Shown here: positions 1 through 64,000 of the stretch, in pieces
Numbering within the stretch: position 1 is the first letter of the stretch
How the letters are laid out: each line of letters begins with the position of its first letter
Source: Clitopilus passeckerianus
Lineage: Eukaryota; Basidiomycota; Agaricomycetes; Agaricales; Entolomataceae
Direction of reading: 5' to 3'
DNA length: 64,000 nucleotides
Assembly (NCBI GenBank): GCA_944990035.1
Contig: CALYLX010000059.1
Span: 372,001 to 436,000, forward strand
Program-made: the position numbers and the translations under genes
Notes under the pieces: generated by a model
Database searches by the model: none
What the model was told of the DNA's origin: nothing
The model's input: only the letters and a program-made list of their open reading frames with translations

Positions 1-2
1 TC

Positions 3-697
3 TCACTGTCTACGTGCACAAACTGGGCATTCAATTACCTGATTGGAGCTGGCACTCCGTGGCTACAAGATGTAATACATTGGCGCCTGTATTTTATGCA
101 TGCATTCTTCTGTGTGTGTAGTTTTATACTTGGTTCGTACTGCTATTTTCCCACCATTACAGGGCACTTATTGCTGTCTCTCTAGTATATTTCCGTGAGT
201 GTCCACGAGTGTTTATTGCCTCGTGGTATTCAGAATGTAATCCCCACTACAGTATACCCCGAAACAAAAGGTGTTCCATTGGAAGAAATGGATGCTGTCT
301 TTGGCGAAGGTGCGCCTACTCTAAACCGCATATTACCGGTATTGACTACCCCTTATATCCAGAACCAACGAAACCTACCTTCAAAAACCCAGACACCGCG
401 GAACGTGACACCTTCCTTGGACCCACAACTTCTCCAATCGCGTCATATCCACCGCCAGCGAAGTCAGCTCGACCAACATCAGCAAGAGGCGGATGGCTTG
501 GCCAATTATTTACGCCAAAGTCAGCTTCTTACCAACGAATGCGTGACGAAGAGGCGGAGGAACTGGCGCCACTGCATTCGTCCAGGGATATTGCAGACCA
601 GATAGACGAGGATGGGGATGCGAGATATGACCGCGAGGAACGTGGCGTTCATAGTAGACGATCCTGGGAGGGAAGGAGAAGCCAGGACTCCACATGA
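3..697 (+). CDS. MFS sugar transporter, 3' part (5' end lies left of the window)
   Basis: Sugar/H+ symporter of the major facilitator superfamily in the plasma membrane; only the end is present. Reading from base 3 gives the last helices (a segment with NWAFNYLIGAGTPW and WRLYFMHAFFCVCSFIL). After splicing comes the family signature YPETKGVPLEEMDAVFGE that follows helix 12 in fungal hexose transporters. Splicing inferred by frame: exon to 132, intron 133-252, exon 253-309, intron 310-362, exon 363-697. Both junctions keep phase 1 and rebuild V-YPETKG and FGE-E. The cytosolic tail of about 110 residues is acidic and Arg-rich (QRMRDEEAEELAPL). The 120-base first intron is longer than most in the window, so a small extra exon there cannot be excluded. 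Substrate is not predictable from the tail. Confidence 0.85.
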
Positions 698-1537
698 CGC
701 ATAGAGCTTGTAAGGTTCACAAAAACCATGGGTTGATACTAAATACTAATATTCCGCGCAGAGCCACCTATCATACCCTGCTTTGCTGTTATATTACAAG
801 TGCTTTCTGCCTATTCTATGGACTATTTATTTCAATTCTCGGCAGAAGCTCCTGCAGATTAATCCCCGGTTTGGTAAACAACTAGGTCATTGACCGCATC
901 ACGACGCCCTTATCTCTTTGGCGAAGGTTCCAGGATGGATCTCAAGCGCTGTCATCAGTTGCCAGATACGGCTTGATCATTACGTTTCCATTGCTGCTCA
1001 CAATGCGAACCACTCCGAAGCCAGAATTGGGACATGCGTCCTAATGAGAGCGATGGCCTGTGGCAAGACGTTCAGGATTAGAACTAGCATGGCTGAGGGA
1101 GCTCTCCAGAAAATATCTCGGTCATGGGGTCATGGGTCGTCGGTTTATGGCTGCCCTTATCCGAGTCGAGCTATTCAACTAATTTCCTTGAAAGATTGGC
1201 TTCCTCTGAGATGAGATGACCTCGCCATACAGCAAAATTCATCGTGTCTAACAAGAATACGCTCTGAGTTGCTTCCTCGACGCACAGCTCCACAGTTCTC
1301 GAACGCTCGAGGTCTAAGCTCTACAAGTCCTCACAGGTAAAGAAGAAGGCTTGCACCTTGGGAAGCCGTAACCTTGTGATAGGGAGTAGTTCATGCCCGA
1401 GGGCTTATCGATATATCGTCTTCTCAAGAGCTCTCTGTGAGCAGTTCGAAATCTATAAAATGCCACCATGCTGAAGACATTCGACATCAAGCCACCCTTG
1501 GTACTCCCTCTCCAGCCTCCTTAGACCTTTCGAAGCC
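698..1537. other. Intergenic: 3' flank of transporter and promoter of the peptide precursor
   Basis: No coding signal could be supported. Short open frames at 694-885 and 918-1214 resemble no protein family and lack intron-linked partners. The right end holds a TATA box (1453-1460) and a short upstream open frame (1468-1524). Confidence 0.5.
1453..1460 (+). promoter_or_regulatory. TATA box of the repeat-peptide precursor
   Basis: CTATAAAA lies 78 bases before the start codon at 1538. This fits a strong, regulated core promoter as often seen for fungal secreted-peptide genes. A good-context ATG at 1468 (18 codons, ending TAG at 1524) lies between the TATA box and the gene. It would be a uORF only if transcription starts unusually close to the TATA box. 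Confidence 0.5.
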
Positions 1538-2050
1538 ATGAAGCTCTCCGTCGTCCTGTTGGCTACTTTGACTGCCTACATCGCTCAAGCTGCGCCTTCG
1601 CCTGGAAAGGCTCAGGTATGTCGCATCAAACAGCAGAATATGGTGCACCACTGACAATTTTACCAGGTCAGCCCTGTTGGTACGACCGCCGCCAACGTAG
1701 GTTCCTACGTCTCTGGAGAGAAGAAACGCGAGGAGAATGCCGAGGATATCTTCTTCTACAACTGGGGTAAACAAGTGAACAAGCAGGCACCGGAGGAACA
1801 CGCCGAAGATATATTCTTCTACGATTGGGGCGAGCAAGTAGGGAAGCGGGCACCAAAGGAGCATGCCGAGGACATTTTCTTCTACAACTGGGGCGAGCAG
1901 GTCGGGAAGCGCGCTCCTGAAGAACACTCTGAAGATATCTTCTTCTATAATTGGGGCGAGGAGGCCGCCGCTGAGAAGCGTGCTCCAGCAGAACACGCCG
2001 AGGACATCTTTTTCTACAATTGGGGCGAGCAGGTCGAGCGTTCAAACTAG
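1538..2050 (+). CDS. Secreted repetitive peptide precursor with Kex2-type sites (five EDIFFYNWG repeats)
   Basis: Unrecognised gene; predicted 153-residue secreted precursor. Exon 1 (1538-1615) encodes a signal peptide (MKLSVVLLATLTAYIAQA, cleavage likely at AQA-AP). Intron 1616-1666 ends ttaccag. Exon 2 (1667-2050) encodes a short leader ending KKR, then five 19-23 residue repeats. Each holds the core EDIFFYNWG (repeat 2 has D for N), preceded by an acidic/His stretch such as APEEHA. KR follows repeats 2, 3 and 4; repeat 1 ends NKQ (site lost) and repeat 5 ends the protein. This is the layout of Kex2-processed repetitive proteins: alpha-pheromone precursors, and the precursors of UstYa-modified cyclic peptides (ustiloxin, phomopsin, asperipin, epichloecyclins). 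Aromatic, Tyr-containing cores suit the latter. No UstYa/DUF3328 gene is visible in the window. Basidiomycete mating pheromones are CaaX lipopeptides, so a mating role is unlikely. Function is inference; the architecture is seen directly. Confidence 0.88.
1730..2047 (+). repeat. Five in-frame coding repeats of the peptide precursor
   Basis: Repeat units lie at about 1730-1786, 1787-1849, 1850-1912, 1913-1981 and 1982-2047. Units are 57 to 69 bases long and differ mainly at third codon positions. Unit 4 has a 6-base insertion adding two residues before KR (EEAAAEKR). Confidence 0.9.
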
Positions 2051-2291
2051 ACACCCCAGAGAGTGGCCGAGTTGCAACTGTCGTAGCCTTTCGTCTTTTT
2101 CAAGTACTTAACTGTGTACCTTCAGCGAATACTTTCAATTAGCTATTAGACTGTGTCATATTATCCACCATTTGCAATGTATCCGTGATCATATATGACC
2201 CAAATCGATTTCAAGGGTGGCCGCCGGAACATCAATGATTGGCACGAAAGGCTCAAGAATAGGTATATTCCAACAATTTACTTTGTCCAAT

Positions 2292-4434
2292 CTATAGCTT
2301 CGCTTTATTTCTCTTCGCTAATTGTTGCTCATACTTCTCCTGCAGCACTCTCCTCAGCACTTTCCCTGTCGGACTCTTCGGGATCTGTAGTCAAATCCGT
2401 CAGGATGCTTCTTGATACGGTTTGAGAACGTGAACATACCAGTTTGACGACCTCAATACCTCCCCTACACCACTTGTACTTGCTCAGGTTCTCCTTGTGC
2501 CACTCGTCGAGCTCCTTGGTCACAGCTACTGCACCCAGTTTCCTCCCCTCCTCGCTCAGCACTACCCATGCGCGAGGCACCTTCTCGTCCGAAGTACGGC
2601 CATGACCGCTCACACCAGCAACCGTAGCATCGATGATTAGTCGTTTAGGATGGGCGAGGAAGCAATTCTCGATTTCTACTGGAGAAACTTGCGAACCGGA
2701 GATTTTGAGGGTATCCTTAGTGCGGTCTGCGAAGCTGTTAGCAGGAAAAAAAACCAATGTGTCAGTACACCATCTTCGAATAGCGGAATTCAGGAAAACT
2801 TACAAAAAGTCACCGCCCTCCGTCACCCTGAACGCATCCCCAGTCCTCAACCAGCCGTCGACAAAGGTCTCCTTCGTTGCTTTCTCGTTACCCCAGTAAC
2901 CCAAAGCGATGTTCCCGCCAGCCAGCCATAATTCACCAACTTCATCGACACCAGCCTCCGATCCGTCGTCGCGGATGAGCTTGGCCTCCATGCCAGGCAT
3001 GAGGACACCTGTGGACCCTGTGATAGGCTGTTTACCACCCAGAACTCCCGGGAATGGCTGAATGATTGCGGAAATAGTCTGCTTAAACCAGTCAGTTCTA
3101 TTCGGGATGGAGGAGAACGATGGTGAATACTCACCCCTTCGGACATTCCATAGCCTTCACTCAACCGTGCTTCGCCTGGCATCAGCTTCTTAAACTTTTC
3201 AGCAAGGTCTGGTGGCAGGTACGCTGCACCGCTACCGGCGGAGGTCAGGGAGGAGAGGTCGATCTTGTGTATTTGTGGATAATTGACGATCTGATGGATG
3301 AGGGAAGGGATGAGAGGAGCAGCGGTTATTTGGTACCTATGCGAAGAGGAAGTTGAGGATGCCTATCGGGATTGGAGTGTCCAGAGTGCACGTACTTAGG
3401 AATCGACTTGAGAGCAACCTCAAGATCCCATTGTCCAATTAGGACGTATGTTGATGGTGCCAGGAAGCAACGAAGGGTGAAGTAATGGAGACCATACGTG
3501 TGATGAAGAGGTAGAACGGCCAATACTATCGGAAGGCCCTCTGGAGTGTTGTAGGGTGGTGGCTACGCAAAGAGGTGAGGCCCTAGTACGACATGTATGA
3601 GGCGCTACGTACCGTATGCACTTGAGAGGTAACGAGACCGTTGATGAGTGCTTGCGCCATAGAGTAGATGATATTGCCATGTGAGATCATCACAGCTGCG
3701 TGTGCAACCATTTCAGTCAGTTTGCTGATATCTTCAATAAGCTGACGAAACATACCTTTTGGAAGCCCACTCGTCCCACTCGAAAACACTAGATACGCCA
3801 GCGTATCTTTCTTCGCGGGTTGGACGGGGATAACAGGTACCTTTCGGACCCTGACAGTTTTTATGACCTCACTCAGACTCTGGCGGCCCTTGACTGCCCC
3901 ATCGAGGACGTGGATCTTGCTTAACGGTATCCCTGCTTTCTTTGCCACGGGAAGGGCAGCAGGCAGATACTTGGCATCCACAAATAGCCGCGTGGGCTTA
4001 GCGAGGTTGAAAGCATGGTTGAGCTCGAAAGGTGTTGAGTAGGCGGATATTAGAGCGAACGGGATGGTAAGGTATAGGCAGGAGTGAATGAGGGTAATGT
4101 AATTCTAGAGAAATTTGGTTCAATTTAGCAACAGGAATCATGAATATCCAAGAAGAAGGCGCACGTATGAATTTTGTCCGAGGACTCCAATAAGTTCACC
4201 TTTGCCAGGCTCGATCCCGAGGCCTCCTTCACTCAGAGGTTCGTTCATTCCCGTTGCGCCAAGGCGAATCCTCTCAATGAACTCCTTGTACTTCCTCTTC
4301 CTCCCGGTCCGCGCATCGATATAGAGCGTGTAATCCTCAGGCCATTCGGCTTGGTCTGGCCGGTTGAAGCAGAAGGTATGTGTATTTATCTCCGGCAACG
4401 CTGGAACTGGCGGGAAAGGGGATGGGATGGGCAT
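2292..4434 (-). CDS. Acyl-CoA / 4-coumarate-CoA ligase-like AMP-forming enzyme with PTS1
   Basis: ANL-superfamily adenylating enzyme that activates a carboxylic acid with ATP and loads it on CoA. N-terminus at 4434 (FCFNRPDQAEWPED, then YIDARTGRKRKYKEF). The P-loop YLVFSSGTSGLPKG lies before an intron near 3755-3690. The A5-like YGMSEG, GWLRTGDAFRV, and the hinge DRTKDTLKISGSQVSPVEIE follow. The last intron (2439-2385) restores the catalytic-lysine motif IPKSPTGKVLRRVLQEKY; without it the frame reads into an unrelated tail. The protein then ends AKL, a good type-1 peroxisomal signal, so peroxisomal location is likely, as for fungal 4CL-like and fatty acyl ligases. At least six introns. The substrate cannot be told from sequence. 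It lies tail-to-tail with the peptide precursor (242 bases apart); no evidence links the two functionally. Confidence 0.88.
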
Positions 4435-5085
4435 ATCTGTCGAAATCTATAGCAGTTCGGCCCAGGAGACGTCGTCGTGGGCAACAACCATCGCCAGCTG
4501 GTGGCTTTTAAATCAAGTGGTCCATCCTGCGGTTGGCCTCAGTTGCAAAGAGGCGCCGGGTATTCCGGAATCATAGTAGCCGTAAAGCGATCAAACATCA
4601 AACAAGCGAGAGTGCACCCGTGGTCCCCTTTGCTGGATCCCCCAGCTGACCTCTTTTTCGGTAGAATTAATGGAGGTAAACCCCAGAAAACATGGATATC
4701 TCGCGCCGCAACAACTTTTGACGAGGTTCTCATTGAATCAGCAAAGGGGGAACGGTTTTACCAACCCCACGGGTATTTATAGGTATTTATGTCGACAGAA
4801 AATAGGAACGGCATGGACGCCGGTATACCCGAGCATGAAGTCGTCAATCCAACACAGGAGGCTAACCTTGAAAATACAAGATCGATGATATCCTGGTCCT
4901 CAACAAGGGTTGTGAACGCATCAGATCCTCTCCGAATCGAATTTATGAGAACCCGAAGAGCATTACACAGTACAAACACGAGGTCACACCAGTATAAATC
5001 TACGCCGAGGACCTGCCAACGACTGAATTCTAAGATTCTCTCGGTACACACTCTACCCCCAACACTTCAGACAGCACGTATAAGT
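4435..5085. other. Intergenic between ligase start and first defensin-like gene
   Basis: No supported gene. The left end must contain the ligase promoter. Open frames at 4477-4782, 4758-5051 and 4789-5265 show no domain, splice or composition support. The last 45 bases begin the segment duplicated at about 6135. Confidence 0.5.
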
Positions 5086-5361
5086 CTAAAAGACCAGGTA
5101 GCCATCTGCACAGGTGCAATGCCTGAATTGGAGAGGATTGAGCACTATTCATATATCATGCTTCACCTGATTGGAAACTTACCCATTCGCGTATGTCCCG
5201 CGATTGCCATGTCCTGCGAGTTGGCATTGGCCGCCGCAGAAGACGTTAGGATCGGTTGGCACTAGGGTTCTTTTCTTGACGGTGGCCCGTTCTTCAACCG
5301 CTGGAGCGGCGGAGACCATCGAAATGATGGCTGCGACAAGTGTGATAGTGAGCAACTTCAT
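5086..5361 (-). CDS. Small secreted Cys-rich defensin-like peptide, copy 1
   Basis: Predicted 71-residue prepropeptide. Exon 1 (5361-5183): signal peptide MKLLTITLVAAIISMVSA, then a short acidic pro-region ending KKR at residues 29-31 (Kex2-type site). Intron 5182-5123 (gtaagt ... attcag). Exon 2 (5122-5086) ends in TAG. The mature part would be about 40 residues with only four cysteines, at 42, 46, 62 and 64: C-x3-C, 15 residues, then C-x-C preceded by GH. That is the CS-alpha-beta core (CxxxC plus GxCxC) of fungal and invertebrate defensins. The first and third cysteines of the usual six are absent; the usual GGYC corresponds to GTYA here. The paralogue at 6186-6458 keeps the same spacing and intron. 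A TATA box (5446-5453) lies about 85 bases upstream. Antimicrobial role is inferred from family; a neofunctionalised signal peptide is possible. Confidence 0.8.
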
Positions 5362-5445
5362 GTTTGTCTAGAGACTTGGACTGGAGGGTGCTTAGAGAAT
5401 TGGTAGAGAACGTTGGTTGATGATACTTTGTGTAGTACCTCTCGT

Positions 5446-5453
5446 CTTTTATA
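5446..5453 (-). promoter_or_regulatory. TATA box of defensin-like copy 1
   Basis: TATAAAAG on the minus strand, about 85 bases before the ATG. It is conserved with its flank (TACTGCAG side and CGAGA side) in the second copy at 6533-6540. Confidence 0.5.
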
Positions 5454-5649
5454 CTGCAGGGTGGTGGTACCGGAGTATATGAAATGTATTGAACTACTCA
5501 GTATATATTCGCACCCAAGGAATTCCTCATACGCCTCCCAACTCGCGGCCGTGTATTAGGGCTTAAATGAAGAGGCCTAGGTTCGTTAATTGGACAGAGA
5601 TGTGGCCCCTAAATATGGATATGGTTCCTTGTGTGTTTGAGGACTGCTC

Positions 5650-5960
5650 AACCAGGAATGCTTTTCACTTTTCCTCCATCTCGATTGAGACGCTGCCGCG
5701 TGCACCCTCCGGGTAATCTAACCTTTCTCTTCTCCCTGACTGAGTACGTCGATTCCCAGTACACAAACATTAAGGTAATGCCCTCGGGTTTGGGACAATT
5801 CGAATATCGTCGAACTCAGGTCCGGGCCTGAGATCGGCTGGAGTGGCTGGAGTGTTGGAGGACCTAGTTCTACTAAATTGTGAAGTGTTCTGAGGCGGCC
5901 TGGTGCTAGGTTAGAAACTGATATATCCGGAATAGAACCGTTATGATTCCACACAGTAAT
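5650..5960 (-). pseudogene. Decayed 3' fragment of the neighbouring F-box gene (duplicated)
   Basis: The minus strand here matches the last exon of the F-box gene at 6746-8116 in order and at DNA level. Both have LAPGRLRTLH / PAPSHLRTLH, the GIDVLSQGEEKG / YWESMYSITEEGKG region and the GGxxAAAPQ-like end. Single-base changes break the frame, and there is no 5' part or F-box. It travels with defensin-like copy 1, so both arose in one segmental duplication. Confidence 0.75.
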
Positions 5961-6185
5961 TGTATTTCATCAAATTCCCTAAGGTCGACCAAAGTCATAT
6001 CAAGTTCAAAGTGCCAAGGCTCAGTACTCAGTTGGTCTAATCATTGTCTCACGCAAGTCTTCGCAAAGCCGTAGATCATTACGCCAGGCATTACGCTGTG
6101 ATATGATCCACGCTGATTATTGAGTTCGCTTGGTACACATTCTACTCCTAACCAACTCTCAACAATCTAGACAGCATTCAAAAGA

Positions 6186-6458
6186 CTAAAAAGGCTGATA
6201 GCCGTCCGGACAAGTACAATGCCTATATGGATGACGATTGAGCACCTTGCATGTATTGTACTTCATCTGATTGGAAACTTACGGTGCCACATATGTACCG
6301 TGCTCGCCATGACCCCCGTAGTTGCACCACCAGTCGCAATAAGCGTAGATATCAACTACTACGGTCCTTTTCTCGACAGTGGTCTGTTCTTCAACGGCCG
6401 GAGCGGCAGAGACCATGGAGACGATGGCCGCGACGAGTGTGATAGCGAGCAACTTCAT
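6186..6458 (-). CDS. Small secreted Cys-rich defensin-like peptide, copy 2
   Basis: Predicted 70-residue paralogue of the gene at 5086-5361. Exon 1 is 6458-6283, intron 6282-6223 (gtaagt ... atatag), exon 2 6222-6186. The signal peptide is nearly identical (MKLLAITLVAAIVSMVSA), and the pro-region ends EKR at 29-31. The mature 39 residues carry cysteines at 41, 45, 61 and 63 with spacing identical to copy 1 and the same HCTC-x-DGY tail. The loop differs strongly: CDWWC replaces CGGQC, and the chain between the Cys pairs is changed. Conserved cysteines and variable loops are what is expected of a defence or signalling peptide under diversifying pressure. Function is inference. Confidence 0.8.
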
Positions 6459-6532
6459 GTTTATCGAGAGGTTTGAGAATACGAGGAAGAATGAGAACGC
6501 TGGTTGAAGATCTTTTACATGGTATTTCTCGT

Positions 6533-6540
6533 CTTTTATA
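6533..6540 (-). promoter_or_regulatory. TATA box of defensin-like copy 2
   Basis: TATAAAAG on the minus strand, 75 bases before the ATG at 6458, at the matching place to copy 1. Confidence 0.5.
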
Positions 6541-6745
6541 CTGCAGGATAGTAGTACCAGAGTATATGAAACGTGTTGGAATTTTGCTGCGCAGGGAGAG
6601 AGGTATCATGCCGGGCTACGACACCCGCTCCGTGACCAGCGTTCATTCGCGCCCGAGGGACTTCTCATCAACTCACAACTGGCGGCCGTTTATTAGGGCC
6701 CAGATGATGAGGCCTAGAATGGTCCATTAAACAGATATATGGCCG

Positions 6746-8116
6746 CTAACCGCGGATGGGGCTCGTTGAGCCTTCGAAGACTGCTTTACCACTATGAATT
6801 GCGCTTTTACTCCACCCCAATTGAGGCGCTGCCGCCTGCACCCCTCCAACTACCCGACCTTTCCCTTCTTCCGTGATGGAGTACATCGATTCCCAGTACT
6901 CAAACGTCAAGGTAATGCGCTCGAGTTGGGGAAAATTTGAGGACGCAAAAACGCCATCGAATCCATGCTCGAGGGTGAATTCAAGTTTGGGTGTGGAAGC
7001 TGGTGGCGACTCTGGCGAGGTTGTTCTTCGAAGGTCCAAATGAAGAGTTCTGAGATGGCTTGGCGCGGGGTTGGTGAGCAATCCATCTGCAGTGAAATCC
7101 TGGATGATTCGGCAGAGTGCCTGTATGTCGGAACACTCCGTAAGGCCGAGATCTACGTGTTCAATCCGGTAGTACCGCTTGAAATCGATTCTAGATTCGC
7201 TGTATGTTCAGTTGTTTGTGTTATATCTACGACGAAGGTTCACACACCCGCAATAATCACAGTACTCAACATCCGTCCAAGAAAAGTATCGGAGGGTTTT
7301 GATTGAGTCGAGAAGGCATCTGATAATTTGGGGTGCCAAAAATCCTTCCAGGTTGAGCCTACTGAGTTTAATTGAAGGCTGATTTCTGGCGTCGGAGAGG
7401 ATATTGCAGAATAATATAGGCAGGTTTGAGCTGGTAAGCCTGTGGCTGGGTGGAAGAAGGGATTCGAATTGAACGGGTTCCTCAATGATTCGCCCGCCGA
7501 CCGCCAGTGTTAGCTCTTCCAACGAGCTTATGGCAACTTGGGAGATGGGACTCCAAGCGAGTTGAAAGGGTCCGCCTGTGATATGCCTGAAGCATAAGCT
7601 CTTTCGACCTTGAAAGATAATATTCATCCAATCTAGTCTGCGGCCTGTGAAATAGGCTCCTTCAATCGACAGGGAGTCGAGGTGAGGGGACGTCGGTGTC
7701 ATGGACAAAATAGCCTGTATAGCCCGACCCAGATAAAAGTCTTGCCTGAAGCCCACTGTATCATTGGGTGGCATACCTAGGTATAACCGCCTCAGAGTTG
7801 GCGCAACACTGGAAAGAATGAAGGCAATCTTCTGTGAGCCAGACTCGGGTAACTTGATAAGCTCGCAGATACGATGGCTGGTAATCCTTAGGCAGCGAAC
7901 GAGTGACGATAGGTGCGGGAAGGCACGAAGGGCGCGGCAAAGCCGTCTGAACTGCCCCCAACCTTGCTCGAGAGTGATATCTGCAAACAAAGGAGCTCGG
8001 CAAATCTCCGCCAGTTGTCGAGATACAAGTCCACAACTTCGAAGGTCGTACTGGTCGAGGTACGGCAAGATCCCATAGAAAATATCCACAGGTAGATGAA
8101 GGTCGTCTGCTACCAT
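6746..8116 (-). CDS. F-box protein (LRR-like tail)
   Basis: Probable substrate adaptor of SCF ubiquitin ligases. The N-terminus LPVDIFYGILPYLDQYDLRS-CGLVSRQ is a recognisable F-box (residues about 8-50); the rest is the leucine-rich tail common in agaricomycete F-box proteins. Exon 1 8116-7248, intron 7247-7200 (gtgtgtg ... catacag), exon 2 7199-6746. The junction keeps frame (YCG-ESRIDF) and runs on into LTNPAPSHLRTLHLDL. About 440 residues. The last exon was copied upstream with a defensin-like gene (5650-5960). It is divergent from GDA1, with 395 bases between start codons. Target unknown. Confidence 0.8.
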
Positions 8117-8511
8117 GTCCCTTGCTCAAGTGAATGCTGAAAAGCTATGATCGAAAATAAGTTTTGTACCTGGTGGCCATGGTCATGAGTGGGTGATGAC
8201 AAACATCGGACCTTGCTGCCATCAACGGTGACCGTACCCTGTTTGGCGTGCCCGGTCCATCTCTATACCTCGAACTCTCAGCGACCAGATTGGCTTCAAT
8301 TCCATGTTGAATGTTGGACTTGGCAACACGACTTCTTAACAGTGGACACAACGACGACAAAGGTAGCTCGGCTTCGGAGAAATCCAAAATTTCCACACCG
8401 GATTCTGGGTCGCCGTCCGCATCACCGCCACCTTCCCCGCAAGCTCCTCCTTCCACTACTGCCACATCCACTGGCCTAGCGCCTCCCAACAACACCAACA
8501 TTCGTTCTAGA
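8117..8511. other. Divergent promoter region between F-box gene and GDA1
   Basis: No gene. An open frame runs into GDA1 from 8311, but its Ser/Pro-rich translation lies before the conserved start MAISPRSANYERLEGG and is more likely untranslated leader. Confidence 0.45.
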
Positions 8512-10252
8512 ATGGCGATATCGCCAAGAAGCGCAAATTATGAACGCCTTGAAGGCGGAATGGGTCCAAGCCGCGTGCCAGCTAAGCGCTTCGCGTGGAA
8601 AAAGTTTGCTATAGGCGCAGCAGTCATAATTGGTCTCGTATGGTTCTTTGGACCTAGGGAAACGAGGTCATTTAAATGGCACTCTGGAGAGGGTGAGCAT
8701 GAGTATAGCATGATTCATGCCCTGTAGCTGATCCAATATAGAGTATTCTCCTTCAACAGACGTCGACATTGTGCCTGGTCAAGATTCGCACCAACCAGCA
8801 ACCACCCATAAACCCACTGGTGACACCACTAAGAAACCTCCCCATGACGGTCCCCTCTCGTACGAAACTGACCCTGACCCATCGAAAACCCTCGAATGCA
8901 CGAAACCCCATACCCCTGGCTCACCCCTCGTGCAATACGCACTCATGATCGACGCAGGATCAACTGGTTCTCGCATCCACGTTTACAAATTCAATAACTG
9001 TGGGCCGTCACCTAAATACGAATACGAGGTCTTCGAGATGACCCGGCCTGGCCTATCCGATTACAAGGAGAACTTCATTGATGCAGCTAAGTCGCTCGAT
9101 GTCCTGATGGATAGAGCAGTTAAGACTGTTCCTTCGTCTCTGCAGAGCTGCACCCCAGTTGCCGTTAAAGCTACAGCTGGTCTTCGACTTCTTGATGGCT
9201 CCCAGGCTGAGGATATTCTTCACGCGATTGAAGAGCGTCTGAAGCATAATTACCCCTTCCCCCTTGCCAAGAAGGACCCCGTCGTCATTATGGACGGCAA
9301 AGACGAAGGCATATATGCCTGGATCACCGCCAACTACCTTCTCGATACCATACGCTCAGATAGCAAGTCCACGTTGACATACGCAGTCCTTGACCTTGGA
9401 GGTGCCTCCACTCAAATTGCCTTCGAGCCTACCTTCTCGAAACCGGACTCTGCTCTTGTTGAGGGAGATCACAAATATGATCTCACCTTCGGCTCGAAGA
9501 AGCATGTGCTCTACCAACACTCGTATCTCGGTTACGGCCTAATGCGTGCTAGAAAGCATGTTCACTCTCTTGTCGACTTCATGGCTTCCATCAGGATGCA
9601 GCAGGACCCGAAGAATGGTGATGTCATCGGAAATCCCTGCCTCTCCCGAGGAATGAAGAGACTGGTCACGATCAAGGACGAGCGCAGTGGCCAGGATAGG
9701 AATGTCACTATGGACGGAGAGGAAATCGGTTCCTTCGAAGCCTGTAACAGGATCGTCGAGCTGGTGATGGCTAAGGATGCGTAAGTGCACATCACACTTG
9801 CAGTTTGATGCATTTGCTGATTTTCTCTTCATAGGATCTGCGAGGTTAAACCTTGCTCATTCAATGGCGTCTACCAGCCCTCGCTCCTGGACACCTTCTC
9901 CTCTGGCAAAGTTCTTCTACTCTCGTACTTCTACGACCGCCTATCGCCTCTGCTTGCCCCTGATGCCACCATCACGGTCTCTACCTTCGCCACCCTCGCT
10001 AAAGACGTCTGCCTCGGGCGGGAGCAATGGCTCAAGACATGGGGCACTAACCCGGCAGCGATGGCGGAGCTGGATGACAGACCAGAGTACTGCCTGGATC
10101 TGACGTTCATGTATGGTCTGCTGAGGCTGGGGTATGAGTTTGAGGATAATCGAGATATTAATATCGGGAAACAGATCCAGAACACGGAGCTGGGTTGGTG
10201 TCTCGGTGCGACACTGGCATTGGTTGGAGGAGAGTTGACGTGCAGAGTGTAA
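8512..10252 (+). CDS. GDA1: Golgi guanosine/nucleoside diphosphatase, GDA1/CD39 family
   Basis: Hydrolyses GDP (and UDP) to the monophosphate in the Golgi lumen. This drives nucleotide-sugar antiport and so mannosylation and glycosylation. Type II membrane protein: short cytosolic tail, one membrane helix (KFAIGAAVIIGLVWFFG, about residues 29-45), a Thr/Pro-rich stem, then the lumenal domain. All four apyrase regions are visible: DAGSTGSRIHVYKF, ATAGLRLL, DGKDEGIYAWITANYLLD and LDLGGASTQIAFEP. Exons 8512-8692, 8742-9780 and 9835-10252; both introns (48 and 54 bases) check by phase. The last exon holds VKPCSFNGVYQP and the terminal helices. Length about 545 residues, normal for the fungal family. 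Confidence 0.93.
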
Positions 10253-11052
10253 TGGACTTGGATATCAGGATAAACTATTTTTATGGATTTTGATAGAATA
10301 TATCTCTTAATCGCCACATGTGCCGCTTTTGGAAGGCTTTATGTCCAAAACCTGTCCTCAAGTGGTCAGTTTTCGCTTAATTAGGCAGCTTTGGGGCGAA
10401 CTACATAGTGCTACACGTGACTCGAGAATCCAAGGCAAAACCTTTCACTGCCACTTCTGTCAAGAGTGGCCCACTTGTCGACCGTCACCCGCCGTCCTGC
10501 GAAACCCAAGCATCGGACTTCCTCACTTCTATTACATGGTGGCTGCATGCGGCTATAGCCTGCATATGTCTCGAAACTTATGTGTACGGACGGTGCAAAT
10601 GTTTCCCTTTTGCTGTGCCGTACATCTGGCTCTCATTTCTCATGGTATCTCCAGCCTCATTCGAAGCTGCCCAGGGTTGTGCTTATCAGCGATAGCACCC
10701 ACGGAGTCTCCTACCGAGGCTGACCGTAATCCGGGGCTGAGAGCTTTGTACTCTCCAACCCGGATGCGGACGCCATTATTTGAATTGATCATCCGCAAAT
10801 CCTGTTACGAGTAACGCGGCAAGCAAAGTTGATATATTCATATCTTTGAGCTCCAGGGAACGTGCTACTTCGGACTATAAATAAGCGCTACTGCGTTCCC
10901 AGCATACAAATACTATGGCTGACAATCCTAAACTCGAGAATCGCGGCATGGACCCATCTCCTTGCTCGTTGTTCGTCAACACCGCCCCTTGGACCTCGCT
11001 CTGAGGCAATCAAGAAAGTGACTTGCCGGGCGTGGCTCAGATGTTTCGCTCC
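10253..11052. other. Intergenic: GDA1 3' flank and DUF6533-A promoter
   Basis: No supported gene. Frames at 10320-10814 and 10408-10695 overlap in different phases and look like chance. A TATA-like CTATAAATA occurs at about 10876. Confidence 0.45.
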
Positions 11053-12688
11053 ATGTCTTCGCCCATTGAATCACTTGACTTGACACCTGAAGACCTTGCC
11101 CTTATAGATGGCGTTCGGCGCTTGTGCGTCTTTTCTCTATCACGGAATAGAATGCAGAAATTGACCTCTTCATAGGGAGACAAATGTTCGATTTCTCATC
11201 GCTGCTTTTGCGATCTTGATCTTCGATCACATCCTCACATTCGGAGAGGAGGTAAGGATTCCTCTATCCCCCGTTTAACAGACGTGATATCAATTACACC
11301 AGGTGGAGAGGATATGGAAGGCAAAGTTTGGCCTTGCCACCGTTCTCTTCCTCATTAATCGGTATATCAACCCTTTGGCCTTCCTCATAACAATCTTTGG
11401 TAGGTGAGGTCAATAACCATGCGATTTCCGCTTGCTCATCGCTTCGCAGGATATACCTACCCTCACTGGCCGCAGACCGTAAGTACTGCCTTCTGTCCGT
11501 ATAAGCTCTCGAAATTTTAACATGAATTGCATGGTCGCAGAAGTAAGCCCGAGATTGTGTTATATCAGATCTTTTTGTTGAGTAGTTCAAAGTTGCAATC
11601 GATTCGTGGCATTTGAAGGCTCCGCCGCAGCCGCTGTAGTTGCTGGTGAGTTCTTTCGAGATTATCAAGGCACGCGCTTATCCGCTTTTTAGTTTGTGAG
11701 CGTGCGTCCCCTTCCTCCAGGGCAAATTTACAGCCTTGTTCACCCTTTTTCAGTGATTATGATTATGCGCGTCTATGCACTTTATGGGCGAAATTTTCTA
11801 CTTCTATCGTTTTTGCTGCTCCTATGGTCGGGTCAGATTGTGGCAGCTGGGTTTGGCCTGGCTAGTGGTTTCGGTGAGGGTTATTTTCAACTTTTCGCCA
11901 TTCAGATATAACCTGATTGTGCTTCAGCCGCTCAGCTACCCCCTGGAATGGACTGTAAGCCGACCATCATTTATGAATGATTCTCCTTTCATCCTGACAT
12001 TTTCCACGTAAAGTCTGCGTCCTGACAGGGAATCATCAAATTTTTGGTGAATTTGAAGATTAGTTGGTCTTATCTTTCTTATTCTGACATATTGCACAGC
12101 TGCTCTCTGGATCGGCCCGTTGATCACGGACTCGGTCCTGTTCCTACTTACACTCTATCGGTCAAAGCAATACCTGAAAGAGATTGGATACGTCCAGTGG
12201 GTCATAAAGCGTCCTCAATGATGGCGGTCTCGATATCTTTGATTTAAAGGTCGTATTCTTTCCGAGTTCAAAGAACCCTGTGGGTGCTTGTCCGAGATGG
12301 CGCTATCTATTTCTTTGCCATTTTGCTGGTAAACGTTTTCAGCATCCTGGTATTCTTCGTGAGTTCTTATAATATCACCTCAGACTGAGCCGAAATAACA
12401 GTTGCTTCATAGCTTGGCCCCGAAGATATCAAGTCTCTTGGAGGCCCTTTCTGGCAAACCATAACCTCTGTCATGGTTTCTCGTCTCGTCTTGAACCTAC
12501 GCGCATCTGCTACGACTACCGAAGCCGTTATTCACGGAGTCTCAGGAATCTTCGACACAAGAGTGATCGACAGAAGTACTGGACATAGAGGACCAGGGTC
12601 GTTCATTTTCTTTAGGGGCCAAGGTATAAACCCAGAGGTCGGCACCGAGTACACTATATCCTCGTCTACCCTACCCTCTCAGCGGTAG
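11053..12688 (+). CDS. DUF6533 multi-pass membrane protein, copy A
   Basis: Member of the large agaricomycete DUF6533 family (about seven helices, function unknown). Start chosen at MSSPIESLDLTPEDLALIDGVRRL (an in-frame ATG also lies at 11041). Exons read: 11053-11123; 11176-11251 with the family block RFLIAAFAILIFDHILTFGEE; 11303-11399 with VERIWKAKF-LATVLFLINRY; 11450 onward with YTYPHWPQT. Later exons hold CNRFVAFEGSAAAAVVAG, MIMRVYALYGRNFLLL, a helix near 12300-12360, and the end MVSRLVLNLRASATT. About eight short introns, so exact downstream limits are not certain. Tandem paralogue of the gene at 13608. Confidence 0.75.
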
Positions 12689-13607
12689 TGATGAAATAGC
12701 AGGGCAGACTTCTGACGAGAAGAAATGTATGCTAACCGTCGCACTCCCATTTAACTCTTATTCACGTGCTTGAAGCAGGACATCGTGATAAACTGTAAAC
12801 TCCAGCTCGCATACAACACGAGCTTGGAATGCTCTGCAGTATTAACCAGACGGATGCTGTGTTATACTGGCCCGCCGAGAGAGGTTTCCCTTGTCCTAAT
12901 GTAATGTTGTCTCGGCGTTTTTTACGAGCCAAGTGTCGGAGGCGGAATGCTGAGCTGAACTGCTGTATCTGTTAGAACTAAGGACATATCTGCAAGATAC
13001 GGCGGGGGGTGTATGGCTAATATATCAAGCAAGGAAGGGTTGATTTGCGAAGGATCGCCGTTGGTTGGACACGGGAGTTCGACAACGACTTGGGGGGCGT
13101 AGTATGACATCAAAAAACTCTTGGGATCGACCGACGACCGATCACCAATACAATTGCCAAAAGATCACATACGAGTTTGCATCTCGTGCCACCTGGTCTT
13201 ACCGCAGGCTGCGGGCGAGTGCTAAATATGCGCATTCGGAGAGAATCGCAGACGAAATTCAAGAGAACAGGGTTAGGAAAGAGCCCGATTCCTAACCCCG
13301 CCATCTCTGAATTTGCCTTCGAGATCAAGTACCCCATCAGTTCCGTGATCTCCGTCTCACTCCTCGTAAACCTTTTGCAACAATCTTTGATTCCTGTTGG
13401 GAATGTTTGAAGTAGCCTTCGATCCTTGTGGTAGCCGAAAGTGCAGAGTTCATAGTTGCTGTGGCAGCGTGGGTGGTTTACTTCCCAGAGCGTCGACTTC
13501 TCTGACCTCCACAGATCACGCCACTGACAAGCGCTGGATGCCGCGTGGAATGGCCATGTCATAAAAGAAGCTTCGAAAGCGAGAGACGTCCCACGTTGCC
13601 CACGTCC
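12689..13607. other. Intergenic between the two DUF6533 genes
   Basis: Minus-strand open frames at 12922-13113 and 13110-13562 have no recognisable domain, no signal peptide and no splice partner. No gene is claimed. Confidence 0.45.
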
Positions 13608-15326
13608 ATGTCGTCCCAGTCACCAAGCGCAGAGGTGCTGGCCGCCGCTGCACAACGATTGTGAGTGTTTGCTGAGCATTGGGGAAATGTCATTCCGAGA
13701 TTCTATCCTGATCTTCAGGGAGACAAACGTTCGTTTTCTGATTGCGGCCTTCGCTATTCTGGTTTTTGATCATGGTAAGCAGAGGTCCCTCGTAAGTCCT
13801 TCTCAGTTGATGGAAATCTAACGCAACACGACAAGCGATAACCTTTGGTGAAGAGGCAAGTGGGCAAAATACAGAATCTAGATTCTCGATGAATCTAATC
13901 TTTACCAAGGTTGAACGAATATGGAAACGGAAGTTTTCAGGGGCAACGATCCTGTTCTTGACCGTCCGCTATGCTACTCCCCTCCAATACATAATCGTTA
14001 TCACAGGTGCTCATAGTGTTTACCATTCGGTTTTATTGGTTTTTTAACATGTGGCTAGGATATATATTCCCTCGCTGGCCGTCATCAGTAAGCCCAACGC
14101 TTTACCCACCGAGCCCAGTCGCTGAACCTCTGGCCGCCGTCTAGACGTTAGTCCGGCTCTCATCGGAAATACATTCCCGCAACTCAACCATTGTTCGCCC
14201 AGTTGTCGAAAATTTGTAGCCTTCGAAGGGTCTTCTGCTGTGGCTCTTGTGGCAGGTATTTGTTCCTTTCGGCTACATCTATCGCTTGGAGCTCAAGCCC
14301 TCTTTAGTGTGCGAAAGTCAGTGTGGTGCTCTCATCGGGATCACGCACTAAATGTCTTTGGAGTAGTTATCATGATTCTCCGAGTGTTCGCACTGCACAA
14401 CAGAAGCTTTCCACTGTTGGGCTTCCTTCTCGTGCTGTGGGCTGCGCAGGTTGTAGTTTCATCTGTGGGCTTGGCTTCGGGAGGAGGTAAACTTCAGCCC
14501 AGCCTTTCATGCAAGCCACGCTCTAATAATCCCATGATAGCTGCAGACCTACCTGCCGGCCTTGACAGGGGTGAGGTCTCTTCCCTTTGCGAGCACCAAT
14601 TATATCTGACAACTGTACTGTTTCCAGTGTGCGTCTTGACGGGGAAGGGCAAAGCATTTGGTATATCACACTGCTTCCAGGCTTATTTCTCCGATATTGA
14701 CTCCAGTCGCTCCTTCAGCAGGAATATGGATAGCACCGCTCGTCAATGATTCTATTCTGTTCCTACTCACCCTGTATCGATCAAAGGATTATATTATGCA
14801 GCTTCGTGTACAGTGAGTCCTTCTAGGTTTAGATTTGTTGAATCTTCTCTCATTATTGTCCCAATAGATATTACGAGGCCTTCTTTCAAAGAACTCTATG
14901 GATCTTTCTTCGTGACGGGACAATATACTTCCTCGCGATCGTCCTAGTCAACCTTTTCAGTATCCTCGTATTCTTCGTGAGTCCAGCCGTGTGGGATAAT
15001 CTGCCCCCTAGCTTATCTTCTGACCGCAGCTCGCTCCTGAGGACTTCAAATCACTCGGAGGACCTTTTTGGCAAATCATAACGACGACCATGGTTTCTCG
15101 CCTGGTCCTCAACCTTCGTTCTGCCGCAGCGAATGACGTTCTTATATACCACAATCCTTCGATATTTGATACCACGACCCGAATAGTCAATATGACTCTT
15201 GGGAATCTGGGAGAAGACCTGGAGTTAACATTCCGAGATGGGTCCAGCTCACTGAGAGCCACGCCCCCGGAAAGCTTGGACGTCCCTTTGACAGAAATCT
15301 CCCGTCAGAGATCAGAGATGGTCTAA
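13608..15326 (+). CDS. DUF6533 multi-pass membrane protein, copy B
   Basis: Tandem paralogue of the gene at 11053 with matching exon order. Exon 1 (13608-13660) reads MSSQSPSAEVLAAAAQRL. Exon 2 from 13719 gives ETNVRFLIAAFAILVFDH; then AITFGEE; then VERIWKRKFSGATILFL, YIFPRWPSS and RKFVAFEGSSAVALVAG. These are followed by VIMILRVFALHNRSF, LFFQRTLWIFLRDGTIYFLAIV and the end MVSRLVLNLRSAAAND. The intron after GEE starts with GC instead of GT (13856-13909, gcaagt ... accaag). It is 54 bases and open, so retention would add 18 residues without breaking the frame. Function unknown; membrane location is inferred from hydrophobic segments. Confidence 0.75.
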
Positions 15327-16301
15327 GGGCTCTAAACCTGATAGGTGAGCTCAAGGTGAGCTAACTGATTGCGTGGCTCAAGGTGTTCCTTGACTTACCT
15401 CGTCGACATGCAGACTAAGGCTCAAGTTATGGCGGCTTTCTACGCCACAACTTGTTTACCGCGCCAGCCTGCACCGGGTGAGGTTGGGAGGCACTCGAAG
15501 CGCATGGCGAGGGAAACATATCTGCTGTAGCCACAGATGCAGAATAAATTCGTGGCAGAGGGCGTCAAGAGGGTACCTTCGATCGGCGTTTTAGGGTGAA
15601 GGTCGGAGGCTTTTGGTACAGTATCTTGGCATATAACTAACATACTAGTATGACGTCGTTCTACTATCACTTGACGGTAATCATCCCCAATATGAATGAC
15701 CCCAATGATAGCACGGATCGTGCATTCTCTGGGTTCATTTCAAGTAATTAGGAGTGGCCAAGGGCGCACATGTACTACCATAACCGCTGCGATACCCACG
15801 ACGAAGGAACATCTCACGGAATAATGCACTACTAGATTGTGATCTACATGGATTTAGAGGTGTATTCTCCAAGTCGAAATGGTTGAAAGGCCACTTCTAG
15901 CAAATTTGTCCACAGGCCCGGGAGAGCGATCAAGACCTCAACAAACCCCGTAACTCGCTTAGCAAGAGCAATCTTCCTGGCTTGAAATATAGTCAGGAAC
16001 TCCCTGGTCAGAGTCCGCAAAATTGCTGCAAAAGATTTGAAGTTGAAGCCTACGTTCCCAATTTCGACCCACTGAGTCGCACCGAAACGTACCAATCGAC
16101 GAGAACCATGGTGAGGGTATCTCATAAGAAGCCAAGGATGTGGAAATCGACTGCATTCAGATCATATATTAGGAGGGTGAACGATAGACACGGAATAACA
16201 GTTTCATCCAACATATATCAACCTCCAAGAAACCTTCGGCCTGGATGCTATCCCGCCTCTGGCGCGAGCTCTAAATTGGGACTGCGCCCAGGAGGTTCGC
16301 C
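15327..16301. other. Intergenic, nothing recognised
   Basis: Convergent gap between DUF6533-B and an F-box gene. Frames at 15440-15670, 15844-16156 and 15982-16305 carry no family signal. Confidence 0.45.
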
Positions 16302-17498
16302 CTAAGCTCCCAGAGGCGATAGGTTGACCGAGGCTACGAATTCGGCGTTTTTACTACGCCTTGAAAGGACCATAGTCTCCGCTTGAGAGAAAAGTGATGG
16401 ATCCAACTCCAAGTGGTCGGCATAGAGACCTAGATATATAAGCCTCGGAAGGTAGTGCTGTTCGTCAGATACCTTCAAGTTCTCTATAATTGCGCGGCAG
16501 CCGGTGATTGAAGTCCCAATAGTTGTGATCCCCAATCTACGCAAACCGGGGACGCAGCTGAACAGAGACTGGATCTGCTCTTGCCGTTCGATGGAGATAC
16601 TCCGCATGGTGAGCTCGGTAAGGGAGCATTGGGAGCGTTGAAGGAAGGATATAACGTTGGATAGACTTATATCGGGACCCATTGCATGCCCGTCTATCAA
16701 AAGTACTTCGAGACTGGGAGCTGTGAGGTGATCAAGATGTGCGCGGTTTGCTGTGTCAAGTATACGAAGGGAAAGACGTGTTATATGGTCTCGAACCAAA
16801 TTATGTACAGTCGGGTCTGTAAGGCGACCCGATTGGCATCGAAAGACCTCTAATCGGCGAGCAACGCTGAGAACACCGCCGTCGTGCTTCAGGGGAATGT
16901 CGAGTGTGTGTAGTTGGTGGAGGGGAAGATTAACTCGGTTGGGGCCAATTATAATCGCTTTTTTCAGTGAAGGAGTTACTTCGAAGACACTAATATCCTG
17001 GGGCAAACGCATTCCTTTAAGTGAGAAATGTAATTGGGTGAGAAGCGGTAGGTTTCCACGGATTTGTTGCAATTTCTCCATGAGGTTGTTTGGGGTGAGC
17101 AGCAGAAGATGAACATCTTTCCACCGACTACAAGAAGGGATTAGGATTTCAAACAGCTGTGAAGCACGAGGATTGCGAAAGGCCGCGAACTGTAAGGAGA
17201 TCGGGAGTGGATCCGAACGCTTGATCGCGAGCCGTACAATATCATCGGTAGGGTAGCGTATTTCCTTGTTTTGTCTGCAGAGGTAATTCAGGACTATTTT
17301 GGACCAAAGGTCTTTCTGAAGAATGCAGATCCTTTTCCAGCGCTTGCAAACCCTGGTCAATAGCCATGGCGCCAGTGTTGGAGCAAACGACCCTTCTGGA
17401 CGAGCAAAGCCGCCGCGAGGGAGACAGTTACGGAAGATCTCCTCAAGGATTTCATCGGGAAAGCTATCGATGAGCCCGATCGTCGGCGATGAGCACAT
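16302..17498 (-). CDS. F-box protein, single exon
   Basis: About 398 residues from the ATG at 17498; the frame is open a little further upstream but only from a TTG. F-box near the N-terminus: LIDSFPDEILEEIFRNCLPRG, then ...LLTRVCKRWKRICI...LWSKIVL, the classic agaricomycete FPxEILxxIF...VCxxWRxIAxxxPxLW layout. The remainder has leucine-rich stretches (LPLLTQLHFSLKGM, PGLRRLGITTIG). Unlike most genes here it has no intron. Likely SCF adaptor; target unknown. Confidence 0.85.
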   Translation of the reverse strand: MCSSPTIGLIDSFPDEILEEIFRNCLPRGGFARPEGSFAPTLAPWLLTRVCKRWKRICILQKDLWSKIVLNYLCRQNKEIRYPTDDIVRLAIKRSDPLPISLQFAAFRNPRASQLFEILIPSCSRWKDVHLLLLTPNNLMEKLQQIRGNLPLLTQLHFSLKGMRLPQDISVFEVTPSLKKAIIIGPNRVNLPLHQLHTLDIPLKHDGGVLSVARRLEVFRCQSGRLTDPTVHNLVRDHITRLSLRILDTANRAHLDHLTAPSLEVLLIDGHAMGPDISLSNVISFLQRSQCSLTELTMRSISIERQEQIQSLFSCVPGLRRLGITTIGTSITGCRAIIENLKVSDEQHYLPRLIYLGLYADHLELDPSLFSQAETMVLSRRSKNAEFVASVNLSPLGA

Positions 17499-17696
17499 CT
17501 TGGTGGTTCCGTGTATTCTCAACGAAATTGCGGAGCTTTGTTTTGCACAAGTTGGGCGCTAAGCGAGGTAGCTAGGTCTAGGCCCTTACGGCGATCAGAT
17601 AAGATAACGGTCGTTTGACCCAATCTCCAGGTCGTCTGGCGCAGCATCCTCTATCCTTGTCTTCACGATCCTCCGTAGTTTCTCGTATTCTGTATC

Positions 17697-18346
17697 ATGG
17701 TAAGCTTGAAATTTATTCTGTGGTAACCAAATATCTTCGTGCTAACTTCAACCACTTATGAATAGTCGCAAACTGTTGACATCCCGCAATCCATCAAGGC
17801 TGCCCTGCGCAAATTCCGATTTGCGAGACGTAGCTCAGGGAGTGCAGCGATAGTAATCAAGATCAACAAGGCTACGCTGACAATGGAGGAGGTGGAGCAG
17901 TTTGACGACATTTCGATCGAGGAACTGGCAGAAGGTGCGTTCCTCTTCATTCTTTTTCTATAAATTGTAACACTCGCACAATCGCCCTGGAACCTCAACC
18001 TCTACTTCTGTTATTTACACCTTCGTGTTGAACAGAGCTCCCGGAGAACTCACCGCGCTACGTTGTCCTCTCTTACGAGCTCAAGCACTCAGATGGACGC
18101 ACATCTTTCCCCCTCGTCCTGATAAACTGGGCACCTTCGACCAGCGAGATCGGGCTGATGACGCTCCATGCAAGTGCATTGCTGAACTTCCAGAATACCG
18201 TAAGCACTACCTGTTTGTCCAGGGCATCTCCGAGTTATGCTGATGGCTGATATTGACAGGCGGATGTAAACAAAGTTATCGAGGTCAGAGATGGACCGGA
18301 GGGCCTGACAAAGGAGGTGATAGACACGAAGTTGTTGGGCAAATAA
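17697..18346 (+). CDS. GMF1: Glia maturation factor (ADF-H domain, Arp2/3 debranching)
   Basis: Small ADF/cofilin-fold protein that binds Arp2/3 complex, inhibits nucleation and debranches actin at cortical patches. 140 residues, the normal GMF length. Four coding exons: 17697-17699 (the ATG alone), 17766-17934, 18036-18199 and 18260-18346; all junctions are in phase. It reads MSQTVDIPQSIKAALRKFRF, then SIEELAEELPENSPRYVVLSY, ELKHSDGRTSFPLVLINWAP, STSEIGLMTLHASALLNFQNT and VNKVIEVRDGPEGLTKEVID. The RxFRF, SPRYV and FPLVLINWAP blocks are GMF hallmarks. The first intron follows the start codon directly (ATG then gtaagc). Confidence 0.93.
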
Positions 18347-19021
18347 ATCTAATAATATCTTGAACTCTCGACTTCCTTTTCGTACACGGTTCATGACGCA
18401 GGACACAGACGATAACTTGTGTCTCTAGCTGAGGACTCTTCGGTTCATACTTATAATTTTATCTGTCTATCTATTGATGATCTCTATAACCATTCTTTCT
18501 CGTAAGAGGGTGTCTTTCCCTATCATAAATAACCGAAAACCTGTTATCCACGAGAGCGAGACTGGCCTTCAAGGCCTCGTCCTCCGGGCCACTGAGCCAT
18601 CTCTTCCGAGGCCCGACCGGTCTTCCGATCCACCTTCGGTTTATTACCGGCTATCATCAAGCCAGGTTTTCTCGTTCTGCCATGATCACAATCAACCTCC
18701 TGGCAGTGGAAGTCAGCAGAACTCAAGTCGAACTCACCTCATGGAAACCTAGAACGATCCTGAGATAGAAAATTGTGTTAGGAGGAGTGGTCAAGTGTTC
18801 TTGGAGAAAGGACAGCTGACCTCAGTCGGTTAATGTTGCATGCTTCGATGGAGAGCAGGCGGGCCGTTGCTTTGCTGGCTTCCGCTGGGTTTCAGGGAGA
18901 AAAGACGAAAAGAAGCAGTGCGACGTCTCGGGAGCTGTGAAGATTTGACATATAAAGGGTTGGAGAAGCGGGGATTGAGAAGCTGAGAGAATCCATTGGA
19001 TCTCGTTGTCGTCAAAAACAA
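18347..19021. other. Intergenic; possible unresolved minus-strand small gene
   Basis: A minus-strand frame from about 19018 (no ATG) is Arg/Ser-rich like a mitochondrial presequence. Possible splice sites follow near 18830 and 18750, but no consistent protein could be assembled, so no CDS is called. Confidence 0.3.
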
Positions 19022-22000
19022 ATGGTGAGGATCGAACTCACGAGCTCTTGCAAGTTATTCTTTTACTGATGGGTTTTTCCCATAGCGCTATTTGAGCCCT
19101 CTCAGAGTTCTTACCCCTATTTTCGCTGTGCAAACGGCGTTGGGTGCTTCTTGTAAGTGATTACCCAACTTCCCTGACTTGGTTCTTCATTCGCTCTCCC
19201 CGACGCTTCTTTCATATACGTGTGGTTTTCTAACTCAAGCGCTACTCCAGTGCAACCTACCTTATACAAACGTCTCCCCACCGGCTCGATTAAGCCAGCA
19301 GGATGGGCGCTCGACCAGGCTCGTATTCAGGCTGACGGCCTGGCGGGGCACCTGCGCGACTTTGGCAGCTAGTGCGTATTCATATCTTGATAAACTCAAG
19401 ATGGACTAACCGTGGGTCTCCTCCAGTGTGAATGGCTCTATCTGGGTCAAAGGAGGATCCATCGAATATAGCGAGATGCATGAGGCAGCTCCGTATTGGT
19501 TGTAGGTCATCTCTAGTTCGCCTCTTGGGCTTCAAAACCTCATCTTCCAATGCAGCAACGGCCACGTCGCCCTCGCGTTCCAGCTCCAGGACCAGCGCTT
19601 GATAGCTCAAGCGCGCGACTTCCTCGATTATAACTTGGGCAACCAAGGTTCGGACGGCTGGATTGGGCCTGAGCCGTACCTTGCGAATGCCACCGTGCCG
19701 CGACTGGTTTGGCCTCGATACTTGGTCTTGCTGGGATTGATCGTGAGTATCCTTATCGTCAAACTGAGTTCTTCAGCGGATGTTAATTGCCGTATTTGGC
19801 CGGTAGCAATATGCAGAGGCGGACCCCGGCCAACACGACAGAATTGTCACTGCCATGCACAAATTTGTGGCGTATGCGAATACCCTTTGGAAGAATAACC
19901 AGCAGGGTTTGCCGAGCCAAGGCTTCCAGTTCGATTATCAGTATGTCAGATGGGAGGAGGTATGTGATTTCCATAGTCTCTGGGCTTCGTCTGATTTCTA
20001 ATGCTGTTTGGAAATAGTTCTTGTACTCCCTTCAATGGCTTTACGACAACGCTCCACAGGGGAAAGAAGCCCTTCTCATCGAAACGATGCAACTCGTCCG
20101 GAACCAGGGTTATTCCTGGAAGACGCAGTGGTACACAAATGCTGCTTTCCCCAAGGCTGCGGTCACGACTGGCTTTAGCCATTCTACGTGAGTTCCTTGC
20201 TTTGGCATACATCCTATGAAGGGATTCTGATTCGACTCGACATATGTATAGCCATGGTGTCAACAACGCTGAGGGTCAGTGTGTTCATCAAGCTACAGCG
20301 AGACTTGATGGCTGATACTCGATTCCTTTGACAGCGTTGAAATCAGAAGCCTTAGCATGGCGTTTCACGAATGATGCCTCCGATAAACAGAACACGTTCG
20401 ACCGGTTGAACCTACTCTACGGTTATCACGGAAGGGCCACTGGTGAGTCGCTTCTCCGTTATGTCCGGCTGAAATCTCACATTTTGGCAATGAACAGGTA
20501 CGTTCTCAGCAGACGAACATCTCGCCGGTATGGATCCTTCCAGGGGAACGGAGCTTTGTACGATTGTGTAAGTATTTCTCCGGATACTCAGGAAAGGCTG
20601 GGCATTGACGAGATTCTGGTATAGAGAGCAAATATTCTCCCTGGCTACGATTTACCAGACCTTTGGAAATAACTCGGTTGCTGATAGGGTTGAGAAGCTC
20701 GGTATGCTCACGTCATCACCCTCTCATGACATTTTGGGCTAAGCGGTTCTTTTGGATAGCGTATAATGCCCTTCCTGGAGCTATTACGCACGATTGGTGG
20801 GGTATGTTCTGGAAATATAATATTACCTCGCCTCTTTCTCTGACGAATCACCCATGCAGCCCATCAATACGATGAAGAGGTCAACCAGATTTGGGCGAAG
20901 AACATGGATCCCGCTCCGTGGGGTACTAACAGCGGAAATTCGAACGTCTTCGGCTTTGAACCGTAAGTCTCCTAGGTGTTTCTTCGGTACAAGCAGAGCT
21001 ACTTGCTAACCTAGTTTGTCTCTTTGAACAGGAACTACCCCTGCTGCACGGTCAATCACCCTCAGGCATACCCCAAGTTCTGGGCACATGCGTTCTTCAC
21101 GAACCAGGCTGGGAATAGCTTGTTACATGTGTTCCTCGGACCGGCTACTTATACCGGGGCTATCGGAGGTTCCAATAACGTTAAAGGTATGATATTCCCC
21201 CTTCTGATCATTAGGCTGATGTCTGAACACAATACCGCAGTCACTGTGGACACCCTGTACCCATTCGGCTCGACGCTCAAGTATACCATCACGGCGAGCA
21301 ATGCATTCACCTTTGGCGTGCGCATTCCCGACTGGGCGAAGAGCAGCGCTAGCACGATCTCGGTGAACGGTGGTGCTGCTGCCGGTGTGAAACCAAACTC
21401 GGAGTCATTCCATACTGTTTCGGTGAGTTCTGTTACCACATGCTTTCCTTCCTCCATCACTGACTGTTGACATAGGTCAACGCAGGGACTACGACTCTCT
21501 CGGTGTTCTTGAATGCGCCGCTCCAGGTTGAGACGAGGCAAAGTGGTGCAGTCGCAGTGACTCGTGGGGTAATTAATTATGCGGTCGAGCTGAGCTATAA
21601 TGATACCGTGACAACTGGAACTAGGTTGGTGCTATTTTGTTGACCTCTTCGGATCCTCATGCTGACGAGCCATCCATTTCTTTAGGAGCGGTCAAGCCCT
21701 CAACGACGTCAAGCGATTGTACCCAAACGCCCCAGCTCAATACCTAACCTCCGTATGTCTTGGATTCCTCTCCTACCCTTTGACTATCCGAAACCAATGT
21801 CCTTCTCAGACCGACTCCAACACGAAGGATCACACCCTTCTTCCGACCACAGAATGGCGCATTGCCATCGACCCGTCCACCATCGTCGTGAAGGACACTT
21901 CTAGCACCCTCACCAAGCTGCCTTACTACGTCTGGGCTCCTGGCAGCAGTCCAGTTACGATGACAGCTAAAGGCTGTCAGATCAATTGGGGCCTGAACAA

Positions 22001-22124
22001 GGGAACGGCTGCTGCTCCTCCGACGAGCCCGAATGCGTGTGTGGGTGCGAAGGTAGATGTGAAGCTCGTGCCGTTTGGGGCTGCGAAGTTGAGGCTTGGG
22101 GAGGTGCCGACTATGAAGGTGTAA
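19022..22124 (+). CDS. Secreted GH127/DUF1680 glycoside hydrolase (beta-L-arabinofuranosidase-like)
   Basis: Likely extracellular glycosidase of the DUF1680/GH127 clan. The ATG (19022-19024) is followed at once by an intron (19025-19085). Exon 2 (19086-19152) supplies a signal peptide (RYLSPLRVLTPIFAVQTALGA). Exon 3 starts at 19251 and leads to the family N-terminus LPTGSIKPAGWALDQARIQA, DGLAGHLRDFGS, YVNGSIWVKGGSIEYSEMHE and AAPYWL. Downstream are AFQLQDQRLIAQARDFLDYN, QGSDGWIGPEP, a WAHAFFTNQAGNSLLHVFLG region, and NYPCCTVNHPQAYPKF. The paired Cys in the last corresponds to the Cys-Cys motif that carries the nucleophile and Zn site in characterised GH127 enzymes. The end reads FGAAKLRLGEVP. 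More than ten short introns. Substrate unproven. Confidence 0.85.
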
Positions 22125-22422
22125 AGTGGAGGTTTCTTGTGTACGATGTAACTCGTTTCCATACATCGATCCTTTCTCTAAATGATACCACTTCTTGTCC
22201 TTACAACACCCAGAATTTTGTTCAGTCATCTTGCTTTCTTCAGAGTGCTAAACCCATTGAACAATGAAGGGTTCTATCGTATTGCGATAACCCAAGCTAC
22301 AGCCAACGGTAATCCACCTGTACAAATAAAACGTCCCAACTTATATATAACTCAACCTACTCCTCACAAAACAAAATTCCTCAACCCTCACAAATGAATC
22401 TAGAATCTCCCAAACTCTCCCT

Positions 22423-24799
22423 TCAGCTACTTCGAGTCGTTCCTCTCGAAACCCTTCGTGTCCTTCTATCCACAATCAAAATACTTGCCTCATCTGCGTC
22501 AAGCCCATCCTCCACAAACCTTCTCCTCATTCTATCTCCCTCCTCCTCTCCCACCTTCGGAACCCTCACAAGCGCCAAACACATAAACGCGCAAAGCACC
22601 GTCAAAACCGATACGTAGAAGATCGTCTGCGGGTGCGTGCGCACGGTAGCCATGTAGATGATGCCGTAGATTGCTGGGCTTATGATTTGCGAGCTAAACA
22701 ACGTGCCTCCATATCAGAATCTTTTCTCTTCTTTAGAGTGGGGAGGGAAGAGAGAAACTCACGAAAGCGACTGCACCAAACTCAACGCCCCGAACAACCT
22801 CCCCGTCTCGACGCCGCCCTTCCTCATGTACATTCCCACTCCGACACTCTGCAGCGCGGGTGAAAAGCCCGAGCCGAACGCACCCAGTACGCCTGCAATG
22901 CCGAATGCTTTGGGGTTGTCGGAGAGGAGGGCAAGGAGGGTGTATCCGAGTAGCTCGATGAAGAGGGAGACGCGGCAGAGGAACATGTCGAAGGAGGGGG
23001 AGTGGAGTTCCTTTTTAATTGTTGCTGGCTCTGAGGAGAGGAGGGGCTGGGTTTCGGATGAGGAGGAAGATGAGGAGGGGTGGGAGTCGAGCTGAGGCCG
23101 GAAACGGGGGTTGGGGATCTCGATTATGTATGGTTTTGGTTTGAAGATCTTGATGATAACAGGGAGGATGATCGTTGCGAATATGCCTCTAGTGATGCCT
23201 ATGAGGCTGAGCCAGTAGCCAATCTAGTATAAAGCGTTAATTGCTGCTTCAACGAGGCTCAAACCGACGACATACCTCTTCCGCACCCCACTTGAATGTA
23301 GCCTGGGCATATTGGAATTTATATGTGTATGCTCCCTGTTAAGATGTGGTCAGTAAAGTTATCAGAGTTTCGAAGGCCAAGCTCACCATAACAGACAATG
23401 CAATCCCATACGCCGTAATCAACAACAGTAAATTATAATCCTTCTTCTCCTTCCCCAACCCAGTCTTCCTCTCATCCTCCACGAAGACCGTCAACGGCCT
23501 CACCACTCCTATCAAGAACTTCTTCGTCCTCCTCACGAGTCCCCTTATTTTATTTCCATCGCCTGCACCATCCTTCGCCCGTTCCATATCACGTCTATAC
23601 TTCTCCCTCGCCTTTTCAATCTGGCTCTGGAGCAATGATTCCGGGAGAACGAATAGAATAAGGACGATTAATAAGAGCTGCATGGAGGCGGAAACGTAGA
23701 ATACTGAGAGCGTGTCCTGTGTGAACCGGACGAGGAGAGAGCCGAGTGAGGGTCCAATTGCGAGGCCGCAGAATATGAGGCCGACGGAGAGGGAGAGGAT
23801 CCGAGAGCTAATATACACATTTTATATCAGTTTAAATGTGCTAGATAACAGGGGAGGAAATACATACCGATCCGCCTCACTGGTCATATCACTCATATAC
23901 GCGGTACTCGCTGCCTGAGAGGTGATTATAGTTCCCAGAAGTCCATCCATAGAGGATCCGACAAGTATGAACCAGTATCCGCCTGGGAGCCGGGACACGT
24001 TCAGGGTGGTGAAGATGAGACTGGCGTCCGTGATGAAGGTTCCGATGATTGAGAGGCCCATAATTTTGAGGCGGCCGTGTCGGTCCGAAAGCTAATTGGG
24101 ATGGGTTACATTAAGAATGGATGGGTGGATGACCGAGAGTGTAAGGAGACGTACCGAGCCCCACCAGCCTGTTGTGAGGCAGCATAGGATGCCATTCGTG
24201 GTTACGATAACTGCGGGGCCGAGTTGAGTCAGAATTTCGTGTATTTATTCAATTCGAAGAGGAAGAGGAGTTTACCAGCGGTCAATTTGGCAACTGCAGC
24301 TTGGACGATAGGATCCGATGCACAATCGTCCCCGGCTCCATCAACAAGCTTCCCGAGCACGGATAGGAGAAAGCCGGGTTGACCACCAGAAATATCTGGC
24401 CTGTGAACGCTACACGCAAGTTGGGTATAGATCGCAATTCTGGGGGCCATCGTTGCGGTCATTGGGATGGTCAAGAATGGGAGGATGGCTAGCTGCCTGA
24501 GTATTCGTCCAAAGCTTTGATTAGTCTCGAGTCCATCGGCGAAGTGAGGTGAAAATTACTCACCATCAAGGCGAAGGACGCTTCCACCACGGCAAATCCC
24601 TGACGGATTCCATTCGTTCACGGTACGCAGCATCCGTGTCAACAATGTCATGCTCTACCTGTTCACCCTCAACTCCTCTTAGATGATTAGGAAACTCTCC
24701 CAGCAGCTCTGCAGCGGACTCGTCCATAGAAACAGGTCCTTCCGGTGCTACCAGCGTTTCTGGGCTTGGGAGCAGACTCCCCGAGTTCGAGGCAGCCAT
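22423..24799 (-). CDS. MFS transporter, copy 1 of a divergent pair
   Basis: 12-helix-type major facilitator. Start at 24799 (MAASNSGSLLPSPETLVAPE), then a cytosolic N-tail ending LPWWKRPSP. Later exons give MTATMAPRIAIYTQLACSVHRPD, LSDRHGRLKIMGLSIIGTFI and GGYWFILVGSSMDGLLGTI. Further on come AASTAYMSDMTSEADR, RILSLSVGLIFCGLAIGPSLG, LTVFVEDERKTG, GIAGVLGAFGSGFSPALQSV and GVETGRLFGALSLVQSL. The GRLFG-LS-VQ block and the RExS-type D-R-GR loop fit the MFS group that includes tetracycline/hippocampus-abundant-transcript-like carriers. About seven introns. The last exon has an unusually Arg-rich tail. Paralogue of 25112-27753 in the opposite direction. Substrate unknown. Confidence 0.85.
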
Positions 24800-25111
24800 G
24801 ATGAGGGTTATTTAACAACAGCCGCTGCAACGTTGACTGCTAGTCCCCATTATGAGTCCACGCTGCATCTGAATTGTTCGACTGCATCTGTGGCTTGGCA
24901 CTGCGGCACAGCATTCTTCCCTTCTGCGCTTCTGATCAAAGTGTCAACTTCACGTCAGCTGCCTTGACAAAGGGCTTCTATCTTATCAGATACGCCGTAG
25001 ATGTCCCAGGCACCACGCAGCTGCGATGACCAAGCGCCAACACCTCCATACGTACGAGTTTTGTTCGGCTTATGGGCTCAGTTCTTTCCCTTTAGCTCCT
25101 CCTCGTACATC
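24800..25111. promoter_or_regulatory. Shared bidirectional promoter of the MFS pair
   Basis: 312 bases separate the two start codons of head-to-head paralogues, so both promoters must lie here or overlap. No specific operator could be identified. Confidence 0.45.
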
Positions 25112-27753
25112 ATGGCCACCTCACTGCCTGTCAAGTCTCCGCCATACTCTCGCTCGACTTCGCGGGAATCCAGGAATTCAACTTATTTTCCAACTCAACC
25201 GGATGGATTAGTCGTACCCGATGGCGCAGTCAGCGAGCGAGCTGCAGAGCTACTTGGAAACTTATCGAATGGCAACGGACAGCATGCTGATATGGACGCT
25301 GCGTACCAGGCAAGGAAGGACCACGCAAAAACTCTCCCTTGGTGGAAGAGACCTTCTCCTTGGTGGTGAGCCCGCCCTTCCGCGCCCCAGGTACAAATTC
25401 AATTTCGGGCTGATAGGTGGACAATTTAGGATTCTTGGGATGATGCCCTTCTCGGCGATAGCAATGTCCGCAACGCTGGCTCCCAAGATTGAGATTTACA
25501 CTTTGCTGGCGTGTAGCACGCACAAGCCAGATATCTTCAGGCAGACTTTGCCTACCTTGGGCGGGATGATAGGGGTTATCAAGCCTATAGGCGATTACCA
25601 TCCTATCATTTCACCAATCCCATCCAATTCGACGTTGTCGACACTCGCGCATGCTTTCGAGGAGACTATGGGTTCGCAGAGTTGTGCATCTGACCCGACT
25701 GTACAAGCTGCAGTTGCGAAACTTACTGCGGGTGGGTGTCTTACCAATCTCTCTTAGGCTGCAGCCACGCTACAAACGTTTTGTCACCATCCTGCCGCAG
25801 ACGCGTCTGTGATGCGGATCTATTTCCTACCTCGCGTTCAAGGCACCCCCTCGACGTGTTCATTTCATACGTCATAGTGGCTCGGTCATCCATTGATCTA
25901 ACTTCATCCTTTGCTCACCGTTCCTCTCCCACAGTGATTGCAGCTACGATGGGTGTCTTATCGTGCATGACCACGGGGTGGTGGGGTTCGGTGAGTTCAA
26001 GTCGCCACTTGCCGTTATCTCGAGCCACCTCTCATGTGTTTGTGAACTCTCTTCGCAGTTCTCGGATCGGCATGGCCGAACTCGTGTTATGGGGATATGC
26101 TTAATAGGATTGATTTTCTCCGAGTTGAATTTGATCTTCACGACACTCAATGTGCGTCTTCTGCCCGGGGGTTACTGGTTCTTGGTGTTTGGCGCCTTTG
26201 TCGAAGGTGTTCTGGGAGGTAAGTCTTATTCATCGTGACGACCCCAACGGCCTATTGAAACTCGTCAAATGCAGGTTTCACAACCGCAACTGCTACGTAC
26301 CATGCCTACGTTTCCGATACAACCACCGAAGCTGCAAGGTGAGCCCTTTTATCCCAATTAGCATTTCGCTCAGCTCACGGTTTATATCAGATCACGTACG
26401 CTCTCCCTCTCGCTCGGTCTCATGTTCTCCGGAATGGCATTCGGACCCACCATTGGCGCCATCCTAGTCCGCACAACAGGCAACCCACTCGCACCATTCT
26501 ACCTCGCTGTAAGCGCTCACCTCTTGTTCGCCTTCTTGATCTGCGTGGTCTTCCCCGAGCCACTTCTCCCTACCCAGATGAGGGCATATAAGGTGAAGTA
26601 CGACGATGAGAGGCAGGAGTTCGAAGAGAGGTGTGCGAGGATGAGTCGACCTGGGAGAGTGGTGGCGAAGACGAAGAGGGTCCTTGGGTTTTTGAGTCCT
26701 TTGAGTGTCTTGGTGGATGATGTTGTTAAGGAGGATGCGGGTGGGGATGGGGAGAGGCGGAGGAATCCGTTGAAGAAGTGTAGTGAGAGGGATTGGAATT
26801 TGCTGTTGTTGGCTCTGGCGTATGGGTTTGCTTTGACCCTTATGGTGAGGGATGTTCATGGATAACCACTGTACTCATGTCTTCTTAGGGTTCATATACG
26901 TATAAATTCCAATATGCGGCTGCTACCTTCGGATGGAGCTCCGAGCAGGTATGTAGAATATCATACTGTTCTTCTTTACATATACTCACTTCACCCTTTC
27001 ACACCATAGCTCGGTTACTGGCTTAGCATGGTCGGCTTCGCTCGCGGTCTATTCCTAACCTTGATCCTCCCCGTCGCAATCAAGCTCTGCAAGCCAAAAG
27101 CCATCACAATCACCCTCCCTGCCCTTGCCGGTTCCCGTCCCTCCTCACCCTCACGCCTTCCGTCCTCTACCGACGAAGAGGAACCCCTTCTTTCTTCCTC
27201 CCAACCCCGAACAATCACCAAAGAAATCCACTCTCCCTCCTTCGACATGTCCCTGGCCCGAATCTCCCTCTTCGTCGATGTGGTTTCGTACACACTTATG
27301 GCGTTTGCGGTTAGCGCGATGGCCTTCACGGCGTACAGTATTCTTGGATCCTTTGGGACTGGATTTAGTCCTGCGCTGCAGAGTGTGGCGCTGGCGATGT
27401 ATATGAGGAGGGGAGGGACTGAGACGGGGAGGTTATTTGGGGCGTTGAGTGTTGTGCAGGCTTTATGGTGGGTTTGAATCATTCTTGTTCCCATCTCCTC
27501 TTGATCTAACTCATCTTGCGTGCGCAGTGCACAAATACTGGGTCCTGCGATATACGGGCTGGTGTACTTGAAGACTGTTGCGACGTATCCCAGGGCGATC
27601 TTCTTCGTTTCGATGGTCAGCGTCGTGTTGTCGTTCCTTTGCTTGATTTTGGTGAGGGTGCCGAAGGTTGGGGAGGAGATTAACGGCGGGTGTGCGAGGA
27701 ATGGTGTGGATGGCCGCGGGGATGAAGAGGAAGCAGGGTTCGAGACTTCGTAA
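25112..27753 (+). CDS. MFS transporter, copy 2 of a divergent pair
   Basis: Start at 25112 (MATSLPVKSPPYSRSTSRES); an upstream in-frame start at 25001 precedes the conserved part and is rejected. The N-tail has the same AAELLG ... LPWWKRPSPWW motif as copy 1. Then follow SATLAPKIEIYTLLACSTHK, FSDRHGRTRVMGICLIGLIF, RLLPGGYWFLVFGAFVEGVL and LMFSGMAFGPTIGAILVRTT. The central loop is long and charged (ERCARMSRPGRVVAKTKRVL, VDDVVKEDAGGDGERRRN). The end includes FGTGFSPALQSVALAMYMRR and GGTETGRLFGALSVVQAL. About seven introns with positions similar to copy 1, showing duplication by inversion. Likely an efflux or small-molecule carrier; substrate unknown. Confidence 0.85.
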
Positions 27754-28492
27754 AGATCTCTTGGAGAGAACGGGCTCAAGGACACGAAGAACTAAATTGA
27801 ATTAATTGCTCGAAAGTACATCTCATGCGGCATTTTGATGCTCTCCACACAATTTTTCACCTCATTTCGTATTTCGTTCTAACTTCCGTAAGCTTGTGTA
27901 CAGTAGGTTTTGGCTATTAGATACTTTATACACCGTTTGTTTCCTGCATTATAGTATGCTTCATTTCTGGCTTGCATGACGAGAGATATCCATATCCAGC
28001 AGCCGCCTGTAGGCACGTCCAGTGGCGTCACCCAAGGCCATTGACAAGCACCAAGCCCGTCCTGGCGCCAAGGTTCTAAGACTTCACGAGACTTATAAGC
28101 TCTCGCCGCGTCCCATTCCCAAGAACCGCCCTCAGCTCTTGGCCCCATCATCCTTCCCAAAGCCATGAGCAACAATGAGTAGCGACCTCAACAGAATGGC
28201 ATTCCGGATATTCAATATTCAATTTTCAGGAACCTCCCGAAACGGCGCCGGCGCCGTGATTACCCGCCAATCAAAACAAGAATGGCAGGTTGACATGGCG
28301 AAAAACAGCCGATCATAACAAATCTTAACACAAGCGATGTCGGCTCAGCTCCACAAGACGCCTGCAGCAGTTTGGCAGAGGGCTTGATCCTGTCCTCTTG
28401 CCACCTCTTTTCTTCCCAAACCTCGTTGCCTTTGACGACGAAGGCACCGCATATAGCGGGGATAATCAAGAACAGAAAATAGGCGTACTAGA
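27754..28492. other. Intergenic: MFS 3' flank and KHA1 promoter
   Basis: No gene supported. A 12-base palindrome GGCGCCGGCGCC lies near 28241. Frames at 27879-28175 and 28260-28469 (minus) have no family signal. Confidence 0.45.
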
Positions 28493-31400
28493 ATGCCTGA
28501 GTTTAGTGATAATGTCATTCAGGTATTTCGCTGGAAACGAGAGGCGGCTGAGCAGGTATGTGGTTTTGTGAATCGCGTCGTTTTGGGGAGTTGGCGCTGA
28601 CGAGAGGATAGGGAGGCTTGTTGAGCGGAAAGGACCCATCAGAGTTCAACTCTGCTGACCCGTTGAGGTTGTGGATTATTCAAATTGGTATGTTGCTCGA
28701 TGTTGCTCGATGGGGCCCGATGTTGTTCACGGATGGCTCTGATATTGGAGGTTGTAGGTATCATCGTCGCGACTGCAAGTTTACTTTCCTTGGGTCTTCG
28801 TAAGCTTAGGCAGCCGAAAGTCATTGCAGAGGTTCTTGGAGGGATCATACTTGGTTCGTTGGTTCCGTCGTGGACGATGTTCTGACTGTTTGCTGACGCA
28901 TATACTCACTTTTTAGGTCCAACTGCATTTGGTACGGCATTCTGGCCTAATATCGTAGCACATATACTCATCTTGAAATGTAGGCAGGATACCAGGATTC
29001 ACAGAACATATCTTCCCAGATGAATCCCGGCCGTTCCTCAACCTCACCGCCAACATCGGTCTCTGCCTCTTCCTTTTCCTTGTTGGGCTGGAAATCGACG
29101 CCGGTGTCATCAAAAGAAATGCGCGCCTTTCTGCCATGGTTGCCTTGGCTGGAATGGTTATTCCTTTCGGCATCGGCGCTGGACTATCAAAAGCCATATA
29201 CGACCAATTCATCGACGAAAGCGTCAAATTTACGCATTTCATGCTGTTTGCTGGTGTAGCATTCAGTATCACGGCATTCCCTGTTTTGTGTAGGATTTTG
29301 ACGGAGCTGAAGTTGTTGGATACAACTGTGGGTATCGTCGTGCTGTCTGCAGGTGTAGGAAATGATATTAGTACGTGCTACTTTACGCACATGCACTGAG
29401 CTTGCTGACTTTGGTTCTACAGTCGGATGGACGCTGCTTGCGCTGAGCGTTGCTTTGGTCAACGCGGGGTCTGGCCTTACGGCCCTATATATCCTCCTTG
29501 TGTGTGTTGGATATACCATGTTACTTTTGATCCCCGGCAAGTGGGCTCTCAAGTGGCTTGCGCGGGAGACTGGATCTCGTAAGTCACTGCTGCTCTGACT
29601 GCCATATTATCTGTTTGCTGACTATGGCTGCAGTCGAGAGTGGACCCAGCGTCCTCTTTATGACAGTTACGATGCTGGTACTTTTCGGGTCTGCCTTTTT
29701 CACCGACGTGATTGGTGTCCATGCAATTTTCGGCGCTTTCGTTACTGGGATTATTGTACCTAGAGAAGGAGGACTTGCTATTGCTCTGACGGAGAAATTA
29801 GAGGACATGGTGGCTATTATCTTCTTGCCTTTGGTAAGGAACTCTACCACTCGAGCTGTCACCTTTTCTGACTCTATATCACAGTACTTCACGCTTTCTG
29901 GTCTGTCAACGAACCTTGGGCTCCTCGACGACGGTAGGTCAAACCTCTCACTACAGGATTTCCGGTGCTGATGCTCATGCAGGCATCACCTGGGGTTATA
30001 CCATCGCAATTATTTTCACCGCATTCATCGGTAAATTTGGAGGCTGCTCCCTTGCTGCCAGATATGCAGCTGGCTTCAACTGGCGAGAATCTGGTGCCAT
30101 CGGCTCTCTCATGAGTTGCAAAGGGTGGGCCAAGAGCGCATACATCTATTGCTCTAGCATGCTAACCCTTTTCTCAGTCTCGTTGAACTCATCGTCCTCA
30201 ACGTTGGTCTCACAGCTGGTATTCTGACCCAGGTACGCTATCCCCTGTTGTTCGCAGTGACATGCCTAACTCTTTCTCAGAGGGTCTTCTCCATGTTCGT
30301 GCTCGAGGCGTTGGTCTTGACATTTATGACCACCCCACTTGTCCTCCAATTCTACCCTCCTCATTTGCGCAAGAGAGTGACGACCACAGGGCCCTCCTTC
30401 GGGCATGTTCCTGGCGATGAGATCCAAGATACCAAGAGACCTGCTACTACCGATGATTCTTCTACTAAACGGAGATTCACTGTTGTCCTCGATAAGCTTG
30501 AGCACTTGCCAGGTGTCATGGCATTGTCTCAGCTGATCCAACCCGCCTACCATGCCCCTCCCTCGCACCCACAGGCAACTCAAATTGGTCGTTCCTCATC
30601 TGAATCCTCCTCGTCAGTGAGCAAGGGACACCCCGCCCCTCCTGGGCTCACCCCTTCCACTTCTGTTGAGGCCCTTCGTCTCATTGAACTCGGTGACCGT
30701 ACTTCGGCTGTCATGAGGTCTTCAGCCTCGGATGCGTTGCTCAGAACAGACCCTATGATGACCATCTACCGGATGTTCAGCCAACTAAACTCCTTACCCG
30801 TCGTGCCGCGTGTGGCGATGGTACCATATGACGACCTGGCATATACCGTCGCTGAGCATGCAAAGAATCATGGTTCAGATCTAATTCTCATTCCTTGGCT
30901 CCCACCGCATCTCGACAGCGGGATAGGAAATGAGGGATCCGTTGTGTCTCCCACCTCCGCCATCCAGCTCCCCGATGTCCTCTCCCCGACCTCACACCTC
31001 GTATCACCTGCTTCGCATAATATGAAGTCCCCCACCAATAATCCCTTCGAAATGCTGTTCCGCTCCTCCGCGGCTGGAACTTCGCACGCCGCTGCCGCAA
31101 AGTCTGCTGCCGTCATCCATTCGCAGTTTGTTCGCAGCGTGTTCTCGGAAGCGGGAAAGCACACAAATGTCGCCTTGTTTGTCGACCAGAGTCCTCCATC
31201 GGTGGCAGGAATGATGTCTATGGTTGGGACCGGTCCTCAACATGTGTTCCTACCCTTCTTTGGTGGACCGGATGATCGCCTCGCCCTCGATTTTGTGGTG
31301 CAGATGTGCGAGAATAACGAGAAGATGAAAGCAATAGTTGCGAAGATGGTCAAGAGGGATGTTGGAACGGTCACCAGTGATGATTCGAACCTCCTTCGCC

Positions 31401-31954
31401 CTCCCCCTCCAGCAAGGACTGCCAGTGAAGGCAAGCTGAAGGTTCCCGGTATCAGAGAAGACATCAATGTTATGTCTGCTCAGTCCACCTTCAGTGGTTT
31501 CCCTGACACGGTCTACGGCCAACACAATACTGAAACGAGGATGATGTCGGAAACAGCGGACAATATCGCCTGGGCAAAATATGCTTCTCCTCCGGCAGGT
31601 TCACCGGCATCGCCTGCTCTGTCGAGGATCCAGTTCCACGAGCTGGCCTCCCCAGTCCCCTTGCGCGCTGCTATCCAGGAAGCCTCGTCAGTCTTCCACG
31701 ACGGTGTTGCTAGAGGTGATGAAGACGAACCCCAATGGACACCTCAAGGACTTGGCGACCGGTTGATCATCGTTACCGGGCGCTCGCGCAGGCTTGCTGT
31801 TGAAAACCACACAACAGAGCTCAAGGATCTCATGGACGAATACGGAACGGTTGGGGCGGGTGTCAAGAAGACCATCGGAGATGTTGCCACTGCGTTTGTG
31901 GTGGCCAGCGTTGGAACGGGTGTTGTTGTCCTACAGGCAGCAACCTCCACTTGA
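28493..31954 (+). CDS. KHA1: K+/H+ antiporter of the CPA2 (KefB/KHA1) family
   Basis: Monovalent cation/proton antiporter of endomembranes controlling K+ and pH. Exon 1 (28493-28555, MPEFSDNVIQVFRWKREAAE) joins in frame to 28612, giving the family N-terminus GGLLSGKDPSEFNSADPLRL. Core: LRKLRQPKVIAEVLGGIILG-PTAFG, GLCLFLFLVGLEID (cation-site region), FAGVAFSITAFPVLCRILTE, VVLSAGVGNDI, FFTDVIGVHAIFGAFVTGII, and FGGCSLAARYAAGF before SLMSCKGLVELIVLNVGL. The last exon (from about 30282) encodes a large cytosolic domain of about 550 residues. It has Ser/Pro-rich linkers and USP-like stretches (HVFLPFFGGPDDRLALDF, RLIIVTGRSR). Nine or so introns. Length and layout are normal for fungal KHA1. Confidence 0.92.
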
Positions 31955-32236
31955 ACGGACAACGTATAGTGGACAGTAGCCCTTCGGCGTTTCCTCATTG
32001 CCTATTCATCAACTGCATTACACGATACGCACAGTACTCGCACTATATCAACTCTCACACCTTCAATTCGCATGTACCACACTGTAACTTTTCACGATGC
32101 TATCACGTTTTCTTTCCGTTGTTATACTTTGTACATAATGCTCGCTTTCCGGAATGAATACCCTAAAATTCCCTGCACATGTACTTCATCAGCTATATCA
32201 TACATGTTCCTTGTTCTTCCAATCCTTGAAAGTGGC

Positions 32237-33829
32237 TCAATTTCGCCACTGTAAAATGGTTTTGGCCATCTGAAGATGGCGTTCAACCTCGCCCCAAGTT
32301 TCTGCGTATTGAGAAGAGTTGGTGGCGACAATGGATGTCAGATTGGGGAATAGGGCAGATAGATAAGCTGCCACTGTGACGGAATCCGCCAAAGGGGAGT
32401 TGAACACGCCTAGCTTCGTGATGTGCCTATTAGTGGATCCACATCCTGGGCGCTGGTGGACCATTTCAGGAGTGATTACGGCCGCATCGATGTATATCTC
32501 CAGTCTGTTCAGCCAACAGCAAGACCGAACGAGCGATACGAGTCCCGTCAGAGTGGGACTGATTTTCGGGGGCGTTTCTCCCTGTTTCCCTTGGATCTGT
32601 AGTTGGAGGAATTGAGGCCATGCCTTCGCAATTTCTCTCAAGTCGGCATTGTCGATCTCGAGCCGACCAGCTGAGTTGAGCGCAAGGATCGTCAAGTTTT
32701 CGAATGTGAAGAGGGGTCGGAGAGCCTCAACGGTAATGGTATACAAGGTTCGAGAGGCCCTATAATCCTCCTGAATGGATAAACAAAGCAGTTTTTCTTT
32801 GAAAGGTTTCAAGGCGTAGAGAAGCCTCTCCCAGGTTGTGAGCCCGGATGATCCTATGTTGTGGAGGATCAAGGCTTCCAAAGAGGAATGAGGGATCCCT
32901 TGTAGAAACCTTGTAACTCGAGTTAGCCTCGTGTTCCCCAAGGTAAGGTGGCGAAGAGCGGGAAACTGCCCCGGCTCTATCGTAAACTCCACATCGTCAA
33001 GGTGGTGTAGAGCAAACCCCGTCAGAGTGCGTATGCGAGCTGCGTGTTGGAAAATGCTCTGATCGGCATATGTGAGATTCAGACACCTGAGAGACGGAGA
33101 AGGCTGCTGGATAACGTCCCCGATGTCGGGAACATCGTCTGGCGAAGCCAGCCTTATGATCAGCTTTCTCAATGTAGGGTAAAGTGTGGAAAGCGCCGCG
33201 AGTGCCGATGGCGAGAGTGTTTTGTCATGAAATTGGATGTTCAGAACCTTGAGCGAAGGTGAACAAAGTAGGCGGATGAAGTGGAAGGTGGAGTTGTAAG
33301 CGGGCGTGACGAGGTGCTCGAGATTAGGCAGGAGATGGTTGACACCCATGGGCCGAGCGGCAAGTAACATGTTCCAGGTGTCCACGGGAGGGAAAGTCTC
33401 TTCTGACGCCTGAGTGAAGTTCAGAGTTTTCACCCAGGGGGCATAGAAAAGAAACCGGTCCCAATCCGCCGGGTATAGCGCTCTGGAGAATATCTAAAAA
33501 TGCGACACGGACATGCGTCAAAGGAAGTATCTCTCTACATGACTCTGCGGTTTTATGCTCACCACAGAATTGAGATCATTTGATTTCTTCTTTACTCTCG
33601 CAGGTTTCTCTACCGCGTCCTCAGGAAAACAGAGCAGCAGCGGAGTCAAAGAATTTTGGTCCCGCCATATTTCGTTCAGAGCCGGGGATAAAAACAGCTT
33701 TTTGTTCGCCAAGCCAAGGTTCAACAAGTTGTTGAGTGCCGCTGATTCTGGGGGCGTGCCAAGATCGCTCTCAGCGAGTTCCCCGCATATCTTGCACAGT
33801 ATCTCGCGAGAGCGTAACGCGAAGCGCAT
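32237..33829 (-). CDS. F-box-like protein with LRR-like repeats
   Basis: Exon 1 33829-33563 begins MRFALRSREILCKICGELAE, has the F-box-like LNLGLANKKLFLSPALNEIW, and ends NSV. Intron 33562-33494 (gtgagc ... tttttag). Exon 2 33493-32237 starts IFSRALYPADWDRFLFYAPW-VKTLNFTQ and continues with leucine-rich units (LKVLNIQFHDKTLSPSALAA, LRKLIIRLASP, LTRVTRFLQGIPHSSLEALI). About 508 residues. Same subfamily as the genes at 40102, 59255 and 62383: short F-box exon ending LxPLLxxFPED, intron, then long LRR exon. Probable SCF adaptor; target unknown. Confidence 0.8.
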
Positions 33830-36163
33830 GGAAAAGGTGAAAATAGCAACGTGAAAATAGCAACGGCCAACTTACCATCTCTCTAAATCAGGACTAGATT
33901 AATGTATGTGTTCTGGCGCTCAATCTGCGTTCCAGAGTTTGATATATTACCTAGATGTTAAGCCGACCGGACATATAGGGTTTGATTTGCTCAACTTCAA
34001 AGCTTCACGTGGTGATAATCTAAGCAGAGAAGCTCGCTGAAACTGGTCACCTCTAGCCAGATGATCAGATCGACCGCCTCCCAAACCGAAAATTTAATTT
34101 GCATCTGATTGCACCGATATTCTTTCATAGCCTCGAGTGTATTTACCACCCGATGAGAGGAACTCAAGCTCTGCGCACGTCTATCGCTAGTGATTACGTC
34201 TACACTTAGCAGAATGCCCGAACCGTTGTTTTCAATTCATCGTCGATAAACCTTTTGTCCTTCTTCGACGCTAACACTCTTCAAAAACCTATCCTCCGAT
34301 TTTGAGCATCATGACCTTATCTTTATCATGGCGGACAGGAGCTCCAAAGTCTGAAAAGGGTCTTCTACCTGACGCTCTCGAAACGCGAGGATCCTTGAGT
34401 AGATAGTTTGATCATGAATTACACCATAGGATTCTGAGGAACATCCATCGAAACTCATGCTGTAGCAAGGGGGTGGTCATCCACGTTGGTGTATTTCCCC
34501 CCTTGCTCGATCATACGACAAAACAGGGGGCATCCCAAAAACCATAATGTACAGTCTTCCTTCATAAACAATCCAGTTTCCAAATTGCGTTCGAAGATCG
34601 AGGCAATGACATCCGAGTCCTTCACGCCAGGATGCTTCGGATGCTCGCGTCTCGTCATCTCCCAAAAGCACTGTAGCGCCTTCAGCCACGATCTGATGGG
34701 TACCCGGATGTGAAGAATTTGCGGTGTGGGGGGAAGGAGAACGCGACTCAAAAATTTCGGTGGACTAACCGGGCTTGAACCTCCTATGCTCCCTTCTTTC
34801 AGGGATTGAAGTTGACCGCTAGACGAATAGAAAGACATGCAAGCTCCGATGCCTGGAGACGCAAGGATTTGTCCAGATCTTGATCTCCATAAGGCCCCCG
34901 TTCAATGAGGTGATAGTAGGCAGGCGCACAAATGATCTTGCTTATAACAAAATGTAGGCAATCTACTACGAGAAAGGCTAGGCTATATTCGGAGCGAGCC
35001 CAAAATCTAGTTATTCACTGAGTCGGTTTAGAAATAACAAGAAGGAGAAGAAACCCACAGAGGTCTTCCAAATTTAAGCATGTTAGTGAACTCTTTTTTG
35101 CTGAGGTCGGGTACCTTCGACTGGGAGTCGTTCAACAGCATTGAGAGTGTTGGATGGCAGTCCAAGGATAACTCAGTGAACGGCGGAGATGCGTCGACCT
35201 CTTTGAGCTTTCGTTTCAACTTCGGCTTCCATATGTGTGCATCACGTCGACGCAAGAGCTGAATGGTCGATTGAAATATTTCCCTCCGATTCGGCTAGTA
35301 GTTTCTCGATATCCTGCAGTACAGTTTCGAAAAGGCAGTGGAAGAAGATATGGGATACCAGCTCAGCATCGGCCCGGTCCGAGTCCGGGTGGCACAGAAG
35401 CACTGAAATTGGCCGCGTACGTCGTGGTCAGCCCAGTTCATTAACAACCCTAGATTTTCCCATTCCAGAGCTCTGTACGATTGGTAAAAATGCGTCGTGG
35501 GTGCGGTATGAAAATTCGCATCATGGCCATGCGGCTTCGCCCTCGAGTTGGACATGGTTGGCACCAGTTATGGCTTGTTGAAGCCCGAGGCGTGCCGTCC
35601 CAATGTAAGATATGTACCATGAATCCCTGGTTGCTAAAACATTGGTGGAATGATCATAAGATTCTGGATTTACGCTCCAGACGGACCAGGAGCACACCTC
35701 GAACTACGAAGGTTGAGGTAAAACTTGGGTCAGAGGGCTAAAGAGAACCTATTAGTTCTTACTTGAAAAGTATTCACGGTTGTCCATTGGTGTTGATTGT
35801 CGTAGGACTAGAGAGTGGCACAGAGCAAGTGGCGTACGCTGGTTTGCTTGCGCATGCTTGTTGATGGGTTATGAGATCAATAGAGCCAAACAAAACGTGC
35901 CCCTCGACTCACGGAACGACGCAAACGCAATGGAATCGGACAATGCCTATCAAGAGGTTATTGGATTTCTGTGAGGTTTCATAAGCCTCTATATTTCACC
36001 TCTGCGGAAGGCCTTCGAGCTATACACGAGCACCCACTTCACTGCGCAATGCACTCAGCAGCATTGTGACTCGGATGCCTAACCCTGCCGCAACAACTGG
36101 CACAATATATAACACACTGCATAAATTTGACATATCAATTTTCAAAGAAAATTCAACATCTGT
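33830..36163. other. 2.3 kb gene-poor gap with decayed coding remnants
   Basis: No intact gene. On the minus strand, 34455-34838 (including LKALQCFWEMTRREHPKHPG) and 35028-35560 (including YRALEWENLGLLMNW and NMLKFGRPLW) look protein-like. They do not join into one frame and may be relics of a multicopy fungal gene. No terminal repeats or target-site duplications were found to explain them. Confidence 0.35.
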
Positions 36164-37845
36164 ATGCCTGATCTCCCAAACGAGATATGGTTCTGCATCG
36201 CAAAACACCTATCTGATGAAGAAATCGAAAGACTACTGGCACTCAACAGAGTATTCCTTGAGTTGGCGCTGAATACACGGTACAAGGAGGTCAAGCTTGG
36301 TTGCTGGTCCTCGGAAGAATATGAGAAGAGGATTCCCGAGCTCTTTAAACATTTGAGGTGCGATCTCGAGTTTTATTTTACGTACAGAAGAATCTGAGAT
36401 GGATATGACTTAGTATGCCACACATATCCTCACGAATCCAACGAATTATCCTACATCTTCAACCAGGCCTTCTCGAAGCCCCCAATTCATCCGACAACTT
36501 CCAAGCCCTTGTTGAACGAGTCCTCGATCATTTTCGGCCTGGGCGAGGACGCGACCGCCGACTACTTCGTACCTCTCGACCATCTCACGTTGATCGTCAC
36601 GCAATCAAGCTCTTATCGACACTACGAAATGTCCACTCGCTCAACTTAAATGAGTGCATATTTGGCAATTACTCTTCCCCACCTATCGTCGCTCTCTCAT
36701 GGAAAAAACTGGGAAGTAACCTCCGTGAACTCGACATTAGTGCTCGGCCGCAGAAGGTTATGGATCTCCTAGACTCTGCGCCTTCTTTGCCCAGGTTGGA
36801 GGCATTGAAACTGGCATTCGAGCGAGATCCATACTATCTCGTGTCTGAATCAGGAATGACTGGGAGTCGCGGCGCTGTTTCGAGATTTGTTCGATCTTTA
36901 TCACAGACGTTAAGGGAGTTGGTGGTGGTGGAGATAAGTCGGATACGGCAGTTGACGTTGGGGTTTGGTTTGGTTTCGAACCTGGTACTGAATAGCGTCG
37001 GTTGCCTACCTAAACTCGAACGATTTTTGTTTGATGTAGGGTTTAACCGGGACCAGCCAGGGAGACCAGCCGGAGGACTGATGTTGCGGCGACTGGAGGA
37101 GAAGTTCTTTGGATTCCTAAAGGCGAACAGCTCCAATCTCAGACACCTCTCCATCCCTCCCATTCCGTTGAGAGTGATGCCTCAACAAGGAGATATAGGG
37201 TTCCCGAACAGGCTGGAGTCGTTCACCCTTCTCTCTTCGTCCCCTCCGACCTCTGTCCAGGATAGCGTCGATGCTACAAAAACATACCTCGGGAACTTAG
37301 CGCATACACTTACCTCACTCGCGCTCCGTGATCAGTACCTCTCCGTCTCTGAGCTTAGGGACATCCTCTCCTCTCTTTCTCCAACATATCCCTCTACGCG
37401 CAACGTCTCTGGGCTGGAATCCTCAACGACTTGCCATTTAACCAACCTCTCACTCCAAGTAACCTCTCTAAGCCCTCAAGCTGTTACCCTCCTCGCTACG
37501 GAGCTTCCACACCTTAAAAACCTCTCACTCAGACTCGCTTCCCTCTCCTCGCTCTGTTCTTCCTTCGATCTCGGACTCGCGCTCACTCAGTCCTCACTCC
37601 CGGTCCGACCTCCTCGCTTATCCGAACCTATTACTTCGTGTTCGGATCTACTGCTATTCATAGAAGGCATGAAGGAACTCGTATACTCACAGTGGGAATT
37701 AGAGTCGGTGACATTGATTGGGCCTTGGAAGTCTGGTATCAAAGAGGAGAAGGTTTTGACCGCGATTGGAGATGCCTTGAGGAAGGCGGTGCCGGGATTG
37801 CAGAGAGTGGATATTCTTGTTGGGAGTATGGTTTTAATTGATTGA
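36164..37845 (+). CDS. F-box protein of a tandem pair, full-length copy
   Basis: Exon 1 36164-36357: MPDLPNEIWFCIAKHLSDEE-IERLLALNRVFLELAL, a clear F-box at the N-terminus. Intron 36358-36413 (gtgcga ... gacttag). Exon 2 36414-37845, about 541 residues in all. The tail has regular leucine-rich segments (LRNVHSLNLNECIFG, LGSNLRELDISARPQ, LPRLEALKLAFE, LSSLSPTYP). The tandem partner at 38403 shares exon layout and long stretches. Likely SCF adaptor; target unknown. Confidence 0.85.
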
Positions 37846-38402
37846 GGGCGAGGGCTACATTTGGCGTAATTTCGTTCTTTCTATTGGGATCGGGGGATTT
37901 TACATTTTTGTTCATGGTTTCGGGTTCACTGGGGTTCACGGTTGTCTATTCATATTTGAGCTTCATTGCGGTTTTTGTTCACATCAGGCTCACGCACACA
38001 TTCACATTTGCATACAACTTCACATTTAGAAACATATGACTACTCTATCATAACCAACATTCACACATTTGAGCACATTAGGGGTTTGCGGTCCTGAATT
38101 TTGGGTTTAGGCATACAGAGGGTTTTCGACTTGTACGAGTATCCGGCTCCAACAGTGTGATGTACATAGATGTCGTAGCTGTAGTTGGGTTTTGCGACTT
38201 CGGGTACATTCAAACGAAATATACCAATAGTACTGCCATTGTCTTCAATACAGCCCCGCATACCATTGATAAGGATCTTCCTCATTCATTCTCGATCGTC
38301 AACGGGGAGCATCCTCCGGATCTCGGTGCCTATATCACTCATGCCCCATGACCACATTCATCATTATAAACGACGAGGCGACCATTTGCCCAGCTCCTCC
38401 TC
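37846..38402. other. Intergenic between tandem F-box genes
   Basis: AT-rich, with short CACATT/TTCACA repeats around 37975-38065. No gene recognised. Confidence 0.45.
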
Positions 38403-39614
38403 ATGCCTGACCTACCTACTGAAATATGGTTCCATATCGCGAAACATCTCCCTGATGGAGATGTCCAGCGACTACGAGGGCTCAACCCAGTATTCCTCGA
38501 GTTGGCCTTGAATTCACGGTACAAGGCGGTTCGTTTGGGTCCTTGGTTCTCAGAGGAGCACATGAAGGAGATTCCAAGGGTTCTCAATCATTTGAGGTGT
38601 GATCTCTAATACTTATCCTCCTAGTAATTGTACCTCAGACAGAAAAATGATTCTAGCACACCGTTCATCTCCTCCCGAGTCCAAGAGGTCACTCTACCAC
38701 TCAAACCAGGCCTCCTCGAGGCGCCTATTTTACCTAAGAGCTTACAAACTATAGTCAAGGGAGCTTTTGGCCGAATTCGCCCTGGCGGAAGGCGCGACCG
38801 CCAACCCCTGCGCTCCTCCTCCTCAGCCCCTCCTGGTGTCGATCCCCAAGCGATCAAACTCTTCTCCTCCCTCCACAACGTCCATTCCCTCGTACTGATT
38901 GAATACATCTCTGGCGACTACCCCACCCCACCCATCGTGTCGTACTCATGGACTTGTCTCGGAACGAACCTCCGTGAGCTTCATATCCATGCACGGGCAC
39001 AGAAAGCTGCGGATTTGCTAGAGTCTGCACCTTGTCTTCAACATTTGGAGGTGTTGAAGCTGGAGTTGAAGAAGGATCCTTACTATCTAACTCCTTCTAT
39101 GCGATCCATTGGAAGCTCAGATGTTATTCCAAGGTTCATTAGACGGGTATCGGGCACGTTGAGGCAGTTGAATGTCGTAGAGCCAGGAGGGAAGAAGCAG
39201 CTGGGGTGTCGGCTGGTTGCGTGTTTGGTCTTGAGGGGCGTTGGGAACCTTCCGAACCTCGAATGTTTCTCATTCCATGTGGATTATGAGCCCCCACGAG
39301 GATCTGGAGATCGCGCTTGGCCACTTTTAGATTTCTTCGAATTTCTGAAGGCAAACGGGACAAATCTTCGGCATCTCTCTGTGCCTGCCATTCCGCCGTG
39401 GTTTATGCCTGCGCCTACGCAGGCAGATCCAGGGTTTCCTCCGCAGTTGGAATCATTCACGCTTCTCCCCTCCATGCCTCCATCTGCTGAACGGGATAAC
39501 TTCGACACCGCGAGGGCCTATGCCAGCCACTCAAAGCATACGCTGACCTCCGTCAGAATCCTCGACCAACATCTGTCACTACCTGAGCTTAAAGAGATGG
39601 TTTCCCCTCTGTAA
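38403..39614 (+). CDS. F-box protein of a tandem pair, C-terminally shortened copy
   Basis: Exon 1 38403-38596 (MPDLPTEIWFHIAKHLPDGD, LNPVFLELALNSRYKAVRLG), intron 38597-38638 (only 42 bases), exon 2 38639-39614. It aligns with the gene at 36164 from the first residue to HTLTSVRILDQHLSLPELKE. There a stop follows (MVSPL-stop), where the partner runs on for about 160 residues. About 389 residues. Truncation by a stop or deletion is likely; whether the short protein works is unknown. Confidence 0.8.
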
Positions 39615-40101
39615 ACCTGAAAAGGCACCTCACTTTTGCCATAAGATGCACTGGACTTTAATGGACACATAGACACTGTAAATATAAACGGACACACATG
39701 CAGACATGGGCAATATGGACAATACTAGGACTCCAAACTTTACCTATCTTCTACAATAGTTGAGTAAGAACGTTGCAGACATGATAATACCAGATCCTCC
39801 TCGATTAAATCCGACTCGTCGATTGACTCAGGGAGAGGTGTGGCGATGCACTGGTGTAATAAGATAATCCGTAACATATTTCATCTTTCTGTGCTTGACA
39901 GGGGGAACATCGACGTGCTACGAGGCACGTATCAAATGTGACTTTAGTCTTATGCTTGAACAGTTTTATCAGGCTTCTATCACTCTCATCTCTGAAAACA
40001 AATGGCTGTCCATGCAATTTAAATCTCAAGATATCATTCAATGCGTAGTATGTGTATATAACTGAATAGTACATAAACTTCATACGCCCCTTGCTTGCAG
40101 T
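39615..40101. other. Intergenic, convergent, nothing recognised
   Basis: Contains the lost 3' part of the preceding F-box copy only if too decayed to see; no gene called. Confidence 0.45.
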
Positions 40102-41692
40102 TCAATCTTCCAGTCCAAGGATACTTTGGACATCATCCCATTCGTAAAATGCCGTGCAGCCACCATCGTCCCATTGACTGAATCGTGTGAGATGAGGAAA
40201 GCTATCTCGCAGAAATGAGGCAACCATCTCTGGGTCAACACCTTTAATGGGCGAATAAATGACATTGAGCTCGTCAAGCTTGCAAGTAGACGGCTCCTTC
40301 AATTTCGGCGGCCCGCCAACCGGTAATCGAGCATTGAAATACATAGTGAGTAAATCAAGTTCAGGACAGTATTTCGCCAGCGTCTGAATCCCTTGCAATG
40401 TGACTTCTCTGGGAGCGCCCCTGTTGTCGGAGTAAAGGCGCAATGTTCCGATGTTCGGCCATGAACGTGCCATTCTCTCGATCATTGCATCGTTGAGGTT
40501 GAAGGCGCCATGAATATCCATGTCTAGCCTTTTGAGGTTTCGAAACTTGAGGATAGGTTCAATATGTTCGAGGCCAAAACTTTCATCATCTCCCTCGGAC
40601 CAGTCATGCCAGGTGTACCTGTCGCCAACGTTGAGTTCTATGAGCGTCGTGGAGTCACAACGCTCGGAAATTAGCGAAATAAGCTGCTTGAATCCGGCCG
40701 ACCTTGCGTTGGCACACTCAAACTTGGCTTTGACCAGTGGGAAATTAGGGGCGAGAAGCTTTAACAACGATAGGCAGACTGAAGTGCCTTCGCAGCTGAT
40801 GTCAAGTTTGCGGAGTGAAGGAAAGTACCTGTAGCACTCGGTTTGTGGTATTTGTTCGGTGTGAAATCGGTCGACTCCTTTGTTACGGCCCATGCTGATG
40901 TTGAGAACTTCTAACGATGGAAGCATAGCGATGTGTGCTAGGGCATCGGGGGGAATGGGTCCTGTTTCTAAGCTGCGGAGGCTGCTGGCGAATATGCAAC
41001 TTCGCTCTGAGAGCCCCTCGACAACGTGGTTGTGATCGATTGGTGTAAGGACAAGCTCTTGTTGACAAGAACAATCTGACAGAATTTTTGCCATGACGCG
41101 GCAATGGTCCAGGGTTGACAAGGCCGAAGAATCCCCCTCAAGGATGGGGGAAACACGGTGGGACCCGCAGATACGATCTGCGAGCAAGTTTTGGATACAG
41201 GCAGCGATTCCAGGATCCTCCCAATCAAGGACGACCTGTCTGATGTTGGGAAAGAGGGTGTGGCCTGAGGCTGTAACAAGGGAGCACAACCTCTGGTAGA
41301 CTTCGATACCAACCTCGTGTTCCGGTTCCCGCCACCCACCCTCATGCCAGTGACCATACGAACGGACAAGGTTAGCATGCATTTGAAGCCTCGTCAAGTC
41401 GGGAGGCTGAATTTCTCTGAGCAATTTCTAATCATACAGAAGGCCATTAGGAAACCTGGTAAATCGGTCTCAAGGCGCGTCGTACCTTGGTAGTAGCACG
41501 GGAGGGGCCCCATACATCTGCCGGCAGGCAACCCATTAGAGGCCCAATATTTGGAATATGGCTCCAAATGTGTCTGGTAGCTGCCTCGTGTAACGAGCGC
41601 GACGTTTGCGCGAGAGCAACAAGAGTTTCCCCTCCCTCGTAGTCTTCAGAGGAAATAGAGCAAATTCTGTCCCATAGCTCTAACGGGAGCAT
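40102..41692 (-). CDS. F-box protein with LRR-like tail
   Basis: Exon 1 41692-41486 begins MLPLELWDRICSISSEDYEG-GETLVALAQTSRSLHEAATR, an F-box-type start. Intron 41485-41428 (gtacga ... gattag). Exon 2 41427-40102 reads KLLREIQPPDLTRLQMHANL and then repeated leucine-rich units (LPSLEVLNISMGRNKG, FPSLRKLDISCEG, FRNLKRLDMDIHGAFNL, LTRFSQWDDGGC). About 510 residues. Junction is in phase. Probable SCF adaptor with unknown target. Confidence 0.8.
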
Positions 41693-41972
41693 TAGTAGAG
41701 TATTGTAAGAACAGAGCCAGTGAGAGTTCGCAAAAAGCGGCGAGCCAAGCGAAACGTGACTGGTTGACCTAAGAGCGCCACATGTACCAGTTGAACCCTA
41801 ACCGGGATGGGGCAGACATGTCAAGCCCTTCCGATATTGATGTGCTACACGATATTGGTCATTTTGAACGATATTCCAAATATATATACAACCCGGGACA
41901 AAGTACGCGTAGGATCCGGAAGCACCTTTTCCAAGGGGTTCATCACTCATGAGTCATTGACAAGCTCATATC

Positions 41973-44503
41973 TCAGTACAAATATCTATATCCTTTCCTC
42001 CTCTCCATCGCCCGCTCAAACGTCATGCCCTCTAAACGGGCAGCCTCCTCCACTCTGCGGCGATCCGCTTCTTGCATGATGGTATGCTCATCCACATCCA
42101 ATTTATGGTTGCGTTTGACCAGAATCTGCCTAATGACTATCACAGAATTAGCGCTTAGACCGGACAGCATTAAATGGTTCTACATACGAAGAGAGAGAGC
42201 ACTGCTGAACACCAAGGCAGCCAGAGAGATAGCCATGGATTGATGATACTCGGGACCCCATTCAGCTTTCCATGTATATGAACCAATTCTGCCACGAAAG
42301 GGTAGCTTCAGTGCGAAGGTCGGGAAGTAGGACAGCTCAACGTACAAATTTCCAAGGTTTCCAATGCCGTTGACGATTCCTATAGCGGCTGCACGCTTAC
42401 TAGAAGGCTATGAGCTATGAAGGTGAATGTCAAGGCCTGACTCACGCAGGTGGTCTTGGGATAGTGTTTGAGACCCAGACGAGGGTCATTGCGAATCCTG
42501 AGAGAGATGAGCCCGTGTGAGCTACTAGGCTACTTTAGGTGGCTTACCGGCGTAGCCACAAGCCATCAAGAACATCGACACATAACGAGCAGCCGTGACC
42601 ATGGTCGAGAGGGCGATGATGAATCCGACAACGACGCCCCACCACCACCCTGAAATATGGAAGAAGCGTTCGCCAGTGCGATCGGCATGCCAGGCGTTCA
42701 AGCAGCAAACAATAGAGGCCAGAATCCATGGCGGGCTGAAGAAGATATTTGAGTGGGTGTTAGTCGAGAGACCTCCAACGGACTCACGCTGCGAGTAACA
42801 AACTGATTGTCGTATTATAACCGAGCGTTTGCGTGAGCCTAGCCGGTTTTTAATGAGTAAAATTCTTTGCGAATACCGCAAGCCCACCTACGTCGGGAAG
42901 AAGTTAACAAAGCTAAGGCCAAGTAACTGAGCGACATTGAGAACACTGAAGAGGGCAACCAACGGGTCTTTGATGGCGAGCTTGAGGCCTTTCATCGGGC
43001 TGAAGCGGAATAAAAATCGAACTGGCCCTGATCACAGAAGCGACCTACGAATCGTCCTTGTTGTCCTGGTCAGCTTCTCCAGCATCCTCGGACAGCCGTG
43101 CTTGTCCCAGACGCCGTTCTTGAACAGACATCCATCGCGTGTTGTGGGGCTGCGTGAGCAGTAACTAATCAATAACCTTGTCTTTCGGAAAAGGTGGTAC
43201 GAACGTAATCAGGGAGGAGATACCTGAGGAAAGGATTCAGGAGGGTAAATATCAGATCTAGTAAGTATGTGTCGTAGTACTCACATGCTAGAGAAGCCAA
43301 TAACGATGGTAATTGCACCCTATATCCAGTTAAATTTCATACCCGGAAAGTCGAACTCCTGGCTTACCTCAATAAAGAAGAGCCTGAGAATTCCTCGTTA
43401 ACAGGACAACTGAATACGGAGCGGAATACTTACCATCTCCAAGCTCTGATGCCGCGCTTGCCTTCCATCCTAGACAGAATACCAGCAGCCATAAGCTTCG
43501 AAAGTAGGACATCAGAGAAGGGTGTCATAGCGCATGAAGAAGCGCCGACTGACCGATCCAAAAGCGTTCGAGATGAGAAGTCCGGCATATAATATGGCCG
43601 ATCTTAAGGCTAGTTCCTGTCATGCAGTCATCAATTTCACGAATGACAGAATTGCGAGCCAAAGCCTGACCTTCTTCGTATACCATCTAGACAGCAAGTA
43701 GATGGCGCCCGGATAGAATGCTGCTTCAGGAAGGCCGATGAAGACCCTACAGGCTAGAATGCCGGCGAGATTGGTCGTAACCTTGCAGGGGTCAGGGACC
43801 CAATGCCTTCCCTCGAAAGCAGCTAGACTCACACCAGTAAGAAGGCTGACAAGGCCCCAGAGGACAACACAACTGCCGATGTACAGTGTCGGCCTAATTT
43901 CCAAAGTTGAGAAATGCGAAAGGTATGGACATCTGTTAGCCGCACCGGGATATATAATTCAAAATCTGGAGAGTTGTGTCAGAATGAGGGTAGCGAAGCT
44001 ACTAGTTAGCTACCTACCATGTTGGAAGGTATTTGTGCTGGGCAATATGATGCGTAGAGTATCGCAATGACCGTGGCATACTCGACATCTGCGTGGCGAA
44101 TTAAACCAACGTTCACTAACGGCGTTGTCAAATGTTGCATACCTGATATATGTAAATCCTCCTGCAACCCTTTAAGTCGGGCTGCAGTGATGGCAACTCG
44201 CTGGCAAGAGATATGATTAGTGAATGGCGATGATTCATACCCAGGAATGAACCTGCTCACGTCAATATAGTTCATGATGAAGATAATCATGATAGTAGGT
44301 AGGACCCTCCAATCCAACTTGCGTAACAGTTTTCGCTCCATCCGAGCACGTTCTGGAGACCCAGGAGCAGGCAGAATATCGAGGTCCTTCATCCCAGTCG
44401 CATCCTCAATATGTTCAGCGCTGCTAGAGACTGACCTCTTGTCGCGTCGAGCAGCAGCTGTTAAACTCGACGTCGATGTTGGAGATTCAGGTTTTAACGA
44501 CAT
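41973..44503 (-). CDS. MFS anion:cation symporter (DAL5 / allantoate permease type)
   Basis: Plasma-membrane carrier for organic anions such as allantoate, nicotinate, pantothenate or a vitamin. Start MSLKPESPTSTSSLTAAARR at 44503, then the family signature RKLLRKLDWRVLPTIMIIFI-MNYIDVSR. Next: LQEDLHISDVEYATVIAILY-ASYCPAQIPSNM, PTLYIGSCVVLWGLVSLLTG, CRVFIGLPEAAFYPGAIYLL and SRWYTKKE. The C-terminus is the typical cytosolic tail (EEAARLEGMTFERAMERRKG-YRYLY, stop at 41973). Ten or more short introns, so internal limits are approximate. Substrate within the DAL5 family cannot be told. It ends 280 bases before the F-box start at 41692, same strand. Confidence 0.88.
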
Positions 44504-45035
44504 GATGGAGGCTGTGAGTCTAGTGGGAGTGGGACTCGAAGAACATCATCTTTTGGACTCCCTTTAAACGAGGCGGGCCGTTACGTTGTAGGCTTCTCCA
44601 CAGTCAGCTAGTGTGCTCACGGGACTCCTTTAAGAACCATTTTGGGAGCGCGATATGTTTGGACTTGGCAGACGACGTCACGCGTCCGAGTTCGTTGGTT
44701 CTGACCACCAAAAAAAGCTGCGGTTTGCATGGTGTTCAAGAAAATGGACTATTTAAGACTGGCATAGAGATGAGGCAGATATTCCTCCGTTTTATAGCAA
44801 CAACAGAGTCAACGTTCATTGGCTCGATGGTGGTAGAGAGCAAAGGGTTTATCGGCTAAAAGTTCAGTAGCGCTCATAACTTTGGTCACATGCGGACTCC
44901 TTGGGTTGAAGATACGCCAACACCGTTTAGGCAGAATCGTTCATCCCATTCAAAATGAGGACATCCAACGGCAAAAAGTTACACAGCTGTCCAATTGGAA
45001 AATACGAACTAGCGTACAGTAATTTTACGGAAATA
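44504..45035. other. Intergenic: DAL5-type promoter and derlin 3' flank
   Basis: No gene recognised. Confidence 0.45.
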
Positions 45036-46087
45036 TCACGAAGACCCAAGTGCCCTCCCCCGACCCCAATTATGTCCGCTCGTCGTAGTAGTGGGAGCAG
45101 CAGCAGCACCACTGGTACTACCACCGCCAGTAGCCAAATTCCTCCTTGGCGGAATGGCCCTCACACCACCTGTTGATCCTCCAACATTTCCCGGTGGCGG
45201 AGGTGGCCCTGTCTCCCCAACTAATCTCCTCATCCATTCTGGCGCCTTTCCCCACTCAGCGAGCACGCCGTCTGCTGTGGTCGCTCCCTGCCTTCCACCC
45301 CAGACGCCCCACCACCAGAAGTGACCAACTACAGCGCCAGCAATGGACTGAGCCGCTGCTGACGGGCCTCCCATGAGCAGGTCCATACCTATCATGACGT
45401 ATGGCAGGTACGAGACGGGGAAGGTGAAGAATCCCATGAAGTTTGTCTGTGCACCGAGAGGTGCGAGAGAGGAGGAAAGATAGGAGAGGCACATAAGGAG
45501 AGGCCTATTGAAGAGGAAGGGCTTGAGAGGCGTGCTGACGACCTACATCCAATGAATGTCAGTTAGCAGGTTAGCTTCATACGATAAAGGGGGCATGCTC
45601 ACAATAATTGAAAGACTTGCAAGGAGTAGCTGGTATGCAAAGTCTGCGGATCTTCTCAAGTATTGGCCTGATTCCAGCTGGTCACCATTGCGGCTAAACC
45701 ACGGAGACAGGTCAGATGCACATTGCTAATGGACAAGGTAACTCACTAAAGCATAACAAATTCGAAGATGTAGTTGATGCCTCCACCTAAAAGATATCAG
45801 AAAATGAGGGGCGCGTCTTCCACTTGAACGTTATTACTTACTTCCGAGGAAGAAACTCGTCCAGAGCCTCCAGACCTATGAAGCGAAGTCGGCGTTAATC
45901 AGCAGCTTTCAAAGTGAACTCAAGCAATGCCCACCTCAAATCTTTTCAGCACCAAATCCTTCACAAAGAGCACCTTGTACCCTGATACCAGGTTCATCAG
46001 GACCGGGATGGTCACTGCCAACGATGAGCCGCAGAGAAACCGAGTGACCGGCGGTATTTTGCGCAATTCAGCTACGATGTCGTTCAT
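45036..46087 (-). CDS. Derlin (Der1/Dfm1 family ERAD membrane protein)
   Basis: Rhomboid-like pseudoprotease of the ER membrane acting in retrotranslocation of misfolded proteins. It starts MNDIVAELRKIPPVTRFLCG at 46087, then SSLAVTIPVLMNLVSGYKVL, FEVWRLWTSFFLG, GGINYIFEFVMLYRNGDQLE and ADFAYQLLLASLSIIVV. The last exon (45546-45036) gives PLLMCLSYLSSSLAPLGAQT, FMGFFTFPVSYLPYVMIGMD and VGHFWWWGVWG. The WRLWTSF and GGINYIFE motifs are family hallmarks. The tail is Pro/Gly/Thr-rich with a WGRGRALGSS end reminiscent of SHP boxes (Gly/Phe-rich, p97/Cdc48-binding) in Dfm1, but this is not certain. About five introns. Confidence 0.9.
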
Positions 46088-46464
46088 CGTAGTAAGCTCT
46101 CTCTAGGTTGGCGGCTATAAGAAGCTTGAGAAGTAGCCCTCAGAGAGGACCTGTTATTTTCGGTTTTTGGTGAGCCTGGTCGGCGTTGACACCACGGTTC
46201 ACGATGAGCTCGAAATGAAAGCCGTTCACGAAAGCTAAGGCCCAAATGGCTAACGTGTTCGATCACATGATCTAAAGACCACCGGCCCGATAAATCAGAA
46301 GCCGAATCCCAATTCCGAATAGCCCAGTGATCTTCCAAGAACCACATTCAAACTCCAGAGTAATCGTGTTGACATACTTCCCAAATAATTCACAGCCGTA
46401 ACTTTGATTGAACTTGACATGTAAAATCAACGCTAATTCTTAGTCAACCTCCTCAATAAATGCC
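46088..46464. other. Intergenic: derlin promoter and MYND gene 3' flank
   Basis: Same-strand neighbours; no gene in between. Confidence 0.45.
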
Positions 46465-48581
46465 TCAAGGACGTAATCCTTTGGTTCGACCTTGTCCTCG
46501 TTCGAGAACGCCCCCGAGACGACAGTTGTAACCAACTGCAACCCCTGCCCGTAAACAATTTTCGACTGCATCAACGCAAACTTCCCCGGATTTTTGCGTG
46601 CGTGCGATTGTAGATGCAGTTTTCTCGGGTGCTTCGTCCTCCTTGGGTTGATAATTCTCGAAATCCGCCAGAGGTATCATGGTATACGTTGGTGGTAGTT
46701 GAGTGAAGTCTGCTTGTATCATAAAATCCGAGATAGGGACGCCAGGGTATTTCTGGGCTGCCACTTGGCGAAGGTATTCGACAAATTCTCGAGCCTCGCG
46801 GGGGAAGAGGTGATGGAAATACTGGGCATCGAGCTTGCTGATCGATTTGGATACACCCTCTGCAATAGAAGTTATGGTATTCAAAACAATGTTCAGCTTC
46901 GAGGTGCGAAATACTCACCTAGACGTTCCGTTTGTTTCAATTTACACATGGCCTTGTGATTCTCTTTCCATGCGATGGTCTGGCCTTCTTTCGAGCAGTG
47001 GAATGTGGACTGGCAGCCACTGCATTGTCGGAAAGCAGTTTTTTCATTGACTTTCTGGCACTGTATCAAATGAATCACAAGTCAGCACGATAGGTAACTC
47101 AAAATTAAATATACGTACATGAACATTATCACAGGTGGTGGCCTTCTGTCGGACAATCTTGGCTCCTTGGGCTACAAACATTCGCGTTTCCGTGAGTGTG
47201 CACAGGTCCTTCCAAGCCTTGGCAGCGATGCTTCGTTGGACCTTCTGCTTGGAAGTAGTTGCGTTTATCTTGCTTATAGCAGCATCGACCGCCACAACGA
47301 CCGAGCGGTAGACCAGGTACTTGGGTATCGTCTGTGAGATTATGTCCATGACGATTCCGACGTCATCAGGGATGAGTTGGGGGAACCAAGGGCTGCCCTC
47401 TACGAAAGCCGTCAGAAGACCAGCGTTTATGGCTTGGGTAAGCCATGTGAAGCCTTCGCTGGTCTCAAGCATGTTGTAGAAGTACGCGAATGAGGCGGTG
47501 TACACGTCGAGCAAACCTCTATCGCCACCCTGATTTAGTAGAGTGATTGAGCTGACCGTAATCCTAGTCACGGTTCCGATGGTATTGGCATTGAGGAATG
47601 CAAACCGAAGAGGATCCCTGCTGCCTCGAGAAAGGTGGCCCATAAGGTCGAGATAGATGGCGACGTGGCTGACGGGCTCCATCCGGGGTTGATTGAGAGC
47701 CGTACGCAGGCGAGACATCATTAGCTTTGCGACATTTTCTAGATTGCCACCCACTGCAATGACTACACTTTGGAGGGGTGTCTTGTTTCCTACACCAGGC
47801 GTGATATCTTCCGGTTTGGCTTCATTGCGAAGCGCAGCATCGAGCGCGGCGGAAGGCGTGGGGATATCAATGAGTTACTGAGCTACCGTCCATTTATCCT
47901 GCATGATCCACATTTGAGTGGCCAGTTCTACCGCTCCTGGAGTCATGCGGATGGCTCTTCGGCAGGAGACTGAGCGACACAGAGAGTACCATGCAGCTGC
48001 GATAACATCTAGGTTGTACTTTTGGTTGTCGGCAGTCAGCGAGGGAGAGGGATCTGCCTGGCATTTCCGACAAAGAAGAACTTGCTCCATGCGAATACAC
48101 CTGGCCAGGCCCGTGTAAGCACGGCACCGTATTGGTCGTAAACCACGGGATCGTCTGGGTCTTCCCAGGTGCCACCGGGGCTGAGGAGATTGGCAGCCTT
48201 CGTTAGGCCCAGAAGAGACATGAAAGCATTGTCATTTGGGATTGTTCGAGTACGAGCTTGGGCTGGGTCAGCGGGAACGTTCTCTGCTTTCAGATGTGCA
48301 AAGAATGCATCTAGTAGGACGCCCATTGGGAGCAGGCTAGCTCCAACCTGATGCCGAGATATATTTATCAGTATCGAGCTAACATACTTGTATTAGCACT
48401 AGCTTACATGTTCCCATAAGTTTGCTAATTCAAGCAAGCTTTGACGATGTCCTTTCCGCGCATCTTCAATTATCTTGGTGACAAGTCACTTTTAGCTATG
48501 GTATACTTCAATCATGCGTGGTAGCTTCGAAGGGTTTTGGTTAACTCGTCTAAGAATCTCTTGTGGATTATTCAGAGCCAT
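46465..48581 (-). CDS. MYND zinc-finger protein (agaricomycete type) with an altered zinc ligand
   Basis: Cytosolic/nuclear protein with a long alpha-helical N-terminal region and a C-terminal MYND finger. Start proposed at 48581 (MALNNPQEILRRVNQNPSKL). A very short intron of about 33 bases joins to KGHRQSLLELANLWEHVG. Then come LLDAFFAHLKAENVPADPAQ, NDNAFMSLLGLTKAANLL, WPGVFAWSKFFFV, YNLDVIAAAWYSLCRSVSCR and a long helical exon (47754-47101). The finger spans an intron: TCDNVH then CQKVNEKTAFRQCSGCQSTF, HCSKEGQTIAWKENHKAMC. The usual CSxxCQ is CSKEGQ here, so one zinc ligand is Gly. The C-terminus is ...LPPTYTMIPLADFENYQPKE. Role unknown; MYND fingers bind Pro-rich peptides. The first exon is the least certain part. 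Confidence 0.8.
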
Positions 48582-48833
48582 TGCTCTCAAAATGAATGCG
48601 GGGCGGTGCCTTTGTTCAAGGGGTTTTAGACGAAAAACTCAAAATGGTTGTGGCAGGTGCAAATTGAGATACGATAGTGGCTGTGCCGGCCTGTTGTCGG
48701 ATAAATAGCCACATTTAGAAGGATGCTCTCACGCACCCCACAAGAACGGAATTTTCCCCCTGACATCGTGCCTCACGTCGTACAACCACCATTCGGCGTC
48801 GTCGCCGACGGTTTTAAAGGCAGTCGAACAACA

Positions 48834-51297
48834 ATGCCAAACCCGGTCAGCTTGAAGCAGAGACTAGCGCAATTATCTACCGCCGCTTCCTCTGCAACCT
48901 TACCAAGGGATGGTACCTTCAATGGACTGGATTCTCGTTCACCAACGATAGCTGCCTTCAAGAAGAATCTGAAGTCTATGCCTTTCAATCCACCGTGGAC
49001 GAAGAGGCCAAACGAATCTTCTACGTCTCTGGCGTCATATACTCCTGGGGAATCTGAAGTTGTTCAGCAAATCATCCCAAAGCTGATCTTCCAGGCCGGG
49101 GTCGACTATGAGTGAGTGAGCTTGCATAACTCTCATCAATTACCTGCTGAGGCGGTGAACAGGACGAGACCGATGTATGTTTGATACTACTCTCTCATCA
49201 ACAATTGGCTTATTCTCAGTGGCGAAGGGTAGTATTCAATGCATCCGCTCTTCCTGATCCCAAAGAAGTGTCGTACGACCTCCTTCTATCGTGAGTGGCT
49301 TTTTCTTACTTCTGAGCTACTGCTCAACATGATTCCACAGTCGAATACTCTCGTACTTGGACCTCTATGGTAAGCTTTCTGTCTACGATAATTGCTCTCC
49401 AGCATCAGTGACACCAATCTCACAGTGGAGTCGGACTACGCTGTGGTATTTTTTGCGACGGGCGTCAACCATACACCAGGTTGGAACTGGGTTTGGAAAG
49501 CTTATCGTAGCTTGAGCCGAAAATACCGCAAGAACCTCAAACAACTGGTACGAACCTTGTGCATGATCAAGTCCTGCATCAGGCTAACAAGCAGCAGTAT
49601 ATTGTACATTCGTCTTTCTTCTCCAAGAGTGCGTTCGCCAGCATCTCATATATTCCTTGCACTAAACTTCATAATAGTGCTCTTTTCGTTGGCCGGCTCA
49701 CTCATAAGGTCAGGAAAAATATCACTGCCAACAGAACGTCCTCAAACCTATGTCACAGCCCCAAATTCTTCGCGAAGATCGTCTACATCAAGACCCTCTC
49801 TGAGCTGGCCACCAGAGTGCCCTTGACTCAGATTGACATACCGCCTTCAGTTTACAGGTCTGTCCGCTTCCTCCCATCTCTATTTTCCCTATTGATCCAC
49901 CTCGCTAAATCAGGGAGAATCTCAAACACGAAACAGAAATAACGCTGCCGATGCCAATCCGCTCTAACTTATTTGGAGTCCCATTAGAAGACTTGATGGG
50001 ATATGATGGCGAAAAGGGCGGTTTACCAAGAGTTGTTAAGGACGCTATCCAGTTCATACGAGAGAGGGGTATGTGCCCACTATTCTTCACAGATACGCCA
50101 ACTAATGAAGTATGGATAGGGTTATACGAAGAAGGACTCTTCAGGCGGTCGCCAGCCTCCGCCATGCTCCGATCAGCCAAAGATGCGTACGACCGAGGTA
50201 TGCATTCCGCTCACATATCTCGAGATATCTAGCTTATCCGAACCCAAATAGGTCATGTCGTTTCCCTAGAGACTTTCGGAGACCCCCATCTTGCGGCAGT
50301 TCTACTCAAGAAATACCTTCGCGATTTGCCCGTCCCAATATTCCCTGAGAGCATATACCCAATCATACAACAATGTCCTCCCCCAACGACTAATCCTGCA
50401 GACATGGCAAGCATAGAATATATCCGTGCTTCGCTTCTACCTGCCCTTTCTCCCTGCACGTACATACTCCTGGCGAGTATACTTCGTAAGTCTTCTTATC
50501 GTTTACGTGTCATATAGTTCTTAAATGTTCCTTGCTACCCAGACCTGATGCACGATGTCTCCCTTCATTCCGATTCAAACAAGATGGATGCCTATAACCT
50601 CTCTGTCGTACTTTGCCCCAACTTTGTCAAAGGCACCAACCCAGCCCGAGATGTCATGATTTGTGCTGCAACCGGTGTAGCCCCTTCCTCCATCGCGGCT
50701 TTCAAACCCCTAGCTCCCTCAGCAAGCTCGGTATTGCCATCCCCATCTCCATCAGAAGGACGGGCAACATTAGGCTCGATCATCTACCTCTGCATTCGCC
50801 GGTACTACGAAATCTTTGATGAAGTCTGGGACCGAAGCGAAGCACGAACCCCACATTCAGGGTCAACTCGAACTGACCTTGAGGACTCATCATCTTCCTC
50901 CCAAAGTTCGGTTTCCGGATTCGAGGATGACATCCTCGTGATGCCTCTTGGCCCTGCTGGCACCGCCGATGGGCATTCAACACTGAAGCCCAAGCACCGC
51001 AGCCGGCCGTCCAGGGATAGCACCGGACGTTCGACACATTCAGGACTTGGCGGCGCTAGGCAGGCTGCAAGTGCGTCCCCGACCATGAATAAAGCTCGAT
51101 CAGTGATCAGTGTCGAGAACGGAGCTGGTGGTCCATTTGGAACAGTTGGGAAGAAGGGGTCGATTGCCATTGGAAGGGGGACGGCGAGGAAGTCTAGCGG
51201 GTCTGGCGTTGAGGCATTGGGGGTTACAGCAGAAGGGTTCTTCACACCTCCGAAGACTGCTCCGCCCGTGCCTCCGCGCTGGAAGAAACCCACATAG
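48834..51297 (+). CDS. CRAL-TRIO plus RhoGAP protein (p50RhoGAP/ARHGAP1-like)
   Basis: GTPase-activating protein for a Rho-family GTPase, probably Cdc42. Start chosen at MPNPVSLKQRLAQLSTAASS; the frame is open from an ATG at 48723, but those 37 residues look like leader. Order: Ser/Pro-rich N-terminus; a Sec14-like CRAL-TRIO domain (VVFNASALPDPKEVSYDLLL, RILSYLDLYVESDYAVVFFA, KNLKQLYIVHSSFFSK); and the RhoGAP domain (FGVPLEDLMGYDG, GLPRVVKDAIQFIRERGLYE, EGLFRRSP with the arginine finger, LKKYLRDLPVPIFPESIYPI, NKMDAYNLSVVLCPNFV). The Ser-rich tail ends PPVPPRWKKP, a possible SH3 ligand. About nine introns. Confidence 0.9.
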
Positions 51298-51849
51298 TTC
51301 GGCCTTCTTTCGCAGGTGTAATTTATTTTATGGCTATTTATTTGTTGGTCGCTCTTGTTCTGATTAGTTTTAATGACATTGTAGTGTGTTGAGGTTGATG
51401 TGCTAGAAGTCCATCGCTCTCGTGATTCCTTGGCCTGCCATTTCCGGCTTGTTGAAGCTTAGCAAACGCCAGAGTATGGCGTTGGCGTGGTCGAATTCTA
51501 TCTAAAGTAGCCCGGTCAATTATCCTGTTACCACAGTGGGATGGCTAGAGGGGAAGTTGGTGGCGAACTCGCCAACTTGAACGCAGTATCCCTGGGCTGT
51601 GGTCAATAGGGAGCCTATCGCAGCATGTGGGAGCTGGATCACCCCCGTCGTGGCCCATACATGATACAGTGTAGTCTGTTCGGGTTATTGGTCGTTTCTT
51701 CTCGATAACATGTGTCAGTGTCGCGATTACCGGTCCCAGATAACCGGGCTCGTCGGGCACTATCGCTGCTTTCCTCGGAGGCGAAAACAGTATGTTGACA
51801 ATCTGGATGCCAGTTCGACCTTGCCCTGAAGTCCATTACAGGTGTCAAG
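51298..51849. other. Intergenic, nothing recognised
   Basis: Same-direction neighbours on both sides; should contain the lectin-like gene's promoter. Confidence 0.45.
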
Positions 51850-52521
51850 ATGTCAAACCGTAAGCTTAACGTGCAGGGACGGGAAGCCGCCTCGAGCCAT
51901 CCTTATGAAATATCCAGCCCTCGAGGTATTCCCTTAGCTTCTGCATCTGCTCGGTACTCTCACAGATCTAGCATGGGCAATAAAACTTCAGTAGCTAATG
52001 GGGTCTGGTCATTCGGCAATGACGCCTATCCTTCACGGGTCCTAGCTTTGAACGTCGCTACTGGCGAAGGTGAGAGCCACATGCTATTGGCCTCCTTCCA
52101 CAGGCTGTTGCTGATTGATTCCCCGAAAGTCGTTGGTTGGGTCTTCGACTACGGGGACAATCAGAAATGGCGCACCACCACCACCAGGGACTCGGGAGAT
52201 AGTCCGACCACGATACTACAGAACATGGCGACACAAGCATACCTGGCCGTTGGTCCGGGAGGAAAGATAGTAGCTAATTCGCCAACTCCGTACGGTTGGG
52301 AGGTGATCAAACAGACTACGGACGCATGTACAATGTGAGGAAGTCTCGTCTTCTTCGGGTTCCTTTTGTCAATCAATTGGCTCATCCCATTCTTTAGAAG
52401 GGACCCCGTCAGCAGGAACGGAATTCGTATGGCCGGCGGGTATAATGGTGCTGAATTAAGGCTTGATGGCTATGGAGCCACGGACGATCGTTTGTGGTTC
52501 ATTAAGCAGAGATGGGAGTGA
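51850..52521 (+). CDS. Ricin-B-like (beta-trefoil) lectin domain protein
   Basis: About 203 residues. Exon 1 51850-52335, intron 52336-52398 (gtgagg ... tctttag), exon 2 52399-52521. After a Ser-rich N-terminus of about 45 residues, a beta-trefoil-like domain follows: VANGVWSFGNDAYPSRVLAL, VVGWVFDYGDNQKWRT, TTILQNMATQAYLAVGPGGK, YGWEVIKQ, and MAGGYNGAELRLDGYGATDD-RLWFIKQRWE. The Q-x-W-like NQKWRT and RLWFIKQ positions recall QxW repeats of ricin-B folds in mushroom lectins. There is no signal peptide, so it is probably cytosolic, as fruiting-body lectins are. A sugar-binding or defence role is inferred only. Confidence 0.7.
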
Positions 52522-52575
52522 ATTGGTAGTAGTCTTCTACGCATTTACAAAGACGCTAGAATAATCGTCCTCCTC

Positions 52576-53881
52576 CTAAACTTTGGTAGCAACCCAGAAT
52601 TCCGCCTTGTAGATCCACCTCATCATTGCAGTCTGATCTCCCGTATACTCGCACTCCACTGTCCTCTGCTTCTTGAGTGGATCCCCTCCCTCCTGACTTT
52701 GGGAAAAGTCGAACCCAATTTCTTCGGCTGCATCGATGACCTCGTCGAGACTAAGCTCGACTTTCGCATACCCGCCTGAGGTCCACAAAAGTGGGCCAAG
52801 GTTGATCCATGTACCACTAGGCTTGAGAAGGGAATGTATTTTTTCAAGGGTTTCAAAGACGTTGAGAGAGGTGTCAATGAAGAAGAGAGTTACGACGAAG
52901 TCGTATCCATCATCGTTTTGGGATTCAGACGTTGCTTGATCCCGCCTCCAGATCAGAGAACGAGGAGTGGTAGCTGGAGATGGCAGTTTCAGGAAGTCGC
53001 CTTCCACGAGATGGAAGTTGGAAGAGAGGCGAGGTACAGCATCAGGGAACGACAAGGAGCGGAACAGGGATTCGTTGGAACGTTGGTGGGAGAACCAATG
53101 AGCATAAGGTCGAACGATATGCTCGTCTGATGTTTGCGTAGTTTCGGACGACAGGAGGAACCTGAGAGCAAGGGTCATGAAGAAGGAGAACTCGTTGGCA
53201 GTCGTGTCATATCCTGTAAGAGTATTTATGAGTGAGGGAGGAAATAATGGTAGACATAGATTTACCAAGCTGCGAAATCTCCCATGCTAACCTGCCCAAG
53301 CCAGACCCTGGGACAAGGATGCGCTGCTTGGAGCGTTCAGCCTCGGGCACTTCCTTCAACACATCCAATATAGGTCCAAATATCCTTTCTCTTTCAACGG
53401 CTCCCTCAGAACTCCAATCCCGGATGAAATGCTTGAGAGCCTCCCTGACCCGTCCCAAATCGCCCCGTCCTTCTGGATAGATATGCTCGGCCCCGAGCTC
53501 CTTCTCTGCCAGCTCTGCAATCCTCTGCGCTAGAATGGCGTTCAACTCCGTCACATATGTCAGCTTTTCTAACTTCTTTGAATAACCAATCTTGTTTCCG
53601 AGTCGTTTATGGCTTCGACCAAGCATGTTGTAGCTCGCGTGGCGGTGTGCAATTTCTTCTCGCGAAAGTTGGCCATATTGGAGGTAGGATTGGTAGGCCT
53701 TATTCAAGGAGAAGGGTCCGTCTGCAGAGATGGGGCCTTGTAGAGTGAAGAAGCTGCGAATGCGGTTCCAGCTGAAATGGTGTTTGGCTGGGGCATTTGC
53801 CCGCAATGCTACAAGGAAGAGAGCCAGCGGGAAGAGACAAGCCAAGAACACGTCAAAGGTGAATGCAGAGTCTTTGGTCAT
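52576..53881 (-). CDS. N2227-family methyltransferase (carnosine N-methyltransferase-like)
   Basis: SAM-dependent methyltransferase. Exon 1 (53881 to about 53266) has a hydrophobic N-terminal segment (FDVFLACLFPLALFLVALRA), then RSFFTLQGPISADGPFSLNK, SYNMLGRSHKRLGNKIGYSK, and SAM motif I ILVPGSGLGRLAWEISQLG. A short intron follows (about 53265-53213). Exon 2 reads GYDTTANEFSFFMTLALRFL, IVRPYAHWFSHQRSNE, DGYDFVVTLFFIDTSLNVFE, SLLKPSGTWINLGPLLW, ELSLDEVIDAAEEIGFDFSQ and MMRWIYKAEFWVATK. The NEFS and FFIDTxxNV motifs define the family, which includes the enzyme making anserine from carnosine. The fungal substrate is unknown. The N-terminal helix suggests membrane anchoring. Confidence 0.9.
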
Positions 53882-54187
53882 CTGTAAATTGTCAGCTGTG
53901 TGGTTCTAGGAGGACATTGTCGCCGTCGCCGTTAAGTCTGCCCTCGCTTTTCTGCGCCAATATCATCGTGGGCGTCTAGCTGGCTGATGTTGGTTGTCTC
54001 GCTTAGGCAGCGGGATCATTCTGCCTCACGCCGTCATGGCCAAACGTCGTCATCCGTCCCTCCAATAACGCAATTTTACGCTTTGGTAGCCTCCTCCATC
54101 GGAGAAGTAGCTTATTGAAGTCGAGGACGAGCATTCTGCCTGCGTGCAAGAGACTACTTTGTGCAACGCTATGGCCCCAATCACAAC
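53882..54187. other. Intergenic upstream of tRNA-Cys
   Basis: Promoter of the methyltransferase on the left; no gene seen. Confidence 0.45.
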
Positions 54188-54259
54188 GTCTCGATAGCTC
54201 AGTGGTAGAGCATACGATTGCAGATCGTAGGGTCCGGTGTTCGAACCACCGTCGGGACT
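54188..54259 (+). tRNA. tRNA-Cys (anticodon GCA)
   Basis: 72-nt intronless cloverleaf. Acceptor 5' GTCTCGA pairs with TCGGGAC (one T.G pair). The D-arm has GCTC/GAGC. The anticodon stem is TACGA/TCGTA with loop TTGCAGA, giving anticodon GCA. The T-arm is CGGTG-TTCGAAC-CACCG. A T-run follows within eight bases (aattttt), matching a Pol III terminator. Open frames across it on both strands are shadows. Confidence 0.95.
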
Positions 54260-54551
54260 AATTTTTGCCTCCTTTTCTCCTGGCCATCGGCGAAGCGTAC
54301 ACATGTCGTGACAGCCATAAATCCAGTCTTCTTGCCCGGAAAGGGGTTTTGGAACAGCATTTCGACTACAGACGGGATCATTATGGACATAAAAATGAAA
54401 GACTCCCTATGCATCCCACAATTACCATCTCTTCACTTCTGACGCCTACACGTGCACTGGGCTCTCCTGGGGCATGAGGACGCCTCGTGTACCGTATAGT
54501 CTAGTACGGTTCAGCCGGAGGCATTTCCAACTTCCAACTACCCTGGTTTGA

Positions 54552-56311
54552 ATGCTCTGCTGCATTCCTGTCAAGCACCACTTCTCGTTCAAGTCTCCCA
54601 AGCCAAAAGGCTCTCCACCCTCGAACAAGCGTTCGCGTTCTGGGATGCCCTCGACGGTACAATCAGACGCAGATGCAGCCACTGGTGAGTTTCCTAGTTC
54701 TCAGGTTCGAATTTTGATCTAATAAACCACGGACCACGCCTTTCTAGAATCCGGCATCTTCTACCTTGTCCCGAACAAGCATGGACCAGGAAAATCCCTA
54801 GTCCGCCGTCCTCGTCCTCCGCCAACATCTGCTCCTCTCCCAGACGACTTTGACGCTTTGACTGTAGCTGGGCAATCGACCTATACACGACGGGGCGGCA
54901 CCGGAATCAGGTCCGGATGGGAAACGCATGGACGAGCAGGCGCTGCTGGTTCTGTTTCACCTCTGGATGACGATTTCGACGCGACATACACTGCGGGTGC
55001 CACATTGACGCGGAAAGCTGGATCAAGCATGGATGGATATGATGGTGTGAAGAGTTGGCTGAAGGGATCGGAGTCAAGCCCTGGAAGAAGCAGGCATCAC
55101 GGACGCGGCGGCAGCGAGGAGTATGCAGATCACAGGCAGCAAATGGACGACATGAGGAGAAGACTTGGTCAAGAATCCCCTGGTCTGGCTTTGACTCCTA
55201 CTCGAAATCGCAAGGAGCTTTCGCGCAATGGGACGCTCACCAAAGAACGAGATCCAAGAATTGACATGATCGGACCTCCTGCTCGCCTGGGGTCTATTCC
55301 AAAACCCGCTTCCAGCAATACGGTGCCACGAGCAGCGAACGAGTTCCAGGAGATCAATCGGAGGATAGTAGAGGATGGCCCCGAGAGGACGGTTTTGATT
55401 TCTACATGGCGCGAACAGGTCGCCGACGCCATCGACACGGAGACTGTTGTCGACGTGTACTACCTAAACGGGGACGATTACGCAGAGGGTGCAGAGGAGG
55501 AAACCCAGGAAACGAGGGCCACGACAACGAGAAGGAGAAGCATTCCGCCCCCACCTCCTAGTGCTCCAAGTATCATCGGTGATGATATGTCAGAAATAAG
55601 AAGCTTCAGAGGACCTATTGACGCCAAGTCTATCACTGAATCTTTCTTCTCGGAGGTGAGCCTGCGTTGTCCAAGTAGCTTGCTGCTGCTAATAACCTTC
55701 GATAGCGGCTTCCGACAGTGCCCCCTAAGTCTTCCAATCGAAGCTTCAGACTCGGATCTGAGGCTGCAAGAGACCGCTCGGGATCCGGGGCGTCAAATAC
55801 GAGAGCTCCTCCTCGAGCCATGACCCCTGAATCCCATATGCGACGTTCGTCCAATTCTAGTAGCTCTCACAAGGTTCCCAGTGGACGCAATCTTCCTCTC
55901 AACACGAACCTCTCCCCACCTCGGGCGTCAACACCGGCTCGGACTCGAGACGATTCATTCCTCGGGCCTCGCTCATCCAAGGCGCTCCATCAGCCTATCA
56001 CACCAAGTGATATGTACGGAACGAACCCCGTTCCCCCTTCATTCCGACCAACACAGTCAGGGTCAACCATTAGCACCATCAAGTCTGCTTCAGTACTCGC
56101 CTTTGAAGACGTTCTGTCAACTTGCGAACCCTCATTGTTGCATATCTCCCCGGCTCTGACGAATCTTGGAATCACGAATGAGAGTCATTTGAAGGCTATC
56201 ACGAACATGAACGAGGAGACGAGGGATAGGATCGTGAAGGAGGAGGCGTTGAAGCAAGGTATTACGGTTATGGAGTGGGCTATCCTGCTGGATAGGCTTC
56301 AGTCGCTTTAG
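54552..56311 (+). CDS. Ser/Pro/Arg-rich hypothetical protein, disordered with helical C-terminus
   Basis: No family recognised. Start proposed at 54552 (MLCCIPVKHHFSFKSPKPKG; a later in-frame ATG is at 54645). Exons 54552-54684, 54748-55655 and 55706-56311; all junctions are in phase, about 549 residues. Mostly low complexity: many RRS/SPGRS stretches and proline runs (SIPPPPPSAPSI). Two ordered-looking parts: ANEFQEINRRIVEDGPERTV with STWREQVADAIDTE, and the last about 65 residues. The latter (VLSTCEPSLLHISPALTNLG, ITNESHLKAITNMNEETRDR, MEWAILLDRLQSL) resemble a small helical SAM-like or death-fold module. The N-terminal CC could be lipidated. Function unknown. Confidence 0.75.
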
Positions 56312-56712
56312 TCGGTGCTGAGCACGGGCTGGTCATTGCCCTGTCTTGGAGTTTCAATATTATTTTGCTCTGAATTATTATAGCCCAATTTTTAAATGTA
56401 CAAGGGCCTTCCTGAAGCGTAACTGCCATCTTTTTCGGATGGAGATCGTCGTCGTCGCGCCACTGTCGTCAATCGCGGCTGCGTCAATCGCGGCTGCGTC
56501 AATCGCGGCTGGTACAATCGATCCCCATTTGGCTGTGGACCATGTTGATGTTGCCCTTTGACCACCTTTCCAATTGTGACCGACAGCAACCAAGATCCTG
56601 CAATAGCTAACGCGTTTTATCGCGTCCGACGACGTCAAGCTTCCTATAGAACCATATTATGCCCAAAATTGGGCCAAATCTCTGTTAAACTACGCACAGA
56701 CAAACTTGCACC
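56312..56712. other. Intergenic: promoter of the histone deacetylase
   Basis: Holds the 15-bp tandem repeat at 56467-56512 and otherwise no recognised element. Confidence 0.45.
56467..56512. repeat. 15-bp tandem repeat, three copies
   Basis: The unit CGTCAATCGCGGCTG is repeated perfectly about three times, 200 bases upstream of the histone deacetylase start. It could be expansion-prone DNA or a clustered factor-binding site; no factor is identified. Confidence 0.8.
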
Positions 56713-58936
56713 ATGTCTACTCAAGGTCTGTCTTACTTTTTGCTCGGATATTTGACTATACTGAAGGAAGTGTTGAACTTCTCAGGGGCATCCAAACCCA
56801 CGATATACTTACAGGAATCCTGCTTGAAGCATCAATACATTCGGTCACGAGATACTTCAAGTATCGTCGAGCGTCCAGAACGACTTCGAGCTGTGAACAT
56901 AGGCTTATCGGCTGCAATAGCGCGGCTCGAGCAGGATACACAGTTGAACATCAAGGAAGAAGAGACTTCTCCGAATGCTTTAACTGGAGAGAAGTCCCCA
57001 GACCCTGACGATCTTGCAGCTGCGCTTGGCCGACTCAAGATTGAGCGGGAAGAGATTGCTACTCTTCGCGTGTCGCCAGCCGTATCAATAGTCAAATCGC
57101 GCGCTCAAGTTAACATCCTGAACAATGCTGCCGTGAAGCATATCCACGGAGATATAGACGGCGATCTCTACCTCGAAAACCTAAAGAAATGGGCGACAAG
57201 TAGCCCGGAGAATATCCAGAATTTGGGCTCAGAGATCCCGGAAGGCTATCCTCAAGGAGATCTTTATTGTACGCCTTTTGGTTTCTGAGTCTGGTGCATC
57301 AAATATTTACTTTATTTCAGTATGCCCAGAATCGCTTGAAGCGATCTCAGGCGCACTCGGGACTGTCTGCGAAGCCGTCGACAAGGTCATAACGTCCTCA
57401 CGCCAGCCTACTTCTGTCCAATCGCCGTCTACCCGCGCTTTCGTTGCTGTCAGACCCCCAGGTCATCACTGTGGCGAAGATACCCCATGCGGATTCTGCT
57501 TCGTCAATAATGTCGCTGTGGGCGCTGCTCATGGTATGAAGTCCACTTCTGGGACATTCTTGAAACTGACGCATTTCTCTGTTGTACAGCACACCTAAAC
57601 CATGGAATCAATAGGGTGGTCATTTTTGACATAGACCTTCATCACGGTAATGGCACACAATCTATCGTGTGGCAAATCAATGAAGAATCGTACCGCGAAC
57701 AGCTGGAGATTGAAGCCGGCGCACCTGAACCGGAGAAAGGCCTATTACGCGTTTACTATGGCTCTGCTCACGACATTTTGTCTTATCCTTGCGAAGTACG
57801 GTTGTATTTAGTTGGGTTGATCGCCTGCTGACAGCTTTTTATAGGATGGCAAGATGGACCTCATACAAGCAGCGTCTGTCTCAATACACCAGGCCCACGG
57901 ACAATGCATCGAGAATGTCCACCTAGCACCGTATCTCTCTGAAGAACAATTCTGGGAAGAGCTCTATGACAAACAATACGGGAAACTTTTACGAACGGCA
58001 GAAGCATTTCTCGAGAAGACAGGCGGTGCGGGTGACGATACCCTGGTATTTATCAGGTCGGTTAATTTGGGCTTATCCTTTGCATCGGATCTCATTAAAT
58101 CGTTCCCTACAGTTGTGGTATGGATGCTTGTGAACATGAATATTCCTCAATGCAGCGTCATGGACGCAAAGTCCCAACATCACTCTACTATCGCTTCACG
58201 CGAGATGCATGCGACCTCAGCGAACGGTATGCCCAAGGACGGCTTGTAAGCGTTCTTGAAGGTGGATATAGCGACCGAGCCTTAATCAGCGGGAGCATGG
58301 CCCACTTATGTGGGCTGTTTGATGAGACGAAGAATGCGGATATGATGAAAAAAGGATGGTGGAGTGTGGAGAACCTAGAAAAGGTATGATTATGTGGCAA
58401 CAAAAGAATATATTCTGATCTTCGTCCCGTCATAGATTGAGAAGGTCACGAAGAAGAGACGTGGAGGGCGTACTTCGCTAGGTGGCTCTACCCTGACCGA
58501 ACCATGGCTCGAACGGACGCAGGAGATTTTCCAGCAACTCGATACCTCGCCACCAAAGCCCAGCCTCCCACCCGCACCTTCGCGGACTCTCCGAGAACGA
58601 AAGCCAGGAACCACAACCACAACCCCTACCGCATCTCCCGGTCGGCCAAAGAAGGCAACAGCGATGACTTCACCTGGTCCTGAGCCGAAGAAGACCGTAA
58701 CGAAGGCTCAAATCAAGAAAGAACCCCCCTCAGTGGCCCGTGGGAGTAGCCCAACGAAAGTTGGAGTTGGCGTACTTGCAGGACTTCCGGTCAGGAGTGC
58801 TGGATATAACGTGCTGGCAGGTTCGGGAGGGTCAACGACTTCAAGCGAAGAGGAATCTGGTCACGGGCCAGAGGCTAAGAAGAAGGTGCCCAAAGTAAGA
58901 TTGAAGCTTGGACCTAATCCTAGTGTGGCAAGCTAG
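56713..58936 (+). CDS. HOS3: HOS3-like histone deacetylase with C-terminal basic tail
   Basis: Zn-dependent class II-like lysine deacetylase. Tiny first exon 56713-56725 (MSTQ), intron 56726-56785, then GASKPTIYLQESCLKHQYIR, SSIVERPERLRAVNIGLSAA. Catalytic core: VRPPGHHCGEDTPCGFCFVN (tandem His), VVIFDIDLHHGNGTQSI, YYGSAHDILSYPCEDG, then FI-SCGMDACEHEYSSM across an intron (about 58057-58115), and RLVSVLEGGYS with the catalytic Tyr. All Zn and charge-relay residues expected for an active enzyme are present. An insertion of about 100 residues with ERPERL follow-up is typical of HOS3. The last exon (from about 58436) is Lys/Arg/Pro-rich with an AT-hook-like SPGRPKK, suggesting DNA or chromatin anchoring. 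The first intron is a multiple of 3 and open, so retention stays in frame. Confidence 0.9.
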
Positions 58937-59254
58937 AATCAGAGGTGGCTTAATGTATGGTAGAGGTTCATTACGATATGTCTGGATAACTTAACAGAAA
59001 CGTTCAATGATTCATCATCAATTTCTATAATCAACAGGCTCACGCTTTTCTGTATCTCTGAGTCAAGTTACATGGCCATTCCTATACATTATTACATACC
59101 TGGTGAATAAATTGAAAACCCCAAAGTCAAACAAGAAGTCAAATCTGGTGCAGCCCACTGTGAGCAACGCCATCACAGGCATTTCAGAAGACTCAACAGC
59201 CCTGCGTCATCAGATGTTACGAGCTCTCAACCTGCCAACAACCTGCATAAACCA
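58937..59254. other. Intergenic, nothing recognised
   Basis: HDAC 3' flank and F-box promoter region. Confidence 0.45.
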
Positions 59255-60892
59255 ATGGATTCCTTGCTCACGATTAAGGAACTAGTCCACGAACTCTGTC
59301 TCGAAGTCGCTGGCGCGGCTCCCAATCACGACACCGAACTTGACGAGGATAGTCAACACAATTTACGAAGTCTTGCCCTGACGTGCAAGGCCTTTCTCGA
59401 ATCAGCTCTCGATCTCCTGTGGTGCCGCCAGTCCAATCTACATCCGCTGCTCAAAGTCTTTCCCGAGGATTTGCTTGAGATCCGAGCCAGCAACGAGGGA
59501 GACGAAGAAATCGTCTGTGTCCTCGATAGTTATCACGATGAGTGATGGAAGCTTACATTGTTGCATCTTTCTAGTTTTTCACTAGGTACCCATCCATCGA
59601 GGGGTGGACCAGAGTGCTCTACTATGCACAAAAGATTAGGCATCTACAGAGCTACATTGGAGAGTATGCTCCTTCGAGAACCCTCGAAGTTTTGGGCTTT
59701 TCCATGCCAAAGAACACTAGCATAACCAATCTCCTGCCTAATCTTCTGACGGTGGAGATTCTATGCTCAGAGAAAACTACCCTTTCAAATGTTAGCCTCT
59801 TCCTCACCCCATCGCTGACACACTTTGAATTGTTCGCCCCTGTTAACCACGTGGGGCATGAACTCCCTGGAATGATACTTGCCGGGCTTTCCAACATTCT
59901 GTCCAAGCCTCAAGTCGCTAACAGTCATGGGTTGTTCTTTCGAGAATGAAGTACCACCCTACTTGGCACAGTCGCTTTCAAAAGTGGCTTCAATTCGTCG
60001 GTTTAGAACGGACTCGGTTGACCTCGCTGTCCTTCGATCAGCAGCCCAACTTCCAGGCTTGAAAGAGCTCGACTTTCAAATAAATGACGAAGACATGTCG
60101 CTTAATCTCGACCTCCAGGGTTTCCCAGCCATTACGGAGGTCAACATGAGTGCACGCAAACCGGAGCAGGTCGTAGACTTTTTAAAGTCATTCGGATCAT
60201 TCACGCTAGAAGGTCTCGAGCTCTTTATGTTAGTGCCGGGCCAGGGCCGAACGATAAACTGGGAGAGCTTCACAGCCAAGCTCTTCAAGTTTTTGTCACG
60301 GTTGGACGTCTTGAAGCGTATCAAGATGATTGTTTACACGACACACGACCCAACAGCACAACCAACAGAGCCGCTGTGTATCCGTCGAATCATTTCGTCT
60401 TGCGCCCGCCATCTGCGAGAACTCGGTATTGGGACCTATGGCGCAGATTTTCACTTTCTATTCGATGACCGCTTCGTCCTCGAGTTATCTCAAGCCGCAC
60501 CGAACCTTCAAGTCCTGTCTCTAACTCCTAAAAAAGAAAAATCTCACCGAGACACAACATCTATCACATTCGGAGGTCTTGTGCCACTGGTCGCCAACTG
60601 CCCACAACTACGGGAGCTATCGATATATGTGAACACACTTCGTCCTGACCGAGGTCAATTCAACACCTCTCGGCTTGGAAACGGCATATACAACCCTCAC
60701 CTAACGGCCATCGGCCTTGGCAACTCACCGATCGAAGAACCGGCCTGGGTTGCTGCCTCTCTATATGCACTATTCCCCAATTTGACCACTATCAACGCAT
60801 ATAATGGTCCAGAGGAAGGCGGTCAAGACCGGTGGGATAACGCCCGAGAGTGCTTGGTCGCGATTCGGGCCGTCAGAAGTTGGACTCCGTAG
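59255..60892 (+). CDS. F-box-like protein with LRR tail, carrying an apparent frameshift
   Basis: Exon 1 59255-59541: MDSLLTIKELVHELCLEVAG, LRSLALTCKAFLESALDLLW, LHPLLKVFPEDLLEI. Intron 59542-59585 (gtgatg ... cactag). Exon 2 from 59586: EYPSIEGWTRVLYYAQKIRH and on to HELPGMILAG. Around 59881-59887 the frame shifts by one: the protein-like reading continues as FPTFCPSLKSLTVMGCSFEN in another frame to the stop at 60892 (RAVRSWTP). No GT-AG intron with the right phase fits, so this is a one-base insertion, either a real mutation (pseudogene) or a sequence error. The downstream LRR frame is intact for 330 residues, so decay, if real, is recent. Same subfamily as the genes at 32237 and 62383. Confidence 0.75.
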
Positions 60893-61056
60893 CTATTCCC
60901 TAGTCAATTAAGAAGGAAGAGCAGAAGGTACATTCAGGCTGGAATATCGTGACAACTATCTAGGTGTGATTATCCAATTTCCATACTCTATGTTCTATCG
61001 ATACAAAATAGCAAATCTATGTGATTTGAAAAGGCGCAAAAACACCTTCCCGTTTG

Positions 61057-62167
61057 TCAGAACATCAGCCCATGAACAACCCATTCATAGACACCCAAAA
61101 ACACAGCACCGCCAGCCGATATCCATAACGTCCGAGGGACGACACCGGCAAACAGGGCTTTCATCCCTTCATTGACATAGATACTCCGAGCACGACTCAT
61201 CACAGAAGGCATGCGTTCTTTTGAGGTATCCTGCAAGTATGAACATGTCGGAAAAGGTGCAGGAATTTGAGAGGATGATAGAAACGACGAACCCGCAGAT
61301 CCAACATGATGCGTGTTTTAAGAACATCCAAAGGTGTAGTGAGAGCAGCAGCGCTTCCACCTGCTACGCTTCCGCAAATCGCAGCCTCATGGGCGTACAA
61401 AGGTTTTCGCTCTAGCTTCCTCGATAGCCGTGATTTCAAGAATTCGTAGAACGGGAATTGGAAGGAGGTGAAGGGTATCTAGGAAGAAAAACATCAGTAC
61501 TAATATCGTCTGTAGAAGGGCTTGAAGCTGACCTCCCGCATGATCGTGATACCAAACCCTCTGTAGAAACCCTTGAAGCCGTCGTTCAGCAGAACCTGCC
61601 TTGCGGCTGCAAAGGAAGATTTTCCAAGGTCTCCATAGGTAGAAGTTTGTGTTCTGGTCTTGATAACTTCAGTTGGAACGCGAACTAAGCATGCGGCCTA
61701 ATGAAAAGATGAGTCAACTGTTTTGTCGGATTGAAGGAATCAGAACGTGCCATACAACTTCTCCGACCGAAGCAGCAATCATGTGGGTCACTGGTGCAAG
61801 TTCGGGAGCAAGGGGCGAGTTCTTCTTGATCGTGTCATATGTGGAGAAAAATATGGCGGCTGCAAATTGGAGAGGTTTATGTATTGCACGGGAAAAATAA
61901 GACAATGTTACAAACCTCCGGGTGCGCTGCCCACCACCACACTCCCGATACCCTTGTATATTCCACTGAACCCTCCTGCTCGCAGAAATCCTTGTGAAGA
62001 CTGTAGTCTCGTTTTGATAGTGTCTATAGGAAAGAATAACAGATCGACCGCTGTCCCAGCAGCACCACCGGCCTTCACGAATGTTTAGTTTTTTGATAAA
62101 AGATGGGGAGCATCGAACATACCACAAGAGACTGCACGAAAGTTGGGTGTCCGTTGGTTGTAGCCAT
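61057..62167 (-). CDS. PET8: Mitochondrial S-adenosylmethionine carrier (SLC25 family)
   Basis: Six-helix inner-membrane carrier, probably exchanging cytosolic SAM for matrix S-adenosylhomocysteine. Start at 62167 ([15 protein letters not shown]). All three carrier signatures are visible after splicing: [27 protein letters not shown] in repeat 1; [18 protein letters not shown] with [20 protein letters not shown] in repeat 2; and [13 protein letters not shown] in repeat 3. The short loop after DTIKTRLQ and the [12 protein letters not shown] helix match SAM carriers. It ends [20 protein letters not shown], stop at 61057-61059. About seven introns. Length near 270-300 residues is normal. Confidence 0.88.
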
Positions 62168-62382
62168 TCTTGCGCCACAGTCCTGACTGCTTTCGTGTAA
62201 CTGGACCAGAATCAAAGAGCCATCCACAACGAAATTCTGCAACGACTTGCGCTGGCCCGGTGGCGGTGCTACTCTGATCCGAATGCTAATTCGCGATGAT
62301 GTAAGCCTCCAGTGATTCAGCCACCCTCTTCAAAACAGAGGGCCAGCTGAGCGGTGTCGTTTCTTTCATTGCTTGTTTCAGC

Positions 62383-63780
62383 ATGAGTCACTGTCTAAAG
62401 CAACCAGAAATCGTGTCTCTAATATGTCAAAATTCTCGAGAGTCACCGGTTGAACTATTGCAGCCCAGGCAGCACTCTACTCTGCTTAACTTTGCGTTGA
62501 CCTGCAAAATCTTTCTGGAGCCTGCTCTCGACGAGCTCTGGAGGGTTCAAAGAGGCGTTTCCCCACTCGTAGGAACATTAACTGAGAGGATACTGGAGAT
62601 AAGTGAGGAGGTTGTAGGCGGAAAACAATATAAAAATGTGGTTCGTTGCGCGACTGGGATAGGTTCTCCTACTATGCACCTAAAGTTCGATCACTTCGGT
62701 GAAACGCTAGGGGCCATGCTTCTGAAAGCGTCTGGCGGGTATTAACATCATTTCGGCCGAAAAATCTCCCCAACTTGTTGCCCAAACTTCAAAGGTTAAC
62801 CTTTGTAGCATCTGACAAAATGATTCACTACACCCCTCGATCAACTTCATCCACATTAATTTGCACTCCACCCCAGTGCTTCAAGAGTTTCGCTTTTTGG
62901 CATGCTCCCAGAACTATGTAATCGCGCAAGTATGCTTCATCTTGACAAGATTCCATCCGATGCAGAAAGTGTTCTGCTTATCGGTGAAACTTTGCTGAGA
63001 TGACCTCCCTCCGCGTTCTCAAGACCTATACATCAGCAAAAGGGGAAAATACTTTTCTGTACTTTTTCTACTTTTTTCGGTCGAAAAAGTAAATAATCTG
63101 AGTACTTTTGACAAGTAAAAAAAGTAATCCCCCTTAATTATTTTGTACTTTTTAGTCCTTTTCTTGTTCTTAATTGCCAAAAAAGTTGTGTTTTTCCTAC
63201 TTTTCCTACTTTTTCTGAGTACTTTTTTTGAAAATTCAATGTTGATTATTTGTAACATTTGAGAACAAGTAGAGGGGATGACTTTTTTCTACTTTTTCTA
63301 CTTTTCACTAAAATAAGTACAAAAAGTAGAGAAAAGTACCGAAAAGTATGTTCCCCTTTTGCTGATGTAACGTCGATGGGTGCTTGCTGTCAAAAGTGTC
63401 GAGGCTGCCAAACTTAGAGGAAATCTCTGTAATGTTTATTGGACCCGGAGAGCTTCACCTAGACGGGAACAATTGCTTCCCTAAACTCGAGCGTTTATCA
63501 TTCATTGGAACCGATGAGGGTGTGGGCCGTTTCACACAGCTTCTTCAACATATTTCCTCGACGAGCGTATAATCGATAAAAATTGGAACTTGGAAAAGCC
63601 CCCGAATTGTCCCTCTACTTGCCCCCATAGTGGAATGGGCCGATTTAATGAATATATTGCCTCGTTTTCGTTCCACATTGAATTCCCTCGTCGTCAGCGG
63701 GGGCTCAGCCGGTTACTCGACATTCCCTGACTGGGACGCCGACGACAGCATCCTAGTCCTCCTCGGCACCCTCAACTCAT
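62383..63780 (+). pseudogene. Broken F-box/LRR gene interrupted by a MITE
   Basis: The first exon (from 62383) is open: MSHCLKQPEIVSLICQNSRE, LNFALTCKIFLEPALDELWR, GVSPLVGTLTERILEISEE. This is the same F-box exon type as the gene at 59255. Then follow stops and shifts around 62745-63000, a 337-bp MITE at 63031-63367, and LRR-like coding again: LSKVSRLPNLEEISVMF and NCFPKLERLSFIGTDEGVGR near 63384-63560. Further relics run to 63780 (ILVLLGTLNSLVL). Frames on the two sides of the insert do not match, so the gene was probably decaying by other mutations too. Confidence 0.75.
63031..63367. mobile_element. MITE with long terminal inverted repeats and TA target duplication
   Basis: A 337-bp AT-rich element. 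Its left end CATCAGCAAAAGGGGAA is repeated inverted at the right end (17 perfect bases; about 47 bases with two mismatches and one indel). It is flanked by TA on both sides (63029-63030 and 63368-63369), as expected for Tc1/mariner-type insertion. The inside consists of TACTTTTT/AAAAAGTA motifs that would fold as one hairpin. No coding capacity, so it would need an autonomous element elsewhere. Confidence 0.88.
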
Positions 63781-63783
63781 TGG

Positions 63784-64000
63784 TGTTAAGCTAGTATCGC
63801 TACACGCTTAACTAAGTATCAAGGGTTCAGCTGCTTAGTCCTCTACCAGCCTTTGTAGAGACGAGCGAGAGTAATCGAGCAAGTCGAAGTTAAAGCAAAT
63901 AGCGATGTATAGGCTTTTAGGTCAAGCTGAAGAAGCAAGACCAAAAGCGTGAAAGTATTTATACATGGTAAGTAGGGCTAAGGGTTAAGCATTGCGCAGC
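63784..64000. mobile_element. Possible LTR of a retrotransposon, cut by the window edge
   Basis: The LRR-like coding trace stops abruptly at TGTTAAGC (63784). The unique sequence that follows (CTAGTATCGCTACACGC, then A/G-rich) starts with TG as LTRs do. Only 217 bases are visible and the other end, target duplication and any internal domain lie outside the window. Weak support. Confidence 0.3.

Follow-up and report, generated by a model that had tools for sequence, protein, structure and literature searches.

KEX2-processed repeat proteins (KEPs) are an already described class of precursors, as the accessible portions of three earlier studies document (PMC7329392, PMC6339444, PMC9769878). In basidiomycetes, DUF3328 (UstYa) genes were counted near 103 of 1680 KEPs by Umemura 2020, and the accessible text of that study leaves undecided whether other cyclisation factors are at work or hardly any cyclisation takes place in these fungi (PMC7329392). 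There, Tyr was present in 65.6% of DUF3328-linked KEP repeats against a comparison value of 38.2%, and Trp in 20.5% against 24.5%. The same text describes a DUF3328-linked type, P-3 (which includes Galerina, Psilocybe and Coprinellus), that has Trp with Pro, expanded KEP types with DUF3328 (8/12) in Sistotremastrum, and ustiloxin and phomopsin clusters with a tyrosinase. For Pleurotus ostreatus, the part of PMC8893723 that was available reports 16 UstYa-like genes, 6 of them developmentally expressed, that are probably involved in dikaritin production. Agaricomycete KEP peptides have been detected by mass spectrometry in linear, minimally modified form, several ending in Trp, in a study whose main text mentions DUF3328 zero times (PMC9769878, in part). 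Rep1 of Ustilago maydis is also a basidiomycete KEP (PMC6339444, PMC9769878, both in part), and its peptides are 37 aa long (PMC6339444). The kind of system considered here is thus already known, since KEPs have been described, DUF3328-linked basidiomycete KEPs counted and UstYa-like genes recorded in Pleurotus, and no characterised basidiomycete KEP/UstYa product was found in the literature searched, which mostly excluded subscription journals and supplementary tables.

The window analysed here is a stretch of 64,000 nt (G000:C59:372001-436000) from a 64.8 Mb assembly of 160 contigs. An initial annotation of this window had placed a gene for repetitive, Kex2-processed peptides at 1538-2050, and its coordinates and layout were borne out when reading frame, splicing and repeats were all checked. 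The features of the gene, here termed KEP A, are as follows.

1454..1460, plus strand: TATAAAA box, ~80 nt 5' of the ATG, common to all four A and B promoters (both haplotypes)
1538..2050, plus strand: KEP A, KEX2-processed repeat protein gene, 153 aa, two exons; ATG at 1538, stop codon ending at 2050
1538..1591, plus strand: probable signal peptide, residues 1-18, read by eye; paralogue B starts alike, MKLSLVLL...AAP
1616..1666, plus strand: 51-bp GT-AG intron behind the signal-peptide exon, of the same length in the C139 allele
1721..1729, plus strand: KKR at the leader end, aa 45-47; KIR in the C139 allele
1742..1768, plus strand: core 1, EDIFFYNWG, from aa 52
1781..1786, plus strand: KQ in place of KR after core 1, the site being missing in both alleles
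1805..1831, plus strand: core 2, EDIFFYDWG, from aa 73
1844..1849, plus strand: KR site behind core 2
1868..1894, plus strand: core 3, EDIFFYNWG, from aa 94
1907..1912, plus strand: KR site behind core 3
1931..1957, plus strand: core 4, EDIFFYNWG, from aa 115
1976..1981, plus strand: KR site behind core 4
2000..2026, plus strand: core 5, EDIFFYNWG, from aa 138, followed by the C-terminus EQVERSN

The protein begins MKLSVVLLATLTAYIAQAAP, and its first ~18 residues, as read by eye, are hydrophobic and end AQA-AP; a leader then runs to KKR and is followed by five units of 19-23 aa. Exon 1 is 78 nt long and exon 2 carries the leader and all repeats, and the intron must be removed because the unspliced frame contains a stop. 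At the DNA level the repeats form five 62-nt copies, four of which are 71-84% identical to the reference copy, at a spacing of 63/63/63/69. Repeated similar peptides with dibasic sites, by which KEPs are recognised, are present in KEP A (KKR before the first unit, KR after three of five), so the proposed KEX2-processed repeat architecture holds and the protein is a KEP. Because KQ follows core 1 and core 5 ends the protein, strict KEX2 cutting would yield three single-core peptides and one double-core peptide; the expectation of four to five copies per precursor is therefore right as to the five cores present, whereas release as single units applies to three only. The calculated monoisotopic masses are 2236.02 for the KEP A fragment APKEHAEDIFFYNWGEQVG (2067.93 without Ala-Pro), 2440.01 for the KEP A fragment APEEHSEDIFFYNWGEEAAAE (2271.92) and 2366.01 for the paralogue B fragment APEEHAEDIFFYNWGEEVNA (2197.92), each falling by 2.016 per cross-link. 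Upstream of A and B the DNA aligns poorly apart from the TATAAAA box, which is probably a promoter element. A Pfam search of the KEP A protein gave four matches up to E 10, every one of them under its cut-off, and these phage and bacterial models were taken as chance.

Contig pairs of the assembly are ~89-92% identical along their longest alignments, which suggests that they represent two haplotypes, i.e. a dikaryon. On the other haplotype (C139) lies an intact 154-aa allele of KEP A in which the five-unit layout is kept, and over the whole protein the two alleles differ with a dN of 0.054 and a dS of 0.19 (ratio 0.29). Allele against allele, amino-acid changes in the cores occur solely at the residue before Trp (in three of five units; N to S, D or Q), the eight other positions being identical. 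All pairwise comparisons of the five 9-codon cores of KEP A give 37 synonymous versus 4 non-synonymous differences, and this excess, together with five copies in register, argues against chance repeats. Over the 19 cores of EDIFFY type counted for A and B on both haplotypes, 496 synonymous codon differences were counted over all pairs, and the non-synonymous ones fall on the residue before Trp (95) and on one Trp (18, from a single unit with W to R); the counts, being taken over pairs, are interdependent, and they exclude ADIFFYSWG, the opening unit of B. The EDIFFYxWG core of KEP A is conserved at the protein level.

When the repeats of gene A were searched against their own genome, five pairs of loci were found, and further queries extended these to ten groups with 20 loci, a lower bound in that only the best candidates were scored. 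The groups, with their contigs and cores, are listed below.

Group A, window (C59) and C139: EDIFFYxWG
Group B, C93/C142: EDIFFYNWG core as in A
Group C, C82/C83: EDIVFTYWG, ending in W
Group D, C82/C83: DIVFSGW
Group E, C93/C142: DATFLYNWG and variants
Group F, C93/C142: DDDIVFLPQSVGGWAPG
Group G, C93/C142/C141: DSDATFHRSSNGGWYYG
Group H, C123/C26: ADTFLQRGIYWPT
Group I, C74: DTDLGFRLGSPAGW
Group J, C141/C79: H-like, known from search matches alone

Gene models of A and B consist of an exon for the signal peptide, a short intron and an exon for the repeats, as do candidate models of C, D, G and H, each the best among several candidates; the similar start MKLSVTLL... precedes E and I, and no start was found for group F. 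The first intron of paralogue B reads as GC-AG (ACG|GCAAGT...ACAG), with 56 and 55 nt on the two copies, and the C83 copies of C and D have stops within the repeat frame. Homologues had been expected to keep their KR sites and to have repeats conserved at the protein level: the core is indeed conserved and dibasic sites are kept, with some sites lacking in group D and gene A. Outside the 20 loci, weak matches containing stops were seen on C156, and a one-unit KEP-like frame, KREEAAEADSNIAFRSWIG, lies on the minus strand at C93:99527-99658, ~2.8 kb from a UstYa profile (PF11807) match, perhaps as a remnant.

Trp is present in 36 of 36 tabulated units (eleven precursor sequences from nine groups, with one unit each for F to I) and is the only aromatic residue common to all of them; the C142 allele of B, whose last unit has R for W, stands outside this table. 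Tyr is missing from units 1 and 5 of C, from D, F and I, and from two of the three E units on C142. In the alignment of A to D the pattern D-I-x-F-x-x-W stands out, and groups E, F, G and I, compared by eye, widen this frame to D-x-x-F, then 3 or 7 residues, then W; the exceptions are one E unit without Phe at that position and group H (D-T-F), which misfits the spacing. In shuffle tests, no shuffle of 5000 reached the score of the A unit against B, C, D or E, and the A unit was not above chance against F, G, H and I (1516, 5000, 3264 and 3384 of 5000, respectively). A group E unit gave 0/5000 against each of A, F, G and I, 34/5000 against C, 41/5000 against H and 5000/5000 against D, and a second E unit 1/5000 against A. 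It is thus group E that connects the wider family, since E matches A, F, G, I, C and H above shuffles and A does not match F to I.

A search of the genome with the PF11807 profile gave 92 match segments at E <= 1. Twelve of the 20 KEP loci, in six of the ten groups (B, E, F, G, H and I), lie 0.7-2.0 kb from such a match, while the 5-kb surroundings of all matches fall into 28 clusters and make up 0.52% of the genome. With this proportion, the binomial probability is 4e-12 for six of ten groups and 3e-4 for the two of five groups found from gene A alone, both figures assuming independent random positions, an assumption that clustered loci violate. None of 14 control genomes had a PF11807 match, which says little because the controls, where named, are prokaryotes. 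On each haplotype, groups G, F, E and B share a stretch of about 140 kb on a single contig with several UstYa genes (C93, ~37-177 kb; C142, ~46-189 kb), and paralogue B, with the same core as A, has PF11807 matches at 0.94 and 0.74 kb on the two haplotypes, where two UstYa genes per haplotype adjoin it, each with both HxxHC motifs. In the genome-wide search, no PF11807 match was located within 100 kb of gene A, the nearest being at 131 kb on C59 and at 107 kb on C139; for C and D none was found on their contigs, and for J the nearest lie at 267 and 304 kb. The UstYa/DUF3328 link considered in the initial annotation is therefore supported for the family, including B on both haplotypes, and does not extend to gene A, for which UstYa action is unproven. 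The look for modifying enzymes on the same contig beyond the window, proposed in the initial annotation, gave a nearest PF11807 match 131 kb from gene A and no tyrosinase match on its contigs (PF00264; 12 match segments genome-wide at E <= 0.001, zero on KEP-carrying contigs).

All 12 KEP-linked UstYa gene copies examined contain two HxxHC motifs (a set without the copies next to G on C142 and C141), the first mostly in the context GYYIAQLDVFHQLHC and the second in HxxHCxDSxRQ. UstYa genes on C66, C67, C139 and at 505 kb of C59 have another first context, S-x-[YF]HQ[LM]HC, and the pattern of the second motif gave no match in them. No KEP was recognised around genes of this other type at the loci examined; one low-scoring ORF near one of them (L035) was rejected as a KEP and taken as chance. 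About five UstYa matches within 6 kb, with the other HxxHC context and no KEP seen at the loci examined, occur at each of C66:1228670-1234328, C67:370339-375977 and C69:10761-16398. Three 3.5-kb stretches with UstYa genes of the KEP-linked type (L040-L042) held no KEP recognisable by pattern, and no PDB relatives of one UstYa exon were found.

The remaining surroundings of the KEP genes are mixed. Pfam searches of 13 of the 40 window ORFs of >=150 aa, one 60-aa window ORF, 3/3 ORFs of locus L011 and 3/8 of locus L012 identified AMP-binding domains (two ORFs), F-box types and GDA1/CD39 (E <= 0.01). Among named proteins, those of Hypsizygus marmoreus (73%) and Collybia nuda (72%), both Agaricales, match the GDA1/CD39 gene (8732-9781) best, and this one gene supports the basidiomycete host assumed in the initial annotation, probably a member of the Agaricales that has no close relative in the database used. 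Around KEP B, ten ORFs include UstYa, IF4E and UbiA, the last ~8 kb distant from the KEP, besides a TerB match below threshold; ten ORFs around F/E, C and D include an ammonium transporter, PNPOx types and a kinase match that is also below threshold. Also in the window, on the minus strand at 5055-5378 and 6155-6475, is a tandem pair of secreted, Cys-containing proteins of very small size, whose copies lie ~1.1 kb apart and have pieces with 71-84% identity. They read MKLL(T/A)ITLVAAI..SAAPAVEE..KR, with two Cys close together behind it and a C-x-C in a later frame, and are possibly another KEX2-processed peptide, defensin-like at most.

Relatives beyond this genome were scarce. The KEP A protein alone, compared with a protein database, gave 562 candidates, none at E <= 1, and of 7994 candidates scored with a profile of the A to D alignment one protein reached E <= 1; as only candidates sharing most words were scored, such absence is weak evidence. 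The one match (P0121, E 6.5e-4) is a hypothetical protein of 89 aa from the ascomycete Biscogniauxia mediterranea, with the cores PDIFFYNW and DAVFVNW and KR downstream of each; profile comparison gave a probability of 97%, and in shuffles against the KEP A unit its first core gave 0/5000 and its second 1/5000. Viral contigs contained 54 matches to the pattern, none of them a relative. In the initial annotation the core had not been recognised from any described family, and in agreement with this its strings were not found as peptides in the literature searched, where the single match to a core string came from an unrelated paper and was rejected. As far as that search extends, the EDIFFYxWG core, the occurrence of linked and unlinked paralogues with the same core, and the D-x-x-F...W frame are new.

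We consider it fairly probable that KEP A is a KEX2-processed repeat protein of a UstYa-paired family that makes cross-linked peptides, its own peptide being either cross-linked in trans or linear. To judge from its architecture, the signal peptide would take the precursor into the ER and the secretory pathway, along the route set out in the accessible part of PMC9769878. The KEX2 protease would then cut behind KKR and KR, a carboxypeptidase (KEX1) would trim the basic residues, and a STE13-like dipeptidyl aminopeptidase may remove Ala-Pro from the three units directly behind KR, so that acidic peptides around EDIFFYxWG would be released, three with a single core and one with two. At the domain level, the genome contains two matches to the KEX2-type P_proprotein (PF01483), both on C125, and encodes DPPIV_N (DPPIV/STE13-like) domains. 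Since most KEP groups are paired with UstYa, its products are most likely dikaritin-like peptides with oxidative cross-links, the bonds presumably being formed by UstYa/DUF3328 oxidases, and the near-invariant Trp would be a candidate anchor because it is the one aromatic residue that all tabulated units have in common and Tyr is missing from several. Gene A would be a dispersed paralogue without a UstYa gene of its own, whose peptide could be cross-linked in trans by the enzymes of cluster B or stay linear, and the product might serve as a secreted defence or signalling peptide. Against cross-linking stand the lack of UstYa near A, C, D and J, the lack of tyrosinase on KEP contigs, the linear, minimally modified state of the agaricomycete KEP peptides in PMC9769878 (in part) and the KEP-type UstYa genes without a recognisable KEP, while against Trp as the usual anchor, Tyr and not Trp is enriched in the DUF3328-linked KEPs of PMC7329392, in the part available, although the type P-3 there does have Trp. 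A more specific version, speculative and rather improbable, is that a D-[I/A/L]-x-F...W frame, with an acidic spacer and KR, brackets 2-7 variable residues, that a distinct UstYa type forms bonds to Trp and that gene A is served in trans. If true, this would describe a Trp-anchored macrocyclic RiPP class in mushrooms that is diversifying, with the core DIFFYNW also in an ascomycete.

The product of KEP A could instead be an unmodified linear secreted peptide, hormone- or pheromone-like, trimmed by KEX2, KEX1 and STE13 without any UstYa, a reading we regard as possible though unlikely. It is favoured by the missing PF11807 matches near gene A and groups C, D and J, by the linear agaricomycete peptides seen by mass spectrometry, several ending in Trp (PMC9769878, in part), and by Ala-Pro, which opens four of the five units (three straight after KR, one after KQ) and belongs to the XP dipeptides that PMC6339444 and PMC9769878, as far as these were available, describe for STE13. 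However, the STE13 signature is weak because Ala-Pro stands singly in each unit, a run of XA/XP dipeptides of the ascomycete alpha-pheromone type not being found in KEP A, and the same-core paralogue B adjoins two UstYa genes on both haplotypes.

That pairing also counts against a surface-active or amyloid-forming wall peptide like Rep1, acting via IFFYxW, which would leave the UstYa genes of the paralogues unaccounted for; a repeated core rich in aromatic residues, within a secreted precursor that is cut at KR, and the precedent of Rep1 as a basidiomycete KEP (PMC6339444, PMC9769878, in part) speak for such a role, but KEP A units are acidic and of 19-23 aa, versus the 37 aa given for Rep1 peptides in the accessible part of PMC6339444, and we hold it to be highly improbable. 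Gene A might also be a decaying duplicate of cluster B, functionless now that KR sites and enzyme are lost. The KQ for KR in both alleles and the KKR lost to KIR in the C139 allele could indicate drift toward decay, and the missing UstYa partner points the same way, yet both alleles are intact with a dN/dS of 0.29, the TATA box is retained and the core residues are identical between alleles save for one variable site; this conservation speaks against decay, which we consider very unlikely. Same-core paralogues with and without a nearby enzyme offer a natural comparison for deciding if mushroom peptides are substrates of UstYa, if the enzyme targets Trp instead of Tyr and if it can work in trans, and the KEP/UstYa pairing in six of ten groups makes peptide cyclisation in mushrooms testable.

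Compared with known systems, KEP A resembles in architecture the KEPs of Coprinopsis, Pleurotus and Lentinula, as described in the accessible part of PMC9769878, with which it shares a probable signal peptide, dibasic-separated repeats, Trp cores and XP/XA after some KR sites; the cores given there (QYKAPSW, SGVAADW and others) differ from EDIFFYxWG, and UstYa pairing is frequent in the present family. Pleurotus ostreatus, to judge from what was available of PMC8893723, is like this genome in its expanded UstYa family and belongs to the Agaricales, as this host probably does, but precursors are not described there. The Biscogniauxia protein is similar to KEP A in its signal-peptide-like start, its DIFFYNW core and KR downstream of the cores, but is from an ascomycete and has two cores and other spacers; this likeness may reflect shared descent, transfer or convergence. 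Unlike the dikaritins (ustiloxin, phomopsin and asperipin-2a, which are ascomycete RiPPs), the present family is from a basidiomycete and known from genes alone, has Trp as the one aromatic residue common to every tabulated unit, with Tyr missing from several cores, is without a tyrosinase match on its contigs and includes in gene A a member without linked UstYa. With the dikaritins it nevertheless shares a KEP precursor, an adjacent UstYa gene in six of ten groups and, in the KEP-linked UstYa examined here, the two HxxHC motifs.
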